Shown: positions 1 to 41,271, counted from the stretch's first letter. The stretch is 41,271 nucleotides of DNA from Pseudomonadota bacterium (GCA_947490265.1 CANLGQ010000005.1:1-41271), one strand, 5' to 3'. Numbers and translations: made by a program. The notes: generated by a model from the sequence alone, not told the origin.

Positions 1-969
1 CCCGTTCTCCTCCATCCAGCGATCCGAGTACACTTTCGACAGGTACTTGCTCCCGCCGTCGGGCAGGAGGACCACCACGTTGAGGCCGGCGGCGTCGTTC
101 GCGGCCACCCATTTCACGGCGCCGGCGACCGCAGCGCCACACGAGACCCCCGAGAAGATGCCTTCCTCGCGTGACAGGCGGCGCGTCATCTGCATGGCTT
201 CCTTGTCGGCGACCCGCACGACGTTGTCGACCTGCTCGAAGTCCATCGTCGAGGGCAGGAAGTCTTCTCCGATGCCCTCGATCGCGTAGGAGAAGGGCTC
301 GGTGAGCTGTCCGGTCTGGAAGTAGTCGTAGTACAGCGAACCCACCGGGTCGATGCCGATCACCCGGATGTTGGGGTTCTGCTCCTTCAGGTACTTGGAG
401 ATCCCGCTCACCGTCCCCCCGGTCCCGAGGCCACAGATGAACACGTCGATCTTGCCGTCGAACTGCTCCCACAGCTCGGGCCCCGTGGAACGGTAGTGCG
501 CCAAGGGGTTCGAGGGATTGTGGTATTGATTGGCGTAAAATGCTCCCGGCGTCTCGTCGGCGATTCGGCGCGAGACTTTGTAGTACGAGCGCGGATCATT
601 CGGCCCAACGTCGGTGGGGCAGATCACCACCTTGGCTCCCCAGGCGCGCAGCGCAGCCCGCTTTTCCTCGGACTGCTTGTCGGGAAGCACGAAGATCGTC
701 TTGTACCCGCGAAGGGCCGCTACCATCGCCAGCCCGGCGCCGGTGTTGCCCGATGTCGCTTCGACGATCGTGCCGCCCGGTCGCAGCAATCCGGCCGCCT
801 CCGCATCGTCGATGATCTGGACCGCGATCCGGTCTTTTACCGAGCCGCCGGGGTTGAGCATCTCGAGCTTGGCGTAGACATTGGCCTGCAGGCCGGCGGT
901 GACCTTGTTCAGGCGGACCGCGGGGGTGCGCCCGATCGCGTGCAACACCGAGTCGTAGACGTTCTTCAT
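1..969 (-). CDS. Cystathionine beta-synthase, C-terminus cut off by window edge
   Basis: PLP-dependent enzyme of the cysteine synthase/cystathionine beta-synthase superfamily. The 323 visible residues begin MKNVYDSVLHAIGRTPAVRL. They include the PLP lysine in GGSVKDR (K45), the SGNTG substrate loop (about 73-77) and the glycine-rich phosphate loop GTGGTVSG (about 181-188). The stretch SYAIEGIGEDFLP followed by EEGIFSGVSCGAA fits cystathionine beta-synthase (serine plus homocysteine to cystathionine) better than CysK or CysM. Family members usually carry two CBS domains after this core, but that part lies outside the window, so the assignment between CBS and O-acetylserine sulfhydrylase is not final. 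The ATG at 969 is preceded by an AGGAG ribosome site. It is divergent from the ALDH-like gene, with 90 bases between the two starts. The enzyme should be cytosolic. Confidence 0.88.
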   Translation of the reverse strand, partial: MKNVYDSVLHAIGRTPAVRLNKVTAGLQANVYAKLEMLNPGGSVKDRIAVQIIDDAEAAGLLRPGGTIVEATSGNTGAGLAMVAALRGYKTIFVLPDKQSEEKRAALRAWGAKVVICPTDVGPNDPRSYYKVSRRIADETPGAFYANQYHNPSNPLAHYRSTGPELWEQFDGKIDVFICGLGTGGTVSGISKYLKEQNPNIRVIGIDPVGSLYYDYFQTGQLTEPFSYAIEGIGEDFLPSTMDFEQVDNVVRVADKEAMQMTRRLSREEGIFSGVSCGAAVAGAVKWVAANDAAGLNVVVLLPDGGSKYLSKVYSDRWMEENG

Positions 970-1059
970 GGGCCTCTCCTGGAGCGCGCCTCCTTATCGG
1001 GATGAGCGGCCCGCGGCAGCCCCAGCGTGTGATACGGTGCGCCGTCAGGTGAGGAACGG

Positions 1060-2619
1060 GTGGACCACCAGCGCGAGCGACTCCTTCGTCGCGGCGACTA
1101 CATCTGGGGATCGTTTCTCAAACCCGAGCGCGTAGACGGGTATGTCGTCGGTGTGAACCCGGGCGATCGGTCCGATGTGCTCGGGCGATTTCCGTTCAGC
1201 GAGTCCTCGGTCGACGATGCGGTGGAGATGGCGACCCGCGGCTTCCAGACTTGGCGGCGGGTGAGTCGGGTCGAGCGCGCCAAGGCGGTTCGTCGCTTCC
1301 GCGATCTGGTGAACAAGACGTCCGAGCGTTTCGCGGTGCTGATCACCCGCGAAACCGGGAAGCCATTGTGGGAAGCTCGTCAGGAGGTGATCGCCTCGGT
1401 GCGGTCGGTGGACCTGCTCCTCGAGGAGGGGCTCCAACTCCTCGAGCCGAAGATCCTCAATGAACGCGAGGCGCGGTCTGACTTTCGCCCGCGCGGCGTG
1501 GTCGGGATCCTGGCGCCCTACAACCTGCCCCTGCTGCTTCCCACCCTTCATATCATGGCGGCGTTGCTCGCTGGCAATACGGTCGTTTTCAAGCCGAGCA
1601 AGTTCACGCCGGGCGTCGGCCAGAGCATCGCCGAGCTCATGGATCGGTGCCGGCTTCCCCGGGGCACGTTTGGCCTCGTGCAGGGTTCGGGGACCTCGGT
1701 GGGGCAGAAACTGGCGACCCAATCGGGGCTCGACGCGCTGTTGTTCTCCGGCTCGTTCGGAACGGCCATGGCGATCCGCCGCGCCACGTTCGAGCGGCCC
1801 GAGCTGCCGACCCTCTACCAGTGTGGGGGGAAGGGAGCGGCGATCGTGGTCGGGGGATGCGACCTCGAACGCGCGGTGTACGAGGTGATGATCGGTGCAT
1901 ATCTGACGGCGGGTCAGCGGCATAATTCGACGGGTCGAGTGATTGTTACGAACGACGTGTTCGAGCGGTTCCTCGACCAGCTCACCCGGCGTACCGGGAA
2001 GGTGAACGTCGGCTATGGCTTTGAGCCACGCTGCTTCCTCGGTCCGGTGATCTCCGAGAATTATCGAACGCGATATCGCCGATATGGCCGGGCACTCGTC
2101 CAGCGCAACCACGCCGCCGTGTTGGAGTGTGGGAACCGCGAAGTCGAGGGTCATCGGGGGTTCTATGTCGCGCCGGCGCTGTACGTGGTGGACCACGCCA
2201 ACGGGCATCCGTTCCTGAACGACGAGCCGCCGGGCCCGACCGCGTTGCTGTACCGGGTGAGCGACTGGGAGGAAGCCGTCGCGCTCCACAACCGCTTGAT
2301 GTACCGGGTCTCGACCTCGCTGTTCGTGGCGCCCGATCACCCGGAGCTCGCGGAGATGATCGGCCGGCTGAAAACCGGATCCTTGAACATCAACCGGGGG
2401 ACCATTGGCGCCTCCCTGCGGCTTCCGGCGGTCGGTCTCGGCCGCTCCAGCAACGGGATCCCCGCTGGGATCGACCTGCTTCGGTTCCTCTCGACGCCTC
2501 GCTCCACCTTGGTGGAGAACCGTCCCTTTGACCCGCAGCAGGCGGTTCCCGGAATCAACTGGGATGCGGACGACGAGGACGAGTCGGCCGAGGTCGAGCT
2601 CGAGCCGGAGGGCTTCTAA
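1060..2619 (+). CDS. AstD-like aldehyde dehydrogenase fold protein, catalytic Cys and Glu lost (probable pseudoenzyme)
   Basis: 519 residues of the ALDH superfamily, most like succinylglutamate semialdehyde dehydrogenase (AstD) in the C-terminal half (GLGRSSNGIPAG against the AstD GIGASGNHRPSA region). Cofactor and oxyanion features remain: Asn155 in APYNLP and Lys178 in VFKPSK. The active site does not. The general-base Glu of the ELGGK motif is Gln254 (LYQCGGKG), and the nucleophilic Cys of AGQRC is His288 (AGQRHNSTG, codon cat at 1921-1923). The two positions are 34 residues apart, as in active ALDHs, so the alignment is secure. The EExFGP motif has become NDEPPGP, losing the Phe. The frame is intact over full family length. 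The C-terminus is acidic. The GTG start at 1060 has an AGGTGAGGA site just upstream. Inference: it binds a nucleotide or aldehyde, or has a structural role, rather than oxidising aldehydes by the usual thioester route. Confidence 0.9.
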   Translation: MDHQRERLLRRGDYIWGSFLKPERVDGYVVGVNPGDRSDVLGRFPFSESSVDDAVEMATRGFQTWRRVSRVERAKAVRRFRDLVNKTSERFAVLITRETGKPLWEARQEVIASVRSVDLLLEEGLQLLEPKILNEREARSDFRPRGVVGILAPYNLPLLLPTLHIMAALLAGNTVVFKPSKFTPGVGQSIAELMDRCRLPRGTFGLVQGSGTSVGQKLATQSGLDALLFSGSFGTAMAIRRATFERPELPTLYQCGGKGAAIVVGGCDLERAVYEVMIGAYLTAGQRHNSTGRVIVTNDVFERFLDQLTRRTGKVNVGYGFEPRCFLGPVISENYRTRYRRYGRALVQRNHAAVLECGNREVEGHRGFYVAPALYVVDHANGHPFLNDEPPGPTALLYRVSDWEEAVALHNRLMYRVSTSLFVAPDHPELAEMIGRLKTGSLNINRGTIGASLRLPAVGLGRSSNGIPAGIDLLRFLSTPRSTLVENRPFDPQQAVPGINWDADDEDESAEVELEPEGF

Positions 2620-2634
2620 ACCGAGCTTCGGAAG

Positions 2635-3234
2635 CTACTGGGTGCCGGGATCGGCACCGGTGCGTCGTCGCCGCGCGGCGAGCAGGATTTGGGCGCAGGC
2701 CTCGGCATCGGACAGGGCGTGGTGGTGCTGCAGCGCGATCCCCAGGTGGAGTGCCACGGAGGGCAGGCGCGCGCTCGGCAGCGTTGGCCAGGTTTCCCGG
2801 GCGAGCTCGACGGTGCAGACCCAGGGAACATCGGGGGGTGGCACGCGGGCCTGGCGACAGCACGCATGGAGCACTGAGCGGTCGAAACCGGCGTTGTGGG
2901 CGACAAGCACCTCGGCGTCTTCGAGAAACGGGGCGATCTCAGTCCAGATCCGGCTGAAGATCGGCTGGGTGCGGAGGTGTGCCCAGGCGAGCCCGTGGAC
3001 GAAGGTGTGGGGGATGCTTCGCCGAGGCGGCCGGATCAGCCGATAGACCCGATCGGTGATCACCGCGGACTCCACGCGGACGAGGCCGATTGCGCACGCG
3101 CTGTCGGGTTCGGCGTCGGCAGTCTCGAAGTCGATCGCCACGAAGGTCGTGGGGAGAAGCGCTCCCGGGGGCAGGGTCTTGGTTGCGGCCTGCCCGGCCG
3201 CGCTGGCCCGAGCGATCGTCGTCGGCTGAGACAT
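2635..3234 (-). CDS. DnaQ-like DEDDh 3'-5' exonuclease
   Basis: 199-residue exonuclease of the RNase T/DnaQ (DEDDh) superfamily, which removes nucleotides from DNA or RNA 3' ends using two metal ions. With the ATG at 3234, Exo I is FVAIDFETA (D35, E37), Exo II is VAHNAGFDRS (D118) and Exo III is HHALSDA (H171, D176), so all five catalytic residues are present. The stretch SACAIGLVRVE after Exo I is typical of the stand-alone epsilon-like exonucleases rather than the replicative PolIII proofreading subunit. There is no helicase or UvrC-like fusion. The frame stays open to a TTG at 3255. The ATG was preferred because the extra seven residues add nothing recognisable, but neither start has a strong ribosome site. 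It is convergent with the ALDH-like gene (15 bases between stops) and divergent from msrB. Confidence 0.88.
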   Translation of the reverse strand: MSQPTTIARASAAGQAATKTLPPGALLPTTFVAIDFETADAEPDSACAIGLVRVESAVITDRVYRLIRPPRRSIPHTFVHGLAWAHLRTQPIFSRIWTEIAPFLEDAEVLVAHNAGFDRSVLHACCRQARVPPPDVPWVCTVELARETWPTLPSARLPSVALHLGIALQHHHALSDAEACAQILLAARRRRTGADPGTQ

Positions 3235-3314
3235 GAACGGTAGGTACCGCGTCAACTGACCAGAAATTGTCCGGGCCCCCGTCCGGCGGACGGTTACGCG
3301 ATCGGGGGAGGCAC

Positions 3315-3728
3315 ATGGCGGATCGTCGAGACGATCTCCCGAATGACGAGGCCGGCTGGCGAGCGCGGCTGTCGCCTACCGAGTTCCACATCCTCAGGGA
3401 GAAAGGAACGGAGCGTGCGTTCACTGGGGCCTTCTGGAACGACTTTCGGCCGGGACGGTGGACGTGCGCCGGGTGCGGCGCCGCGTTGTTCCAGGCCGCG
3501 ACGAAGTTCGACCACGGGTGCGGCTGGCCGGCCTTCTCCGCCCCGGTTTCGAGCGGGGCCGTCGTTACCGAGACCGACCGGTCCTTTGGGATGCTGCGCA
3601 CCGAGGTGCGCTGTGCCCGGTGCGACGGGCACCTCGGGCACGTCTTCGACGACGGTCCCGGTCCCACTCGGCTGCGGTACTGCATTAATTCGGCGTCAAT
3701 GCGCCACGAGCCATCGGAACCGCGATGA
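3315..3728 (+). CDS. msrB: Peptide-methionine (R)-S-oxide reductase MsrB
   Basis: 137-residue MsrB, which reduces methionine R-sulfoxide in proteins back to methionine using thioredoxin. Two zinc-binding CxxC pairs are visible (CAGCG and [12 protein letters not shown]), then the catalytic Cys in RYCINSAS near the C-terminus, with the usual GWPAF substrate-pocket motif between. Length matches single-domain MsrB proteins, and no MsrA fusion is present. The ATG at 3315 is preceded by GGGGGAGG; the frame stays open upstream to 3267, but those residues do not belong to the family. No signal peptide, so cytosolic. The stop overlaps the next start by four bases (ATGA), so it is probably cotranscribed with the 112-residue orphan. 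Confidence 0.95.
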
Positions 3729-4063
3729 GTGAGCCCCTCGCTCGACTGGTGGCTACCTGGGTCGCCCAACTGGACCACGGGCGCTCGCGTGCGGTTCTCC
3801 GAGCGCTCGCCCATGGCGACTACGCGGCGGCCGAGCGGCAACTCTCTTCGGTCGTGGGGTCGCCTGTCCGCTTGACGGACGAGCGGATCCGCGAGCAGCT
3901 CGGCGACCAGCTCGAGGCGAAACTGGAGGGCCCCTCCAATCCTGGTGAGTCCGATTCGACGGTGCCGTTCCCGCTGGAACCGGTTGGCGTCATCGACGTG
4001 CGGGAGGATGACCCGACCGACGAAGCGGCGCGGTCCGGCCCCGAGACGCGGTTCGAACGCTGA
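3725..4063 (+). CDS. Small hypothetical protein, translationally coupled to msrB
   Basis: 112 residues with no family recognised. The first 70 residues look helical ([16 protein letters not shown], with alternating Leu/Ala and charged residues). The last 40 are acidic and Pro-rich ([15 protein letters not shown]) and probably disordered. There is no signal peptide, membrane segment or Cys. The start codon overlaps the msrB stop in an ATGA, the strongest evidence that this is a real gene. The following gene starts 43 bases downstream on the same strand. Codon use is like its neighbours. Function unknown. Confidence 0.65.
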
Positions 4064-4106
4064 ACACGCCCTTGTGCTGGCGGCCAGACTGGGTCACGAG
4101 GGGGAA

Positions 4107-5561
4107 ATGATCGTCTTTGAACTCGGATCCTGCCTGTGGAGCCCCGAACAGGTGCACGAGGCTGTCGAGGCCCGCGACCAGCCGGTCCTGGTTGAGGTCG
4201 CGGTGCGTCGGGAGTTCCGCGGCGTGTGGGTGGCGACGGTCGCGAACATCAATTTTCCGTCGAAACCCGGCCTCTCACCGGATGCGCTCGCGGGTGAGCT
4301 CGATCGGATCGTCGAGGCGTCCGCCGACGCCGGCTTCAACGCGATCGTGTTCCAGGTGCGGCCTGAGGGCGACGCGCTGTATCGGTCGGAGCTCGAGCCC
4401 TGGAGCCGGTTTCTCACCGGTAAGCAGGGGGGCGATCCGGGGATCGACCCGCTCGCCTACCTCGTTTCGGCCGCCCATTCGCGCAACGTCGAGGTTCACG
4501 CTTGGTTCAATCCCTACCGGGCCAAGTCGACGGTGAGCGCTGAGGCGGTCGCTCCGCATGTGACGGTGACCCATCCCGATGTCGTGCGACGGGTCGGAAA
4601 CCTGGTGTGGATGGACCCCGGATCCGAGATCGTCCGAAAGCGAACCCTGGAGGTCGTGCTCGACGTGTCCCGACGGTACGACGTCGATGGGATCCACTTC
4701 GACGACTATTTTTACCCCTACCCCGACCCATCGGGAAAGGACTTCCCCGATACGTCGACCTTCGCGAGCTACCAGCAGGCCGGCGGCTTGCTGGAGCGCG
4801 CCGATTGGCGGCGAGCGAACGTGAACGCCCTCGTAGAGCAGGTCGGTACCGGCATCGCTGCCAGCCGCGCCTGGGTTCGGTTTGGCATTTCTCCCTTCGG
4901 GATCTACCGCCCCGGGTTCCCGGAAGGCGTGACCGGATTCGACCAATACGCGCGCTTGTACGCGGATCCAGTGGCATGGCTCGACGCCGGTTGGGTGGAC
5001 TACGTGGCACCGCAGCTCTACTGGCCGACCTCGGCCCCTCGCCAGCCCTACAATCCGCTCCTCGCCTGGTGGGCCGGCCGATCGGTCGGGGGACGGCACG
5101 TCTTCGCCGGGAACTTCCTGGCCGCGCTCGGCACCAAGCCTCAGTGGACAGTGGACGAGTTCCGCGCGCAGCTCGATGGCACCAGACTGGCCCAAAAATC
5201 AGGTGCGACGGGTAATATCTTCTATCACATCGGTCCCATCCTTCACAACCAGGACCGGATCGCCGAGGTCTTTCGCGACGAGTTGTACGCCGAGCCGGCT
5301 GTGACGCCCGCCCTGGCCGGCTCCCGGCCGTCCGCTGCTCCGCCCGTGGTGGAGGTGGTGGGGGCCGGCCTCCGCTTGACCCCGGCCGATGTCGTTCCGC
5401 CGCGGAGCTATGTGGTGTATCGGCCGGAGGCTGAGGGATGGGTGCTCGAGCGCCTCCTGCCCGGAGACACGGCGACCGTGGACCTCCCTCCCGGACACTG
5501 GGCGATCTCAGCGGTGAATCGCTTCGGGGACGAGTCGCCGGGCGTGCTCGTCGCGTTGTAG
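4107..5561 (+). CDS. GHL10-type glycoside hydrolase-like protein (DUF187/YngK family)
   Basis: About 484 residues. The TIM-barrel glycoside hydrolase-like domain GHL10 (PF02638, formerly DUF187) starts at REFRGVWVATVANINFPS, the diagnostic opening. Further family landmarks follow: NAIVFQVRPEGDALY, HAWFNPYRA, GIHFDDYFYPYP (acidic residues on strand 4), FGISPFGIYRPG and YVAPQLYWP. The last 90 residues resemble a small beta domain. Relatives are thought to act on cell-wall or surface glycans. They are usually exported lipoproteins, but here the region before the barrel (MIVFELGSCLWSPEQVHEAV) has no clear signal peptide or lipobox. The ATG at 4107 has GAGGGGGAA upstream; an in-frame GTG at 4074 gives no better leader. 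It lies 43 bases after the orphan and is convergent with the 1116-residue gene. Confidence 0.82.
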   Translation: MIVFELGSCLWSPEQVHEAVEARDQPVLVEVAVRREFRGVWVATVANINFPSKPGLSPDALAGELDRIVEASADAGFNAIVFQVRPEGDALYRSELEPWSRFLTGKQGGDPGIDPLAYLVSAAHSRNVEVHAWFNPYRAKSTVSAEAVAPHVTVTHPDVVRRVGNLVWMDPGSEIVRKRTLEVVLDVSRRYDVDGIHFDDYFYPYPDPSGKDFPDTSTFASYQQAGGLLERADWRRANVNALVEQVGTGIAASRAWVRFGISPFGIYRPGFPEGVTGFDQYARLYADPVAWLDAGWVDYVAPQLYWPTSAPRQPYNPLLAWWAGRSVGGRHVFAGNFLAALGTKPQWTVDEFRAQLDGTRLAQKSGATGNIFYHIGPILHNQDRIAEVFRDELYAEPAVTPALAGSRPSAAPPVVEVVGAGLRLTPADVVPPRSYVVYRPEAEGWVLERLLPGDTATVDLPPGHWAISAVNRFGDESPGVLVAL

Positions 5562-5573
5562 GGGCCCGCGCGG

Positions 5574-8500
5574 CTAGGGCCTTCCGCGTTCCAGCGCTCG
5601 GGTAGCGGCCTCTCCCGAGAAACCGAGCCCGAGGACCTGCATCCCCTCATACTGGGCGATGGCTGCATAGACCGGGAGGAAGCCGCCGGTCAGGCGAACC
5701 AGGCGACCTCCACCGGGGAGGTCGGCCACGGGGCGCGGGGAGACGGTATACAAGCCAGAGAGTGGCGGAGGGAGGACCGCGGGTGCGCCCCCGATGCGCA
5801 AGACGCTGATCGCGTCGTCGGGGTCGGACCACGCGACCACGCCCGGGATCGTCAGGGCAGGGTTTGCCTTGAAACCAGCCGGCGCAGCTGCTTTCGGGGC
5901 GACCATCCCCACCGGCCAGCCGTCCGGCTGTGCGGTCTTGGCCCCCTGCACCGCGCTGCCTCGGGCGTCGCCGAGCGCGCGGGCGTCGCCGAGGGGATCC
6001 CCGTTGCCCGAGATCAGGCGGTATTCCATCCGGAACGCGCGTGCGGTGGCATCGGTGCTGGCCGCGCGATCGAGCGCGACGACCTGGCTCGTGGAGTACA
6101 CCCGGCCTGCAGTGGCGGCGAACGCCAGGGCCACGCCGTCCAGCCGACCGTGGCGGGTGGCGAGGAGCAGGCCATCGCGCGCCGCCTGGTCCAACTGGCC
6201 CTGGTCCAAGCGAAGCTGGGCCCGGATCGCGAGCTGGACCGGATCGGCGACGACCTCGGCGTCGTGCCAGGCCAGGACCGCGAGCAGCGCCTCCTCGGGG
6301 GCGATCGCAAGCAGTTCCTGGACACTGCCGGGTGTTTGGGTCGCCACAGCTCCTTCGTTCCGGCCGACACTCGCTCGGCCGCCGAGGCGAGCCCAGGCCT
6401 GATCCTCGAGTGTGTGGTCCCGAACGAGGCGCGCGAGCAGGAGCAGACGCTCGGCCCGCTCCGTGTCCTCCGGGTCGAGGTCGGACGCCCGAAGCGCAGC
6501 CCAGCTTGCCGTCGCGAGATCTCCGTTGGAGAGGGAAAAGTCCACGACACGCGACCATCGAGCGGGATCGGTGGCCGCGAGTTGTGCGGCCCCGCGGGCA
6601 TACTCGAGCGCGAGATCCGTCCGGCCGACCAGGCCGAGCGCCTCCGCCGCCCCTCCGGCCACCGCGGGGTCATCGGGCTTTGCTCGCGCCGCGCGAACGG
6701 CCGCAGCGACGACGGTGCCCGTCGCAGCGCCGGCGCTCGCCTCCGCCTGGGCGAGGAGAATGTCGGCCTGAGCGTCGGTTCCGGCGAGCGGCCGGGCGAG
6801 GTCGGCAGCGTCCGTCCAGCGCTGCTCGGCCAGGGCGATCCGGGCTTTCGCGAGGGAGAACCGTGAATCGGTCGGCGCACCGAGCGCGTCGGCCTCGGCG
6901 ATCCACTGGTTGGGGTCCTTCCAGCCCTCGGCCCCCTCCACCTGCACCTCGAGCGCGAGGAGGATCGCCTGGGTGCGGGTGGCGGGGTCGACCGCCGTTT
7001 CGCCCAGCCTCCGCGCGATTTGATCTGCCTGCCAGCGAAACCCGGCGTCGGACATGCCTTGGGCAATCTGGAGTTGAGCGCCTTCGGTAGTGCCGTGGGT
7101 GCCCATCAGCGCCTCCCAGGGCGCGGTGTCGGTCGAACCTCCCCAACGGACGAGCCCGGCGCTCAGCTCGGCGAGTGGCTGGATCGAAGTACCGAGCAAC
7201 TTGATGGCTTTCTTGGGCTTGTCTGCTTCCCACCATGCGAAGGCGCGAAACCACAGCTCCTCGACCTCGGTCAAGGGTTCGACCCCGGCGGTGAGGCTGC
7301 GCTGCACCTCCTCGGCGTCTAGGGTCAAGAGCAGAAGGTCGAGGCCTTGCTTGCCTTCCTCGGCCAAGATCTTCGCAGAGGCCGATTCCCGCGCCGGCTC
7401 GAACACCCGATACGGGCGGTCGATCTCGATCTCCGATACGAGGCGCTGTCCCTCGTGTTTGAGCCGCCGGGAGACGAGCACTTCGGGTGCGGCCTGGGAT
7501 GGGGTGGTGGCGACGCCCGCGATGCGCAGAGTGGGCGGGACCACCACGCTCATCGTCTCGTGGACGGTGACGTCGGGAGGAAGCCAAGCGGCGATCGCCG
7601 GGCCGAGGAGCGGCAGGACCGTGGCGGCTAGCCCCCCAGGAAAGGCGGCGTCGGTCATTGCTTGCCGGCCGATCACGGTCAGGGTGAGCGGTCGGTCGGT
7701 GCGCTCGATCCCGCCCAGCGTGACCAGGACCTGGCTGGCGTCCGGTCGAGCCTGCCGGATCAGTCGTTCGATCGCCGCATGTTGAGAGGACTCGTTGAGC
7801 GGCCGCAGGAGCGTGCGGAAGAGCTCGATCGCCGCTCCTTCGGCGATGACCGAGGCGGTCCAGGTTTGGCCGCCGTCGGGGCCGAGGGTGAGCTGGGTGT
7901 TCACTCCGACGCGCCCCTCGGGTCCCGCTGCCTCCGCGAGCTGGCGCGGCAGGTCTCCGGCCTCCCAGACCCAGCCGCCGACCAGGTTGGCCGGAGTACC
8001 GCCGCCGGGCGCGAAGGTTGCGCTCGGGTCGATCCAGACCGGTGCACGGTCTTTTCGATAGACGACGATCGCGGGAAGCGGCACCATCGCCGGGGCCGGG
8101 ACCGTGACCGGGAAGGAACCGCGGGCCCCGACCGGACGAAATTGGGCAGGGCGAGCCTCGTATCCTGCGGCCCGGAGCAGGCTCAGGAGGACGACGCCGC
8201 GATCTGCCCCGGTCCCCGCGCCGGCCCGGAGGGCGGAGGCCGCGTCGGTGGCGGCGTCCCAGCTGCCTGGCTGGCCGGGGGAAACCGAGACGGCGTCGAA
8301 CACCCGGCGGGCGGCCTCCGCGACGGTGAGCGTGTTCGCGTCGGCGGCCAGGTCTCGCCCGAGGCCGTCTTTCGAGGTCACCAGCTTGGCCACCCGCGCC
8401 GCCATCCGCTCTCCGGCGTCAAACCAGTCGGGGAGCGTGCTCCATACGACCTGCGCGGGGCTGTCCTCGGGAACGGTGTCCCAGGCGAGCGTCACCGCGC

Positions 8501-8924
8501 GACCCGACTTGCTGGACCACGTGGGATGGGCGCCCGGGTCCGCCCACACGGTCAGCGGGAGGTTCGACGGGGTCTGGATCGAGACGCGGAGGTGTTCGGT
8601 GGGGAGACCGGGCGCGCTCAGCACGAGCCCCGAGTCGAGGGTTCCGCTTCGCGTGCGGGTAAACGTGAACACCTCTCCGGCCACGATTCCGGCCGGGAAA
8701 ACGACGGTCTCCTCGAGGATCGTCGCTCCCTTGCTGCTGGCGCCGTCGAGCCCTGCCGGGCCCACGAGCCCGGCCGAACAGGCCTCCGGGTCGTCGATCC
8801 GCACGGACCACGTCACCTTCGTCGTGGCGGAGCGCGAGGCGGAGATCGTCGTTTCGACCCGGTGATCGAGCACGCTGGCAGGGGCCGCGTGGACCAGCGA
8901 GCACAGCGCGAGGACGGAGCTCAT
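5574..8924 (-). CDS. Large exported protein: degenerate transglutaminase-like domain plus TPR-like repeats
   Basis: 1116 residues. A short hydrophobic leader (SVLALCSLVHAAPA) suggests export; it lacks an arginine-rich n-region from this ATG. Residues about 20-190 form a beta-rich region as in DUF3857 proteins. Residues about 200-310 match the transglutaminase-like core that follows it: GTGADRGVVLLSLLRAAGYE is the helix that normally carries the nucleophile in GDCxDK, but Cys is Ala240. The His strand is PAIVVY (Ala285), and only the Asp in VWIDPS (D299) remains. Residues about 540-960 are Ala/Leu-rich helical hairpins of TPR type (EALGLVGRTDLALEYARGAA). The end is beta-rich. AGGAAA lies upstream of the ATG, and the gene follows the ATP-grasp stop by 30 bases, so the two are probably one operon. 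Inference: a periplasmic or surface scaffold, not an enzyme. Confidence 0.75.
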   Translation of the reverse strand: MSSVLALCSLVHAAPASVLDHRVETTISASRSATTKVTWSVRIDDPEACSAGLVGPAGLDGASSKGATILEETVVFPAGIVAGEVFTFTRTRSGTLDSGLVLSAPGLPTEHLRVSIQTPSNLPLTVWADPGAHPTWSSKSGRAVTLAWDTVPEDSPAQVVWSTLPDWFDAGERMAARVAKLVTSKDGLGRDLAADANTLTVAEAARRVFDAVSVSPGQPGSWDAATDAASALRAGAGTGADRGVVLLSLLRAAGYEARPAQFRPVGARGSFPVTVPAPAMVPLPAIVVYRKDRAPVWIDPSATFAPGGGTPANLVGGWVWEAGDLPRQLAEAAGPEGRVGVNTQLTLGPDGGQTWTASVIAEGAAIELFRTLLRPLNESSQHAAIERLIRQARPDASQVLVTLGGIERTDRPLTLTVIGRQAMTDAAFPGGLAATVLPLLGPAIAAWLPPDVTVHETMSVVVPPTLRIAGVATTPSQAAPEVLVSRRLKHEGQRLVSEIEIDRPYRVFEPARESASAKILAEEGKQGLDLLLLTLDAEEVQRSLTAGVEPLTEVEELWFRAFAWWEADKPKKAIKLLGTSIQPLAELSAGLVRWGGSTDTAPWEALMGTHGTTEGAQLQIAQGMSDAGFRWQADQIARRLGETAVDPATRTQAILLALEVQVEGAEGWKDPNQWIAEADALGAPTDSRFSLAKARIALAEQRWTDAADLARPLAGTDAQADILLAQAEASAGAATGTVVAAAVRAARAKPDDPAVAGGAAEALGLVGRTDLALEYARGAAQLAATDPARWSRVVDFSLSNGDLATASWAALRASDLDPEDTERAERLLLLARLVRDHTLEDQAWARLGGRASVGRNEGAVATQTPGSVQELLAIAPEEALLAVLAWHDAEVVADPVQLAIRAQLRLDQGQLDQAARDGLLLATRHGRLDGVALAFAATAGRVYSTSQVVALDRAASTDATARAFRMEYRLISGNGDPLGDARALGDARGSAVQGAKTAQPDGWPVGMVAPKAAAPAGFKANPALTIPGVVAWSDPDDAISVLRIGGAPAVLPPPLSGLYTVSPRPVADLPGGGRLVRLTGGFLPVYAAIAQYEGMQVLGLGFSGEAATRALERGRP

Positions 8925-8954
8925 GCGGCGTTTTCCTGGGGTGACCAGTATACG

Positions 8955-10172
8955 TCAGCCGGCGTACATCCGGATGGTGTCGGCGGCTTCCTGGGCCAAC
9001 GCCGTGCAGGTATCGAGGTCCGGGTGCCGCACCACGAGGTTGCCGTCGGAGAGGAAGGTGGCCTTCCAATCGCGCCGGGGCGCGCCCACGGGAAGGAGGT
9101 CGGCCCGCGCTATCCATTTCCCGTGCCTGCGCCGGAACTCATCCATTCCGACGATGTGGCGAATGCGTCCGTGGCCGCTCGCCCGCTTGAAGATGACGGC
9201 TGCGTTCCACGGGCGGCGAAGGTCGGCTTCAAAGTGACCATGACAGACGACGCGCGCCCACTCGACGAACAGGTCGATGTCGTTCGCGTAGTTCATCAGA
9301 TCGACCATCGAGGCGCCGGGCGAGCGGCAGGCGACTTCGCCAAAGACGGCTTCTCCCGAACCGTTAAGGAACCACTCCATGTGGGTGAAGCCGGACCCCA
9401 TCTCGAGCGCCTGGAGCACCCCGTGGCCGAGTCGGCTCCCGGCGCGAACCGGCGCGGCTTGGGGATCCCGTAAGGTTAGGATAATCGGGCTGATCCACTC
9501 GTTTTGACGCGCAATGAGCGTGTTCGGGTGGTAGATCGAAACGCTCGTGAACACCGGGCGGCCAGCGACGCACAGCGTCTCGAACGTGTATTCCTGACCT
9601 TCGACGAACTCTTCGACCACCACTTCCGGGACGTGCGCCGTGGCGAGCAACGCCTGCTCCAGGGCGGGGGCATCTTGGACCTTGAAGGTGTCCATCGAAC
9701 CTGCGCCCGCGGTTGGCTTGACGACGAGCGGAAACCCCAGCGCGCGGGCCGCTTCGCGGATTTCGCCGACGGTACTTGCGCGGCGGCTGCGGGGCGCGCG
9801 CAGGCCCGCCGCACCCACCCGCTCCTTCATCAATTGCTTGTCGCGAAACCCGGCCACCACGCTGGGCTGCATGCCGGGGACCCCCAGCCGCTCGCGGAGG
9901 CGGGCCGCCAAGGTCGTGACGACCTCCCACAACCCCTCCACCCGATCCGGTCGCCTCCCGCCGAGCCAGGTCTCGACGCGGCGGATCACGTCGTCCTCGT
10001 CGAGGATCCGGGGGACGTGCAGGTAGCCGGTGAGGCGGCGGCGGAGCGACCCGGGAAGCTGGTCGGGCGGCGTGTCGCCAACGCCCCAAACGCGAGCGCC
10101 GACCTCGGTCAGGCCGCGGGTGAACTGCTGCATGTCCGGGGGGTAGGCCGGTGCGAGGAACAGAACGTCCAT
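8955..10172 (-). CDS. ATP-grasp domain ligase
   Basis: 405-residue ATP-grasp protein. These enzymes join a carboxylate to an amine or thiol through an acyl-phosphate. The N-terminal domain starts MDVLFLAPAYPPDM. The ATP-grasp fold follows: VVKPTAGAGS (ATP-binding Lys and flexible loop), then VVEEFVEGQEYTFETL (hinge that contacts adenine). The metal-binding strand is FGEVACRSPGAS, as in the subfamily with EVAARPPGA instead of EINPR. Substrate is not evident. The ATG at 10172 is preceded by GGAG; the frame is open upstream to 10508, but that overlaps the divergent NRDE gene and looks like noise. Only 44 bases separate the two divergent starts. The exported TPR protein gene follows 30 bases downstream. 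Confidence 0.85.
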   Translation of the reverse strand: MDVLFLAPAYPPDMQQFTRGLTEVGARVWGVGDTPPDQLPGSLRRRLTGYLHVPRILDEDDVIRRVETWLGGRRPDRVEGLWEVVTTLAARLRERLGVPGMQPSVVAGFRDKQLMKERVGAAGLRAPRSRRASTVGEIREAARALGFPLVVKPTAGAGSMDTFKVQDAPALEQALLATAHVPEVVVEEFVEGQEYTFETLCVAGRPVFTSVSIYHPNTLIARQNEWISPIILTLRDPQAAPVRAGSRLGHGVLQALEMGSGFTHMEWFLNGSGEAVFGEVACRSPGASMVDLMNYANDIDLFVEWARVVCHGHFEADLRRPWNAAVIFKRASGHGRIRHIVGMDEFRRRHGKWIARADLLPVGAPRRDWKATFLSDGNLVVRHPDLDTCTALAQEAADTIRMYAG

Positions 10173-10216
10173 GGGGGCTCCGGGCGGGCACGCTACCATG
10201 CGAGGGGGAGGTGGGC

Positions 10217-10933
10217 GTGTGCCTGATCGCGGTGGCATGGCGCGTGCATCCGCACTGGGAGCTCGTGATCGCCGCGAATCGCGACGAGGCGCGCGACCGT
10301 CCGTCGATTCCGCTGCATGCCTGGGGAGATCGCCCGATCGTCGCTGGCCGCGATGGGCGGGCGGGGGGAACCTGGCTCGCCGTGCACCGGGACGGGCGGG
10401 TCTCCGCGGTGACGAACCAACGGGAACCTGCCGTTCCTGCTGGTCCGAAGTCGCGCGGCGACCTTCCGCTCGCGGCCTTCGACTGCGGGATCGACGCCGC
10501 GTCCGCACACGGGTATTCCGGCTTTCACCTTCTCCTGGCGGAGTCTCGGGTGCTCTGGCACCACAGCAACCGAGAGCCCGGCCCGGTGTCCCTCGCTCCG
10601 GGGATTCACGCTGTTTCGAACGGACCGCTCGCGGATCGGTGGCCGAAAACAGAGCGTGCTCGCCTCGCGCTGTCCGCCGCCCTCGTCGTCCCGGACCTCG
10701 CGCCGGCGAGCCTCTTCCCCCTGCTCGCGGATCGCACGTCGGCCCCCGATGAGCGCCTCCCCTCGACCGGGGTGGGGATCGAGCTCGAACGGGCGCTAGC
10801 GCCCGCGTTTGTCGACCTTCCGGGGTACGGCACGCGCTGTAGCACCGTCGTGTTGCGGTCGGCGGACGAGGTCTGGGTGGTCGAGCGCTCGTTCGACGAC
10901 GGTGAGGATCGGGAGGTCCGCTGGGACCGGTGA
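10217..10933 (+). CDS. NRDE (TANGO2) family protein
   Basis: 238 residues of the NRDE/TANGO2 family (PF05742), named for the Asn-Arg-Asp-Glu motif seen here as IAANRDEA near residue 23. With the GTG at 10217 the protein starts M-C-L-I-A-V. This is the conserved family N-terminus, whose Cys2 would be exposed as an N-terminal nucleophile after Met removal; that pattern decides the start. GTWLAV, AVTNQRE and HAVSNGPLADRWPKTER are further family landmarks. Bacterial relatives have no settled function; animal TANGO2 is linked to lipid and haem handling. A GAGGGGGAGG stretch upstream serves as ribosome site. Cytosolic by appearance. Convergent with the phosphotransferase gene (7 bases between stops). 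Confidence 0.88.
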   Translation: MCLIAVAWRVHPHWELVIAANRDEARDRPSIPLHAWGDRPIVAGRDGRAGGTWLAVHRDGRVSAVTNQREPAVPAGPKSRGDLPLAAFDCGIDAASAHGYSGFHLLLAESRVLWHHSNREPGPVSLAPGIHAVSNGPLADRWPKTERARLALSAALVVPDLAPASLFPLLADRTSAPDERLPSTGVGIELERALAPAFVDLPGYGTRCSTVVLRSADEVWVVERSFDDGEDREVRWDR

Positions 10934-10940
10934 CCGGGCG

Positions 10941-11975
10941 TCAGGAGCAGGCGCCGGCCACCTCGGCGACGATCGCTTCCGCCGCGCGTCGTTGCCCGCC
11001 CAGCGACAACGCCAGCGCGAGCTGGCCGCGCGCGCGAAGGAGGTTGTGCTCGCCACGCCCCCCGAAAGCAGGATTCCACCCGAAGTACGACTCGGCGAGG
11101 GCGTCCGCCGCGAACCGCGCGGCCAACTCGAGCGCGATCCGCTCGGTTCCGGGCACCACCGCAGACCACTCCGTCCGGGTGAGGGCGCCGGCCGAGGCAT
11201 AGCCCCGCACGGTGGCCTCGAACAGACCGAGATGAAACGTGGGGGCTTCGGTGTCCTCGCTCGCCGGGTTGCACCAGCTCCGGAGCATGTCGCCGAGCTC
11301 GACCTCGAGGGTGCCGCGGGCGAGGGTGTCGAGGTCGACCAACGCATGCGCTTCGGAGCCGAGAAAGCGGATATTCGAGATTTTCAGGTCACCGTGGATC
11401 ACCCGGTCCGGGAGATCGGTGGGCCCCTCCCATCGGCCCCACGCCGCGAGGAGGGGCTCGGCGAGCTGGGCGACCGGGCCCCACAGGCGGTGCCCACGCC
11501 ACGTTTCGAGCGCGCTTTGCAAGCGCCCCACGTGGGTTGGGGTGTGGTGGGCGCCCGGACGCACGAACCGAAACGTCCAGTCGAGGTTGCGGGTCGCGGC
11601 GTGAAACCGAGCAACGAGGCGCGCCGCGCTGGCGGCATCGGCCTCGTGGGCGAGCCGGTGGAGGGTGCGGTCGCCCACCGGGGTGAGAAGTCTCCAGACC
11701 CCGTTCGGTGGGACCGTGTGCCAAAGCCCTCCTGAAAGGGTAGGTACAAGGCGTGGGGTGGGCAATCCGGCCGCGGCGAGTGCGGCCGTGACCGCGGCGA
11801 TGTCCTCATGAACCTCGGCGCGGAAGATGTGGGTGTTCAGCTCCTGGAAGTAGCCCATCGGGCCGCTCGGCAGGTCGACGCGCCACGTGCGGTTGATCAG
11901 GCCATCGGCGATGGGCACCAGCTGGTCGGCGGCGAATCCCCAGGCTGTGATCGCGTTGGCGGCAAGGTCGTCCAT
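10941..11975 (-). CDS. APH-family phosphotransferase, resembling N-acetylhexosamine 1-kinases
   Basis: 344 residues of the aminoglycoside phosphotransferase/choline kinase fold (PF01636). The catalytic Brenner loop is VIHGDLKISN (D196 as base, N201 for metal) and the metal-binding DFG equivalent is LVDLDT (D214, D216). The N-lobe segment GYFQELNTHIFRAEVHEDI resembles the LQRINxxVF segment of NahK-type sugar 1-kinases, so a sugar or amino-sugar substrate is the best guess; an antibiotic substrate is not supported. Length is normal. The ATG at 11975 has only a weak ribosome site. It is divergent from the TerB-like gene, with 51 bases between starts. Cytosolic. Confidence 0.85.
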   Translation of the reverse strand: MDDLAANAITAWGFAADQLVPIADGLINRTWRVDLPSGPMGYFQELNTHIFRAEVHEDIAAVTAALAAAGLPTPRLVPTLSGGLWHTVPPNGVWRLLTPVGDRTLHRLAHEADAASAARLVARFHAATRNLDWTFRFVRPGAHHTPTHVGRLQSALETWRGHRLWGPVAQLAEPLLAAWGRWEGPTDLPDRVIHGDLKISNIRFLGSEAHALVDLDTLARGTLEVELGDMLRSWCNPASEDTEAPTFHLGLFEATVRGYASAGALTRTEWSAVVPGTERIALELAARFAADALAESYFGWNPAFGGRGEHNLLRARGQLALALSLGGQRRAAEAIVAEVAGACS

Positions 11976-12026
11976 GGGGCGGCCCTAACCGTTCCCGGGT
12001 GGGATATCCTCTGCAGCGAGGCCGCG

Positions 12027-12830
12027 ATGAACGACGAGCTCAGCCCTTCGCCCGCCCGCCCTGCCGAAGGGGCGCTCCTGTCCCTCCTCGCCTACGTGGC
12101 CGGTTCGGACGGGGAGGTGCACGAACGCGAATTGCAGCTGCTCGCCCGTCTCTTTCCGAAGCTTTCCGCCGCAGAATTGCACGGGGAGGTGGAGGGTCGG
12201 CGCAAGGCGTCGGAGGGCGCGCTCGTTGCCATTTCCGAGCAGTTCCACAGCGAGGACCAGCGGTGGACCGGTCTTCGGTTCGCCGCCCGGATGGCGTGGC
12301 GCGATGGGCACCTCGACGACGCCGAGCGGCAGCTCCTGGGCGACGTCGCGGCTGCGATGTGCCTGCCCAATGGCGCGGTGGAGCGCGTGCTTCGCGAGAT
12401 GCGGCCCGATCGCAAGGAGCGGCTGCTCCCGGAGCGGATGATTCGACTGGTTCAGGAACTTCGCTGGGATTCGGTGACGCTGGCCCGTGGCCCCCTCGTC
12501 AGCTCGGATCTCGCGGCCCTGGTGCCCCCCGGTTGCGACGTGGTGGTGCGGGTCGGCCTCGATCGCGTGGAGGTCCTGGCCCTCTGCACCGACGGGTTGA
12601 TCGCCCGGTTTCAAGATGGCCCAGCCTTCCTGTCGTGGGCCGACCTCGTGAGCTATGGCCGCGAGGGTGCGCTGGGGATCGGCGTGCGGTTGGTCACCGA
12701 AGATGGACGCGAGTACGTGCTCGTCGACCATCGCCTCACCGGATTGTGCCGCTTCCTCGACCGGTTGTTCGATGATCGCGAGCGCAAGCCGGGTGGGCCC
12801 ATCGTCTCGCGCCTGCGTGGGGAGGAGTGA
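12027..12830 (+). CDS. TerB-like domain protein
   Basis: 267 residues. Residues about 12-140 are all-helical and TerB-like: LSLLAYVAGSDGEVHEREL is the first half, with the acidic metal-site-like DGEV, and RMAWRDGHLDDAERQLL repeats the pattern in the second half, as in TerB/DjlA-type domains. The remainder (about 150-267) is a separate alpha/beta region that was not recognised. TerB domains are common in stress and signalling proteins. There is no signal peptide. The ATG at 12027 was chosen because the frame upstream overlaps the divergent kinase gene. The stop overlaps the HAD gene start by four bases (GTGA), opening a plus-strand series that runs to 19357 and includes two protein kinases. 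Confidence 0.75.
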   Translation: MNDELSPSPARPAEGALLSLLAYVAGSDGEVHERELQLLARLFPKLSAAELHGEVEGRRKASEGALVAISEQFHSEDQRWTGLRFAARMAWRDGHLDDAERQLLGDVAAAMCLPNGAVERVLREMRPDRKERLLPERMIRLVQELRWDSVTLARGPLVSSDLAALVPPGCDVVVRVGLDRVEVLALCTDGLIARFQDGPAFLSWADLVSYGREGALGIGVRLVTEDGREYVLVDHRLTGLCRFLDRLFDDRERKPGGPIVSRLRGEE

Positions 12831-13474
12831 GCGTCGCGCTGTTCGATCTCGACGGCACGATCCTGGACTGCAACTCAGGCCGACTGTGGCTCACCGCCGA
12901 GTGGCGGGCCGGCCGGCTCAGCAGTCGGGACGCGGTCTGGGGCGCCTGGTGGCTCGGGCGATACGCCCTGGGACTCGGCGCGGGCCTGGATCGGGTCTTC
13001 GAGGTCGCGGTGCAACAACTCGCCGGTTCGGAGGAGGCCGAGTTGGACGCGCGGACGCGCGTTTGGTTCGAGCGCGAGGTCAAGCCGCGGGTTCGGCGGG
13101 GCGCCCTCCGCGCCCTCGCCGCGCACCGAGCGGCGGGCGATCGGCTGGTCCTCGCGACGACCTCGTCGCTCTACGCCGCGCGCGCGGCCGCCGAAGCCTT
13201 CGGTCTCGACGAGATCGTCTGCACCCGATTCGAGGTCGTAGACGGACGGTTTACGGGGAGGATCTCCGAGCCAGCGCTGGGTGACGCGAAGGCCTCGCGG
13301 GTGTTCGAGTGGGCGGAGCGGCAGGGGGTCTCGCTTGCGCAGTGCACCTTCTACACGGATTCCGCGACCGATCTCCGGCTCCTCGCTGCGGTCGGGCGCC
13401 CGGTGGCGGTGGAGCCCGATCGCGTGCTTCGAAGGGAAGCGTCCCGGCGCGGCTGGCCGGTGGTCTCGTGGTAG
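12827..13474 (+). CDS. HAD-superfamily phosphatase, IB subfamily (SerB-like)
   Basis: 215-residue haloacid dehalogenase-type phosphatase of subfamily IB, like phosphoserine phosphatase and its relatives. Motif I is ALFDLDGTI (nucleophile D7, acid D9), motif II is LATTSSLYA, the motif III Lys is in GDAKASRVF, and motif IV is FYTDSATDLRLL. A helical cap lies between motifs I and II (about 15-100). Active-site residues are complete. The substrate could be phosphoserine, a phospholipid head group or another small phosphomonoester. The GTG start overlaps the TerB-like gene stop (GTGA) with GGAGGA just before it. A Ser/Thr kinase gene starts 25 bases after its stop. Confidence 0.9.
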   Translation: MSVALFDLDGTILDCNSGRLWLTAEWRAGRLSSRDAVWGAWWLGRYALGLGAGLDRVFEVAVQQLAGSEEAELDARTRVWFEREVKPRVRRGALRALAAHRAAGDRLVLATTSSLYAARAAAEAFGLDEIVCTRFEVVDGRFTGRISEPALGDAKASRVFEWAERQGVSLAQCTFYTDSATDLRLLAAVGRPVAVEPDRVLRREASRRGWPVVSW

Positions 13475-13499
13475 GATCGGCGCAACCGGAGGAGATCGC

Positions 13500-14426
13500 A
13501 TGAGCGCGTCGGACCGGGGTTCGCGGCACCCGCCCTCGGTGGCCCCGGTGGAAGGCGAGCCCCTCGGGGGGCGGTACGAGCTGGTGCAGACGTTGGGGAT
13601 CGGTTCCCTTTCGACGGTGTACCGCGCCATGGATCGCCGACTCGCGGTGCCTCGCGCAGTGAAGGTGCTTCACCCCTTCGCGACGGCGGACGGCGTGGCG
13701 CTCGAACGGTTCCTCGACGAGGTGCGGACCCTGGCCCGTCTGGAGCACCCGAACGTGCTCCGCATCTTCGACTTCGGCCGTGATCAGGGCCGTTATTTCG
13801 CGGTGTTCGAACTTGCCGATCGCGGCGGGGTGCAACGGCTGATCGATCAGGGCGGTGCGCTCCCTCCGAACCGGGCGCTGCGGATCGCCTTCCAGGTCAG
13901 CTCCGCCTTGGCGAGCGCGCACCTGCACAGCGTGATCCATCGCGACGTTCGACCGGCCAACGTGCTCATCGGGCTCGACGGGAACGCTCGCCTCGCCGAC
14001 TTCGGCGTGGCGCGACTTCGGCATCGCGTCACCGAGCTCTCTGAGACCGACATCGCGCTGGGTGCCACCGAGTACACGGCGCCCGAACTCCGCTCCGACT
14101 TCTCGGATGCCGACGCTTGCGCCGACGTGTGGTCCGTGGGCGCAGTGCTCCTGTTTCTCCTCACCGCCCGCGTCCCGAGCTGGCCTCATCCGGTAATAAG
14201 CGACGATCTGCCGACCTTCACGGCCCGTGTGTTGCGCGGATCCCTCGCCTTCGATCGCGCCCATCGGTATCCGTCCGCGGATTGGCTCGCTCGCGAGATC
14301 GCCGCGGCATACGATGGCTATGCTGCGTCGGTCGGCCTCCCGCTGCGAGGCGACGCGTGGGTCGAGTGGATGGACGAGCAGTTGGCCGTCGCCCGCCAGG
14401 CCGTCGGCACCGCCGCGCAGCGATAG
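13500..14426 (+). CDS. Ser/Thr protein kinase, compact, HRDVRPAN catalytic loop
   Basis: 308-residue Hanks-type kinase. Gly loop GIGSLSTVYRA (33-43), ATP Lys K55 in RAVKVL, helix-C Glu E74, catalytic loop IHRDVRPANVL (D149 base, N154), DFG at 167-169, and TAPE at 193-196. The Lys two residues after the catalytic Asp, which contacts the gamma-phosphate in most Ser/Thr kinases (HRDLKPxN), is Arg151 here, a change seen in some Tyr kinases. The rest is intact, so activity is plausible. There is no transmembrane segment or sensor domain, so cytosolic. The ATG at 13500 has GGAGGAG upstream. The next kinase gene begins 14 bases after its stop, so the two are surely cotranscribed. Confidence 0.93.
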   Translation: MSASDRGSRHPPSVAPVEGEPLGGRYELVQTLGIGSLSTVYRAMDRRLAVPRAVKVLHPFATADGVALERFLDEVRTLARLEHPNVLRIFDFGRDQGRYFAVFELADRGGVQRLIDQGGALPPNRALRIAFQVSSALASAHLHSVIHRDVRPANVLIGLDGNARLADFGVARLRHRVTELSETDIALGATEYTAPELRSDFSDADACADVWSVGAVLLFLLTARVPSWPHPVISDDLPTFTARVLRGSLAFDRAHRYPSADWLAREIAAAYDGYAASVGLPLRGDAWVEWMDEQLAVARQAVGTAAQR

Positions 14427-14440
14427 CCGCCTTGGACCAG

Positions 14441-17400
14441 ATGATCCCGGTCGGACCGTTCGAAGCCCATGCGCTGATCGGGGTGGGAGGCGCGGGCGAG
14501 GTCTGGTCGGGCGTGCATGTTGCCCAACGGGTGCCGGTAGCGATCAAGGTGATCACCGCAGTGCGAGCCCGAGATGCGCGTTATCGCGAGGGTTTCGCGA
14601 ATGAGGTCCGCGCGGTTGCGGGGCTCGAGCACCCGGGGATTGTGCGGGTGTTCGACACCGGCATCGTGGACGCCGCGGCCGAGGAGCGGTCCTTTGGTCG
14701 CATGGTCGCCGGTAGCCCGTATCTTGCCATGGAGCTGGCGGAAGAAGGCTCGCTCCGCACGACCGATGCCCCCGGCTCCTGGGCGGAGCTTCAAGGCATC
14801 CTCGACTGGATGCTCGAGACCCTCGGGTTCGCGCACGCCCACGGCGTGATCCACCGCGACCTGAAGCCCGGCAACGTGCTCCGTTTTCGCGACCCCGCGG
14901 TGGACGACGATCCCACCCGGGCCAGCCGACTCCGGCTGACGGACTTTGGCCTGGCTCACCCTATGGATCGGGCCGAGCGCGCGATCAAGGGCACCAGTGG
15001 CACCCCCGTATTCATGGCCCCGGAGCAATTCCGCGGGGCGTGGCGGGACTTCGGGCCATGGACCGACCTGTATGCCCTCGGCTGCTTGGCCTACGCCCTC
15101 GCGACCGGGGTGCCGCCGTTTCGGCAGCGGGGGATCACCGCGCTGATGCATGCGCACCTCTCGAGCCCGATTCCGAAGCTCGAACCGAGGCTTCCCGTCC
15201 CGTCGGAATTCGAGCCCTGGGTTCGGCGCCTGATGCAGAAGGAGCCCGAGCACCGGTATGTGCGGGCATCTGACGCGGCGTTTGCGTTGCGGCTCCTGGG
15301 AAAACCGATCCCGACCCCCACTCCCGTTGGCCGGCGGTCCCTGGGCGACAGCCCGACGATGCACACGATGACCCGGAGCTGGCCGGATTGGGTCGCGGCT
15401 GCGCGCGCCGATCCGGAGCGGATCCCCCGACCGCCGCTCCCCCCCGAAGAGAACCTCTCTCGCCGCCTCCATCCCCCGATGCCCTCTCGGTGGGGACGCC
15501 GCGCGAGCAAGAAGGGTTCGATGTCCCTGATCGGCGCCGGGCTCGGTTTGTATGGGCTCCGCGCGATCCCGCTCGTCGGGCGGGACGCCGAGTGCGATCT
15601 GCTGTGGAGCACCCTCGGGGCGGCCCGCCAGGCTGGCGAAGTGCGCGTCGTCTCCCTGGTGGGCCCCGCGGGAGTCGGAAAGAGTCGGCTTGCCGAGTGG
15701 TTCATTCAGCGCGCAGACGAGGTCGGCGCGGCGGTCGCTGTCCACGCGACGCACAGTCCCGGAGCGGGGGCTGGGGATGGCCTCGGGCGGATGGTGGCGG
15801 GCGCGCTCGGTTGCGTGGGCCTGGGGCGTTCCGAGATCGTGCGACGGGTGGAGCGGTGGCTCAAGCGGCGGGGGGTCGACGATCCATGGGACGCGGGCGC
15901 GCTCGTCGAGTTGATCTGGCCGGCACCGGACAGCCACGGGCCCGTGTTGTTCGGCTCGTCCGAGGAGCGCTACTCGTTGATTCACCGGTGGCTCACCTGG
16001 ATCGGCGCCTCAGACGACGACCGGCGCGCCGGGGCCGCGATCGTCTGGCTCGACGATGTGCAGTGGGGCCGCGACGCGCTCGGGCTCGCCGCCTGGTTGC
16101 AGCGGCGGGCCGATGCGGGACCGGTAGTGGTCGTGATGACGGTACGGGAGGAGGCGCTCCCCGATCAACCCGTGGAGGCGAAGCTCCTGGAGGAGATCCA
16201 CGCCAATCCGGCCAGCGCGAGGATGCAGATCGGGCCGCTCGACGGGCCCCACCGCGCCCAGCTCGTCCAGGGACTCCTTCGCCTGGAGGGGGAGGTCGCC
16301 CGGCAGGTCGAGGAGCGCACGGGGGGAAACCCGTTGTTCGCCGTTCAGTTGGTCGGCGACTGGGTGCAGCGCGGCGTGCTCGAGGTCGGGAAAACCGGAT
16401 TCGTCCTTTCCCGAGGCGTCCAACTGCCCCTGCCCGACGGGATCCACCAGCTTTGGGCGCAGCGGCTGGAGCGCGTGCTCGAGAGTCGACCGAGCGCAGG
16501 ACGCGGCGTGCTCGAGATCGCATCGGTCCTCGGCCAGGAAGTGGGAGACGCGGAGTGGCGGTCGGCCTGCCTGGTCGCCGGGCTCGTCGTGCCGAACGAC
16601 CTGGTGGCGGCGCTCGTTGCCCGCCGCCTCGCAAGAGTTCGCGACGGAGGATGGACGTTCGAACACGCGATGTTGCGCGAAAGCCTCGAACGCAGCGCGC
16701 GGGAGTCCGGCCGGATCCGGGGTTGGCATCACGCGGTGGCCGCGGCGCTCCAGATCCGATGGAGTGTGGGCCGCGAACCCGGTCTCGCCGAGAGGCTCGC
16801 GAAACACCTCGTCGACGCGGATCGAAAGGAGGAAGCAGACCTCCCGCTGTCGGTCGCCGCCGTGGAGCACCGGGCCATGAGCGACTATCTCGGGACGATT
16901 GACCTGCTCGACGCGCGGGAGTCGCTGCTCGGCGATCTCGACGTGCCGGCGGACGATCCGCGGTGGGGAGAGTGTACCTCGATGCGGGCCGAGCTGTTGA
17001 TCGGCCTCGGACGCCTGGAGGATGCCGAGCAGGTCGCGCTCGCCCTCGTGGACCGCGCGCGCGCCTTCGGCTGGCCCACGCTGGTGGCCCCCGCCTTGCG
17101 CCATGCGGCTACGGTCGCCGCCAAGCGCGGTCGACTCGAGGCGGCTGAGGAGCGGCTGCGGGCGGCCGAGCTGGCCGCGCGCGACCTGGACGAGGTCGAA
17201 CTGGCGCGTTGCCTGGTGTTCCTGTGCGACGTCGTCCGCCTGCAGGGCCGGGTGGAGGAGGCGCTGCGGTATGGCCGCCGTGGGTTGGCCCGCTTCGAGG
17301 CCCTCGGTGATCCGCGGGGTCAGGGGGACGCGCTGGCGGCGCTCGCGGGCGTTTCGCGCTCCACCGGCGACTCGGACCGTACCGAGGAGTATTGTCGTGG

Positions 17401-17980
17401 GGCGATCCCCCTCTACGAGCAAGTCGGCTCTCGCTTCGGAGTGGCGGTCGCCCGCAACACGCTCGCGGAAGTGCTCCGCAAGCGGGGAGACCTCGTCGGC
17501 GCGGAGAGCGCCTACCGGGCGGCGGAGCTCCTGTTGCGGCAGCTCGGGTCGCCCGAACACCTGGTCCCGCGACTGAACCTGGGACTCGTGCTCCGCGAGC
17601 GCGGCGACCTCCACGGCAGCCGGCTCGTGCTGGAGGAGGCGCTCAGCGGCATGGAGCGCGGTGGACGAAAAGGCTGGGCTGGATTGGTTCATGCGCTCCT
17701 CCTGCCCGTCGTCGCAGCGCTCTCGGATCGCGCCGCCTGGGCCCGGCATCGGGCCGGGGCCCTCGAACTGCTGGGCGCAAGCAGGATCGTGGACGCCGAT
17801 GTTGCCGAGTCGCTGGAGCTGGCGGTCGACCTCGCCGAATCCGCGGGAAACCTGGGTGGAATCGACGCGATCGCCGATCTGGCCCACGCGCAATGGAGCG
17901 CGCTGGGCCAGCATGAGCGCGCTTCGCGGGTTCGGGAGGGATTGTCAAGGAATCGGCTGGCGAATCCCGGCGATGCGTGA
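14441..17980 (+). CDS. Kinase-AAA-TPR signalling protein (PknK-like)
   Basis: 1179 residues in three parts. The kinase domain is complete: GVGGAGEVW, K36 in VAIKV, HRDLKPGN with D140 and K142, TDFG at 167-170, MAPE at 192-195. A Pro/Arg-rich linker covers about 300-360. An AAA/STAND-type ATPase follows, with IPLVGRDAE, Walker A GPAGVGKS (408-415) and Walker B IVWLDDVQW (about 534-542). From about residue 850 to 1130 there are helical TPR-type repeats (GRLEAAEERLRAAEL, GDLVGAESAYRAAEL), the usual ligand- or partner-sensing part of such proteins. The layout matches myxobacterial KinAAA proteins and mycobacterial PknK. The ATG at 14441 was chosen because the kinase domain begins at once; a TTG at 14432 is the alternative. 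Inference: ATP-dependent conformational switching gates the kinase. Confidence 0.93.
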   Translation: MIPVGPFEAHALIGVGGAGEVWSGVHVAQRVPVAIKVITAVRARDARYREGFANEVRAVAGLEHPGIVRVFDTGIVDAAAEERSFGRMVAGSPYLAMELAEEGSLRTTDAPGSWAELQGILDWMLETLGFAHAHGVIHRDLKPGNVLRFRDPAVDDDPTRASRLRLTDFGLAHPMDRAERAIKGTSGTPVFMAPEQFRGAWRDFGPWTDLYALGCLAYALATGVPPFRQRGITALMHAHLSSPIPKLEPRLPVPSEFEPWVRRLMQKEPEHRYVRASDAAFALRLLGKPIPTPTPVGRRSLGDSPTMHTMTRSWPDWVAAARADPERIPRPPLPPEENLSRRLHPPMPSRWGRRASKKGSMSLIGAGLGLYGLRAIPLVGRDAECDLLWSTLGAARQAGEVRVVSLVGPAGVGKSRLAEWFIQRADEVGAAVAVHATHSPGAGAGDGLGRMVAGALGCVGLGRSEIVRRVERWLKRRGVDDPWDAGALVELIWPAPDSHGPVLFGSSEERYSLIHRWLTWIGASDDDRRAGAAIVWLDDVQWGRDALGLAAWLQRRADAGPVVVVMTVREEALPDQPVEAKLLEEIHANPASARMQIGPLDGPHRAQLVQGLLRLEGEVARQVEERTGGNPLFAVQLVGDWVQRGVLEVGKTGFVLSRGVQLPLPDGIHQLWAQRLERVLESRPSAGRGVLEIASVLGQEVGDAEWRSACLVAGLVVPNDLVAALVARRLARVRDGGWTFEHAMLRESLERSARESGRIRGWHHAVAAALQIRWSVGREPGLAERLAKHLVDADRKEEADLPLSVAAVEHRAMSDYLGTIDLLDARESLLGDLDVPADDPRWGECTSMRAELLIGLGRLEDAEQVALALVDRARAFGWPTLVAPALRHAATVAAKRGRLEAAEERLRAAELAARDLDEVELARCLVFLCDVVRLQGRVEEALRYGRRGLARFEALGDPRGQGDALAALAGVSRSTGDSDRTEEYCRGAIPLYEQVGSRFGVAVARNTLAEVLRKRGDLVGAESAYRAAELLLRQLGSPEHLVPRLNLGLVLRERGDLHGSRLVLEEALSGMERGGRKGWAGLVHALLLPVVAALSDRAAWARHRAGALELLGASRIVDADVAESLELAVDLAESAGNLGGIDAIADLAHAQWSALGQHERASRVREGLSRNRLANPGDA

Positions 17981-18037
17981 TCGGTTCCACTTGACGTGGA
18001 CGGCATCTCAGGGGAACGTGTAAGGGAGAGGTGCCTC

Positions 18038-19357
18038 ATGCTCCGGCTCTCCAGTCCTGTGGTCCGCGGGCTGGTGTTCGGTGGGGGGTGGCTGGCGGTG
18101 GGTGCGCCGGGGTGGGCCTCGGCGGGCGAGCACCACCCACACGCCGACAATGGGCTCGGAAACGACGGCGCGGTCGAGGACCCGCTCGACGGCGACCAAG
18201 GACTGGGGAACGACGGCTGGGCCCCGAACGAGGGTGGCGGGCCGTGTGCAGAGGGGGACTGGGGCGACATCGGACCCCCCGTCGATGGGTGGCTTCACGT
18301 GTCGGCGCTCTCGGGGAACGACGCGTCGGCCGATGGGACGGTCGACCATCCCTTCGCTACGGTGGCGACGGCGGTGGGCGTCGCGGCCACCCTGCCCGCG
18401 GGGAGCGATCGGGTCGTGGTGCTCTGGCCGGGGGAGTACGACGCGGCCGTGAGCCTACTGCCGGGCGAGGGCTGGGACGACCCCGTGGCTTTTCTCGGCT
18501 GTTCCCCGTTGGAGAGCGTGCTCCTCGCCGCCGACCCGTTCGCCCCGGTGCTCGACCTCGCGGTGGCCCAAGTTGTTGCGGTGCGGGGCGTTGGTTTCGT
18601 CGGGGGGACGGCTGCGCTCACCGCCCGCGATGGGGTCCACCTCACCACCGAGCGGGTGGGCGTAGCCGGTTCTCGCGAGGTGGGTATCGCCGCGATTGGC
18701 TCGGAGACCGAGGTTGAGACTCGCCACACCTTCATCGACGTGCCTGCGGCAGACGGTTGTGGATGGGGAATCGGCTCGTGGGGCGCCGAGACGGTGCTCC
18801 GCGAGACCGCGGTCTCCGGTGCGCGCGGAGTGGCCGTGTTCGCCGAGGGCGGCTCGATCGAGATCGAGGGAGGATCGCTCGTCGCGACGACGCCGGACCT
18901 GAATTCCCGGTACGGCCGAGCGATCCATGCCCAATACGCCGACGTCACGATCGGTTGGACCACCATCTCCGATTCGACCGACGCCGCGATCTTTCTCCTC
19001 GATCCCCTCGATGCAGTCATCAAGGGGGTGATCATCGACATCACCGGCGCGGGGGTGGTGGGCGGGGAGTCCACCGGCGACGCGATCGTGATCGTCGGCG
19101 GCGGTGGTGGAAAGTACAAGGTCAAGGACAGCTGGATCTACGACTCCGCGCGATCGTCGTTGGTGATCGAGGCGGCGGGCGTCGAACTCTCCGGGAACAC
19201 GTTCGTGGGGGCCGGCATCGAGCCGGTGCTCGGCTACGGCGCCTTCGGTCAAGGAGGCGGCGCGGTGCATGGGCTCGATGCGGCCGACGTGCTCTGGCTG
19301 GCGCCGGGATCCGAGCTCGAGCTCGATCGCGACCCGATGGCCTGCGCGCTCTACTAA
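18038..19357 (+). CDS. Secreted parallel beta-helix protein
   Basis: 439 residues. A signal peptide is clear: MLRLSSPVVRG, a hydrophobic stretch, then WASAG with likely cleavage after ASA near residue 29. A D/N-rich segment follows in which the hexamer GLGNDG occurs twice (39-44 and 55-60) and which could bind calcium. From about residue 75 the protein is a right-handed parallel beta-helix of the DUF1565/pectate-lyase-like type: SALSGNDASADGTVDHPFAT is the typical first turn, followed by short repeating strands (AAIFLLDPLDAVIKGVIIDI, SLVIEAAGVELSGNTFVG). No catalytic residues could be assigned. The ATG at 18038 is preceded by AAGGGAGAGG. It is the last gene before the hairpin cluster. A TTGACG at 17991-17996 could belong to its own promoter, but no good -10 was seen. 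Confidence 0.8.
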   Translation: MLRLSSPVVRGLVFGGGWLAVGAPGWASAGEHHPHADNGLGNDGAVEDPLDGDQGLGNDGWAPNEGGGPCAEGDWGDIGPPVDGWLHVSALSGNDASADGTVDHPFATVATAVGVAATLPAGSDRVVVLWPGEYDAAVSLLPGEGWDDPVAFLGCSPLESVLLAADPFAPVLDLAVAQVVAVRGVGFVGGTAALTARDGVHLTTERVGVAGSREVGIAAIGSETEVETRHTFIDVPAADGCGWGIGSWGAETVLRETAVSGARGVAVFAEGGSIEIEGGSLVATTPDLNSRYGRAIHAQYADVTIGWTTISDSTDAAIFLLDPLDAVIKGVIIDITGAGVVGGESTGDAIVIVGGGGGKYKVKDSWIYDSARSSLVIEAAGVELSGNTFVGAGIEPVLGYGAFGQGGGAVHGLDAADVLWLAPGSELELDRDPMACALY

Positions 19358-19364
19358 TTTATCG

Positions 19365-19491
19365 GTGCGCGGACCCCGACGGGTCGGAGTCCGCACGCCT
19401 CGCAGGGGCGCTGCCCCTGCAACCCCGCTGGGGGGCTGGCTTCGCCGCCCCCCAGACCCCGCGGCGCCTCGAGTAGGGGGGGGGCCTACTC
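19365..19491. repeat. Cluster of GC-rich hairpins between convergent genes (REP-like, possible bidirectional terminator)
   Basis: Four stem-loops lie side by side. One is imperfect at 19365-19396. The second is a perfect 8-bp stem GCAGGGGC/GCCCCTGC at 19402-19420 with a 3-base loop. The third is a perfect 9-bp stem CTGGGGGGC/GCCCCCCAG at 19428-19455 with a 10-base loop. The fourth is a perfect 7-bp stem GAGTAGG/CCTACTC at 19471-19491 around seven G, overlapping the stop codon of the DUF192 gene. There are no T-tracts, so these are not canonical intrinsic terminators. Their place between two convergent genes and their symmetry suit transcript-end stabilisation in both directions. Similar ordered palindromes occur as scattered repeats in GC-rich genomes; only one copy is present here. 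Confidence 0.7.
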
Positions 19492-19896
19492 CTTGTCCAC
19501 GTTCGAGGGCAGGCCGGTGACGACGGCCCCCTTCGCGATGGCGTGGCGGGCGAACCAACCGGTGTTCATCTCGAGCGCGTAGCGGGCGGGGTACAGGCTG
19601 CTGGTGCGGGTCTCGTCGAAGGGCGCCATCTCGGCCACCCGCACCACGACCCCCGACTCGTCGAGGAAGGCGATTGCGAGGGGGATCCGGGTGTCCTTCA
19701 TCCAGAACTCCCGCACCGCCGATTCGGGGTAAACGAACAGCATTCCCTTGTCCGCGCCGAGGGAGTCGCGGTTCATCAGGCCTTGCGCCCGCTCTTCGGG
19801 GGTGTCCACCACCTCGGCGACGACCGGGGTGCCGGCGACGTCGAGGCGAGCGGAGTCGATGGCGGCGCCACAGGCCGCGGTCATCAGCACAATCAC
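19486..19896 (-). CDS. DUF192 lipoprotein
   Basis: 136 residues of the DUF192 family (PF02643). Family landmarks are TPEERAQGLMNRDSLG, GMLFVYPES, REFWMKDTRIPLAIAFLD and YALEMNTGWFARH. The N-terminus is short and hydrophobic and ends in a Cys (VIVLMTAACG), so it is probably lipidated and tethered to a membrane, although the n-region has no basic residue. The molecular function of the family is unknown. The GTG at 19896 overlaps the ruvB stop (GTGA), and GGGAG lies 7 bases upstream, so it is the fourth gene of the ruv operon. Confidence 0.85.
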   Translation of the reverse strand: MIVLMTAACGAAIDSARLDVAGTPVVAEVVDTPEERAQGLMNRDSLGADKGMLFVYPESAVREFWMKDTRIPLAIAFLDESGVVVRVAEMAPFDETRTSSLYPARYALEMNTGWFARHAIAKGAVVTGLPSNVDKE

Positions 19897-20882
19897 AGGA
19901 GGCTCCCTTGTGAATCGGTCACGGGCAGGCCGATGTGCGCCCGCCCTCGCGGCGTGACGACGCGCCCGCGCGGCGTCCGCATGAGGAAGCCCTGCTGGAG
20001 CAAGAACGGCTCCGAGGCCTCCTCGATGGTGTCTGCCGACTCCCCGAGCGACGCCGCGAGGGTGTCGAGTCCGACCGGTCCGCCGCTGAACTTGATCGCC
20101 ACGGTCTCGAGGATCCGGCGGTCCATGGCGTCGAGGCCGGCGTCGTCGACCTCGAGGCGCTCGAGTGCGCGGCGGGCGAGCGGCTCGTCGACCGTGCCGT
20201 CGCCCTCCACCTCGGCAAAATCGCGCATCCGGCGCAGCAACCGGTTGGCGATCCGCGGCGTGCCCCGGGAGCGTCGCGCGAGCTCTTTGAGGCCGCTGGG
20301 CGTGGCCACCACCTCCATCCGAACCGCGGACCGCTGGAGGATCTGGTGGAGCTCTTCGGCGGTGTAGAAGTCGAAGGTGGCGTGGATCCCGAATCGGGCG
20401 CGGAGGGGGGCGGAGAGCATGCCTGAGCGAGTCGTCGCGCCGACCAGGGTGAAGCGCGGAAGGGGCAGCTTCACCGACTGAGCCCCCGGGCCCGATCCGA
20501 GCACGACGTCGATCTCGAAGTCCTCCATGGCCGGGTACAGCACCTCCTCAGTGGCGCGCGGGAGGCGGTGGATCTCGTCGATGAACAGGATCTGCCTGGG
20601 CTCGAGGCTCGACAGGACCGCGGCGAGATCGCCCTTCCGCTCAATGCTCGGGCCGCTCGCCGTGCGCACGTCGACGCCCATCTCCTCGGCGATGATGTAG
20701 GCGAGGCTCGTTTTTCCGAGGCCGGGCGGCCCGGACAACAGGACGTGGTCGAGCGATTCCCCCCTGTTCAGGGCGGCTCGCACGTAGACCCGCAGGTTCT
20801 CCACGATCTTGCCCTGCCCCACGAACTCCCCGAGGTCGCGCGGCCGAAGCGCTGGATCTGCTGGTTCGTCGCTGCTGTTCAC
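19893..20882 (-). CDS. ruvB: Holliday junction branch migration ATPase RuvB
   Basis: 329 residues, normal length. RuvB forms hexameric rings that pump DNA through RuvA-bound Holliday junctions. Walker A is GPPGLGKT (51-58), Walker B is ILFIDEIH (about 98-105), sensor 1 is GATTRSG, and the arginine finger sits in LRARFG. The C-terminal winged helix is seen in GGPVGLDTLAASLGE and GFLMRTPRGR. The start is GTG at 20882, overlapping the ruvA stop by four bases; the DUF192 gene start overlaps its own stop in the same way. All key residues are present. Confidence 0.98.
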   Translation of the reverse strand: MNSSDEPADPALRPRDLGEFVGQGKIVENLRVYVRAALNRGESLDHVLLSGPPGLGKTSLAYIIAEEMGVDVRTASGPSIERKGDLAAVLSSLEPRQILFIDEIHRLPRATEEVLYPAMEDFEIDVVLGSGPGAQSVKLPLPRFTLVGATTRSGMLSAPLRARFGIHATFDFYTAEELHQILQRSAVRMEVVATPSGLKELARRSRGTPRIANRLLRRMRDFAEVEGDGTVDEPLARRALERLEVDDAGLDAMDRRILETVAIKFSGGPVGLDTLAASLGESADTIEEASEPFLLQQGFLMRTPRGRVVTPRGRAHIGLPVTDSQGSLL

Positions 20883-21484
20883 GGGCCGGCCCGCAAGCTG
20901 GACAAGGCGCGGAGCGCGGCGCGCAGGCGATCGGGGAGCGGCGCGTCCGTCGGGATGCCCTCAGCGGCCAGCGCGCTTCGGGCCCGCTCGATCTCGGCCC
21001 GCCCGTAGTCGAGTTGGGCCAGCGCGAGGGCGAGCGGATCCGGCGCGACCCGGACCGGAACGGTCGCTGAAACCGGGGAAAAACCAACGGGTAGCTTGCC
21101 CTTGAGGTCGATGACCATTTTCTGAGCGGTCTTTCGCCCGATGCCCGGAACCCGAGTGAGTGTGGTTACATCTTCGGACTCGACCGCCCGGATCAGGGCG
21201 TCGGGCGCCAGCACGTCGAGGCAGCCGAGCGCGGTTCTCGGCCCGACCCCGCTGACCGCGAGGAGGGCGTCGAAGCACTGGCGTTCGAGGTCGGTCGCGA
21301 AGCCGTAGAGCTGGATCGCGTCTTCTCGGACCTGGGTCGAGATCCAGGCGGTCACCGTGGCCTCGCCGATCCATCCCCCGATGACGCGCCGCGGCGCCCA
21401 GACCTCGTACCCGACCCCGGAGACGTCGAGCACCGCGCGGAGGTCGTTTTGACCCACCAGGGTTCCGACCAGGCGCGCGATCAT
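20879..21484 (-). CDS. ruvA: Holliday junction DNA helicase subunit RuvA
   Basis: 201 residues. RuvA binds four-way junctions as a tetramer and loads RuvB. It begins MIARLVGTLVGQ (OB fold); the two helix-hairpin-helix elements are VSGVGPRTALGCLDVL and VPGIGRKTAQKMVIDLKGKL; the C-terminal three-helix domain that contacts RuvB ends the protein. The ATG at 21484 was preferred to the upstream frame (open to 21520) because it gives the conserved family start. It overlaps the ruvC stop (ATGA). Length and motifs are normal. Confidence 0.97.
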   Translation of the reverse strand: MIARLVGTLVGQNDLRAVLDVSGVGYEVWAPRRVIGGWIGEATVTAWISTQVREDAIQLYGFATDLERQCFDALLAVSGVGPRTALGCLDVLAPDALIRAVESEDVTTLTRVPGIGRKTAQKMVIDLKGKLPVGFSPVSATVPVRVAPDPLALALAQLDYGRAEIERARSALAAEGIPTDAPLPDRLRAALRALSSLRAGP

Positions 21485-21969
21485 CGCGCGAGCGCCAAGC
21501 GACTCGAGGCCGCGTGGCAATGGGTGATGGCGATCGCCAATGCATCGGTCACGTCGGCCGGCCCCTCTGGTTGTACGCCCAACAAAACGCGGACCATCTT
21601 CGCCACGGCGTCCTTGTCCGCCCGCCCGTGCGCACCGACTGCCCGCTTGACGGTCGACGGGTTGTACTCCGCGGGATCGTACCCGGCCTGAGCCGCGGCG
21701 AGCAGGGCCACGCCTCTGGCTTGCCCGAGTCGCAGCGCGGACTCAGAAGATTTGTGGCGGAAAATTGCCTCGATTGCCACGGCATCGGGGCGGTGTTCGG
21801 CCAGTGCTTTGGAGAGGCCGGCGTGGATCGCGGCGAGTCGCTCGCCCATGGGTTCGTCGGCCCACGTGCGCACGCACCCGCACGCCCGGAGCATCAGGCG
21901 CCCGCGCAGTCGCTCCACGACGCCGAACCCGGTCACCGTCGAGCCAGGGTCGATCCCGAAGACGATCAT
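21481..21969 (-). CDS. ruvC: Holliday junction resolvase RuvC
   Basis: 162-residue RuvC endonuclease, which cuts Holliday junctions symmetrically. The four catalytic acidic residues are visible: D7 in FGIDPGS, E67 in VAIEAIF, and D139 and D142 in ADVTDALAIAI. The DNA-contact segment SALRLGQARGV is present. The ATG at 21969 gives the conserved start MIVFGIDPGS; the longer frame to 22320 overlaps the divergent ppk2 gene. It is the first gene of ruvC-ruvA-ruvB-DUF192, every junction of which overlaps by four bases. The 64 bases between it and the ppk2 start must hold both promoters; no convincing -35/-10 pair was identified. Confidence 0.97.
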   Translation of the reverse strand: MIVFGIDPGSTVTGFGVVERLRGRLMLRACGCVRTWADEPMGERLAAIHAGLSKALAEHRPDAVAIEAIFRHKSSESALRLGQARGVALLAAAQAGYDPAEYNPSTVKRAVGAHGRADKDAVAKMVRVLLGVQPEGPADVTDALAIAITHCHAASSRLALAR

Positions 21970-22033
21970 GGGGGGAAGGGGAAAGGGGGGATGAAGGACT
22001 GGCCGCGTTGTAACATGGGCGGGGAGGATTGGG

Positions 22034-22897
22034 ATGGGACGCGCGGCCGACAGCCGGTATCGGGTGCCTTTCAGCGGAAAAGTCGACCTGTCGACGTTCC
22101 CCACGGCGCCACCCGACGGGGTCGGCTCGAAGGAGGATCTGCGCACCGAACTCGCCGCGATCCAGGTGCGGATGGACGAGCTGCATCGAAAGATGTACGC
22201 CGACGATCGACATGCCATGCTGGTCATCTTCCAGGCGATGGATGCCGCGGGCAAGGATGGGACGATCCGCGCGGTGTTCACCGGGCTCGACCCCGCCGGG
22301 ATGCATGTCACGGCGTTCAAGGCGCCCTCTGCCGAGGAACTCGATCACGACTTCCTGTGGCGACACCTTCGACACCTCCCCGAACGGGGCCGGGTCGGGG
22401 TGTTCAATCGCAGCTGGTACGAGGAGGTGATCGTCGCGCGGGTGGTGCCCGCGGTCCTGGCGAACCAGAAGCTGACGCGTCGCCCGAACGACCTCTTCGA
22501 GGAGCGGTACGAGTCGATCCGGGATCTCGAGAAGCACCTGGCGCGCAACGGGACGACCGTGGTCAAGTTCTTCCTGCACGTGTCGGCTGCCGAGCAGCGC
22601 AAGCGGCTGCTCGAGCGCCTCGACGAGCCAGCCAAGAACTGGAAGTTCGAAGCCGGCGATCTCGACATGCGAGATCGGTGGGGCAAGTTCGAGCACGCCT
22701 ACGAGCTGGCCCTGCAGGCGACCTCGCGATCGCACGCGCCCTGGTATGTCGTCCCCGCGGATCACAAGCCCTTTCTGCGGGTTGCCGTCGCGCAGATCGT
22801 GCTCCGGGTCATGGAGGGCATGGACTTGAAGTGGCCGGAGCTCGACCCCGCGGAGGCCGCCGCGCTCGGGGCCCTTCGGAGCCGCCTCAGGTCCTAG
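22034..22897 (+). CDS. ppk2: PPK2-family polyphosphate kinase
   Basis: 287 residues. PPK2 enzymes use inorganic polyphosphate to phosphorylate nucleotides. Walker A is QAMDAAGKDGTI (about 68-79), the lid and second motif are VFNRSWYEEVIVARV (about 123-137), and the third is DMRDRWGKFEHAYE. The single domain and the KDG form of Walker A resemble the polyphosphate:AMP/NDP phosphotransferases (TIGR03709 type) more than the two-domain class II enzymes; substrate class cannot be fixed by eye. The ATG at 22034 is preceded by GGGGAGGA. Cytosolic. Its stop codon overlaps, in the shared bases CTAG, the stop of the pseudokinase gene on the other strand. Confidence 0.93.
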   Translation: MGRAADSRYRVPFSGKVDLSTFPTAPPDGVGSKEDLRTELAAIQVRMDELHRKMYADDRHAMLVIFQAMDAAGKDGTIRAVFTGLDPAGMHVTAFKAPSAEELDHDFLWRHLRHLPERGRVGVFNRSWYEEVIVARVVPAVLANQKLTRRPNDLFEERYESIRDLEKHLARNGTTVVKFFLHVSAAEQRKRLLERLDEPAKNWKFEAGDLDMRDRWGKFEHAYELALQATSRSHAPWYVVPADHKPFLRVAVAQIVLRVMEGMDLKWPELDPAEAAALGALRSRLRS

Positions 22898-24399
22898 GGA
22901 TCTCCCTCCTCCCGACGGAGTCGGCGGCGGACCTGCGGTTCTGTCCCCTCGGTGGGCGCGGCGTCTTCGCGGCGAAGCAGGCGCCGGCGGGGTTCCTGGC
23001 TCTCGGTCGGCGGGGCAGGTTGCTCAGCGGTCGCGGGCGGCTCGTCGGTGATCCGGCGAAGGCGGCGTCGAACCCCCTCGGGCTCGGCTGCGGGCTCGGC
23101 GGGCGGTGGCGGCTCGGGGGCCTCTGCGAGGCGACGGAGCCGTCGACGGGGTTCGCCTTCGTCGGTCGGCGCCGGCGCCGCTTGGGGCAACTCCGCTGGT
23201 TCGGGGCTGGGTTCCGCGTGCTGGCGGCGACGCACTTCGAGCGCGGGCTGATCTCCGTCCCGGTGGACCTTCCGGCCCTCGGTCGGCGGTTCGGGAGGAG
23301 GCACGGGCGCCGGCGCGGTCGCCCGCCGGGCCGGGCTGCCCCACCGGTTGTCGGCGCGCGGGGCGGCGGGTGGCGTGGCCTCGTCTCCGTCGTCGTCGTC
23401 GTCGGCGAGGCTCGACAGCGCAGAGCGATCGAACACGCTCGTGCCCGTCGCGGAGAGCAGCTTCTTCCGCGGCCGCTCGGTTTGCGGCTTCTTCTTCGCG
23501 GTCTCGGCCATGATTTCGGCGAGGGAAGGACCCTTTGCGCTGGGCAGGTGGCCCTCGATCTCGGCGATCAGTTCGTGGCCCGAGAGGCGAGCGTCGGGGT
23601 CATAGACCAGCGCCCGAACAATCATCTCGGCGATCGGCTTCGGGATCTCCGCGGGCGGGCGCGCCAGGAGGGTGGTCCCTTCCGACAGCGTCACCATCTT
23701 CTCGACGTCGGCCACCGCCTGTGCCTGGTAGAGAGGCTTCCCGGTCATCATCTCGGTGGCGATCAGCGCGAGGGAGAGGCTGTCGGCGGCCGCGTCTTCG
23801 GGCTGGCCAAGCAGGCGCTCCGGCGGGGCATAGCGGAGTGACTCCGCGCTGAGGGGAAACTTGGGATCGGTCTTCCGCTGGGCGAGTTCGACCTGGGGAA
23901 GGCCGTAGCCGATCACCTGGATCGTCCCATCGTCCCGGAGCCCAATGCGCCACGGAGTGAGGTTGCCGTGGCTGTAGCAGCCCTGCAGCCCGCCGGTCGC
24001 TCCGCCTTCCCGGGTGATCTCGGTGGCCAGGAGCAGGAACTCGAGCGCGGCTCGAGCGCCGAGCTTGCGGCCCTCGTCGTGCCAGGCGCGGAGCACCTCG
24101 TGGAGGAGCCAGACGGTCCCGGTCGGGTAGACGAACACCGAGTTGCTGAGGTCGTACCAGGCGAGATCCGTTAGGCCGGCGACCATCGGGAATTCGAGGA
24201 ACGGGAGCACCAGGCGGACGTTCAAATCGAGGGCGGGGTGTGCGCGGAAGGCCGGCTCGAAGGCGATCGCGAGGTGGGCAAAGCCGTCTTCCGACTCCAG
24301 CTCGAGGATGGTTGCGGCCGGATCTCGACTCTGACGGCCGGTGGGGCGCAGGCCGCCGTAGGCATTCTGCGACGCCTGGGCGGTCGGGGTGCTGCTCAT
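22894..24399 (-). CDS. Pseudokinase with long basic-repeat tail
   Basis: 501 residues. The first 290 resemble a protein kinase C-lobe, but no Gly loop or VAIK lysine is visible. The HRDLKPxN loop reads YSHGNLTPWRIGL (Asn146 for the catalytic Asp), DFG reads IGYG (164-166), and APE survives in RYAPPERL (191-195). The later helices (ADSLSLALIATEMMTGKPLY, ALVYDPDARLSGHELIAEIE) are kinase-like. Residues 300-501 are Pro/Ala/Glu-rich and surely disordered, with five spaced basic boxes. There is no membrane segment. The ATG at 24399 fits GGAGG four bases upstream; the GTG three bases earlier is too close. It lies 41 bases downstream of pheT on the same strand. Inference: a regulatory scaffold that binds nucleic acid, membrane or a partner through its tail. 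Confidence 0.8.
   Translation of the reverse strand: MSSTPTAQASQNAYGGLRPTGRQSRDPAATILELESEDGFAHLAIAFEPAFRAHPALDLNVRLVLPFLEFPMVAGLTDLAWYDLSNSVFVYPTGTVWLLHEVLRAWHDEGRKLGARAALEFLLLATEITREGGATGGLQGCYSHGNLTPWRIGLRDDGTIQVIGYGLPQVELAQRKTDPKFPLSAESLRYAPPERLLGQPEDAAADSLSLALIATEMMTGKPLYQAQAVADVEKMVTLSEGTTLLARPPAEIPKPIAEMIVRALVYDPDARLSGHELIAEIEGHLPSAKGPSLAEIMAETAKKKPQTERPRKKLLSATGTSVFDRSALSSLADDDDDGDEATPPAAPRADNRWGSPARRATAPAPVPPPEPPTEGRKVHRDGDQPALEVRRRQHAEPSPEPAELPQAAPAPTDEGEPRRRLRRLAEAPEPPPPAEPAAEPEGVRRRLRRITDEPPATAEQPAPPTESQEPRRRLLRREDAAPTEGTEPQVRRRLRREEGDP
22912..23238 (-). repeat. Coding repeat: five basic RRRLRR-type boxes
   Basis: Within the pseudokinase tail the motif (P/V)RRRLRR recurs: VRRRQH near residue 389, then PRRRLRRLAE at 417, VRRRLRRITDE at 443, PRRRLLRREDA at 470 and VRRRLRREEGDP at 490, the last reaching the C-terminus. 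The boxes are separated by 20-29 residues of Pro/Ala/Glu/Thr-rich sequence. The even spacing suggests expansion by duplication of a unit of about 26 codons followed by drift. Confidence 0.75.
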
Positions 24400-24440
24400 C
24401 ACGCCTCCAGAGGGCCGTACTCTAGCCCGAGATGGGTCCC

Positions 24441-26498
24441 CTAGCGGAGTTTGACGCCGTGTGGCCCCAACTCGCCGACCACCGCGGCGATCACCCTCTC
24501 AGCGGCTGCGTTCACCTCGTCCACGGTGCGGGTGTTGTCGGCGTTGGCAAATCGGAGGGTCCAGGTCAGCGTGGACAGGCCGTCGTGCTCGAACCGATCG
24601 CTGATCCACCGCCGCTCGAGCCACCGCGGCGCCGCGAGGTCGATCACCTGATCCACTCGGGCGGATTCGAAGCGCGCGGGCAGCGTAAAGGCGAGACTTC
24701 GCTCGATGGGGTGCCACGTTGGGGGCTCGTGGAACGGCGGGCGACGCGAATCGGCGCTCAGCAGCGGATCGGCGTCGATCTCCAAGTAGACGGGACGGAC
24801 TCCCTTGATCTTGAACGAGGCCAGCACCGCGGGGTGGATCTCGCCGAACGCCCCGATGACCCGGTCGCCCACCCGGACCGCCCCTCGGCGATGGGGATGG
24901 AGCACCGCCGCGAGTCGGTGATCGGCTTCGATAGGCCCTGCGGCCAGGGGAACGGAGAGCTCGGCGCTGAGCTCGTCGAGGAGGCCGCGAACGAACGATG
25001 TATCGGCTGGGCGCGGCCGTCCCGCCCAGGTGGCGGCGCGATCGCCTCCGGTGGCGATCGCCCACAGGAGGGGCCGCTCGGTCGCCCCGAGTCGGTCGAA
25101 GGCCGGATCGCGCGGGTGAAAAGCCCGCGTCCACTCGAACAGCTTGAGTTCGAGCACGCGGGCTCTGACGTTGGTGGCGACCGCCTCGATGGCCTGCTGC
25201 ACGCCGGAATTCTTGAGGAGCGAATAGCCGCGGTCCAAGGCGTTCGTGGTCTCGACGTGCACTGCGAGCGGGTGGCCGGTCGGGAGGCCAAGGCGCTCGG
25301 ACAGCGCGCGCGCGTGGAATCCGTCGGTGATTACCTCGTAGAAGCCGAGTCCGACCAGCACGTCGTCGACCTGGTCCCGGCGGCGCTCGCCGGGTGTCGG
25401 CTGCGAACCCAGCGCGACCGGCGGGAGCGCGACCGGACCGGCGTTGTATCCGATGATCCGCGCAATTTCTTCGAGCAGGTCCGCTGGCCGCGTCACATCC
25501 CATCGGCGTCGCGCCGGGACGCGCACCGAGAAGCCCGGCGAGACCGCGAAACCCAAGGCGCCGAGCACGCGGGCGATCTGGGTGTCGGGGAGGTCGAGGC
25601 CGAGGAACAACCGGACCTCGTCCCCCGAGAGGTGGATCGGGGCGGGGTCGGGTCGCGGTGCGGCCCAAAACTCGGTCGGGCCCGTGCGGGCCCAGGCGCC
25701 CGTCGCCTCCAGGAGATCGGCGACGCGCGCCGCGCCGTCGAGCACCGCGTCGGGGTCGGCCCCGCGCTCGAACCGGGCCGCGCTGTCGGTGTGGACCCCC
25801 AGCGCTCGGCTCGCGAGCCGGACCGCCACCGGGTCGAACGTCGCGGATTCGAGCAGGATTTGGCGCGTCTCGGCCGTGGTCTTGCTCTCCTCGCAGCCGA
25901 TCACCCCGGCCACGGCCAGGATCTTCTCGTCGTCGGCGATCACCAGGGTTCCCGCCGGCAAGGTGCGCGGTTCCGGGGTGAAGAGGAGCCAGGCCTGCTC
26001 GGCGGGCCGACTGGCGCGCACGCGGACTCGACCCCGGATCCGATCGGCGTCGAAGGCATGGGTCGGCTGGCCCAGCTCGAGATTCGCCAGGTTCGTCGCA
26101 TCGACGGGTGCGGTGTTTCCGCTTTGCCCCGCGGCTTCCAGCGCTAGGCGCTGACCCGCGGGGAGTTCCGCCCCGCCCGTCCCGGCGAGGGGGGTCAGGC
26201 TGTAGCTGAGGCAGAGCGAGCTTTCTACCGTGAATCTTGCGGGGGCAACGACCCGGAGTGGGGGGAGGGGAGGACACAACAGCGGCGTGTCCAACCGCGC
26301 GGCGAGCTCCCTGGCGATCCCCAGATAGGCATGGTGGTCGCCCCGGTTGGCGAGCAGCTCGAGGGTCAGCACGTCGCCGTCGAGGCGCTTGACCTCGATG
26401 CCGAGGTCGTCGAGCAGGTCGCGCAGACCGCGTGGGGAATCCACGATCTCGGGAGGCAGGTCGACGAAGCGAGCCAGGACGGCCCGATGGATCTTCAT
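24441..26498 (-). CDS. pheT: Phenylalanyl-tRNA synthetase beta subunit, short form lacking the B2 domain
   Basis: 685 residues, whereas bacterial PheT is usually near 800. With PheS it forms the (alpha-beta)2 enzyme that charges tRNA-Phe. Domain B1 begins MKIHRAVLARFVDLPPEI, but GLRDLLDDLGIEVKRLDGDV runs straight into VLTLELLANRGDHHAYLGIA, the segment that normally follows the OB-fold EMAP-II-like tRNA-binding domain B2. That domain of roughly 110 residues is missing without a frameshift. B3/B4 editing (LANLELGQPTHAFDADRI, HTDSAARFERGADP), B5, the catalytic-like module and a full FDX-ACB anticodon-binding domain (DNTRTVDEVNAAAERV) remain. The ATG at 26498 overlaps the pheS stop (ATGA). The frame open upstream to 26735 lies inside pheS and is not used. 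Confidence 0.95.
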   Translation of the reverse strand: MKIHRAVLARFVDLPPEIVDSPRGLRDLLDDLGIEVKRLDGDVLTLELLANRGDHHAYLGIARELAARLDTPLLCPPLPPLRVVAPARFTVESSLCLSYSLTPLAGTGGAELPAGQRLALEAAGQSGNTAPVDATNLANLELGQPTHAFDADRIRGRVRVRASRPAEQAWLLFTPEPRTLPAGTLVIADDEKILAVAGVIGCEESKTTAETRQILLESATFDPVAVRLASRALGVHTDSAARFERGADPDAVLDGAARVADLLEATGAWARTGPTEFWAAPRPDPAPIHLSGDEVRLFLGLDLPDTQIARVLGALGFAVSPGFSVRVPARRRWDVTRPADLLEEIARIIGYNAGPVALPPVALGSQPTPGERRRDQVDDVLVGLGFYEVITDGFHARALSERLGLPTGHPLAVHVETTNALDRGYSLLKNSGVQQAIEAVATNVRARVLELKLFEWTRAFHPRDPAFDRLGATERPLLWAIATGGDRAATWAGRPRPADTSFVRGLLDELSAELSVPLAAGPIEADHRLAAVLHPHRRGAVRVGDRVIGAFGEIHPAVLASFKIKGVRPVYLEIDADPLLSADSRRPPFHEPPTWHPIERSLAFTLPARFESARVDQVIDLAAPRWLERRWISDRFEHDGLSTLTWTLRFANADNTRTVDEVNAAAERVIAAVVGELGPHGVKLR

Positions 26499-27532
26499 GG
26501 GGCACCCCGGTGAAGGATCCGCATTACCCGTGCATCCTGCTCGTAGAGCGCCTTGACCCGGGTGAGGCCGGCCCACTGAGCGGCCATTCGGGTGGTGCCG
26601 AGACCGAACGCGATGCCGCTGACCTCGTTGGGATCGAAGCCGAAGGTCTCGAAGACCGCGGGGTGAACCATCCCCGCGCCCAGGATCGTGATCCACCCGG
26701 CGCCATGGCAGGCCTCGCAGCCGGCGCCGTCGCACAGCCGGCAGGCCAGATCGACCCCCACGCTCGGCTCGGTGTAGGGGTAGAACTTAGGTTTGAAGCG
26801 GATCCGCTGATCGCCGAACAGCTCGGTGGCCAGGAAGGCGAGGATGCCCTTGAGGTGGGCGAAGGTCAGTCCACGGTCGATCCACAGGCCCTCGAGCTGG
26901 TGGAACATCGCGAGGTGGGTGGCGTCCACCGCCTCGTTCCGGTAGGCGCGGCCTGCGCTCGCGATCCGGATGGGGAGATCTCTCCGGGTCTCGAGGGTGC
27001 GGGCCTGCACTGAGGTGGTGTGAGAACGAAGGAGGAACCCGTCGGTGACCCAGAATGTGTCCTGCGCGTCGCGCGCCGGGTGGTGCTCCGGCACATTGAG
27101 CGCGTCGAAGTTGTAGAACGGGTGCTCAACCTCCGGGCCGTCGACGCGCTCGAAGCCGAGCCGGCGGAGAACGGCCAGGCACCGGTCCTCCACCAGGGAC
27201 AGCGGATGGCGGCTGCCCCGGCCGGTCGCGACGCCGGGCAGGTTGGGGTCGGCCCACTCGGCGTCGAGGCGGGCCTCGAGCGCAACCGCCTCGAGCTGGC
27301 CTTGCGCAGCGGCAATTTCGACCTCGATCGCCTCTGCCGCCGCGTTGATTTCGGCGGCCACCGCGGGCCGGTCGTCGGCCGGGACGTCGCGGAGACCGCG
27401 AAGTCCAAGCTTGAGCGGGCTGTTTTTTCCAGAGTGCGTCCGGCGGACCACGTCGAGCTGAGTGGGGTCGGTCGCGTTGGCAAGGTCGGCGCGAAAGGCG
27501 GCGACCAGCGCGGGGACGTCGGGGCGGGCCAT
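26495..27532 (-). CDS. pheS: Phenylalanyl-tRNA synthetase alpha subunit
   Basis: 345 residues. It is the catalytic subunit that activates phenylalanine. The N-terminal coiled-coil is followed by class II motif 1 (FERVDGPEVEHPFYNFDALN), motif 2 (IRIASAGRAYRNEAVDATH) and motif 3 (GIAFGLGTTRMAAQ). DTFWV and HTTSVQAR are further landmarks. A CxxC-x4-CxxC cluster (CRLCDGAGCEACHGAGW) sits in the loop before ILGAGMVHP; such a knuckle is known in many bacterial PheS proteins. The ATG at 27532 has GAGGAG upstream. It is divergent from the 411-residue gene, with only 64 bases between starts. Confidence 0.97.
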   Translation of the reverse strand: MARPDVPALVAAFRADLANATDPTQLDVVRRTHSGKNSPLKLGLRGLRDVPADDRPAVAAEINAAAEAIEVEIAAAQGQLEAVALEARLDAEWADPNLPGVATGRGSRHPLSLVEDRCLAVLRRLGFERVDGPEVEHPFYNFDALNVPEHHPARDAQDTFWVTDGFLLRSHTTSVQARTLETRRDLPIRIASAGRAYRNEAVDATHLAMFHQLEGLWIDRGLTFAHLKGILAFLATELFGDQRIRFKPKFYPYTEPSVGVDLACRLCDGAGCEACHGAGWITILGAGMVHPAVFETFGFDPNEVSGIAFGLGTTRMAAQWAGLTRVKALYEQDARVMRILHRGAP

Positions 27533-27596
27533 GGGCTCCTCGGGCACCCCGTTTAGCCCGGGGGGCGGACCCGAGCGAGCGGGATAGGCTCGGAGG

Positions 27597-28832
27597 ATGG
27601 CTGCTCTCGCTCCGGACTCTCTCGCGCGCTCGGTCCTCGAGCCGGTCCTTGCCGTGCTCGATGCGGCGTTGCCCCTGCTGCCGGCGGGCCGCTCCTTGTC
27701 GGTTTCGGTCGAGGAAGTCCCGGGCTTATTTCTGCTCGACGGCGATCGCCTCCTGCTGTCGACGGGGTTCCTGGGGCCGGGCATCGTGCATCCCGACGAG
27801 CCTCCTTCGCCGCTTCCACCCCTCGATCGCTGGCGTCGCGCCGCGGGCTGCGTCCTCGAGGCGTGGGCACTTCGCGTGCTTGCTGAGATGGCCGGAAAGT
27901 CGGTGGGTTCCGACTGGCGTTGGATCGGCGCGGCGGTGCACGCGGCCGACATGGTGGCCCCGGAGCTCGGGCTCGGGGTCAACGAGCTCGGCCAGGCTCT
28001 CCACACCGGGGATCCGGGCACCTTTCCCCGCGCCGGGGTCGCGGCCTGTCGCGCCTGGGTCGGACTCGGTCGGGATCCGATCGCCCAGATCCGGTACCTC
28101 CTGGACGATGGCGTGCTCTCGCCGTCGGAGTGGCTGTCGCTCGGCGCCTGGATGTTCAGCCATGTTCCAGCCTTGTTGCCAACACCGGTCGCGCGGGCCC
28201 CGGATGCCGACATCCCGCTCGAGCTGGCCGCTTGGCGCTGGGTCCCCCTGAAGGTACCCGCCCACCCGCGGGGGGGGCGGATCCGGGTCGAGGGCGACGG
28301 CGCAATCGGCGACGCGTGGGCGGTGGCGGGCCGAGATCACCGCGCGCTCGTGGGTTCTGCCGCCGGCGGGTGCCGGCTGCTGGCCGAGCCGGGGGGGCCG
28401 GTCGGCGAGTGGGTCGTGGCGAGCGCCGAGGCGTTTGGGCAGGTGATGGGGGCCCGAGGGGTGTTCTTCCGCTTCGCCGCGTCGGGTGCCCTGCAGGTCG
28501 TGCTCGCCGACGCCTTCGTCGGCCCGCTCGCGGCCGTTTCGGTGGCGGGCGAGGTGGGGACGAGCGGCGTCGCCGACGGCCGGTGGGGGGTGGCCGGTCA
28601 GTACTTGCTGTCGTTCCAAGACATCGTCCCGGTGGGGATCACGATGCACAGCCGCGGACGGCGCGACCGCTTCATGATGCCGGCCGCCGGGTTCGGGCTG
28701 GCGGAGTGGCTCGCCGCGATGTGCACCGCTCCCTGGGGATGGATCTTGGAAGAAGATCGCTTGATCCTAAGGGGAACGATGCTCGGCGGGCCGGTGCAGG
28801 TCCGGTTCCGCCGCGAGGTCGCGGCGCCCTGA
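27597..28832 (+). CDS. Hypothetical protein, family not recognised
   Basis: 411 residues. There is no signal peptide or membrane segment. The N-terminal half is Leu/Ala-rich and partly helical (DRWRRAAGCVLEAWALRVLAEM, WRWIGAAVHAADMVAPELGL). The C-terminal half is beta-rich with many Gly and Val (GRIRVEGDGAIGDAWAVAG, GVFFRFAASGALQVVLADAF) and could be a jelly-roll-like or beta-sandwich domain. The frame is clean and codon use matches the neighbours, supporting a real gene. The ATG at 27597 directly abuts a GGAGG, which is too close for normal initiation, so the true start may lie slightly downstream. It is divergent from pheS and convergent with the NlpC/P60 gene. No function is proposed. Confidence 0.65.
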   Translation: MAALAPDSLARSVLEPVLAVLDAALPLLPAGRSLSVSVEEVPGLFLLDGDRLLLSTGFLGPGIVHPDEPPSPLPPLDRWRRAAGCVLEAWALRVLAEMAGKSVGSDWRWIGAAVHAADMVAPELGLGVNELGQALHTGDPGTFPRAGVAACRAWVGLGRDPIAQIRYLLDDGVLSPSEWLSLGAWMFSHVPALLPTPVARAPDADIPLELAAWRWVPLKVPAHPRGGRIRVEGDGAIGDAWAVAGRDHRALVGSAAGGCRLLAEPGGPVGEWVVASAEAFGQVMGARGVFFRFAASGALQVVLADAFVGPLAAVSVAGEVGTSGVADGRWGVAGQYLLSFQDIVPVGITMHSRGRRDRFMMPAAGFGLAEWLAAMCTAPWGWILEEDRLILRGTMLGGPVQVRFRREVAAP

Positions 28833-28847
28833 CGGCCGGGGGGCGGG

Positions 28848-29603
28848 TCAGCGGCCTCGGGTCTCCCAGTCGACGTCGGGCGCGACCTCGGCGAACGCCG
28901 ACCACAACAGGCCGGTGAGGCGGAGGTCCCAGCCGCCGTCCGACGCGCTTCGCCGGCGGAGCCACGAGTTCAGGAGCACGCCCTCGGGACTCTCATGGGC
29001 AGCGATGTGATCGGGAAGCAGATTCATACGGATCAACGCTCGCTCCGAGCCATGGTGGGCCAGGAGGATCGTGCCGTCGGGTTCCACGTCCACCACCACC
29101 GCGATGTGGGTTCGGGCGTCGTCCCACTGCCCGTTGTGATTCCGGTCGTGGGTGTTGTCGAAGAACACGAGGTCGCCGACGGTGGGGATGGGGTTGTGGT
29201 GGACGAGGCCTTCGGCCTCGGCCCGGTCATAGAGCGACGCCGTGTTTCCCGTCATGGGGATGCCCGCCGCGGTGAAGACCGCCGACACGAACCCCGAGCA
29301 GTCGTCGCGAAAACCGGGGGGTGCACTGGGCCGTGCGACGAGCTCGCGGGCCGCGGTCGCCACGTCGAGCGAGAACTCGCCGAGCTTGATCGGCTCAGCG
29401 CCGGAGATGATCTCGCCCTGCCCTTCGGACGCGTCGCCGAGCTCGGCCGTGGACAAGACCGCGGGCGGACTCGGCTGGGGTGCGGGGGGGGGGGCTTGCT
29501 GGACCGACCCCCACAAACCCGCGGCGAAGCTCGCGAGGGAGAGGCCGAACACCGCGAGGAAGAACCAGGCGATCGCGGGCAGGGGGAAGGACGTGCGGTT
29601 CAC
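28848..29603 (-). CDS. NlpC/P60-type cell-wall hydrolase, membrane-anchored or exported
   Basis: 251 residues. One hydrophobic segment near the N-terminus (IAWFFLAVFGLSLASFAAGL, about 11-30) acts as signal anchor or signal peptide. A Pro-rich linker follows (about 37-49), encoded across an 11-base C tract. The catalytic domain is NlpC/P60- or CHAP-like: Cys102 in RDDCSGFV, PTVGDLVFFDN, and His166 in RTHIAVVVDV, with a possible third residue at HHG (183-185). A D/N-rich loop DRNHNGQWDD (153-162) resembles a calcium-binding loop and is unusual inside this fold. The family cuts peptide bonds in peptidoglycan stems. The GTG at 29603 has GGAGGGAG upstream. The gene lies 37 bases behind the class A PBP gene, so cell-wall synthesis and trimming may be coexpressed. 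Confidence 0.85.
   Translation of the reverse strand: MNRTSFPLPAIAWFFLAVFGLSLASFAAGLWGSVQQAPPPAPQPSPPAVLSTAELGDASEGQGEIISGAEPIKLGEFSLDVATAARELVARPSAPPGFRDDCSGFVSAVFTAAGIPMTGNTASLYDRAEAEGLVHHNPIPTVGDLVFFDNTHDRNHNGQWDDARTHIAVVVDVEPDGTILLAHHGSERALIRMNLLPDHIAAHESPEGVLLNSWLRRRSASDGGWDLRLTGLLWSAFAEVAPDVDWETRGR
29484..29494. repeat. 11-base G tract (C tract in coding sense) inside the NlpC/P60 gene
   Basis: Eleven G in a row on the plus strand. In the gene it encodes consecutive prolines of the linker between the membrane segment and the hydrolase domain. It is the longest mononucleotide run noticed in the window. A change of one base would shift the frame before the catalytic Cys. Confidence 0.95.
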
Positions 29604-29640
29604 GCTCCCTCCAGCGGGAAAGGGGCCCTGACGCCTCGGG

Positions 29641-31980
29641 TCACGGGAGCGGGGGGGCGGCCCGCATGCCGGTCGGGATCACCGGAGGGGGCGGAGCGAG
29701 GTGCTCGACGGGGTGTTGCTGCGCACAGACCCCTCGGATCTTTTCGTCGGGGAGAAAGGGGATTTGGAGGACCGGGCAGGTCGCGTTGGCCGACAGCCCG
29801 GTGTTCGCGCAGACATAGCGGCGGGCTACGCCCGAGCTGTCGAACTTTCGGGGCGGGAGGCCCTCGCTGATCGAGGCCAGCAGCCAGCCGAACAGCGGAG
29901 CCGAGACCTCGCTCGCGTGGCCGCCCACTTGGGCCGGGAGCTCGTACCCCACCCACACCGCTCCCGCATAGTCTGGGGTAGAACCGATGAACCACAGGTC
30001 CTTCTCCTCGGTGGCCGTCCCGGTCTTGCCGACCACCTCGCCGCGGTAGCCCTCGACGCCGTGTCGGCCCTTCACCGACCACCCGGTGCCGTTGGCGACC
30101 ACCAAGCGCATGATCTCGCGGGTGAGCAGGGCGGCCTCGGGGGTGAGCGCCTGCTCGGTGGAGAGCGGGTTTTCGTAGCGGACGGTCCCGAAGGCGTCGA
30201 CCGCCACCACCAGGGGTGACGCGCTCGCCCGCCGCCCGTCGCCGGCGACCGTCGCGACGAACCGGACCATCTCCTGGGGCGTCACTTGCCCCTGCCCCAG
30301 GGACAGGCCCATCTCGCGGGGAAAGCCCGAGGTGTCGAATCCCAGCTTCGAGGCGAATGCGATCAGCGGATCGGGCCCGCCGAGCTCGTCGAGGAGGTTT
30401 GCCGCGGCGAGGTTGGCGCTCATGGCCAGGCCGCGCGCGAGGGTGATCTCCGGCATGTACCAACTGTTGGCGTTTCGGGGGGTCCACAGGTCGGGGCCCC
30501 CGCGGTTGAAGGCATGGGGCATGTCGGGCACGCTGTGGCTCGGCGTGCGCCGCGGACGGCCGTCGGGTCCGGGCGAAAACGCCAGGGCGTAGACCACCGG
30601 CTTGAAGCTGGAGCCGGGTTGCCGCCGCATCTGCGTGACCCGGTTGAACCCGGCGGGGTCGAGCAGCGCCGTGTCGTGCGCCGCGACGAGGTGTCCAGTG
30701 GCCGGGTCGGCGAAGGCCGCGGCGGACAGCAGCGGCCCGATGCCGCGGCCCCAGACGAGGCGGTCCAGGAAGGCGACGCGCTCGGTGAGGACCTCCTCGA
30801 CGGCCTCCTGAACGACCGGATCGAGGGCGGTGAACACGTCGAGGCCGGCGCCGTAGGCGACCTCGGGCGGCACCGCGGCGAGGAGCGCCTCCCGCGCGAC
30901 GGAAAAGTAGGCCGGATACTTCACCTCGGGGAGAAGCGCGTGCCCCCGGGCGACGACCGGCTCGGCGAGCGCCCGGTCGACCTCGGTGCGGTCCCACCCG
31001 GACTCCGCCATCCGGCGCAGGACCCGGTCGCGCCGCGAGCGCGCGGCCTCGGGGTGTCGGTCGGGGGCGTAGTGGGCGGGCGCGGGGAGGATGGCCGCGA
31101 GCGTGGCGGCCTGGGCCAGGGTGAGGTCCGGCGCATCGACGCCGAAGTAGAGCCGCGACGCCGCCCGGAAACCGCAGACTGAAAACGTTCCCTGCTGGCC
31201 GAGATACGGGGCATCCAGGTACATCTGGAGCACCCGGTCCTTGCCGAGGTAGCGGTCTACCGCGACCGCTCGTCCCATCTCATCGAGCTTTCGCTCGAGG
31301 GACTTCTCCTTCCGGCCGGTCATCGCGCGGGTGACCTGCATGCTCAAAGTGCTCGCGCCTTGGGTGAACGCCCCTTCGTTCCAATTGACCCACATGGCTC
31401 GGGCGATTCCCTCGAGATCGACCCCGGGATGCGCGTAAAAGCGCTCGTCCTCCGCAGCGAGGATCGCGCGGAGCAGCACGGGCGGCGCCAGCTCCATCGG
31501 AAGGTGCTCGCGGATCTCGCCGTCGGGTCCGACCAGTGCGCCGAGCAGGATCGGCTCGAGGGCTAACTTCCGCGTCCACCCGTCGTTTCCGGCCGGCTGG
31601 ATTCCCTCGGCGAAACGACCGCCGCGCAGGATGACTTCGCCGCTCGTCGGGCAGATCTCGCCGGGTCGAGCGGGCGGACACACCTCGGTGTAGCCGCGGG
31701 CGCGGGCTTCGGAAACCAGGCGGGGTAAGGGGAGATCGAGGGATGCCGGCGCCGACCAGAAGTGAGCGGGGAAGCTCCAGCCGGGGTGGGCGATCGCGAG
31801 GTCCCAATGGGCTTGAGACGTCTGCGCCGCCTCCTCCCGGATGGGGCGCCACCAGGGCAGCACGTAGGAGAACCACCCTACGGCGGCCACGGCCAGGCTC
31901 GCCAGGGCAGCGACGAGGAAGAACCGGCCGAAGAGGCGGACGGCGCGATTCGGCCAGGAGCGAGAGGGGGATGCGCTCAT
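29641..31980 (-). CDS. Class A penicillin-binding protein (bifunctional glycosyltransferase/transpeptidase)
   Basis: 779 residues. A single N-terminal membrane segment (about 17-40) anchors it, with the rest periplasmic. The GT51 domain shows EDERFYAHPGVDLEG (catalytic Glu177) and QGASTLSMQVTRAM, then KLDEM. The transpeptidase has the SxxK motif GSSFKP (S457, K460), SAN (521-523) and KTGT (652-655), so both activities look intact. Between membrane segment and GT51 there is a 120-residue region with a CPPARPGEICP loop, somewhat like the UB2H position of PBP1b but not recognised as such. The C-terminus has a paired-Cys segment (YVCANTGLSANATCPV) and a Pro-rich tail, as in some PBP1C-type proteins. 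The ATG at 31980 has a weak AGGGGCG site. The NlpC/P60 gene follows. Confidence 0.95.
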   Translation of the reverse strand: MSASPSRSWPNRAVRLFGRFFLVAALASLAVAAVGWFSYVLPWWRPIREEAAQTSQAHWDLAIAHPGWSFPAHFWSAPASLDLPLPRLVSEARARGYTEVCPPARPGEICPTSGEVILRGGRFAEGIQPAGNDGWTRKLALEPILLGALVGPDGEIREHLPMELAPPVLLRAILAAEDERFYAHPGVDLEGIARAMWVNWNEGAFTQGASTLSMQVTRAMTGRKEKSLERKLDEMGRAVAVDRYLGKDRVLQMYLDAPYLGQQGTFSVCGFRAASRLYFGVDAPDLTLAQAATLAAILPAPAHYAPDRHPEAARSRRDRVLRRMAESGWDRTEVDRALAEPVVARGHALLPEVKYPAYFSVAREALLAAVPPEVAYGAGLDVFTALDPVVQEAVEEVLTERVAFLDRLVWGRGIGPLLSAAAFADPATGHLVAAHDTALLDPAGFNRVTQMRRQPGSSFKPVVYALAFSPGPDGRPRRTPSHSVPDMPHAFNRGGPDLWTPRNANSWYMPEITLARGLAMSANLAAANLLDELGGPDPLIAFASKLGFDTSGFPREMGLSLGQGQVTPQEMVRFVATVAGDGRRASASPLVVAVDAFGTVRYENPLSTEQALTPEAALLTREIMRLVVANGTGWSVKGRHGVEGYRGEVVGKTGTATEEKDLWFIGSTPDYAGAVWVGYELPAQVGGHASEVSAPLFGWLLASISEGLPPRKFDSSGVARRYVCANTGLSANATCPVLQIPFLPDEKIRGVCAQQHPVEHLAPPPPVIPTGMRAAPPLP

Positions 31981-32091
31981 CGGTCGCCCCTGTATCTCGG
32001 GTCGCTGGGGTCCGGATGGGGCGCGGGCGCTGCTCGGACGCGACCGACGCCGTCTCCGCTCCCACCCGCCACTGCCCTCCCCCCGGGCGGC

Positions 32092-32120
32092 TTGGATCGC
32101 TTTGAGCTTGGTGGTACGAT
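32092..32120 (+). promoter_or_regulatory. Candidate sigma70-type promoter for the PepSY-like gene
   Basis: TTGGAT (32092-32097) and TACGAT (32115-32120) are separated by 17 bases and lie 15 bases before the ATG at 32136. The matches to consensus are 3 of 6 and 4 of 6, so this is only a candidate. It sits in the 155-base divergent region between the PBP gene and the PepSY-like gene. Confidence 0.3.
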
Positions 32121-32135
32121 CCAGGCGAGGTTGCG

Positions 32136-32567
32136 ATGCGGCTCGTCTGGCTACTTTGCTCGTGGAGTGGGTGGGCCGCCGATCCGGTCCCGGCCCCGAT
32201 TGCCGCCACCGTCGCCCGCGAATGGCCGAACGCGCAGATCCTCGAGGTCGAGGACGAGGGCGGAGCGGTGGAGGTCGAGCTCCAGGACGGCGCGGCGCGG
32301 GTCGACGTCCTCTTCCGCGCCGACGGGACCTGGATCGAGGTGAAGGTCGCTGTGGCCGCTTCGGAGCTACCGAAAGCCGTGCTCGCCGCGGCCAGCCGCG
32401 AGGGCCGGGTGACCGAGGCCGAGCGCCGATCGACCCCCGACGGTCGCGCCGACTGGGAGATCGAGGTCCGCGACCGCCAAGGTTCCCGCGTGCTTCACCT
32501 CGACGATGCCGGCCGCATCCTGCGGAGCAGGGTCGAGGACGACGAGGAGGACGACGGCGAGAATTGA
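32136..32567 (+). CDS. Small exported PepSY-like protein
   Basis: 143 residues. The leader MRLVWLLCSWSGWAADP ends in a plausible signal peptidase site (GWA-AD). The mature part has two similar halves of the PepSY-like type (PF11396): WPNAQILEVEDEGGAVEVEL with FRADGTWIEVK, then GRVTEAERRSTPDGRADWEI with LDDAGRIL. Such domains bind or inhibit partners in the periplasm; no enzyme activity is expected. The C-terminal end is strongly acidic (EDDEEDDGEN). The ATG at 32136 has GCGAGG upstream. It is convergent with the Cys-rich lipoprotein gene, and the 87 bases between them show nothing notable. Confidence 0.75.
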   Translation: MRLVWLLCSWSGWAADPVPAPIAATVAREWPNAQILEVEDEGGAVEVELQDGAARVDVLFRADGTWIEVKVAVAASELPKAVLAAASREGRVTEAERRSTPDGRADWEIEVRDRQGSRVLHLDDAGRILRSRVEDDEEDDGEN

Positions 32568-32654
32568 TGGGACCGACGGGCGCCGGCGCGGGTTTCGCCT
32601 GGGCCGATGTGGCGCTTCAGCCTCTCCTCGGTGGCCGCAGCCGCGCCCCGCTGA

Positions 32655-33533
32655 TCACGGCTCGTGCGCCACCAGCACGATGGGCCCATCGAGGCACCGG
32701 GTGCCGTCCGCGGTCGGAGCGCAGGAAGCGCCGTCGAGCGGTCCCTCCTCGAACGCGTACAGGTGGTAGCGCAGGGCACCCCCATGCCCGTCTTGCAGCA
32801 GCACCAGGTCGTAGTGGCGGGTACCGGTCCAAATATGGGCCCAGTCCCTGAAGTTGTGGTGACTCGCGTACCAACAGAGGTCCGAGGCTATGGTGACGTC
32901 GGCCACCTCGCCGAGCGGCCCGATCTGCGCCTCGAGCAGCGTCCACTCGGTGTTGGCCAGGCTTCCGACCCCTTCGTTGCGTCGCACCAGGCGCACGCAC
33001 ACCTGGCCGTCCGGCGACTCGAGCTGCAAGACCTCCCCGTCCGCCTGGAACGGGAGGGTCGGGTCGAATCCGCAGTCGGCCCCGGAGCCGCTTCCGATCC
33101 CGCCCGACCCGGCACCGTCGCACTCGAACTCCGACGACGGCGGGACCCAGTCCGCCGGGGTTGCGCATTCGTCGCTGTCGGGACAGGCCACCGCGACGCA
33201 CTCTTCGAGTTGAACGAAACCGACCGGTCGAGCGACGAGGTCGAGCTCGACCAGGCAATCGTTCACGCCGACGATGCCATTCTGCCGCACGCAATCGACC
33301 AGGCACGCGCACGCGGCGTCGGCCTCGCAATACGGAAGCAGATCCGAACACTTTTCGTCGACGCACTCGGAGCAGTCGCCGAGCGGTGGGCCCGGCTCGA
33401 GGGTACATTCGAAAGGCGAGGGATCCACTGGGTCGGTCCCCCCGGTCGCGTCCGACCCCGCCGAACCCGAGCGGTGGCAGGACGCCGCCGCGAAGGCCAC
33501 CGCGACGAGCCAGAGTGGATGGAGGGCGCTCAC
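32655..33533 (-). CDS. Cys-rich lipoprotein
   Basis: 292 residues. The leader LWLVAVAFAAASC ends in a lipobox with Cys19, so it is a lipoprotein. A Gly/Ser/Asp-rich spacer (SGSAGSDATGGTD) precedes a Cys-rich domain with 12 Cys within about 85 residues (GDCSECVDEKCSDLL, DAACACLVDC, EECVAVACPDSDEC), probably disulfide-bonded. A second Ser/Gly linker (SGGIGSGSGADC) leads to a beta-rich C-terminal domain (LYAFEEGPLDG). The pattern is common among surface lipoproteins of myxobacteria and relatives; no precise family was recognised. The GTG start at 33533 places the leader correctly; the open frame upstream to 34511 is an artefact of GC content. The gene follows the beta-propeller lipoprotein by 29 bases on the same strand. 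Confidence 0.75.
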   Translation of the reverse strand: MSALHPLWLVAVAFAAASCHRSGSAGSDATGGTDPVDPSPFECTLEPGPPLGDCSECVDEKCSDLLPYCEADAACACLVDCVRQNGIVGVNDCLVELDLVARPVGFVQLEECVAVACPDSDECATPADWVPPSSEFECDGAGSGGIGSGSGADCGFDPTLPFQADGEVLQLESPDGQVCVRLVRRNEGVGSLANTEWTLLEAQIGPLGEVADVTIASDLCWYASHHNFRDWAHIWTGTRHYDLVLLQDGHGGALRYHLYAFEEGPLDGASCAPTADGTRCLDGPIVLVAHEP

Positions 33534-33562
33534 GTCCCGAAGGTACCACGACCGGCCCTCGG

Positions 33563-34465
33563 TCAGTGAAGCCGCGGCTTCTCGCCGACCCCGAGTTGGA
33601 TCCTCCGCACGGTGTCGTTCCCGAACTCGACGGCATAGATATCCGTCGGTTCCCAGCCGAACGCCTCCTCGCCCCACGCGAAGTTGCCAAGTCCAAAGTT
33701 CGAGTATGGCTCGTACACCAGGGTTTCGGGCCCGACCCCCTCCGCGGTGTACCGATCGATGCGCGCCTCCGACCACCAGCCGGCGTACAGGTTGCCACAC
33801 GCGTCCACCGACAGGCCGTCGATCCCGTTGCCGGCATCGGCGATGAAAACCCGCCGCTCGCCGATCGGTTCCTTGGTGAGGGGGTCGATGTCGATCTCGT
33901 AGATGTGCCCCTCGCCGGTCGCGGCCACGTAGAGGCGATCGTAGCTGCGGTTGAACGTCAGCCCGTTCGGTCGCCCGATCCCGCTGGCGATGACGTGCAG
34001 GGTGCGGGTGTCGGCGTCGTACCGCTGAACCCGATCGCCATTGAGCTCGCCGAACCACACGGAGTGATCGTCTCCGATCTCGATGCCGCTCGGCGTCGAC
34101 AGCCCACCGACGAGAAGCTCCTTGGAACCAGTCTTTGGGTTGATCCGAAAAATCGCGTTCGTCGCATACTGCGCAGACGCGAGGGTTCCGTCCCACCCCA
34201 TCAGCCGGAGACCGGCTTCCACGCCACTGGACGGCATAATTGGCTTGGCGTTCCCGGAGAGGTCGGTGCTCCACAGGGTGGTCGCGAAGTCGGCGCCGAC
34301 GAGGTTGCCCTCGCCGTCGAAGGCGATGTCTTCGTTGGCGACCGCCGGAAAGGGCTCCGAGGCCAGGGGGCTGGCCGGCAAGTGGTCGCAGTCCACACCG
34401 GGCCGTACGGGCGGCGGTTGCGCCCTGCAGCCCGACAGCCCCAGCAGCCAGAAGCCGATCCGCAT
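33563..34465 (-). CDS. SMP-30/gluconolactonase-like beta-propeller lipoprotein
   Basis: 300 residues. The leader MRIGFWLLGLSGC ends in a lipobox (LSGC, Cys13). The mature protein is a six-bladed propeller of the SMP-30/NHL/strictosidine synthase type, visible as repeated blades: NEDIAFDGEGNLVGADF, TPSGIEIGDDHSVWFGEL, RPNGLTFNRSYDRLYVA, GIDGLSVDACGNLYAGWW. Family enzymes are lactonases or hydrolases with a metal at the hub; the Glu/Asn/Asp ligands could not be assigned by eye. The ATG at 34465 is preceded by GGAGG with good spacing. Likely an operon with the Cys-rich lipoprotein gene. Divergent from the broken GFA gene, with 32 bases between starts. Confidence 0.82.
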   Translation of the reverse strand: MRIGFWLLGLSGCRAQPPPVRPGVDCDHLPASPLASEPFPAVANEDIAFDGEGNLVGADFATTLWSTDLSGNAKPIMPSSGVEAGLRLMGWDGTLASAQYATNAIFRINPKTGSKELLVGGLSTPSGIEIGDDHSVWFGELNGDRVQRYDADTRTLHVIASGIGRPNGLTFNRSYDRLYVAATGEGHIYEIDIDPLTKEPIGERRVFIADAGNGIDGLSVDACGNLYAGWWSEARIDRYTAEGVGPETLVYEPYSNFGLGNFAWGEEAFGWEPTDIYAVEFGNDTVRRIQLGVGEKPRLH

Positions 34466-34497
34466 CGCCTCCGATAACCCGAGGTAGGCTGCGCGCC

Positions 34498-34675
34498 ATG
34501 GTCGAAGCCACCTGTCACTGCGGGGCCGTCCGAGTCGTGATCGCCAGCGACCCCGCTCTGGCCCGAGGGCGACCGGATGGGGATCAACGCGCGACTCCTG
34601 CACGCTCGATCGGCGACTTCGCGCCACGGCAGGGTTGACCGTCCACCGGACCGAGCGGTACGCTGCGAGCGCTGA
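34498..34675 (+). pseudogene. GFA-family (DUF636) gene remnant with internal deletion and frameshift
   Basis: From the ATG at 34498 the frame reads VEATCHCGAVRVVIAS, the conserved zinc-binding start of the glutathione-dependent formaldehyde-activating enzyme-like family (PF04828), but stops at 34638 after 46 residues. One base out of phase, from about 34556 to a stop at 34673-34675, the reading is EGDRMGINARLLHARS, the typical C-terminal part of the same family. The middle of the domain, with the CxxC pairs, is absent. So an in-place deletion of roughly 80 codons joined the two ends out of frame. The next 164 bases (34676-34839) hold no recognisable gene, repeat or tRNA and lead into the acquired cassette. 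Between 34466 and 34839 there is therefore no intact gene. Confidence 0.7.
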
Positions 34676-34839
34676 CCTTCGCGAGCTGGCCTGGAGCTCG
34701 AACAGGCGGCCGAACGGCAACCCGGCCGGGTTCGCCAGACACCTCGCGGCGCACATCCCTGAGGAACGAGACAGGATAGGTCGCGTGGGACCCCGTCGGC
34801 CGTGGCCATCGGTGTCGGGCCAGCGGGAGGGGGCGAGGC

Positions 34840-35625
34840 ATGGTTGAGAGAAAGTGCTTGACCCCCGCCGATTTTACGCGGGCTCGCCAGAGATTGTTGC
34901 GCATGCACTTCGAGGCGGGGGTCGGCCACCTCGGCGGCAACTTATCGGCGCTCGACGCCATGTTGGTGCTGTTCCACGAGCACCTGGGGCCCGCCGATCC
35001 GTTCATCCTCTCCAAGGGTCACAGCGCCGGCGCGCTCTATGTGGCGCTGTGGAGCGTGGGCCGGCTGGGCGAGGACGACCTCGTCCAATTCCACAAGGAC
35101 GATACCCTCCTGGCCGGACATCCCCCGGCCAGGGGCGTGGCCGACATTCTCTTCGCCACCGGGAGTCTCGGGCACGGCCTGTCGCTCGCGGCGGGCACGG
35201 CGCTCGGCCTCCGGCTGCTGCGCCGGGCGGGCGAAGTGGTGTGCCTGACGTCCGATGGGGAATGGCAGGAGGGCTCCACCTGGGAAGCGCTGATCTTCGC
35301 CTGTCATCACCAGCTCGCCAACCTCACCATCCTGGTCGATCACAATGGGCTGCAGGGTTTCGGCAGCACGGCGGACGTCGCCTCGATGTCCCCGCTGTGG
35401 GACAAGCTGCAGGGCTTCGATCTCGACGTCGAGGTGATCGACGGCCACGATCCCCAGGCCCTGCGCGCTGCGCTCGCCGTGCGGCCCAACCGCCCGCGCG
35501 CGATCATGCTGCGCACGGTGAAGGGTCACGGCGTCAGCTTCCTCGAAGGCCGGATGGATTCCCATTATCTGCCGCTTAGCGAGGCGCAGTACCACCAGGC
35601 GGTGGCGGAGTTGGTCGCGCGATGA
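34840..35625 (+). CDS. Transketolase-like N-terminal (TPP pyrophosphate-binding) subunit
   Basis: 261 residues, equivalent to the first third of transketolase as a separate subunit. TPP and metal ligands are visible: H30 in GVGHLGGNLS, H61 in LSKGHSAGALY, SLGHGLS (109-115), and the GDG-like motif as SDGEWQEG (138-145) ending at Asn169 in VDHNGLQG. The first Gly of GDG is Ser. Transketolases move two-carbon ketol units between sugars; split pairs also occur in surface-sugar and natural-product clusters. The ATG at 34840 has GGGAGGGGG upstream. The stop overlaps the start of the second subunit (ATGA). Given the neighbours, a role in making a branched or extended sugar for a surface polysaccharide is more likely than the pentose phosphate pathway. 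Confidence 0.9.
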   Translation: MVERKCLTPADFTRARQRLLRMHFEAGVGHLGGNLSALDAMLVLFHEHLGPADPFILSKGHSAGALYVALWSVGRLGEDDLVQFHKDDTLLAGHPPARGVADILFATGSLGHGLSLAAGTALGLRLLRRAGEVVCLTSDGEWQEGSTWEALIFACHHQLANLTILVDHNGLQGFGSTADVASMSPLWDKLQGFDLDVEVIDGHDPQALRAALAVRPNRPRAIMLRTVKGHGVSFLEGRMDSHYLPLSEAQYHQAVAELVAR

Positions 35626-36518
35626 GGAAGCAGCTCTGCGATGCGCTGGTCGCCCGCGCCGGCAAGCCGGACATGGTGTTCCTCACCGGCGATCTGGGCT
35701 TTATGGCGCTGGAACCGCTGCAGGCGGCGATGGGAGAGCGTTTCATCAACGCCGGCGTCGCCGAGCAGAACCTGGTCAGCGTCGCCGCCGGGATGTCGCG
35801 GCTCGGGCTCGAGGTGTGGACCTATTCGATCGCGCCCTTCCTCTACGCGCGGCCTTTCGAGCAGATCCGCAACGATGTCTGCTTTCACGGCCTGCCGGTG
35901 AAGCTCATCGGCAACGGTGGCGGGTATGGCTATGGCGTGATGGGATCGACGCATCATGCGATCGAGGATTATGGGGTGCTGCTCACCCTTCCGGGCATGC
36001 ACGTGATCGCGCCGGTGTTCGACGAGGATGTCGGATCCGCGGTGGCGCGCGCAGGCGAGGCCACGGGGCCGTGCTATCTGCGCCTCGGCCGCGGCGAACC
36101 GCCGAAGGGTTTTCTCGTTCCCGCCTACGCGCCGTGGCGATGCCTGGTGGAAGGCGAGGGCGCGGTGGTGATCGCCTTCGGTCCGTTGGCTGGCACGTAC
36201 ATCGAAACCGCGAAGGCGCGCGGCGCCAGCCTGTGGGCCGTCGCCGAACTGCCGCTGGACGCTTCGCCGCCGCCCGCCGCGCTGCTGGCGGCCATCGCCC
36301 AGGCGAAATTCATCTGCATCGCCGAGGAGCATGTGCGCCAGGGCGGCCTGGCTTCCGCGCTGATGCTGCACCTCGCGCTGGCTGGCGTCGCGCCCAGGCA
36401 GATCTCGCACCTCTATGCCCGCGCCCACAATTTCGGGCGATATGGTTCGCAGGGCTATCTGCGCAGGCAGGCTGGGATCGATCCCGCCAGCCTCGCCGCC
36501 GCGCTGGACCAGGGCTGA
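35622..36518 (+). CDS. Transketolase-like C-terminal (pyrimidine-binding and regulatory) subunit
   Basis: 298 residues, completing the split transketolase. The Glu that activates the TPP aminopyrimidine is E48 in INAGVAEQNLVSVAAG. The aromatic pocket and DxxxxTHHAxED region appear as YGVMGSTHHAIEDYGVL, which supports sugar-phosphate binding. The C-terminal transketolase domain follows from about 165 (GAVVIAFGPLAGTYIE, KFICIAEEHVRQGGLAS). Key residues are present, so with its partner an active alpha2-beta2 enzyme is expected. The ATG at 35622 overlaps the N-terminal subunit stop. The SDR-GT2 gene begins one base after its stop. Confidence 0.9.
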   Translation: MRKQLCDALVARAGKPDMVFLTGDLGFMALEPLQAAMGERFINAGVAEQNLVSVAAGMSRLGLEVWTYSIAPFLYARPFEQIRNDVCFHGLPVKLIGNGGGYGYGVMGSTHHAIEDYGVLLTLPGMHVIAPVFDEDVGSAVARAGEATGPCYLRLGRGEPPKGFLVPAYAPWRCLVEGEGAVVIAFGPLAGTYIETAKARGASLWAVAELPLDASPPPAALLAAIAQAKFICIAEEHVRQGGLASALMLHLALAGVAPRQISHLYARAHNFGRYGSQGYLRRQAGIDPASLAAALDQG

Positions 36519-36519
36519 C

Positions 36520-38484
36520 ATGGCCGAACTCGACGCGTTCATCTCCTCCCTGCGTGGACCCATCCTGGTCACCGGCGCGTCGGGCTTTGTCGGCTCCAAC
36601 CTGTTCAAGGCCATCGCGCGCGTGCGCCAGGACGTGTTCGCGCTGGTCCGGCGCGAGAAGAACTGGCGCCTCGCCGAGGTCAGCGACGACGTGATCGTCG
36701 CGGTCGACCTCAACGATCCGGCTGCCGCACGCAACCTGGCCCACACGCTGAAGCCCCAGACCGTGTTCGACTGCGCGGCCTATGGTGCCTACGCCTTCGA
36801 GGCGGACCAGGCGCTGATCTACCAGACCAACTTCACCGCGATCGCGAACTTCGTGGAGTTGCTGTCGGTTGCGGGCTTTGCGGCGTTCGTGCACGCCGGC
36901 TCGTCGTCCGAGTACGGCGCCAACTGTTCGGGGCCTGAGGAGGACGCGGCCTGCCAGCCCAACAGCGCTTATTCGGTCTCCAAGCTCGCCTCCGCGCACT
37001 ATCTCCGCTTCACCGGCAAGCAACGGCAATTGCCCTGCGTCAACCTGCGGCTCTATTCCGTCTACGGCCCGCTGGAGGATACCTCGCGCGTCATCCCAAA
37101 CCTCCTGCGCAAGGGGCTGGCCGGCACCTATCCGCCCTTTGTCGATCCCAGAACCTCCCGCGATTTCATCCATGTGGACGACGTGGTGTCCGCCTTCATC
37201 CTCGCCGCCGCCAAGATGAACCCGTCGATCTATGGCGAGAGCTTCAACATTGGCACCGGCGTCAAGACCACGATCCGCGACCTCGCCGAAACGGCCCGGA
37301 GGGTGTTCGCCATTCCGGGCGAGCCGGAATTCGGATCGATGGAAGCGCGCGCCTGGGACCTCGCCGAATGGTACGCCAACCCGGCAAAGGCGGAGCGGTT
37401 GCTGGGCTGGACCGCGAAGGTGTCGCTGGAGCAGGGGCTGCGGTCCACGTCTAGCTGGATCGCGGGCCTCTCCGAGGCCGACATGGCGGCCAGCACCAAG
37501 CGGGCCGCCGCCGCGCGCAAGCGGTCGATCTCGGCCATCGTCGCCTGCTATCAGGATGCGCAGGCCATCCCGATCATGCACCAGCGGCTGACGGAGACCT
37601 TCCGCAAGCTGGGCGTCGACTACGAGATCATCCTGGTGAACGACGGGAGTCCCGACAACAGCGCCGAGGTGATCCGCGAGATCAGCGCGAGAGACCCCCG
37701 CACCATCGGCATCACCCACTCGCGCAATTTCGGATCGCAGATGGCGTTCCGCTCGGGCATGGAATTGTCCAGCATGGATGCGTGTGTGCTGCTGGACGGC
37801 GACCTGCAGGATCCGCCGGAATTGATCGCCGATTTCTATGCCCAGTGGGAGCAGGGATTCGACGTCGTCTATGGCCGGCGCGTCAAGCGCGACATGCCGT
37901 GGCGCTGGGCGATCCTGTACAAGCTGTTCTACCGCATCTTTGCCGCCTTTAGCTATGTGAAGATCCCGGTGGACGCGGGCGACTTCTCGCTCATGGACCG
38001 CCGCGTCGTCGGCTGGCTGCTGAACTGCCCGGAGCGCGACCTGTTCGTGCGCGGCCTGCGCGCCTATCTGGGTTTCAAGCAGACCGGCGTCGACTATGTC
38101 CGGCCCGAGCGCATGTTCGGCCGCTCGACCAACAACTTCTTCAAGAACGTCGGTTGGGCCAAGAAGGGGATCTTCTCGTTCAGCGACACGCCGCTGACCA
38201 TGCTGACCACGGCCGGCGTGGGGATGCTCGGCGTGTCCATCCTGCTCGCCGCGATCACCACACTCCTGAAGGTCATCGATCCCAGCATCGCACCGCGGGG
38301 CATCACCACGCTGCTGATCGTCGTGCTGATGTTCGGCTCCGTCAACCTGTTCGCTATCGGCCTCGTGGGCGAGTATGTCGCCAAGATCATGGCCGAGGTG
38401 AAGGGCCGCCCGCGGCTCGTGCGCGCCGCCCTCATCCGCAACGGCGTCGAGACGCAGCTCCTTCCCGATGGGAAGGTCGCTTGA
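36520..38484 (+). CDS. Fusion: NAD-dependent epimerase/dehydratase (SDR) plus GT2 polyprenyl-phosphate glycosyltransferase
   Basis: 654 residues, two enzymes in one chain. Residues 12-320 are an extended SDR of the nucleotide-sugar epimerase/dehydratase type: VTGASGFVGSN (Rossmann GxxGxxG at 19-25), GSSSEYG, and the YxxxK pair Y151/K155, with DFIHVDDVV. Residues 335-654 are a GT2 of the DPM1/ArnC/GtrB type: VNDGSPDN (D375), the DxD-like LDGDLQDPPE (426-428), and two membrane segments (about 559-583 and 595-621) ending in EYVAKIMAEVKGRP. The GT2 part would load a sugar onto polyprenyl phosphate on the inner face of the inner membrane, and the SDR part would act on that sugar or its nucleotide precursor. 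The linker (SEADMAASTKRAAAARKR) is short and charged. The ATG at 36520 is one base after the previous stop. Confidence 0.92.
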   Translation: MAELDAFISSLRGPILVTGASGFVGSNLFKAIARVRQDVFALVRREKNWRLAEVSDDVIVAVDLNDPAAARNLAHTLKPQTVFDCAAYGAYAFEADQALIYQTNFTAIANFVELLSVAGFAAFVHAGSSSEYGANCSGPEEDAACQPNSAYSVSKLASAHYLRFTGKQRQLPCVNLRLYSVYGPLEDTSRVIPNLLRKGLAGTYPPFVDPRTSRDFIHVDDVVSAFILAAAKMNPSIYGESFNIGTGVKTTIRDLAETARRVFAIPGEPEFGSMEARAWDLAEWYANPAKAERLLGWTAKVSLEQGLRSTSSWIAGLSEADMAASTKRAAAARKRSISAIVACYQDAQAIPIMHQRLTETFRKLGVDYEIILVNDGSPDNSAEVIREISARDPRTIGITHSRNFGSQMAFRSGMELSSMDACVLLDGDLQDPPELIADFYAQWEQGFDVVYGRRVKRDMPWRWAILYKLFYRIFAAFSYVKIPVDAGDFSLMDRRVVGWLLNCPERDLFVRGLRAYLGFKQTGVDYVRPERMFGRSTNNFFKNVGWAKKGIFSFSDTPLTMLTTAGVGMLGVSILLAAITTLLKVIDPSIAPRGITTLLIVVLMFGSVNLFAIGLVGEYVAKIMAEVKGRPRLVRAALIRNGVETQLLPDGKVA

Positions 38485-39383
38485 GTACACGCGGCTGTCC
38501 GGTCTGTGGCGCACCGGCGGAAGGCGCGCCGGCGTTTCACGAGAGCAACATCGATCCGAGCAAACTCTCGGGCTTCAGCTTCGCCTCCCGCAAGACGCCG
38601 GAATTCATGGCCCATCGCCTCGTGCAATGCCCCGAGTGCGAGCTCGTCTATGCCGACGAACCGCCGGACGAGGCGGTCCTGGCCAACGCCTACCACGTCG
38701 CCGACTTCGATTCCTCGGAGGAAGCCGCTGACGCCGCCGCGGCCTATCTCCTCGCCATCCGACCGACGTTGGATGCGCTGAAGGGCCGGGGGGCCGCGCT
38801 GGAGATTGGTGCCGGCACCGGCATCTTCCTCGAGCTGCTGGCGGGCGAGGGGTTTTCCGAGCTCGTCGGCGTCGAACCCTCGACTGCCGCGATCGAAGCG
38901 GCGCCCGTCCGCCGCCGCGCATGGATCCGCGAGGGCATTTTCCGCGAAGCGGATTTTGCGCCTGCTTCGTTCGACCTGATCTGCTGCTTCATGACGATGG
39001 AGCATGTGCGGGATCCACGGGTGATCTCCGACGCCGCCTTCCGCCTGCTGCGCCCCGGCGGCGCGTTTGTCACCGTGACGCACGATTACCGCGCACCGGT
39101 CAACCGGCTGCTGGGCAAGCGCTCGCCGATCATCGACATCGAGCATATGCAGCTCTTTTCTCAGCGCAGCATCGCCCGCCTGTTCGAGACGTCGGGCTTT
39201 GCTCGGGTCGGCGTGCGCGCCTTCGTCAACACCTACGCCCTGAGCTACTGGATGCGCCTCGCCCCGCTGCCGGCGCTGCTGAAGACGGCGGCGGGCGGAT
39301 TCCTGCAGGCGACAGGTGCGGGCAAGGCCAAGCTGGGCGCCAATGTCGGCAACCTGATCTCCGCGGTCTTCAAGCCGGGCTAA
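38481..39383 (+). CDS. Class I SAM-dependent methyltransferase with N-terminal zinc ribbon
   Basis: 300 residues. Two CxxC pairs near the N-terminus (CPVCG at 6-10, CPECE at 50-54) form a probable zinc ribbon, as in the sugar C-methyltransferase and surface-polysaccharide methyltransferase families. The SAM-binding fold starts at ALEIGAGTGIF (motif I, about 106-116), with the acidic VGVEPS, then SFDLICCFMTMEHV and LLRPGGAFV. The large C-terminal domain of TylCIII-type C-methyltransferases is absent, so O- or C-methylation cannot be told apart. The TTG start at 38481 overlaps the previous stop (TTGA) and has GGAAGG upstream; no better start exists. Last gene of the acquired block. Confidence 0.85.
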   Translation: MSTRGCPVCGAPAEGAPAFHESNIDPSKLSGFSFASRKTPEFMAHRLVQCPECELVYADEPPDEAVLANAYHVADFDSSEEAADAAAAYLLAIRPTLDALKGRGAALEIGAGTGIFLELLAGEGFSELVGVEPSTAAIEAAPVRRRAWIREGIFREADFAPASFDLICCFMTMEHVRDPRVISDAAFRLLRPGGAFVTVTHDYRAPVNRLLGKRSPIIDIEHMQLFSQRSIARLFETSGFARVGVRAFVNTYALSYWMRLAPLPALLKTAAGGFLQATGAGKAKLGANVGNLISAVFKPG

Positions 39384-39482
39384 GGCGTGTCCGCGCGGCC
39401 GGGCGCGCGCGCGAGTTGGCGTTGCGCGCATTGGCGGCTCCTGCGCCCGGGTCGCCGCGGTACGATGGGAAGGGAGGTTCTG

Positions 39483-41018
39483 GTGCCCGTCGGACGCTAC
39501 TGGACCGAGCTCACGCGTACCCTGGGGAGAATGTGGGCGGAGGGCGCCGAAAGTGTCGCGACGGCCTGGTCGGACGCGGAGGCGACCGGCGTGGGGCTCG
39601 AGGAGCAGCTTCGGGCGCGGTCTGCTGAGATCTGGCGAGAGCTCGTCGAGGATTGGGTCGTCAGTTGGCCGATCACCCGTATCCAGCCGGTGGTCAACCA
39701 ATTCTACGGCCACGGTGCGTTCATGGGCGCCGCGCCTCAACTCTTGGAAGATCAAGCGTGGAGGCGGATTCTTGCGTTTCTCATGCCCGACGTGCATGTG
39801 GCGGCGCTCGCGGCGGTGAACAGCGGGGTGCGGACCGCGAAGCTCATCCCGATGTTCGAGAACAACCCGGTGATGTGCGCTTTTGGCGTGTGGCAGGCCG
39901 CGGCGGCCCGGGCCGATGGCGGGCAGGGGCGCTGCGATCTCGAGGGCATGGAGTGGGACGTCTTTCTGGATGGTCGATGGATCACGAAGTACCAAGCCGC
40001 TGAATCCGATCTCGCTACGGGTGCGGCCGTCGCGGCGCTGGTCGACGGGATGTTGGTGGCGCATGCGTCCACGACCGACACCGTGCAGGAGGCGTTGGGG
40101 GTCGACCAGTACCGGGACGTTCGGACGACGCCGAAAACGGGCATGGGGGGGGTCGAGGCCACCCATTGGCTCGACCTGTTCGGGCGCGCCTTCGAGCTCG
40201 CCCTTGCCCCCGACCTCGACGCCGCCATCGTCGCCATGGCGATCGAGCCTCGAAGCGCACAAACGGAACACTGTATGCGCCACACTTTCGCGGAGCCGCG
40301 CCCGTGGTCGAAGGCGATCGAGGCCTATCGGAGGGTGACGGGCCGTGCCGAGTTTTCGGTGGTCCTCGAGGTCAAGTCGCTGCGCTCCACCCCGCTTCTC
40401 CTGGCCGATCTCGTGCTGGAGCTGAACCGGCGCGGCGTGCACGTCGCGGCAGTCGGCTCGTTCCAGCTCCAGGAGATCGCCGGCGTGTCGAGACAGCACC
40501 AGCGCCTCGGACCGCGGGAGTACCCTGGGCCTCGCGAGGTCCTCTTCTTCCACTTCGCCGGTGACGTACAGGCCGCCGCTGAGCAGGGCTCCTTGCAGCG
40601 CGGACAGTCCGTCATGTTCAACGGGGCGAGCTTGATCGACGCCGACGCGCCTCCGCCGGAAGGGGGGCCGTTCGACGTGCGGTTGACCTACCGGATCCGA
40701 GACGAGGTCGTCCTGGAACTGGCCGAAGTGGCAGGGGCGCTCGACCTTCAAGTGGGGATCTACGTCCAGGAGGGCGACACCGATGCCACGGCGGCCCACT
40801 TGCTGGCCCAGCTGGTGAACGCGCGCGAAGACGTGTTCTCCCTCGGCTTTGCCTGGGGCGGACTCCGCGATCTGGCCGTCGACTTCGGGCATTCCGAGCA
40901 CGATCACCGGGGCTACGGTGGACAGCGCATGCTCGAGTTCGTCGGTCGGGCCCGACAGTGGGTGACGGCCCGGGAGCGGGCCGCGGCCGCGCGCGAGCGA
41001 GAGGGCTCGGACGAATGA
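39483..41018 (+). CDS. Hypothetical protein, 511 residues, coupled to surE
   Basis: No family recognised. No signal peptide, membrane segment or simple repeats. The N-terminal 60 residues are helical and acidic (WTELTRTLGRMWAEG). The middle has conserved-looking hydrophobic strands and aromatic motifs (VVNQFYGHGAFMGA, FENNPVMCAFGVWQAA, FLDGRWITKYQA). The C-terminal half looks alpha/beta (LADLVLELNRRGVHVAAVGS, EVLFFHFAGDVQAAA) and ends in a basic/acidic helix (RAAAAREREGSDE). The GTG at 39483 was chosen because a GGAGG lies five bases upstream (39473-39477); an ATG at 39465 is the alternative. Its stop overlaps the surE ATG (ATGA), so translation is probably coupled. Codon use is native, unlike the preceding block. 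The 99 bases upstream hold a TACGAT at 39461 that could be a -10, but no -35 at the right distance. Confidence 0.72.
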   Translation: MPVGRYWTELTRTLGRMWAEGAESVATAWSDAEATGVGLEEQLRARSAEIWRELVEDWVVSWPITRIQPVVNQFYGHGAFMGAAPQLLEDQAWRRILAFLMPDVHVAALAAVNSGVRTAKLIPMFENNPVMCAFGVWQAAAARADGGQGRCDLEGMEWDVFLDGRWITKYQAAESDLATGAAVAALVDGMLVAHASTTDTVQEALGVDQYRDVRTTPKTGMGGVEATHWLDLFGRAFELALAPDLDAAIVAMAIEPRSAQTEHCMRHTFAEPRPWSKAIEAYRRVTGRAEFSVVLEVKSLRSTPLLLADLVLELNRRGVHVAAVGSFQLQEIAGVSRQHQRLGPREYPGPREVLFFHFAGDVQAAAEQGSLQRGQSVMFNGASLIDADAPPPEGGPFDVRLTYRIRDEVVLELAEVAGALDLQVGIYVQEGDTDATAAHLLAQLVNAREDVFSLGFAWGGLRDLAVDFGHSEHDHRGYGGQRMLEFVGRARQWVTARERAAAAREREGSDE

Positions 41019-41271
41019 AGGCGTTGTCCATCCTGGTGTCCAACGACGATGGCATCGACGCTCCGGGGCTCGCGGCGCTGGAGGCCGCACTCTCCGACCT
41101 CGGCGATGTGTGGACGGTCGCCCCGGCGAGCGAGCAGAGCGCCCGGTCTCACGCGTTGACGATGCACGACCCGCTGCGCGCGGAGCGCCGAGGAGAGCGG
41201 CGCTGGGCGGTTGCGGGAACGCCGGCGGACTGCGCCTATCTTGGGCTGCTCCACCTCGTGCCGGCTCGTCC
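41015..41271 (+). CDS. surE: 5'/3'-nucleotidase SurE, C-terminus cut off by window edge
   Basis: The visible 85 residues start MKALSILVSNDDGIDAPGL, the diagnostic SurE metal-binding motif with the paired Asp of NDDG, and continue with LGDVWTVAPASEQSARSHALT and GTPADCAYLG, also family-typical. SurE removes phosphate from nucleoside monophosphates and short polyphosphates. The start overlaps the preceding hypothetical gene by four bases. The remaining two thirds of the protein lies beyond the window, so integrity cannot be judged. Confidence 0.92.
   Translation, partial: MKALSILVSNDDGIDAPGLAALEAALSDLGDVWTVAPASEQSARSHALTMHDPLRAERRGERRWAVAGTPADCAYLGLLHLVPAR

Follow-up and report, generated by a model that had tools for sequence, protein, structure and literature searches.

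A split-transketolase cassette conserved across more than twelve phyla and its possible role in making branched envelope sugars

Carbon branching of envelope sugars is known from the YerE-type systems (yersiniose A, erwiniose, caryophyllose), in which a ThDP enzyme branches an NDP-4-keto-deoxysugar for use in envelope glycans, with ketoreduction proposed to follow (PMC12247030, PMC4753412). YerE enzymes belong to the decarboxylase superfamily, draw on alpha-keto acids and act on CDP-3,6-dideoxy sugars. Transketolases, on the other hand, have only been proposed to add a hydroxyacetyl group to keto-sugars, in the pathways to miharamycin and amipurimycin, and a 2025 review records no demonstrated case with a ketone acceptor (PMC12247030). 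The portion of that review which draws on Krug et al. counts 13 further candidates, all of them Streptomyces split transketolases and none characterised. Recruitment of split transketolases to non-phosphorylated acceptors has a precedent in azinomycin biosynthesis (AziC5/AziC6), where the enzyme acts on a non-phosphorylated aldehyde, and in the LysW-linked Streptomyces enzymes; in these cases the acceptor is an amino-acid semialdehyde (PMC9570651).

The locus described here resembles each of these systems in part. It lies in a window of 41,271 nt (the whole stretch of DNA analysed), which is contig 5 of an assembly that is 77.5% complete and 2.6% contaminated, and consists of four genes on the plus strand at 34840-39383, joined by overlaps or a 1-base gap. 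A preliminary description of this DNA had already called the genes fused, overlapping or 1 base apart, and its coordinates proved exact. The first gene, TK-N (34840-35625, 261 aa; Pfam Transketolase_N, 9.7e-24), encodes the ThDP-binding half of a split transketolase and overlaps by four bases (ATGA) with TK-C (35622-36518, 298 aa; Transket_pyr, 1.4e-21), which encodes the pyrimidine-binding and C-terminal half. One base further on begins a fusion gene (36520-38484) whose product combines an extended SDR domain of the ketoreductase/epimerase type (36520-37515; Epimerase, 3.8e-45) with a GtrB-type GT2 domain ending in two C-terminal hydrophobic helices (37516-38484; Glycos_transf_2, 3.6e-23). 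The last gene (38481-39383; Methyltransf_23, 7.1e-27) starts with TTG in a four-base overlap (TTGA) with the fusion and encodes a class I SAM methyltransferase. Its N-terminal zinc ribbon, recognised in the preliminary description, is directly legible as two CxxC motifs (CPVC...CPEC), and we predict the protein to be a sugar methyltransferase. ARAGORN also reported a tRNA-Ser(cga) at 38857-38929 on the minus strand, antisense within the methyltransferase gene, which we take to be a probable false positive.

Both transketolase halves find their nearest solved structure in the Carboxydothermus split-gene transketolase (PMC7661550): TK-N matches best the N-terminal chain of 6yak (1.4e-49), and TK-C matches the C chain of 6yaj/6yak (3.6e-32). 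Since both halves match transketolase-like enzymes and not the decarboxylase-superfamily ThDP fold, the cassette falls outside the YerE family in spite of a predicted yersiniose-like branching logic, and a further difference from YerE-type systems is the fusion of its SDR with a polyprenyl-phosphate glycosyltransferase. We also considered that the split might mark a broken gene, and this could be ruled out because the split is kept in every related cassette.

Numbering residues after E. coli TktA as reference, we compared the active sites of 74 cassettes. The ThDP, Mg and catalytic/donor residues H26, H66, H100, D155, N185, H261, E411 and H473 are all present in the window, and the same eight are retained in 73-74 of the 74 cassettes; since a kept H100 indicates a ketol donor rather than pyruvate (PMC7661550), use of a two-carbon ketol is strongly suggested by the alignment. 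H461 is replaced by Gly in all 74 cassettes, the window included, and position 469 is never Asp (Met in 68 of the 74, and in the window), while R520 is retained in 46 cassettes including the window. We take S385, H461, D469 and R520 to be the sugar-phosphate acceptor-site residues of the E. coli enzyme; S385 (replaced in a first alignment, gapped in a second) and R358 were unreliably aligned and are given no weight. The ordinary housekeeping transketolase of the same genome retains the H461/D469 acceptor residues. At 461 and 469 the catabolic split transketolases carry Ser and Leu and the LysW-type enzymes His and Tyr, patterns unlike those of both the cassette and the housekeeping enzyme. In the Carboxydothermus enzyme the usual TH...GED acceptor segment is intact, but the window protein no longer has the usual residues at 461 and 469. 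This pattern indicates a rebuilt sugar-phosphate acceptor site, and the split enzyme, with a predicted transketolase mechanism, appears not to be a pentose-pathway enzyme.

The same residues bear on a reading in which the transketolase would merely supply a heptose route with its precursor (sedoheptulose-7-phosphate or some other intermediate of the pentose pathway), the SDR-GtrB protein then using GDP-heptose. Such a route is hinted at by GDP-heptose genes near four loci (hddA, hddC and a gmhA-like gene within 10 kb in L056, L061 and L084; hddA and hddC in L057). A rebuilt sugar-phosphate acceptor site speaks against it, as does the ordinary transketolase already present in the window genome, and HddA was found in only 5 of 19 cassette-bearing genomes, which rules out GDP-heptose as a general substrate. 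We consider this reading very improbable.

Turning to the fusion protein, 43 aligned fusions share an invariant Rossmann Gly, S129-S130-E131-Y132-G133 and Y151xxxK155, which together identify an extended SDR. The TDE motif of the dehydratases is replaced by SSSE in this family while SYK is kept, so that the domain does not qualify as an NDP-sugar 4,6-dehydratase. An AlphaFold model of the whole fusion (pLDDT 85) has two long helices at its C-terminus (556-586 and 595-627), and a Foldseek search with its GT2 half returned GtrB 9nyc as the top match; phmmer against the PDB gave GtrB sll0501 (2.4e-58) and ArnC (2.1e-38) for the same half, all as expected for a GtrB/ArnC polyprenyl-phosphate glycosyltransferase. 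The SDR half matched C4-epimerase-type extended SDRs by Foldseek (TM to target up to 0.88), and that its closest solved structures are mostly C4 epimerases counts against a ketoreductase. At the same time, we tentatively favour a ketoreductase partnering the transketolase, which seems a better reading of this domain than an oxidase or epimerase. The preliminary description had envisaged a coherent pathway: two carbons are transferred, an SDR acts on the sugar, and the product is loaded on polyprenyl phosphate and methylated. We retain all of this apart from the oxidase or epimerase role that it gave to the SDR.

Departures from the standard fusion are instructive. In three Myxococcota/Deltaproteobacteria loci (L091, L096, L099) the extended SDR is gone, and a lone GT2 is followed by a classical SDR; in L061 it is the catalytic Tyr of the fused SDR that is missing, and the operon contains a second, intact SDR. 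Because these loci swap in or keep an SDR, we suggest that a redox step by such an enzyme is needed. Within this region of L061 (8128-12732) the intact SDR lies just upstream of the fusion gene and is 37% identical to the window SDR, a case of fused-domain decay with functional replacement. The SDR-GT2 pair also has remoter homologues, at 31-32% identity, in Labrenzia, Leisingera and Palleronia; no transketolase accompanies them, and the genes run GtrA, polytopic protein, rfbF, rfbG, DegT, C-methyltransferase, SDR, GT2, a setting in which the SDR would reduce a CDP-4-keto-sugar. Three such loci (L134, L135, L136), on plasmids of marine Alphaproteobacteria, are conserved Gtr clusters that bring along genes for a CDP-4-keto-sugar and a C-methyltransferase as well as an SDR-GT2 pair.

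The first relatives of the cassette to be found were on the Methylobacterium aquaticum plasmid pMaq22A_1p and in G027, a genome of the same phylum as the window, which has all four genes in the same order at 45-64% identity. A search for the gene order elsewhere, as the preliminary description had proposed, then showed that the combination is anything but private: a scan of a genome collection with the TK-C alignment alone recovered 80 loci in more than 12 phyla, and nearly all complete loci carry the split transketolase and the SDR-GtrB fusion, often with a methyltransferase, in the order of the window. Going by record titles, the carriers belong to Pseudomonadota, Verrucomicrobiota, Planctomycetota, Myxococcota, Acidobacteriota, Armatimonadota, Lentisphaerota, Nitrospirota, Cyanobacteriota (Nostoc punctiforme), Bacillota (Paenibacillus), Bacteroidota, Ignavibacteriota, Bdellovibrionota, FCPU426 and Eremiobacterota, and include two CPR bins. 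A fusion of at least 600 aa directly follows TK-C in 69 of 83 loci; the other 14 comprise nine truncated by a contig end, two CPR loci with the SDR only and three with a GT2 but no extended SDR. Where there is room for it (52 loci), a homologue of the zinc-ribbon methyltransferase adjoins the cassette in 35 cases and a methyltransferase of some kind is present in 43. The cassette is thus a widely conserved gene set. The two CPR bins (L088 and L094; Roizmanbacteria and Levyibacteriota) have TK-N, TK-C and the SDR without the GtrB part, and in a Betaproteobacterium (UKL13-2; L023:9316-9992) TK-N is apparently frameshifted near position 9519.

What the transketolase might act on is suggested by neighbouring genes. 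Only three of the 83 loci (L051, L067, L076) have rmlA and rmlB inside the operon. In one of them, from Paenibacillus silviterrae (L067), the genes run polytopic protein, methyltransferase, rmlA, rmlB, TK-N, TK-C, SDR-GT2, methyltransferase, spaced by -4 to 40 bases; searches of the genome turned up no RmlB besides the product of this rmlB and no RmlC or RmlD, so that dTDP-4-keto-6-deoxyglucose would be made without a visible rhamnose route. RmlD was likewise not detected in the genomes of the two other loci, which have rmlB-rmlA in the operon, the L051 genome being small and incomplete. More generally, RmlB turned up in 18 of the 19 cassette genomes that were checked, all but the incomplete genome of the window, and among control genomes RmlB and RmlD had matches in the same eleven; as RmlB is common anyway, its co-occurrence is consistent with this acceptor but no proof of it. 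The likely acceptor is an NDP-4-keto-sugar, probably dTDP-4-keto-6-deoxyglucose.

An alternative is that the transketolase uses an aldehyde acceptor to give an extended sugar or ketose, with no carbon branch, which the SDR would epimerise before loading. The characterised transketolases that we found in the literature all take aldehydes, the split ones included (PMC7661550; azinomycin, PMC9570651), and an SDR fold nearest to C4 epimerases would suit such a role. At the same time, the cassette has no kinase or nucleotidyltransferase to activate a free or phosphorylated ketose, the phosphate-acceptor residues are gone, and the activating genes, where they are found in the operon, are rmlA and rmlB, whose product bears a ketone. 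We regard chain extension as unlikely, and continue with addition to a ketone.

Building on the gene content, gene order, residues and folds, we infer the following route, in which acceptor, product, order of the SDR and methyl steps and final target are those we propose. Host RmlA and RmlB (or equivalents) would first provide an NDP-4-keto-6-deoxysugar, most likely dTDP-4-keto-6-deoxyglucose, as suggested by the relatives. With hydroxypyruvate or an ordinary ketose phosphate as donor, the split transketolase would add a two-carbon ketol to the presumed C4 ketone acceptor, yielding a 4-C-(hydroxyacetyl) sugar. The SDR may then reduce the branch ketone, or the sugar, to give for example a 4-C-(1,2-dihydroxyethyl)-6-deoxyhexose; the fused domain, GtrB-type by family, would move this putative substrate onto polyprenyl phosphate, and the zinc-ribbon methyltransferase would methylate the sugar. 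The pathway could be completed, in relatives, by a flippase (GtrA or EamA-type) together with a GT-C-like polytopic protein. On balance we lean towards the view that the cassette serves surface glycosylation by making a carbon-branched, O- or C-methylated nucleotide sugar and transferring the sugar to polyprenyl phosphate. We would give even odds to the broader idea that polyprenyl-phosphate-linked, C4-branched 6-deoxysugars, made by a ketone-accepting split transketolase encoded in a mobile cassette, are widespread and undescribed envelope sugars in more than 12 phyla.

As the preliminary description had maintained, no described pathway seems to combine these parts: in the open-licence literature on O-antigens, nucleotide sugars, GtrA and dihydroxyethyl-sugars we found no published pathway with this gene set. 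Miharamycin and amipurimycin come closest in their use of a split transketolase for a proposed hydroxyacetyl transfer to a keto-sugar, but they and the 13 related candidates belong to Streptomyces secondary metabolism, and the portion of the review that treats them mentions no SDR-GtrB fusion or envelope genes (PMC12247030). If our reading is correct, this would be the first ketone-accepting transketolase outside Streptomyces antibiotics, with candidate phyla and Gram-positives among its carriers. The cassette would provide dozens of candidate ketone-accepting transketolases with a named acceptor, several of them in culturable bacteria, of use to enzymologists seeking tertiary alcohols with a hydroxymethyl ketone; for glycobiologists it predicts a class of branched surface sugars, and spread of the cassette across phyla would be expected to change surface glycans. 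A split transketolase gene also occurs with methyltransferase and aminotransferase genes in the wps-2 exopolysaccharide cluster of Actinoplanes missouriensis (PMC13390465).

The cassette belongs to the Gtr-type (flippase plus GT-C) glycan-decoration systems, the last two parts of which were not found adjoining it in the window, so that it falls short there of a full three-component system. It shares with GtrA/GtrB/GT-C systems the GtrB-type GT2 and, beside many cassettes, the flippases (GtrA, EamA-type) and polytopic proteins; it differs by the SDR joined to its GtrB and by its coupling to a transketolase, and hence would make its own unusual sugar. Flippases lie near about 20 of the 83 loci (GtrA in at least 15, EamA-like in four), and GT-C-like polytopic proteins are encoded near the cassette on the same strand in 42 of 83, although the structure model of one candidate GT-C neighbour (pLDDT 45) was too poor to use. 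In L087 (9004-10962) a GtrA domain is fused to a polytopic GT-C-like membrane protein directly after the cassette. As neither a GtrA nor a GT-C gene adjoins the window cassette, and no GtrA turned up elsewhere in the assembly, one might suppose that the cassette is a recent passenger, imported but idle for want of the flippase and transferase it requires. But all four reading frames are open with every catalytic residue retained, the assembly is only 77.5% complete, and many relatives also have no flippase or GT-C gene nearby, which makes an idle cassette quite improbable.

The cassette is foreign to its host, as the preliminary description had claimed, and this is supported by the tree, codon use and an empty site in a relative. 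Compared with 26 native genes of the window, the cassette prefers TAT among Tyr codons (61% vs 27%), CTG among Leu codons (56% vs 32%) and GGC among Gly codons (68% vs 46%), and leave-one-out scoring assigned 4/4 cassette genes to the cassette model and 26/26 native genes to the native model; the native ORFs had been chosen with a cassette-trained codon model, which biases against the separation seen. The sharp codon change noted previously is therefore one of synonymous choice and not of GC3, which is the same inside (0.84-0.90) and outside (0.81-0.91), so that the GC3 comparison then proposed would have missed the foreignness. In a tree of 64 concatenated cassettes the window sits inside a Pseudomonadota-dominated clade (97 and 100, both starred), nearest to Ramlibacter at 70% identity, and a grouping with the same-phylum G027 was rejected (p-AU 1e-115). 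Among 284 genomes of the phylum searched, only the window genome and G027 have the full fusion at high identity. Since the cassette is nested among Pseudomonadota homologues, it was imported, by transfer from a pseudomonadote-like donor of another phylum.

In an assembly as fragmented and incomplete as this one, the foreign codon use and the affinity to Pseudomonadota might also arise if assembly or binning had brought in DNA of another organism. Both flanks, however, consist of genes with native codon use. Contig 2 of a same-genus genome (G285) is collinear with the window over 5574-31980 and continues about 0.2 kb further with surE, and the surE at the right edge in the window is 77% identical to this gene, which adjoins the same left neighbour there. 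With host genes on either side, surE and the left neighbour, the cassette is part of a real host contig, and an artefact is scarcely credible. Between these conserved neighbours G285 is missing a variable segment of about 9 kb (31981-41014), which comprises the cassette together with two genes upstream of it and a 495-aa gene downstream. We found no convincing insertion repeats or attachment site at the cassette ends, and no flank synteny in order-level relatives carrying the downstream gene. Beyond the cassette, the variable segment contains genes for a Cys-rich lipoprotein and an SMP-30-like protein together with the 495-aa gene, which has no Pfam match; of the 63 genomes of the order, 13 contain relatives of this last gene.
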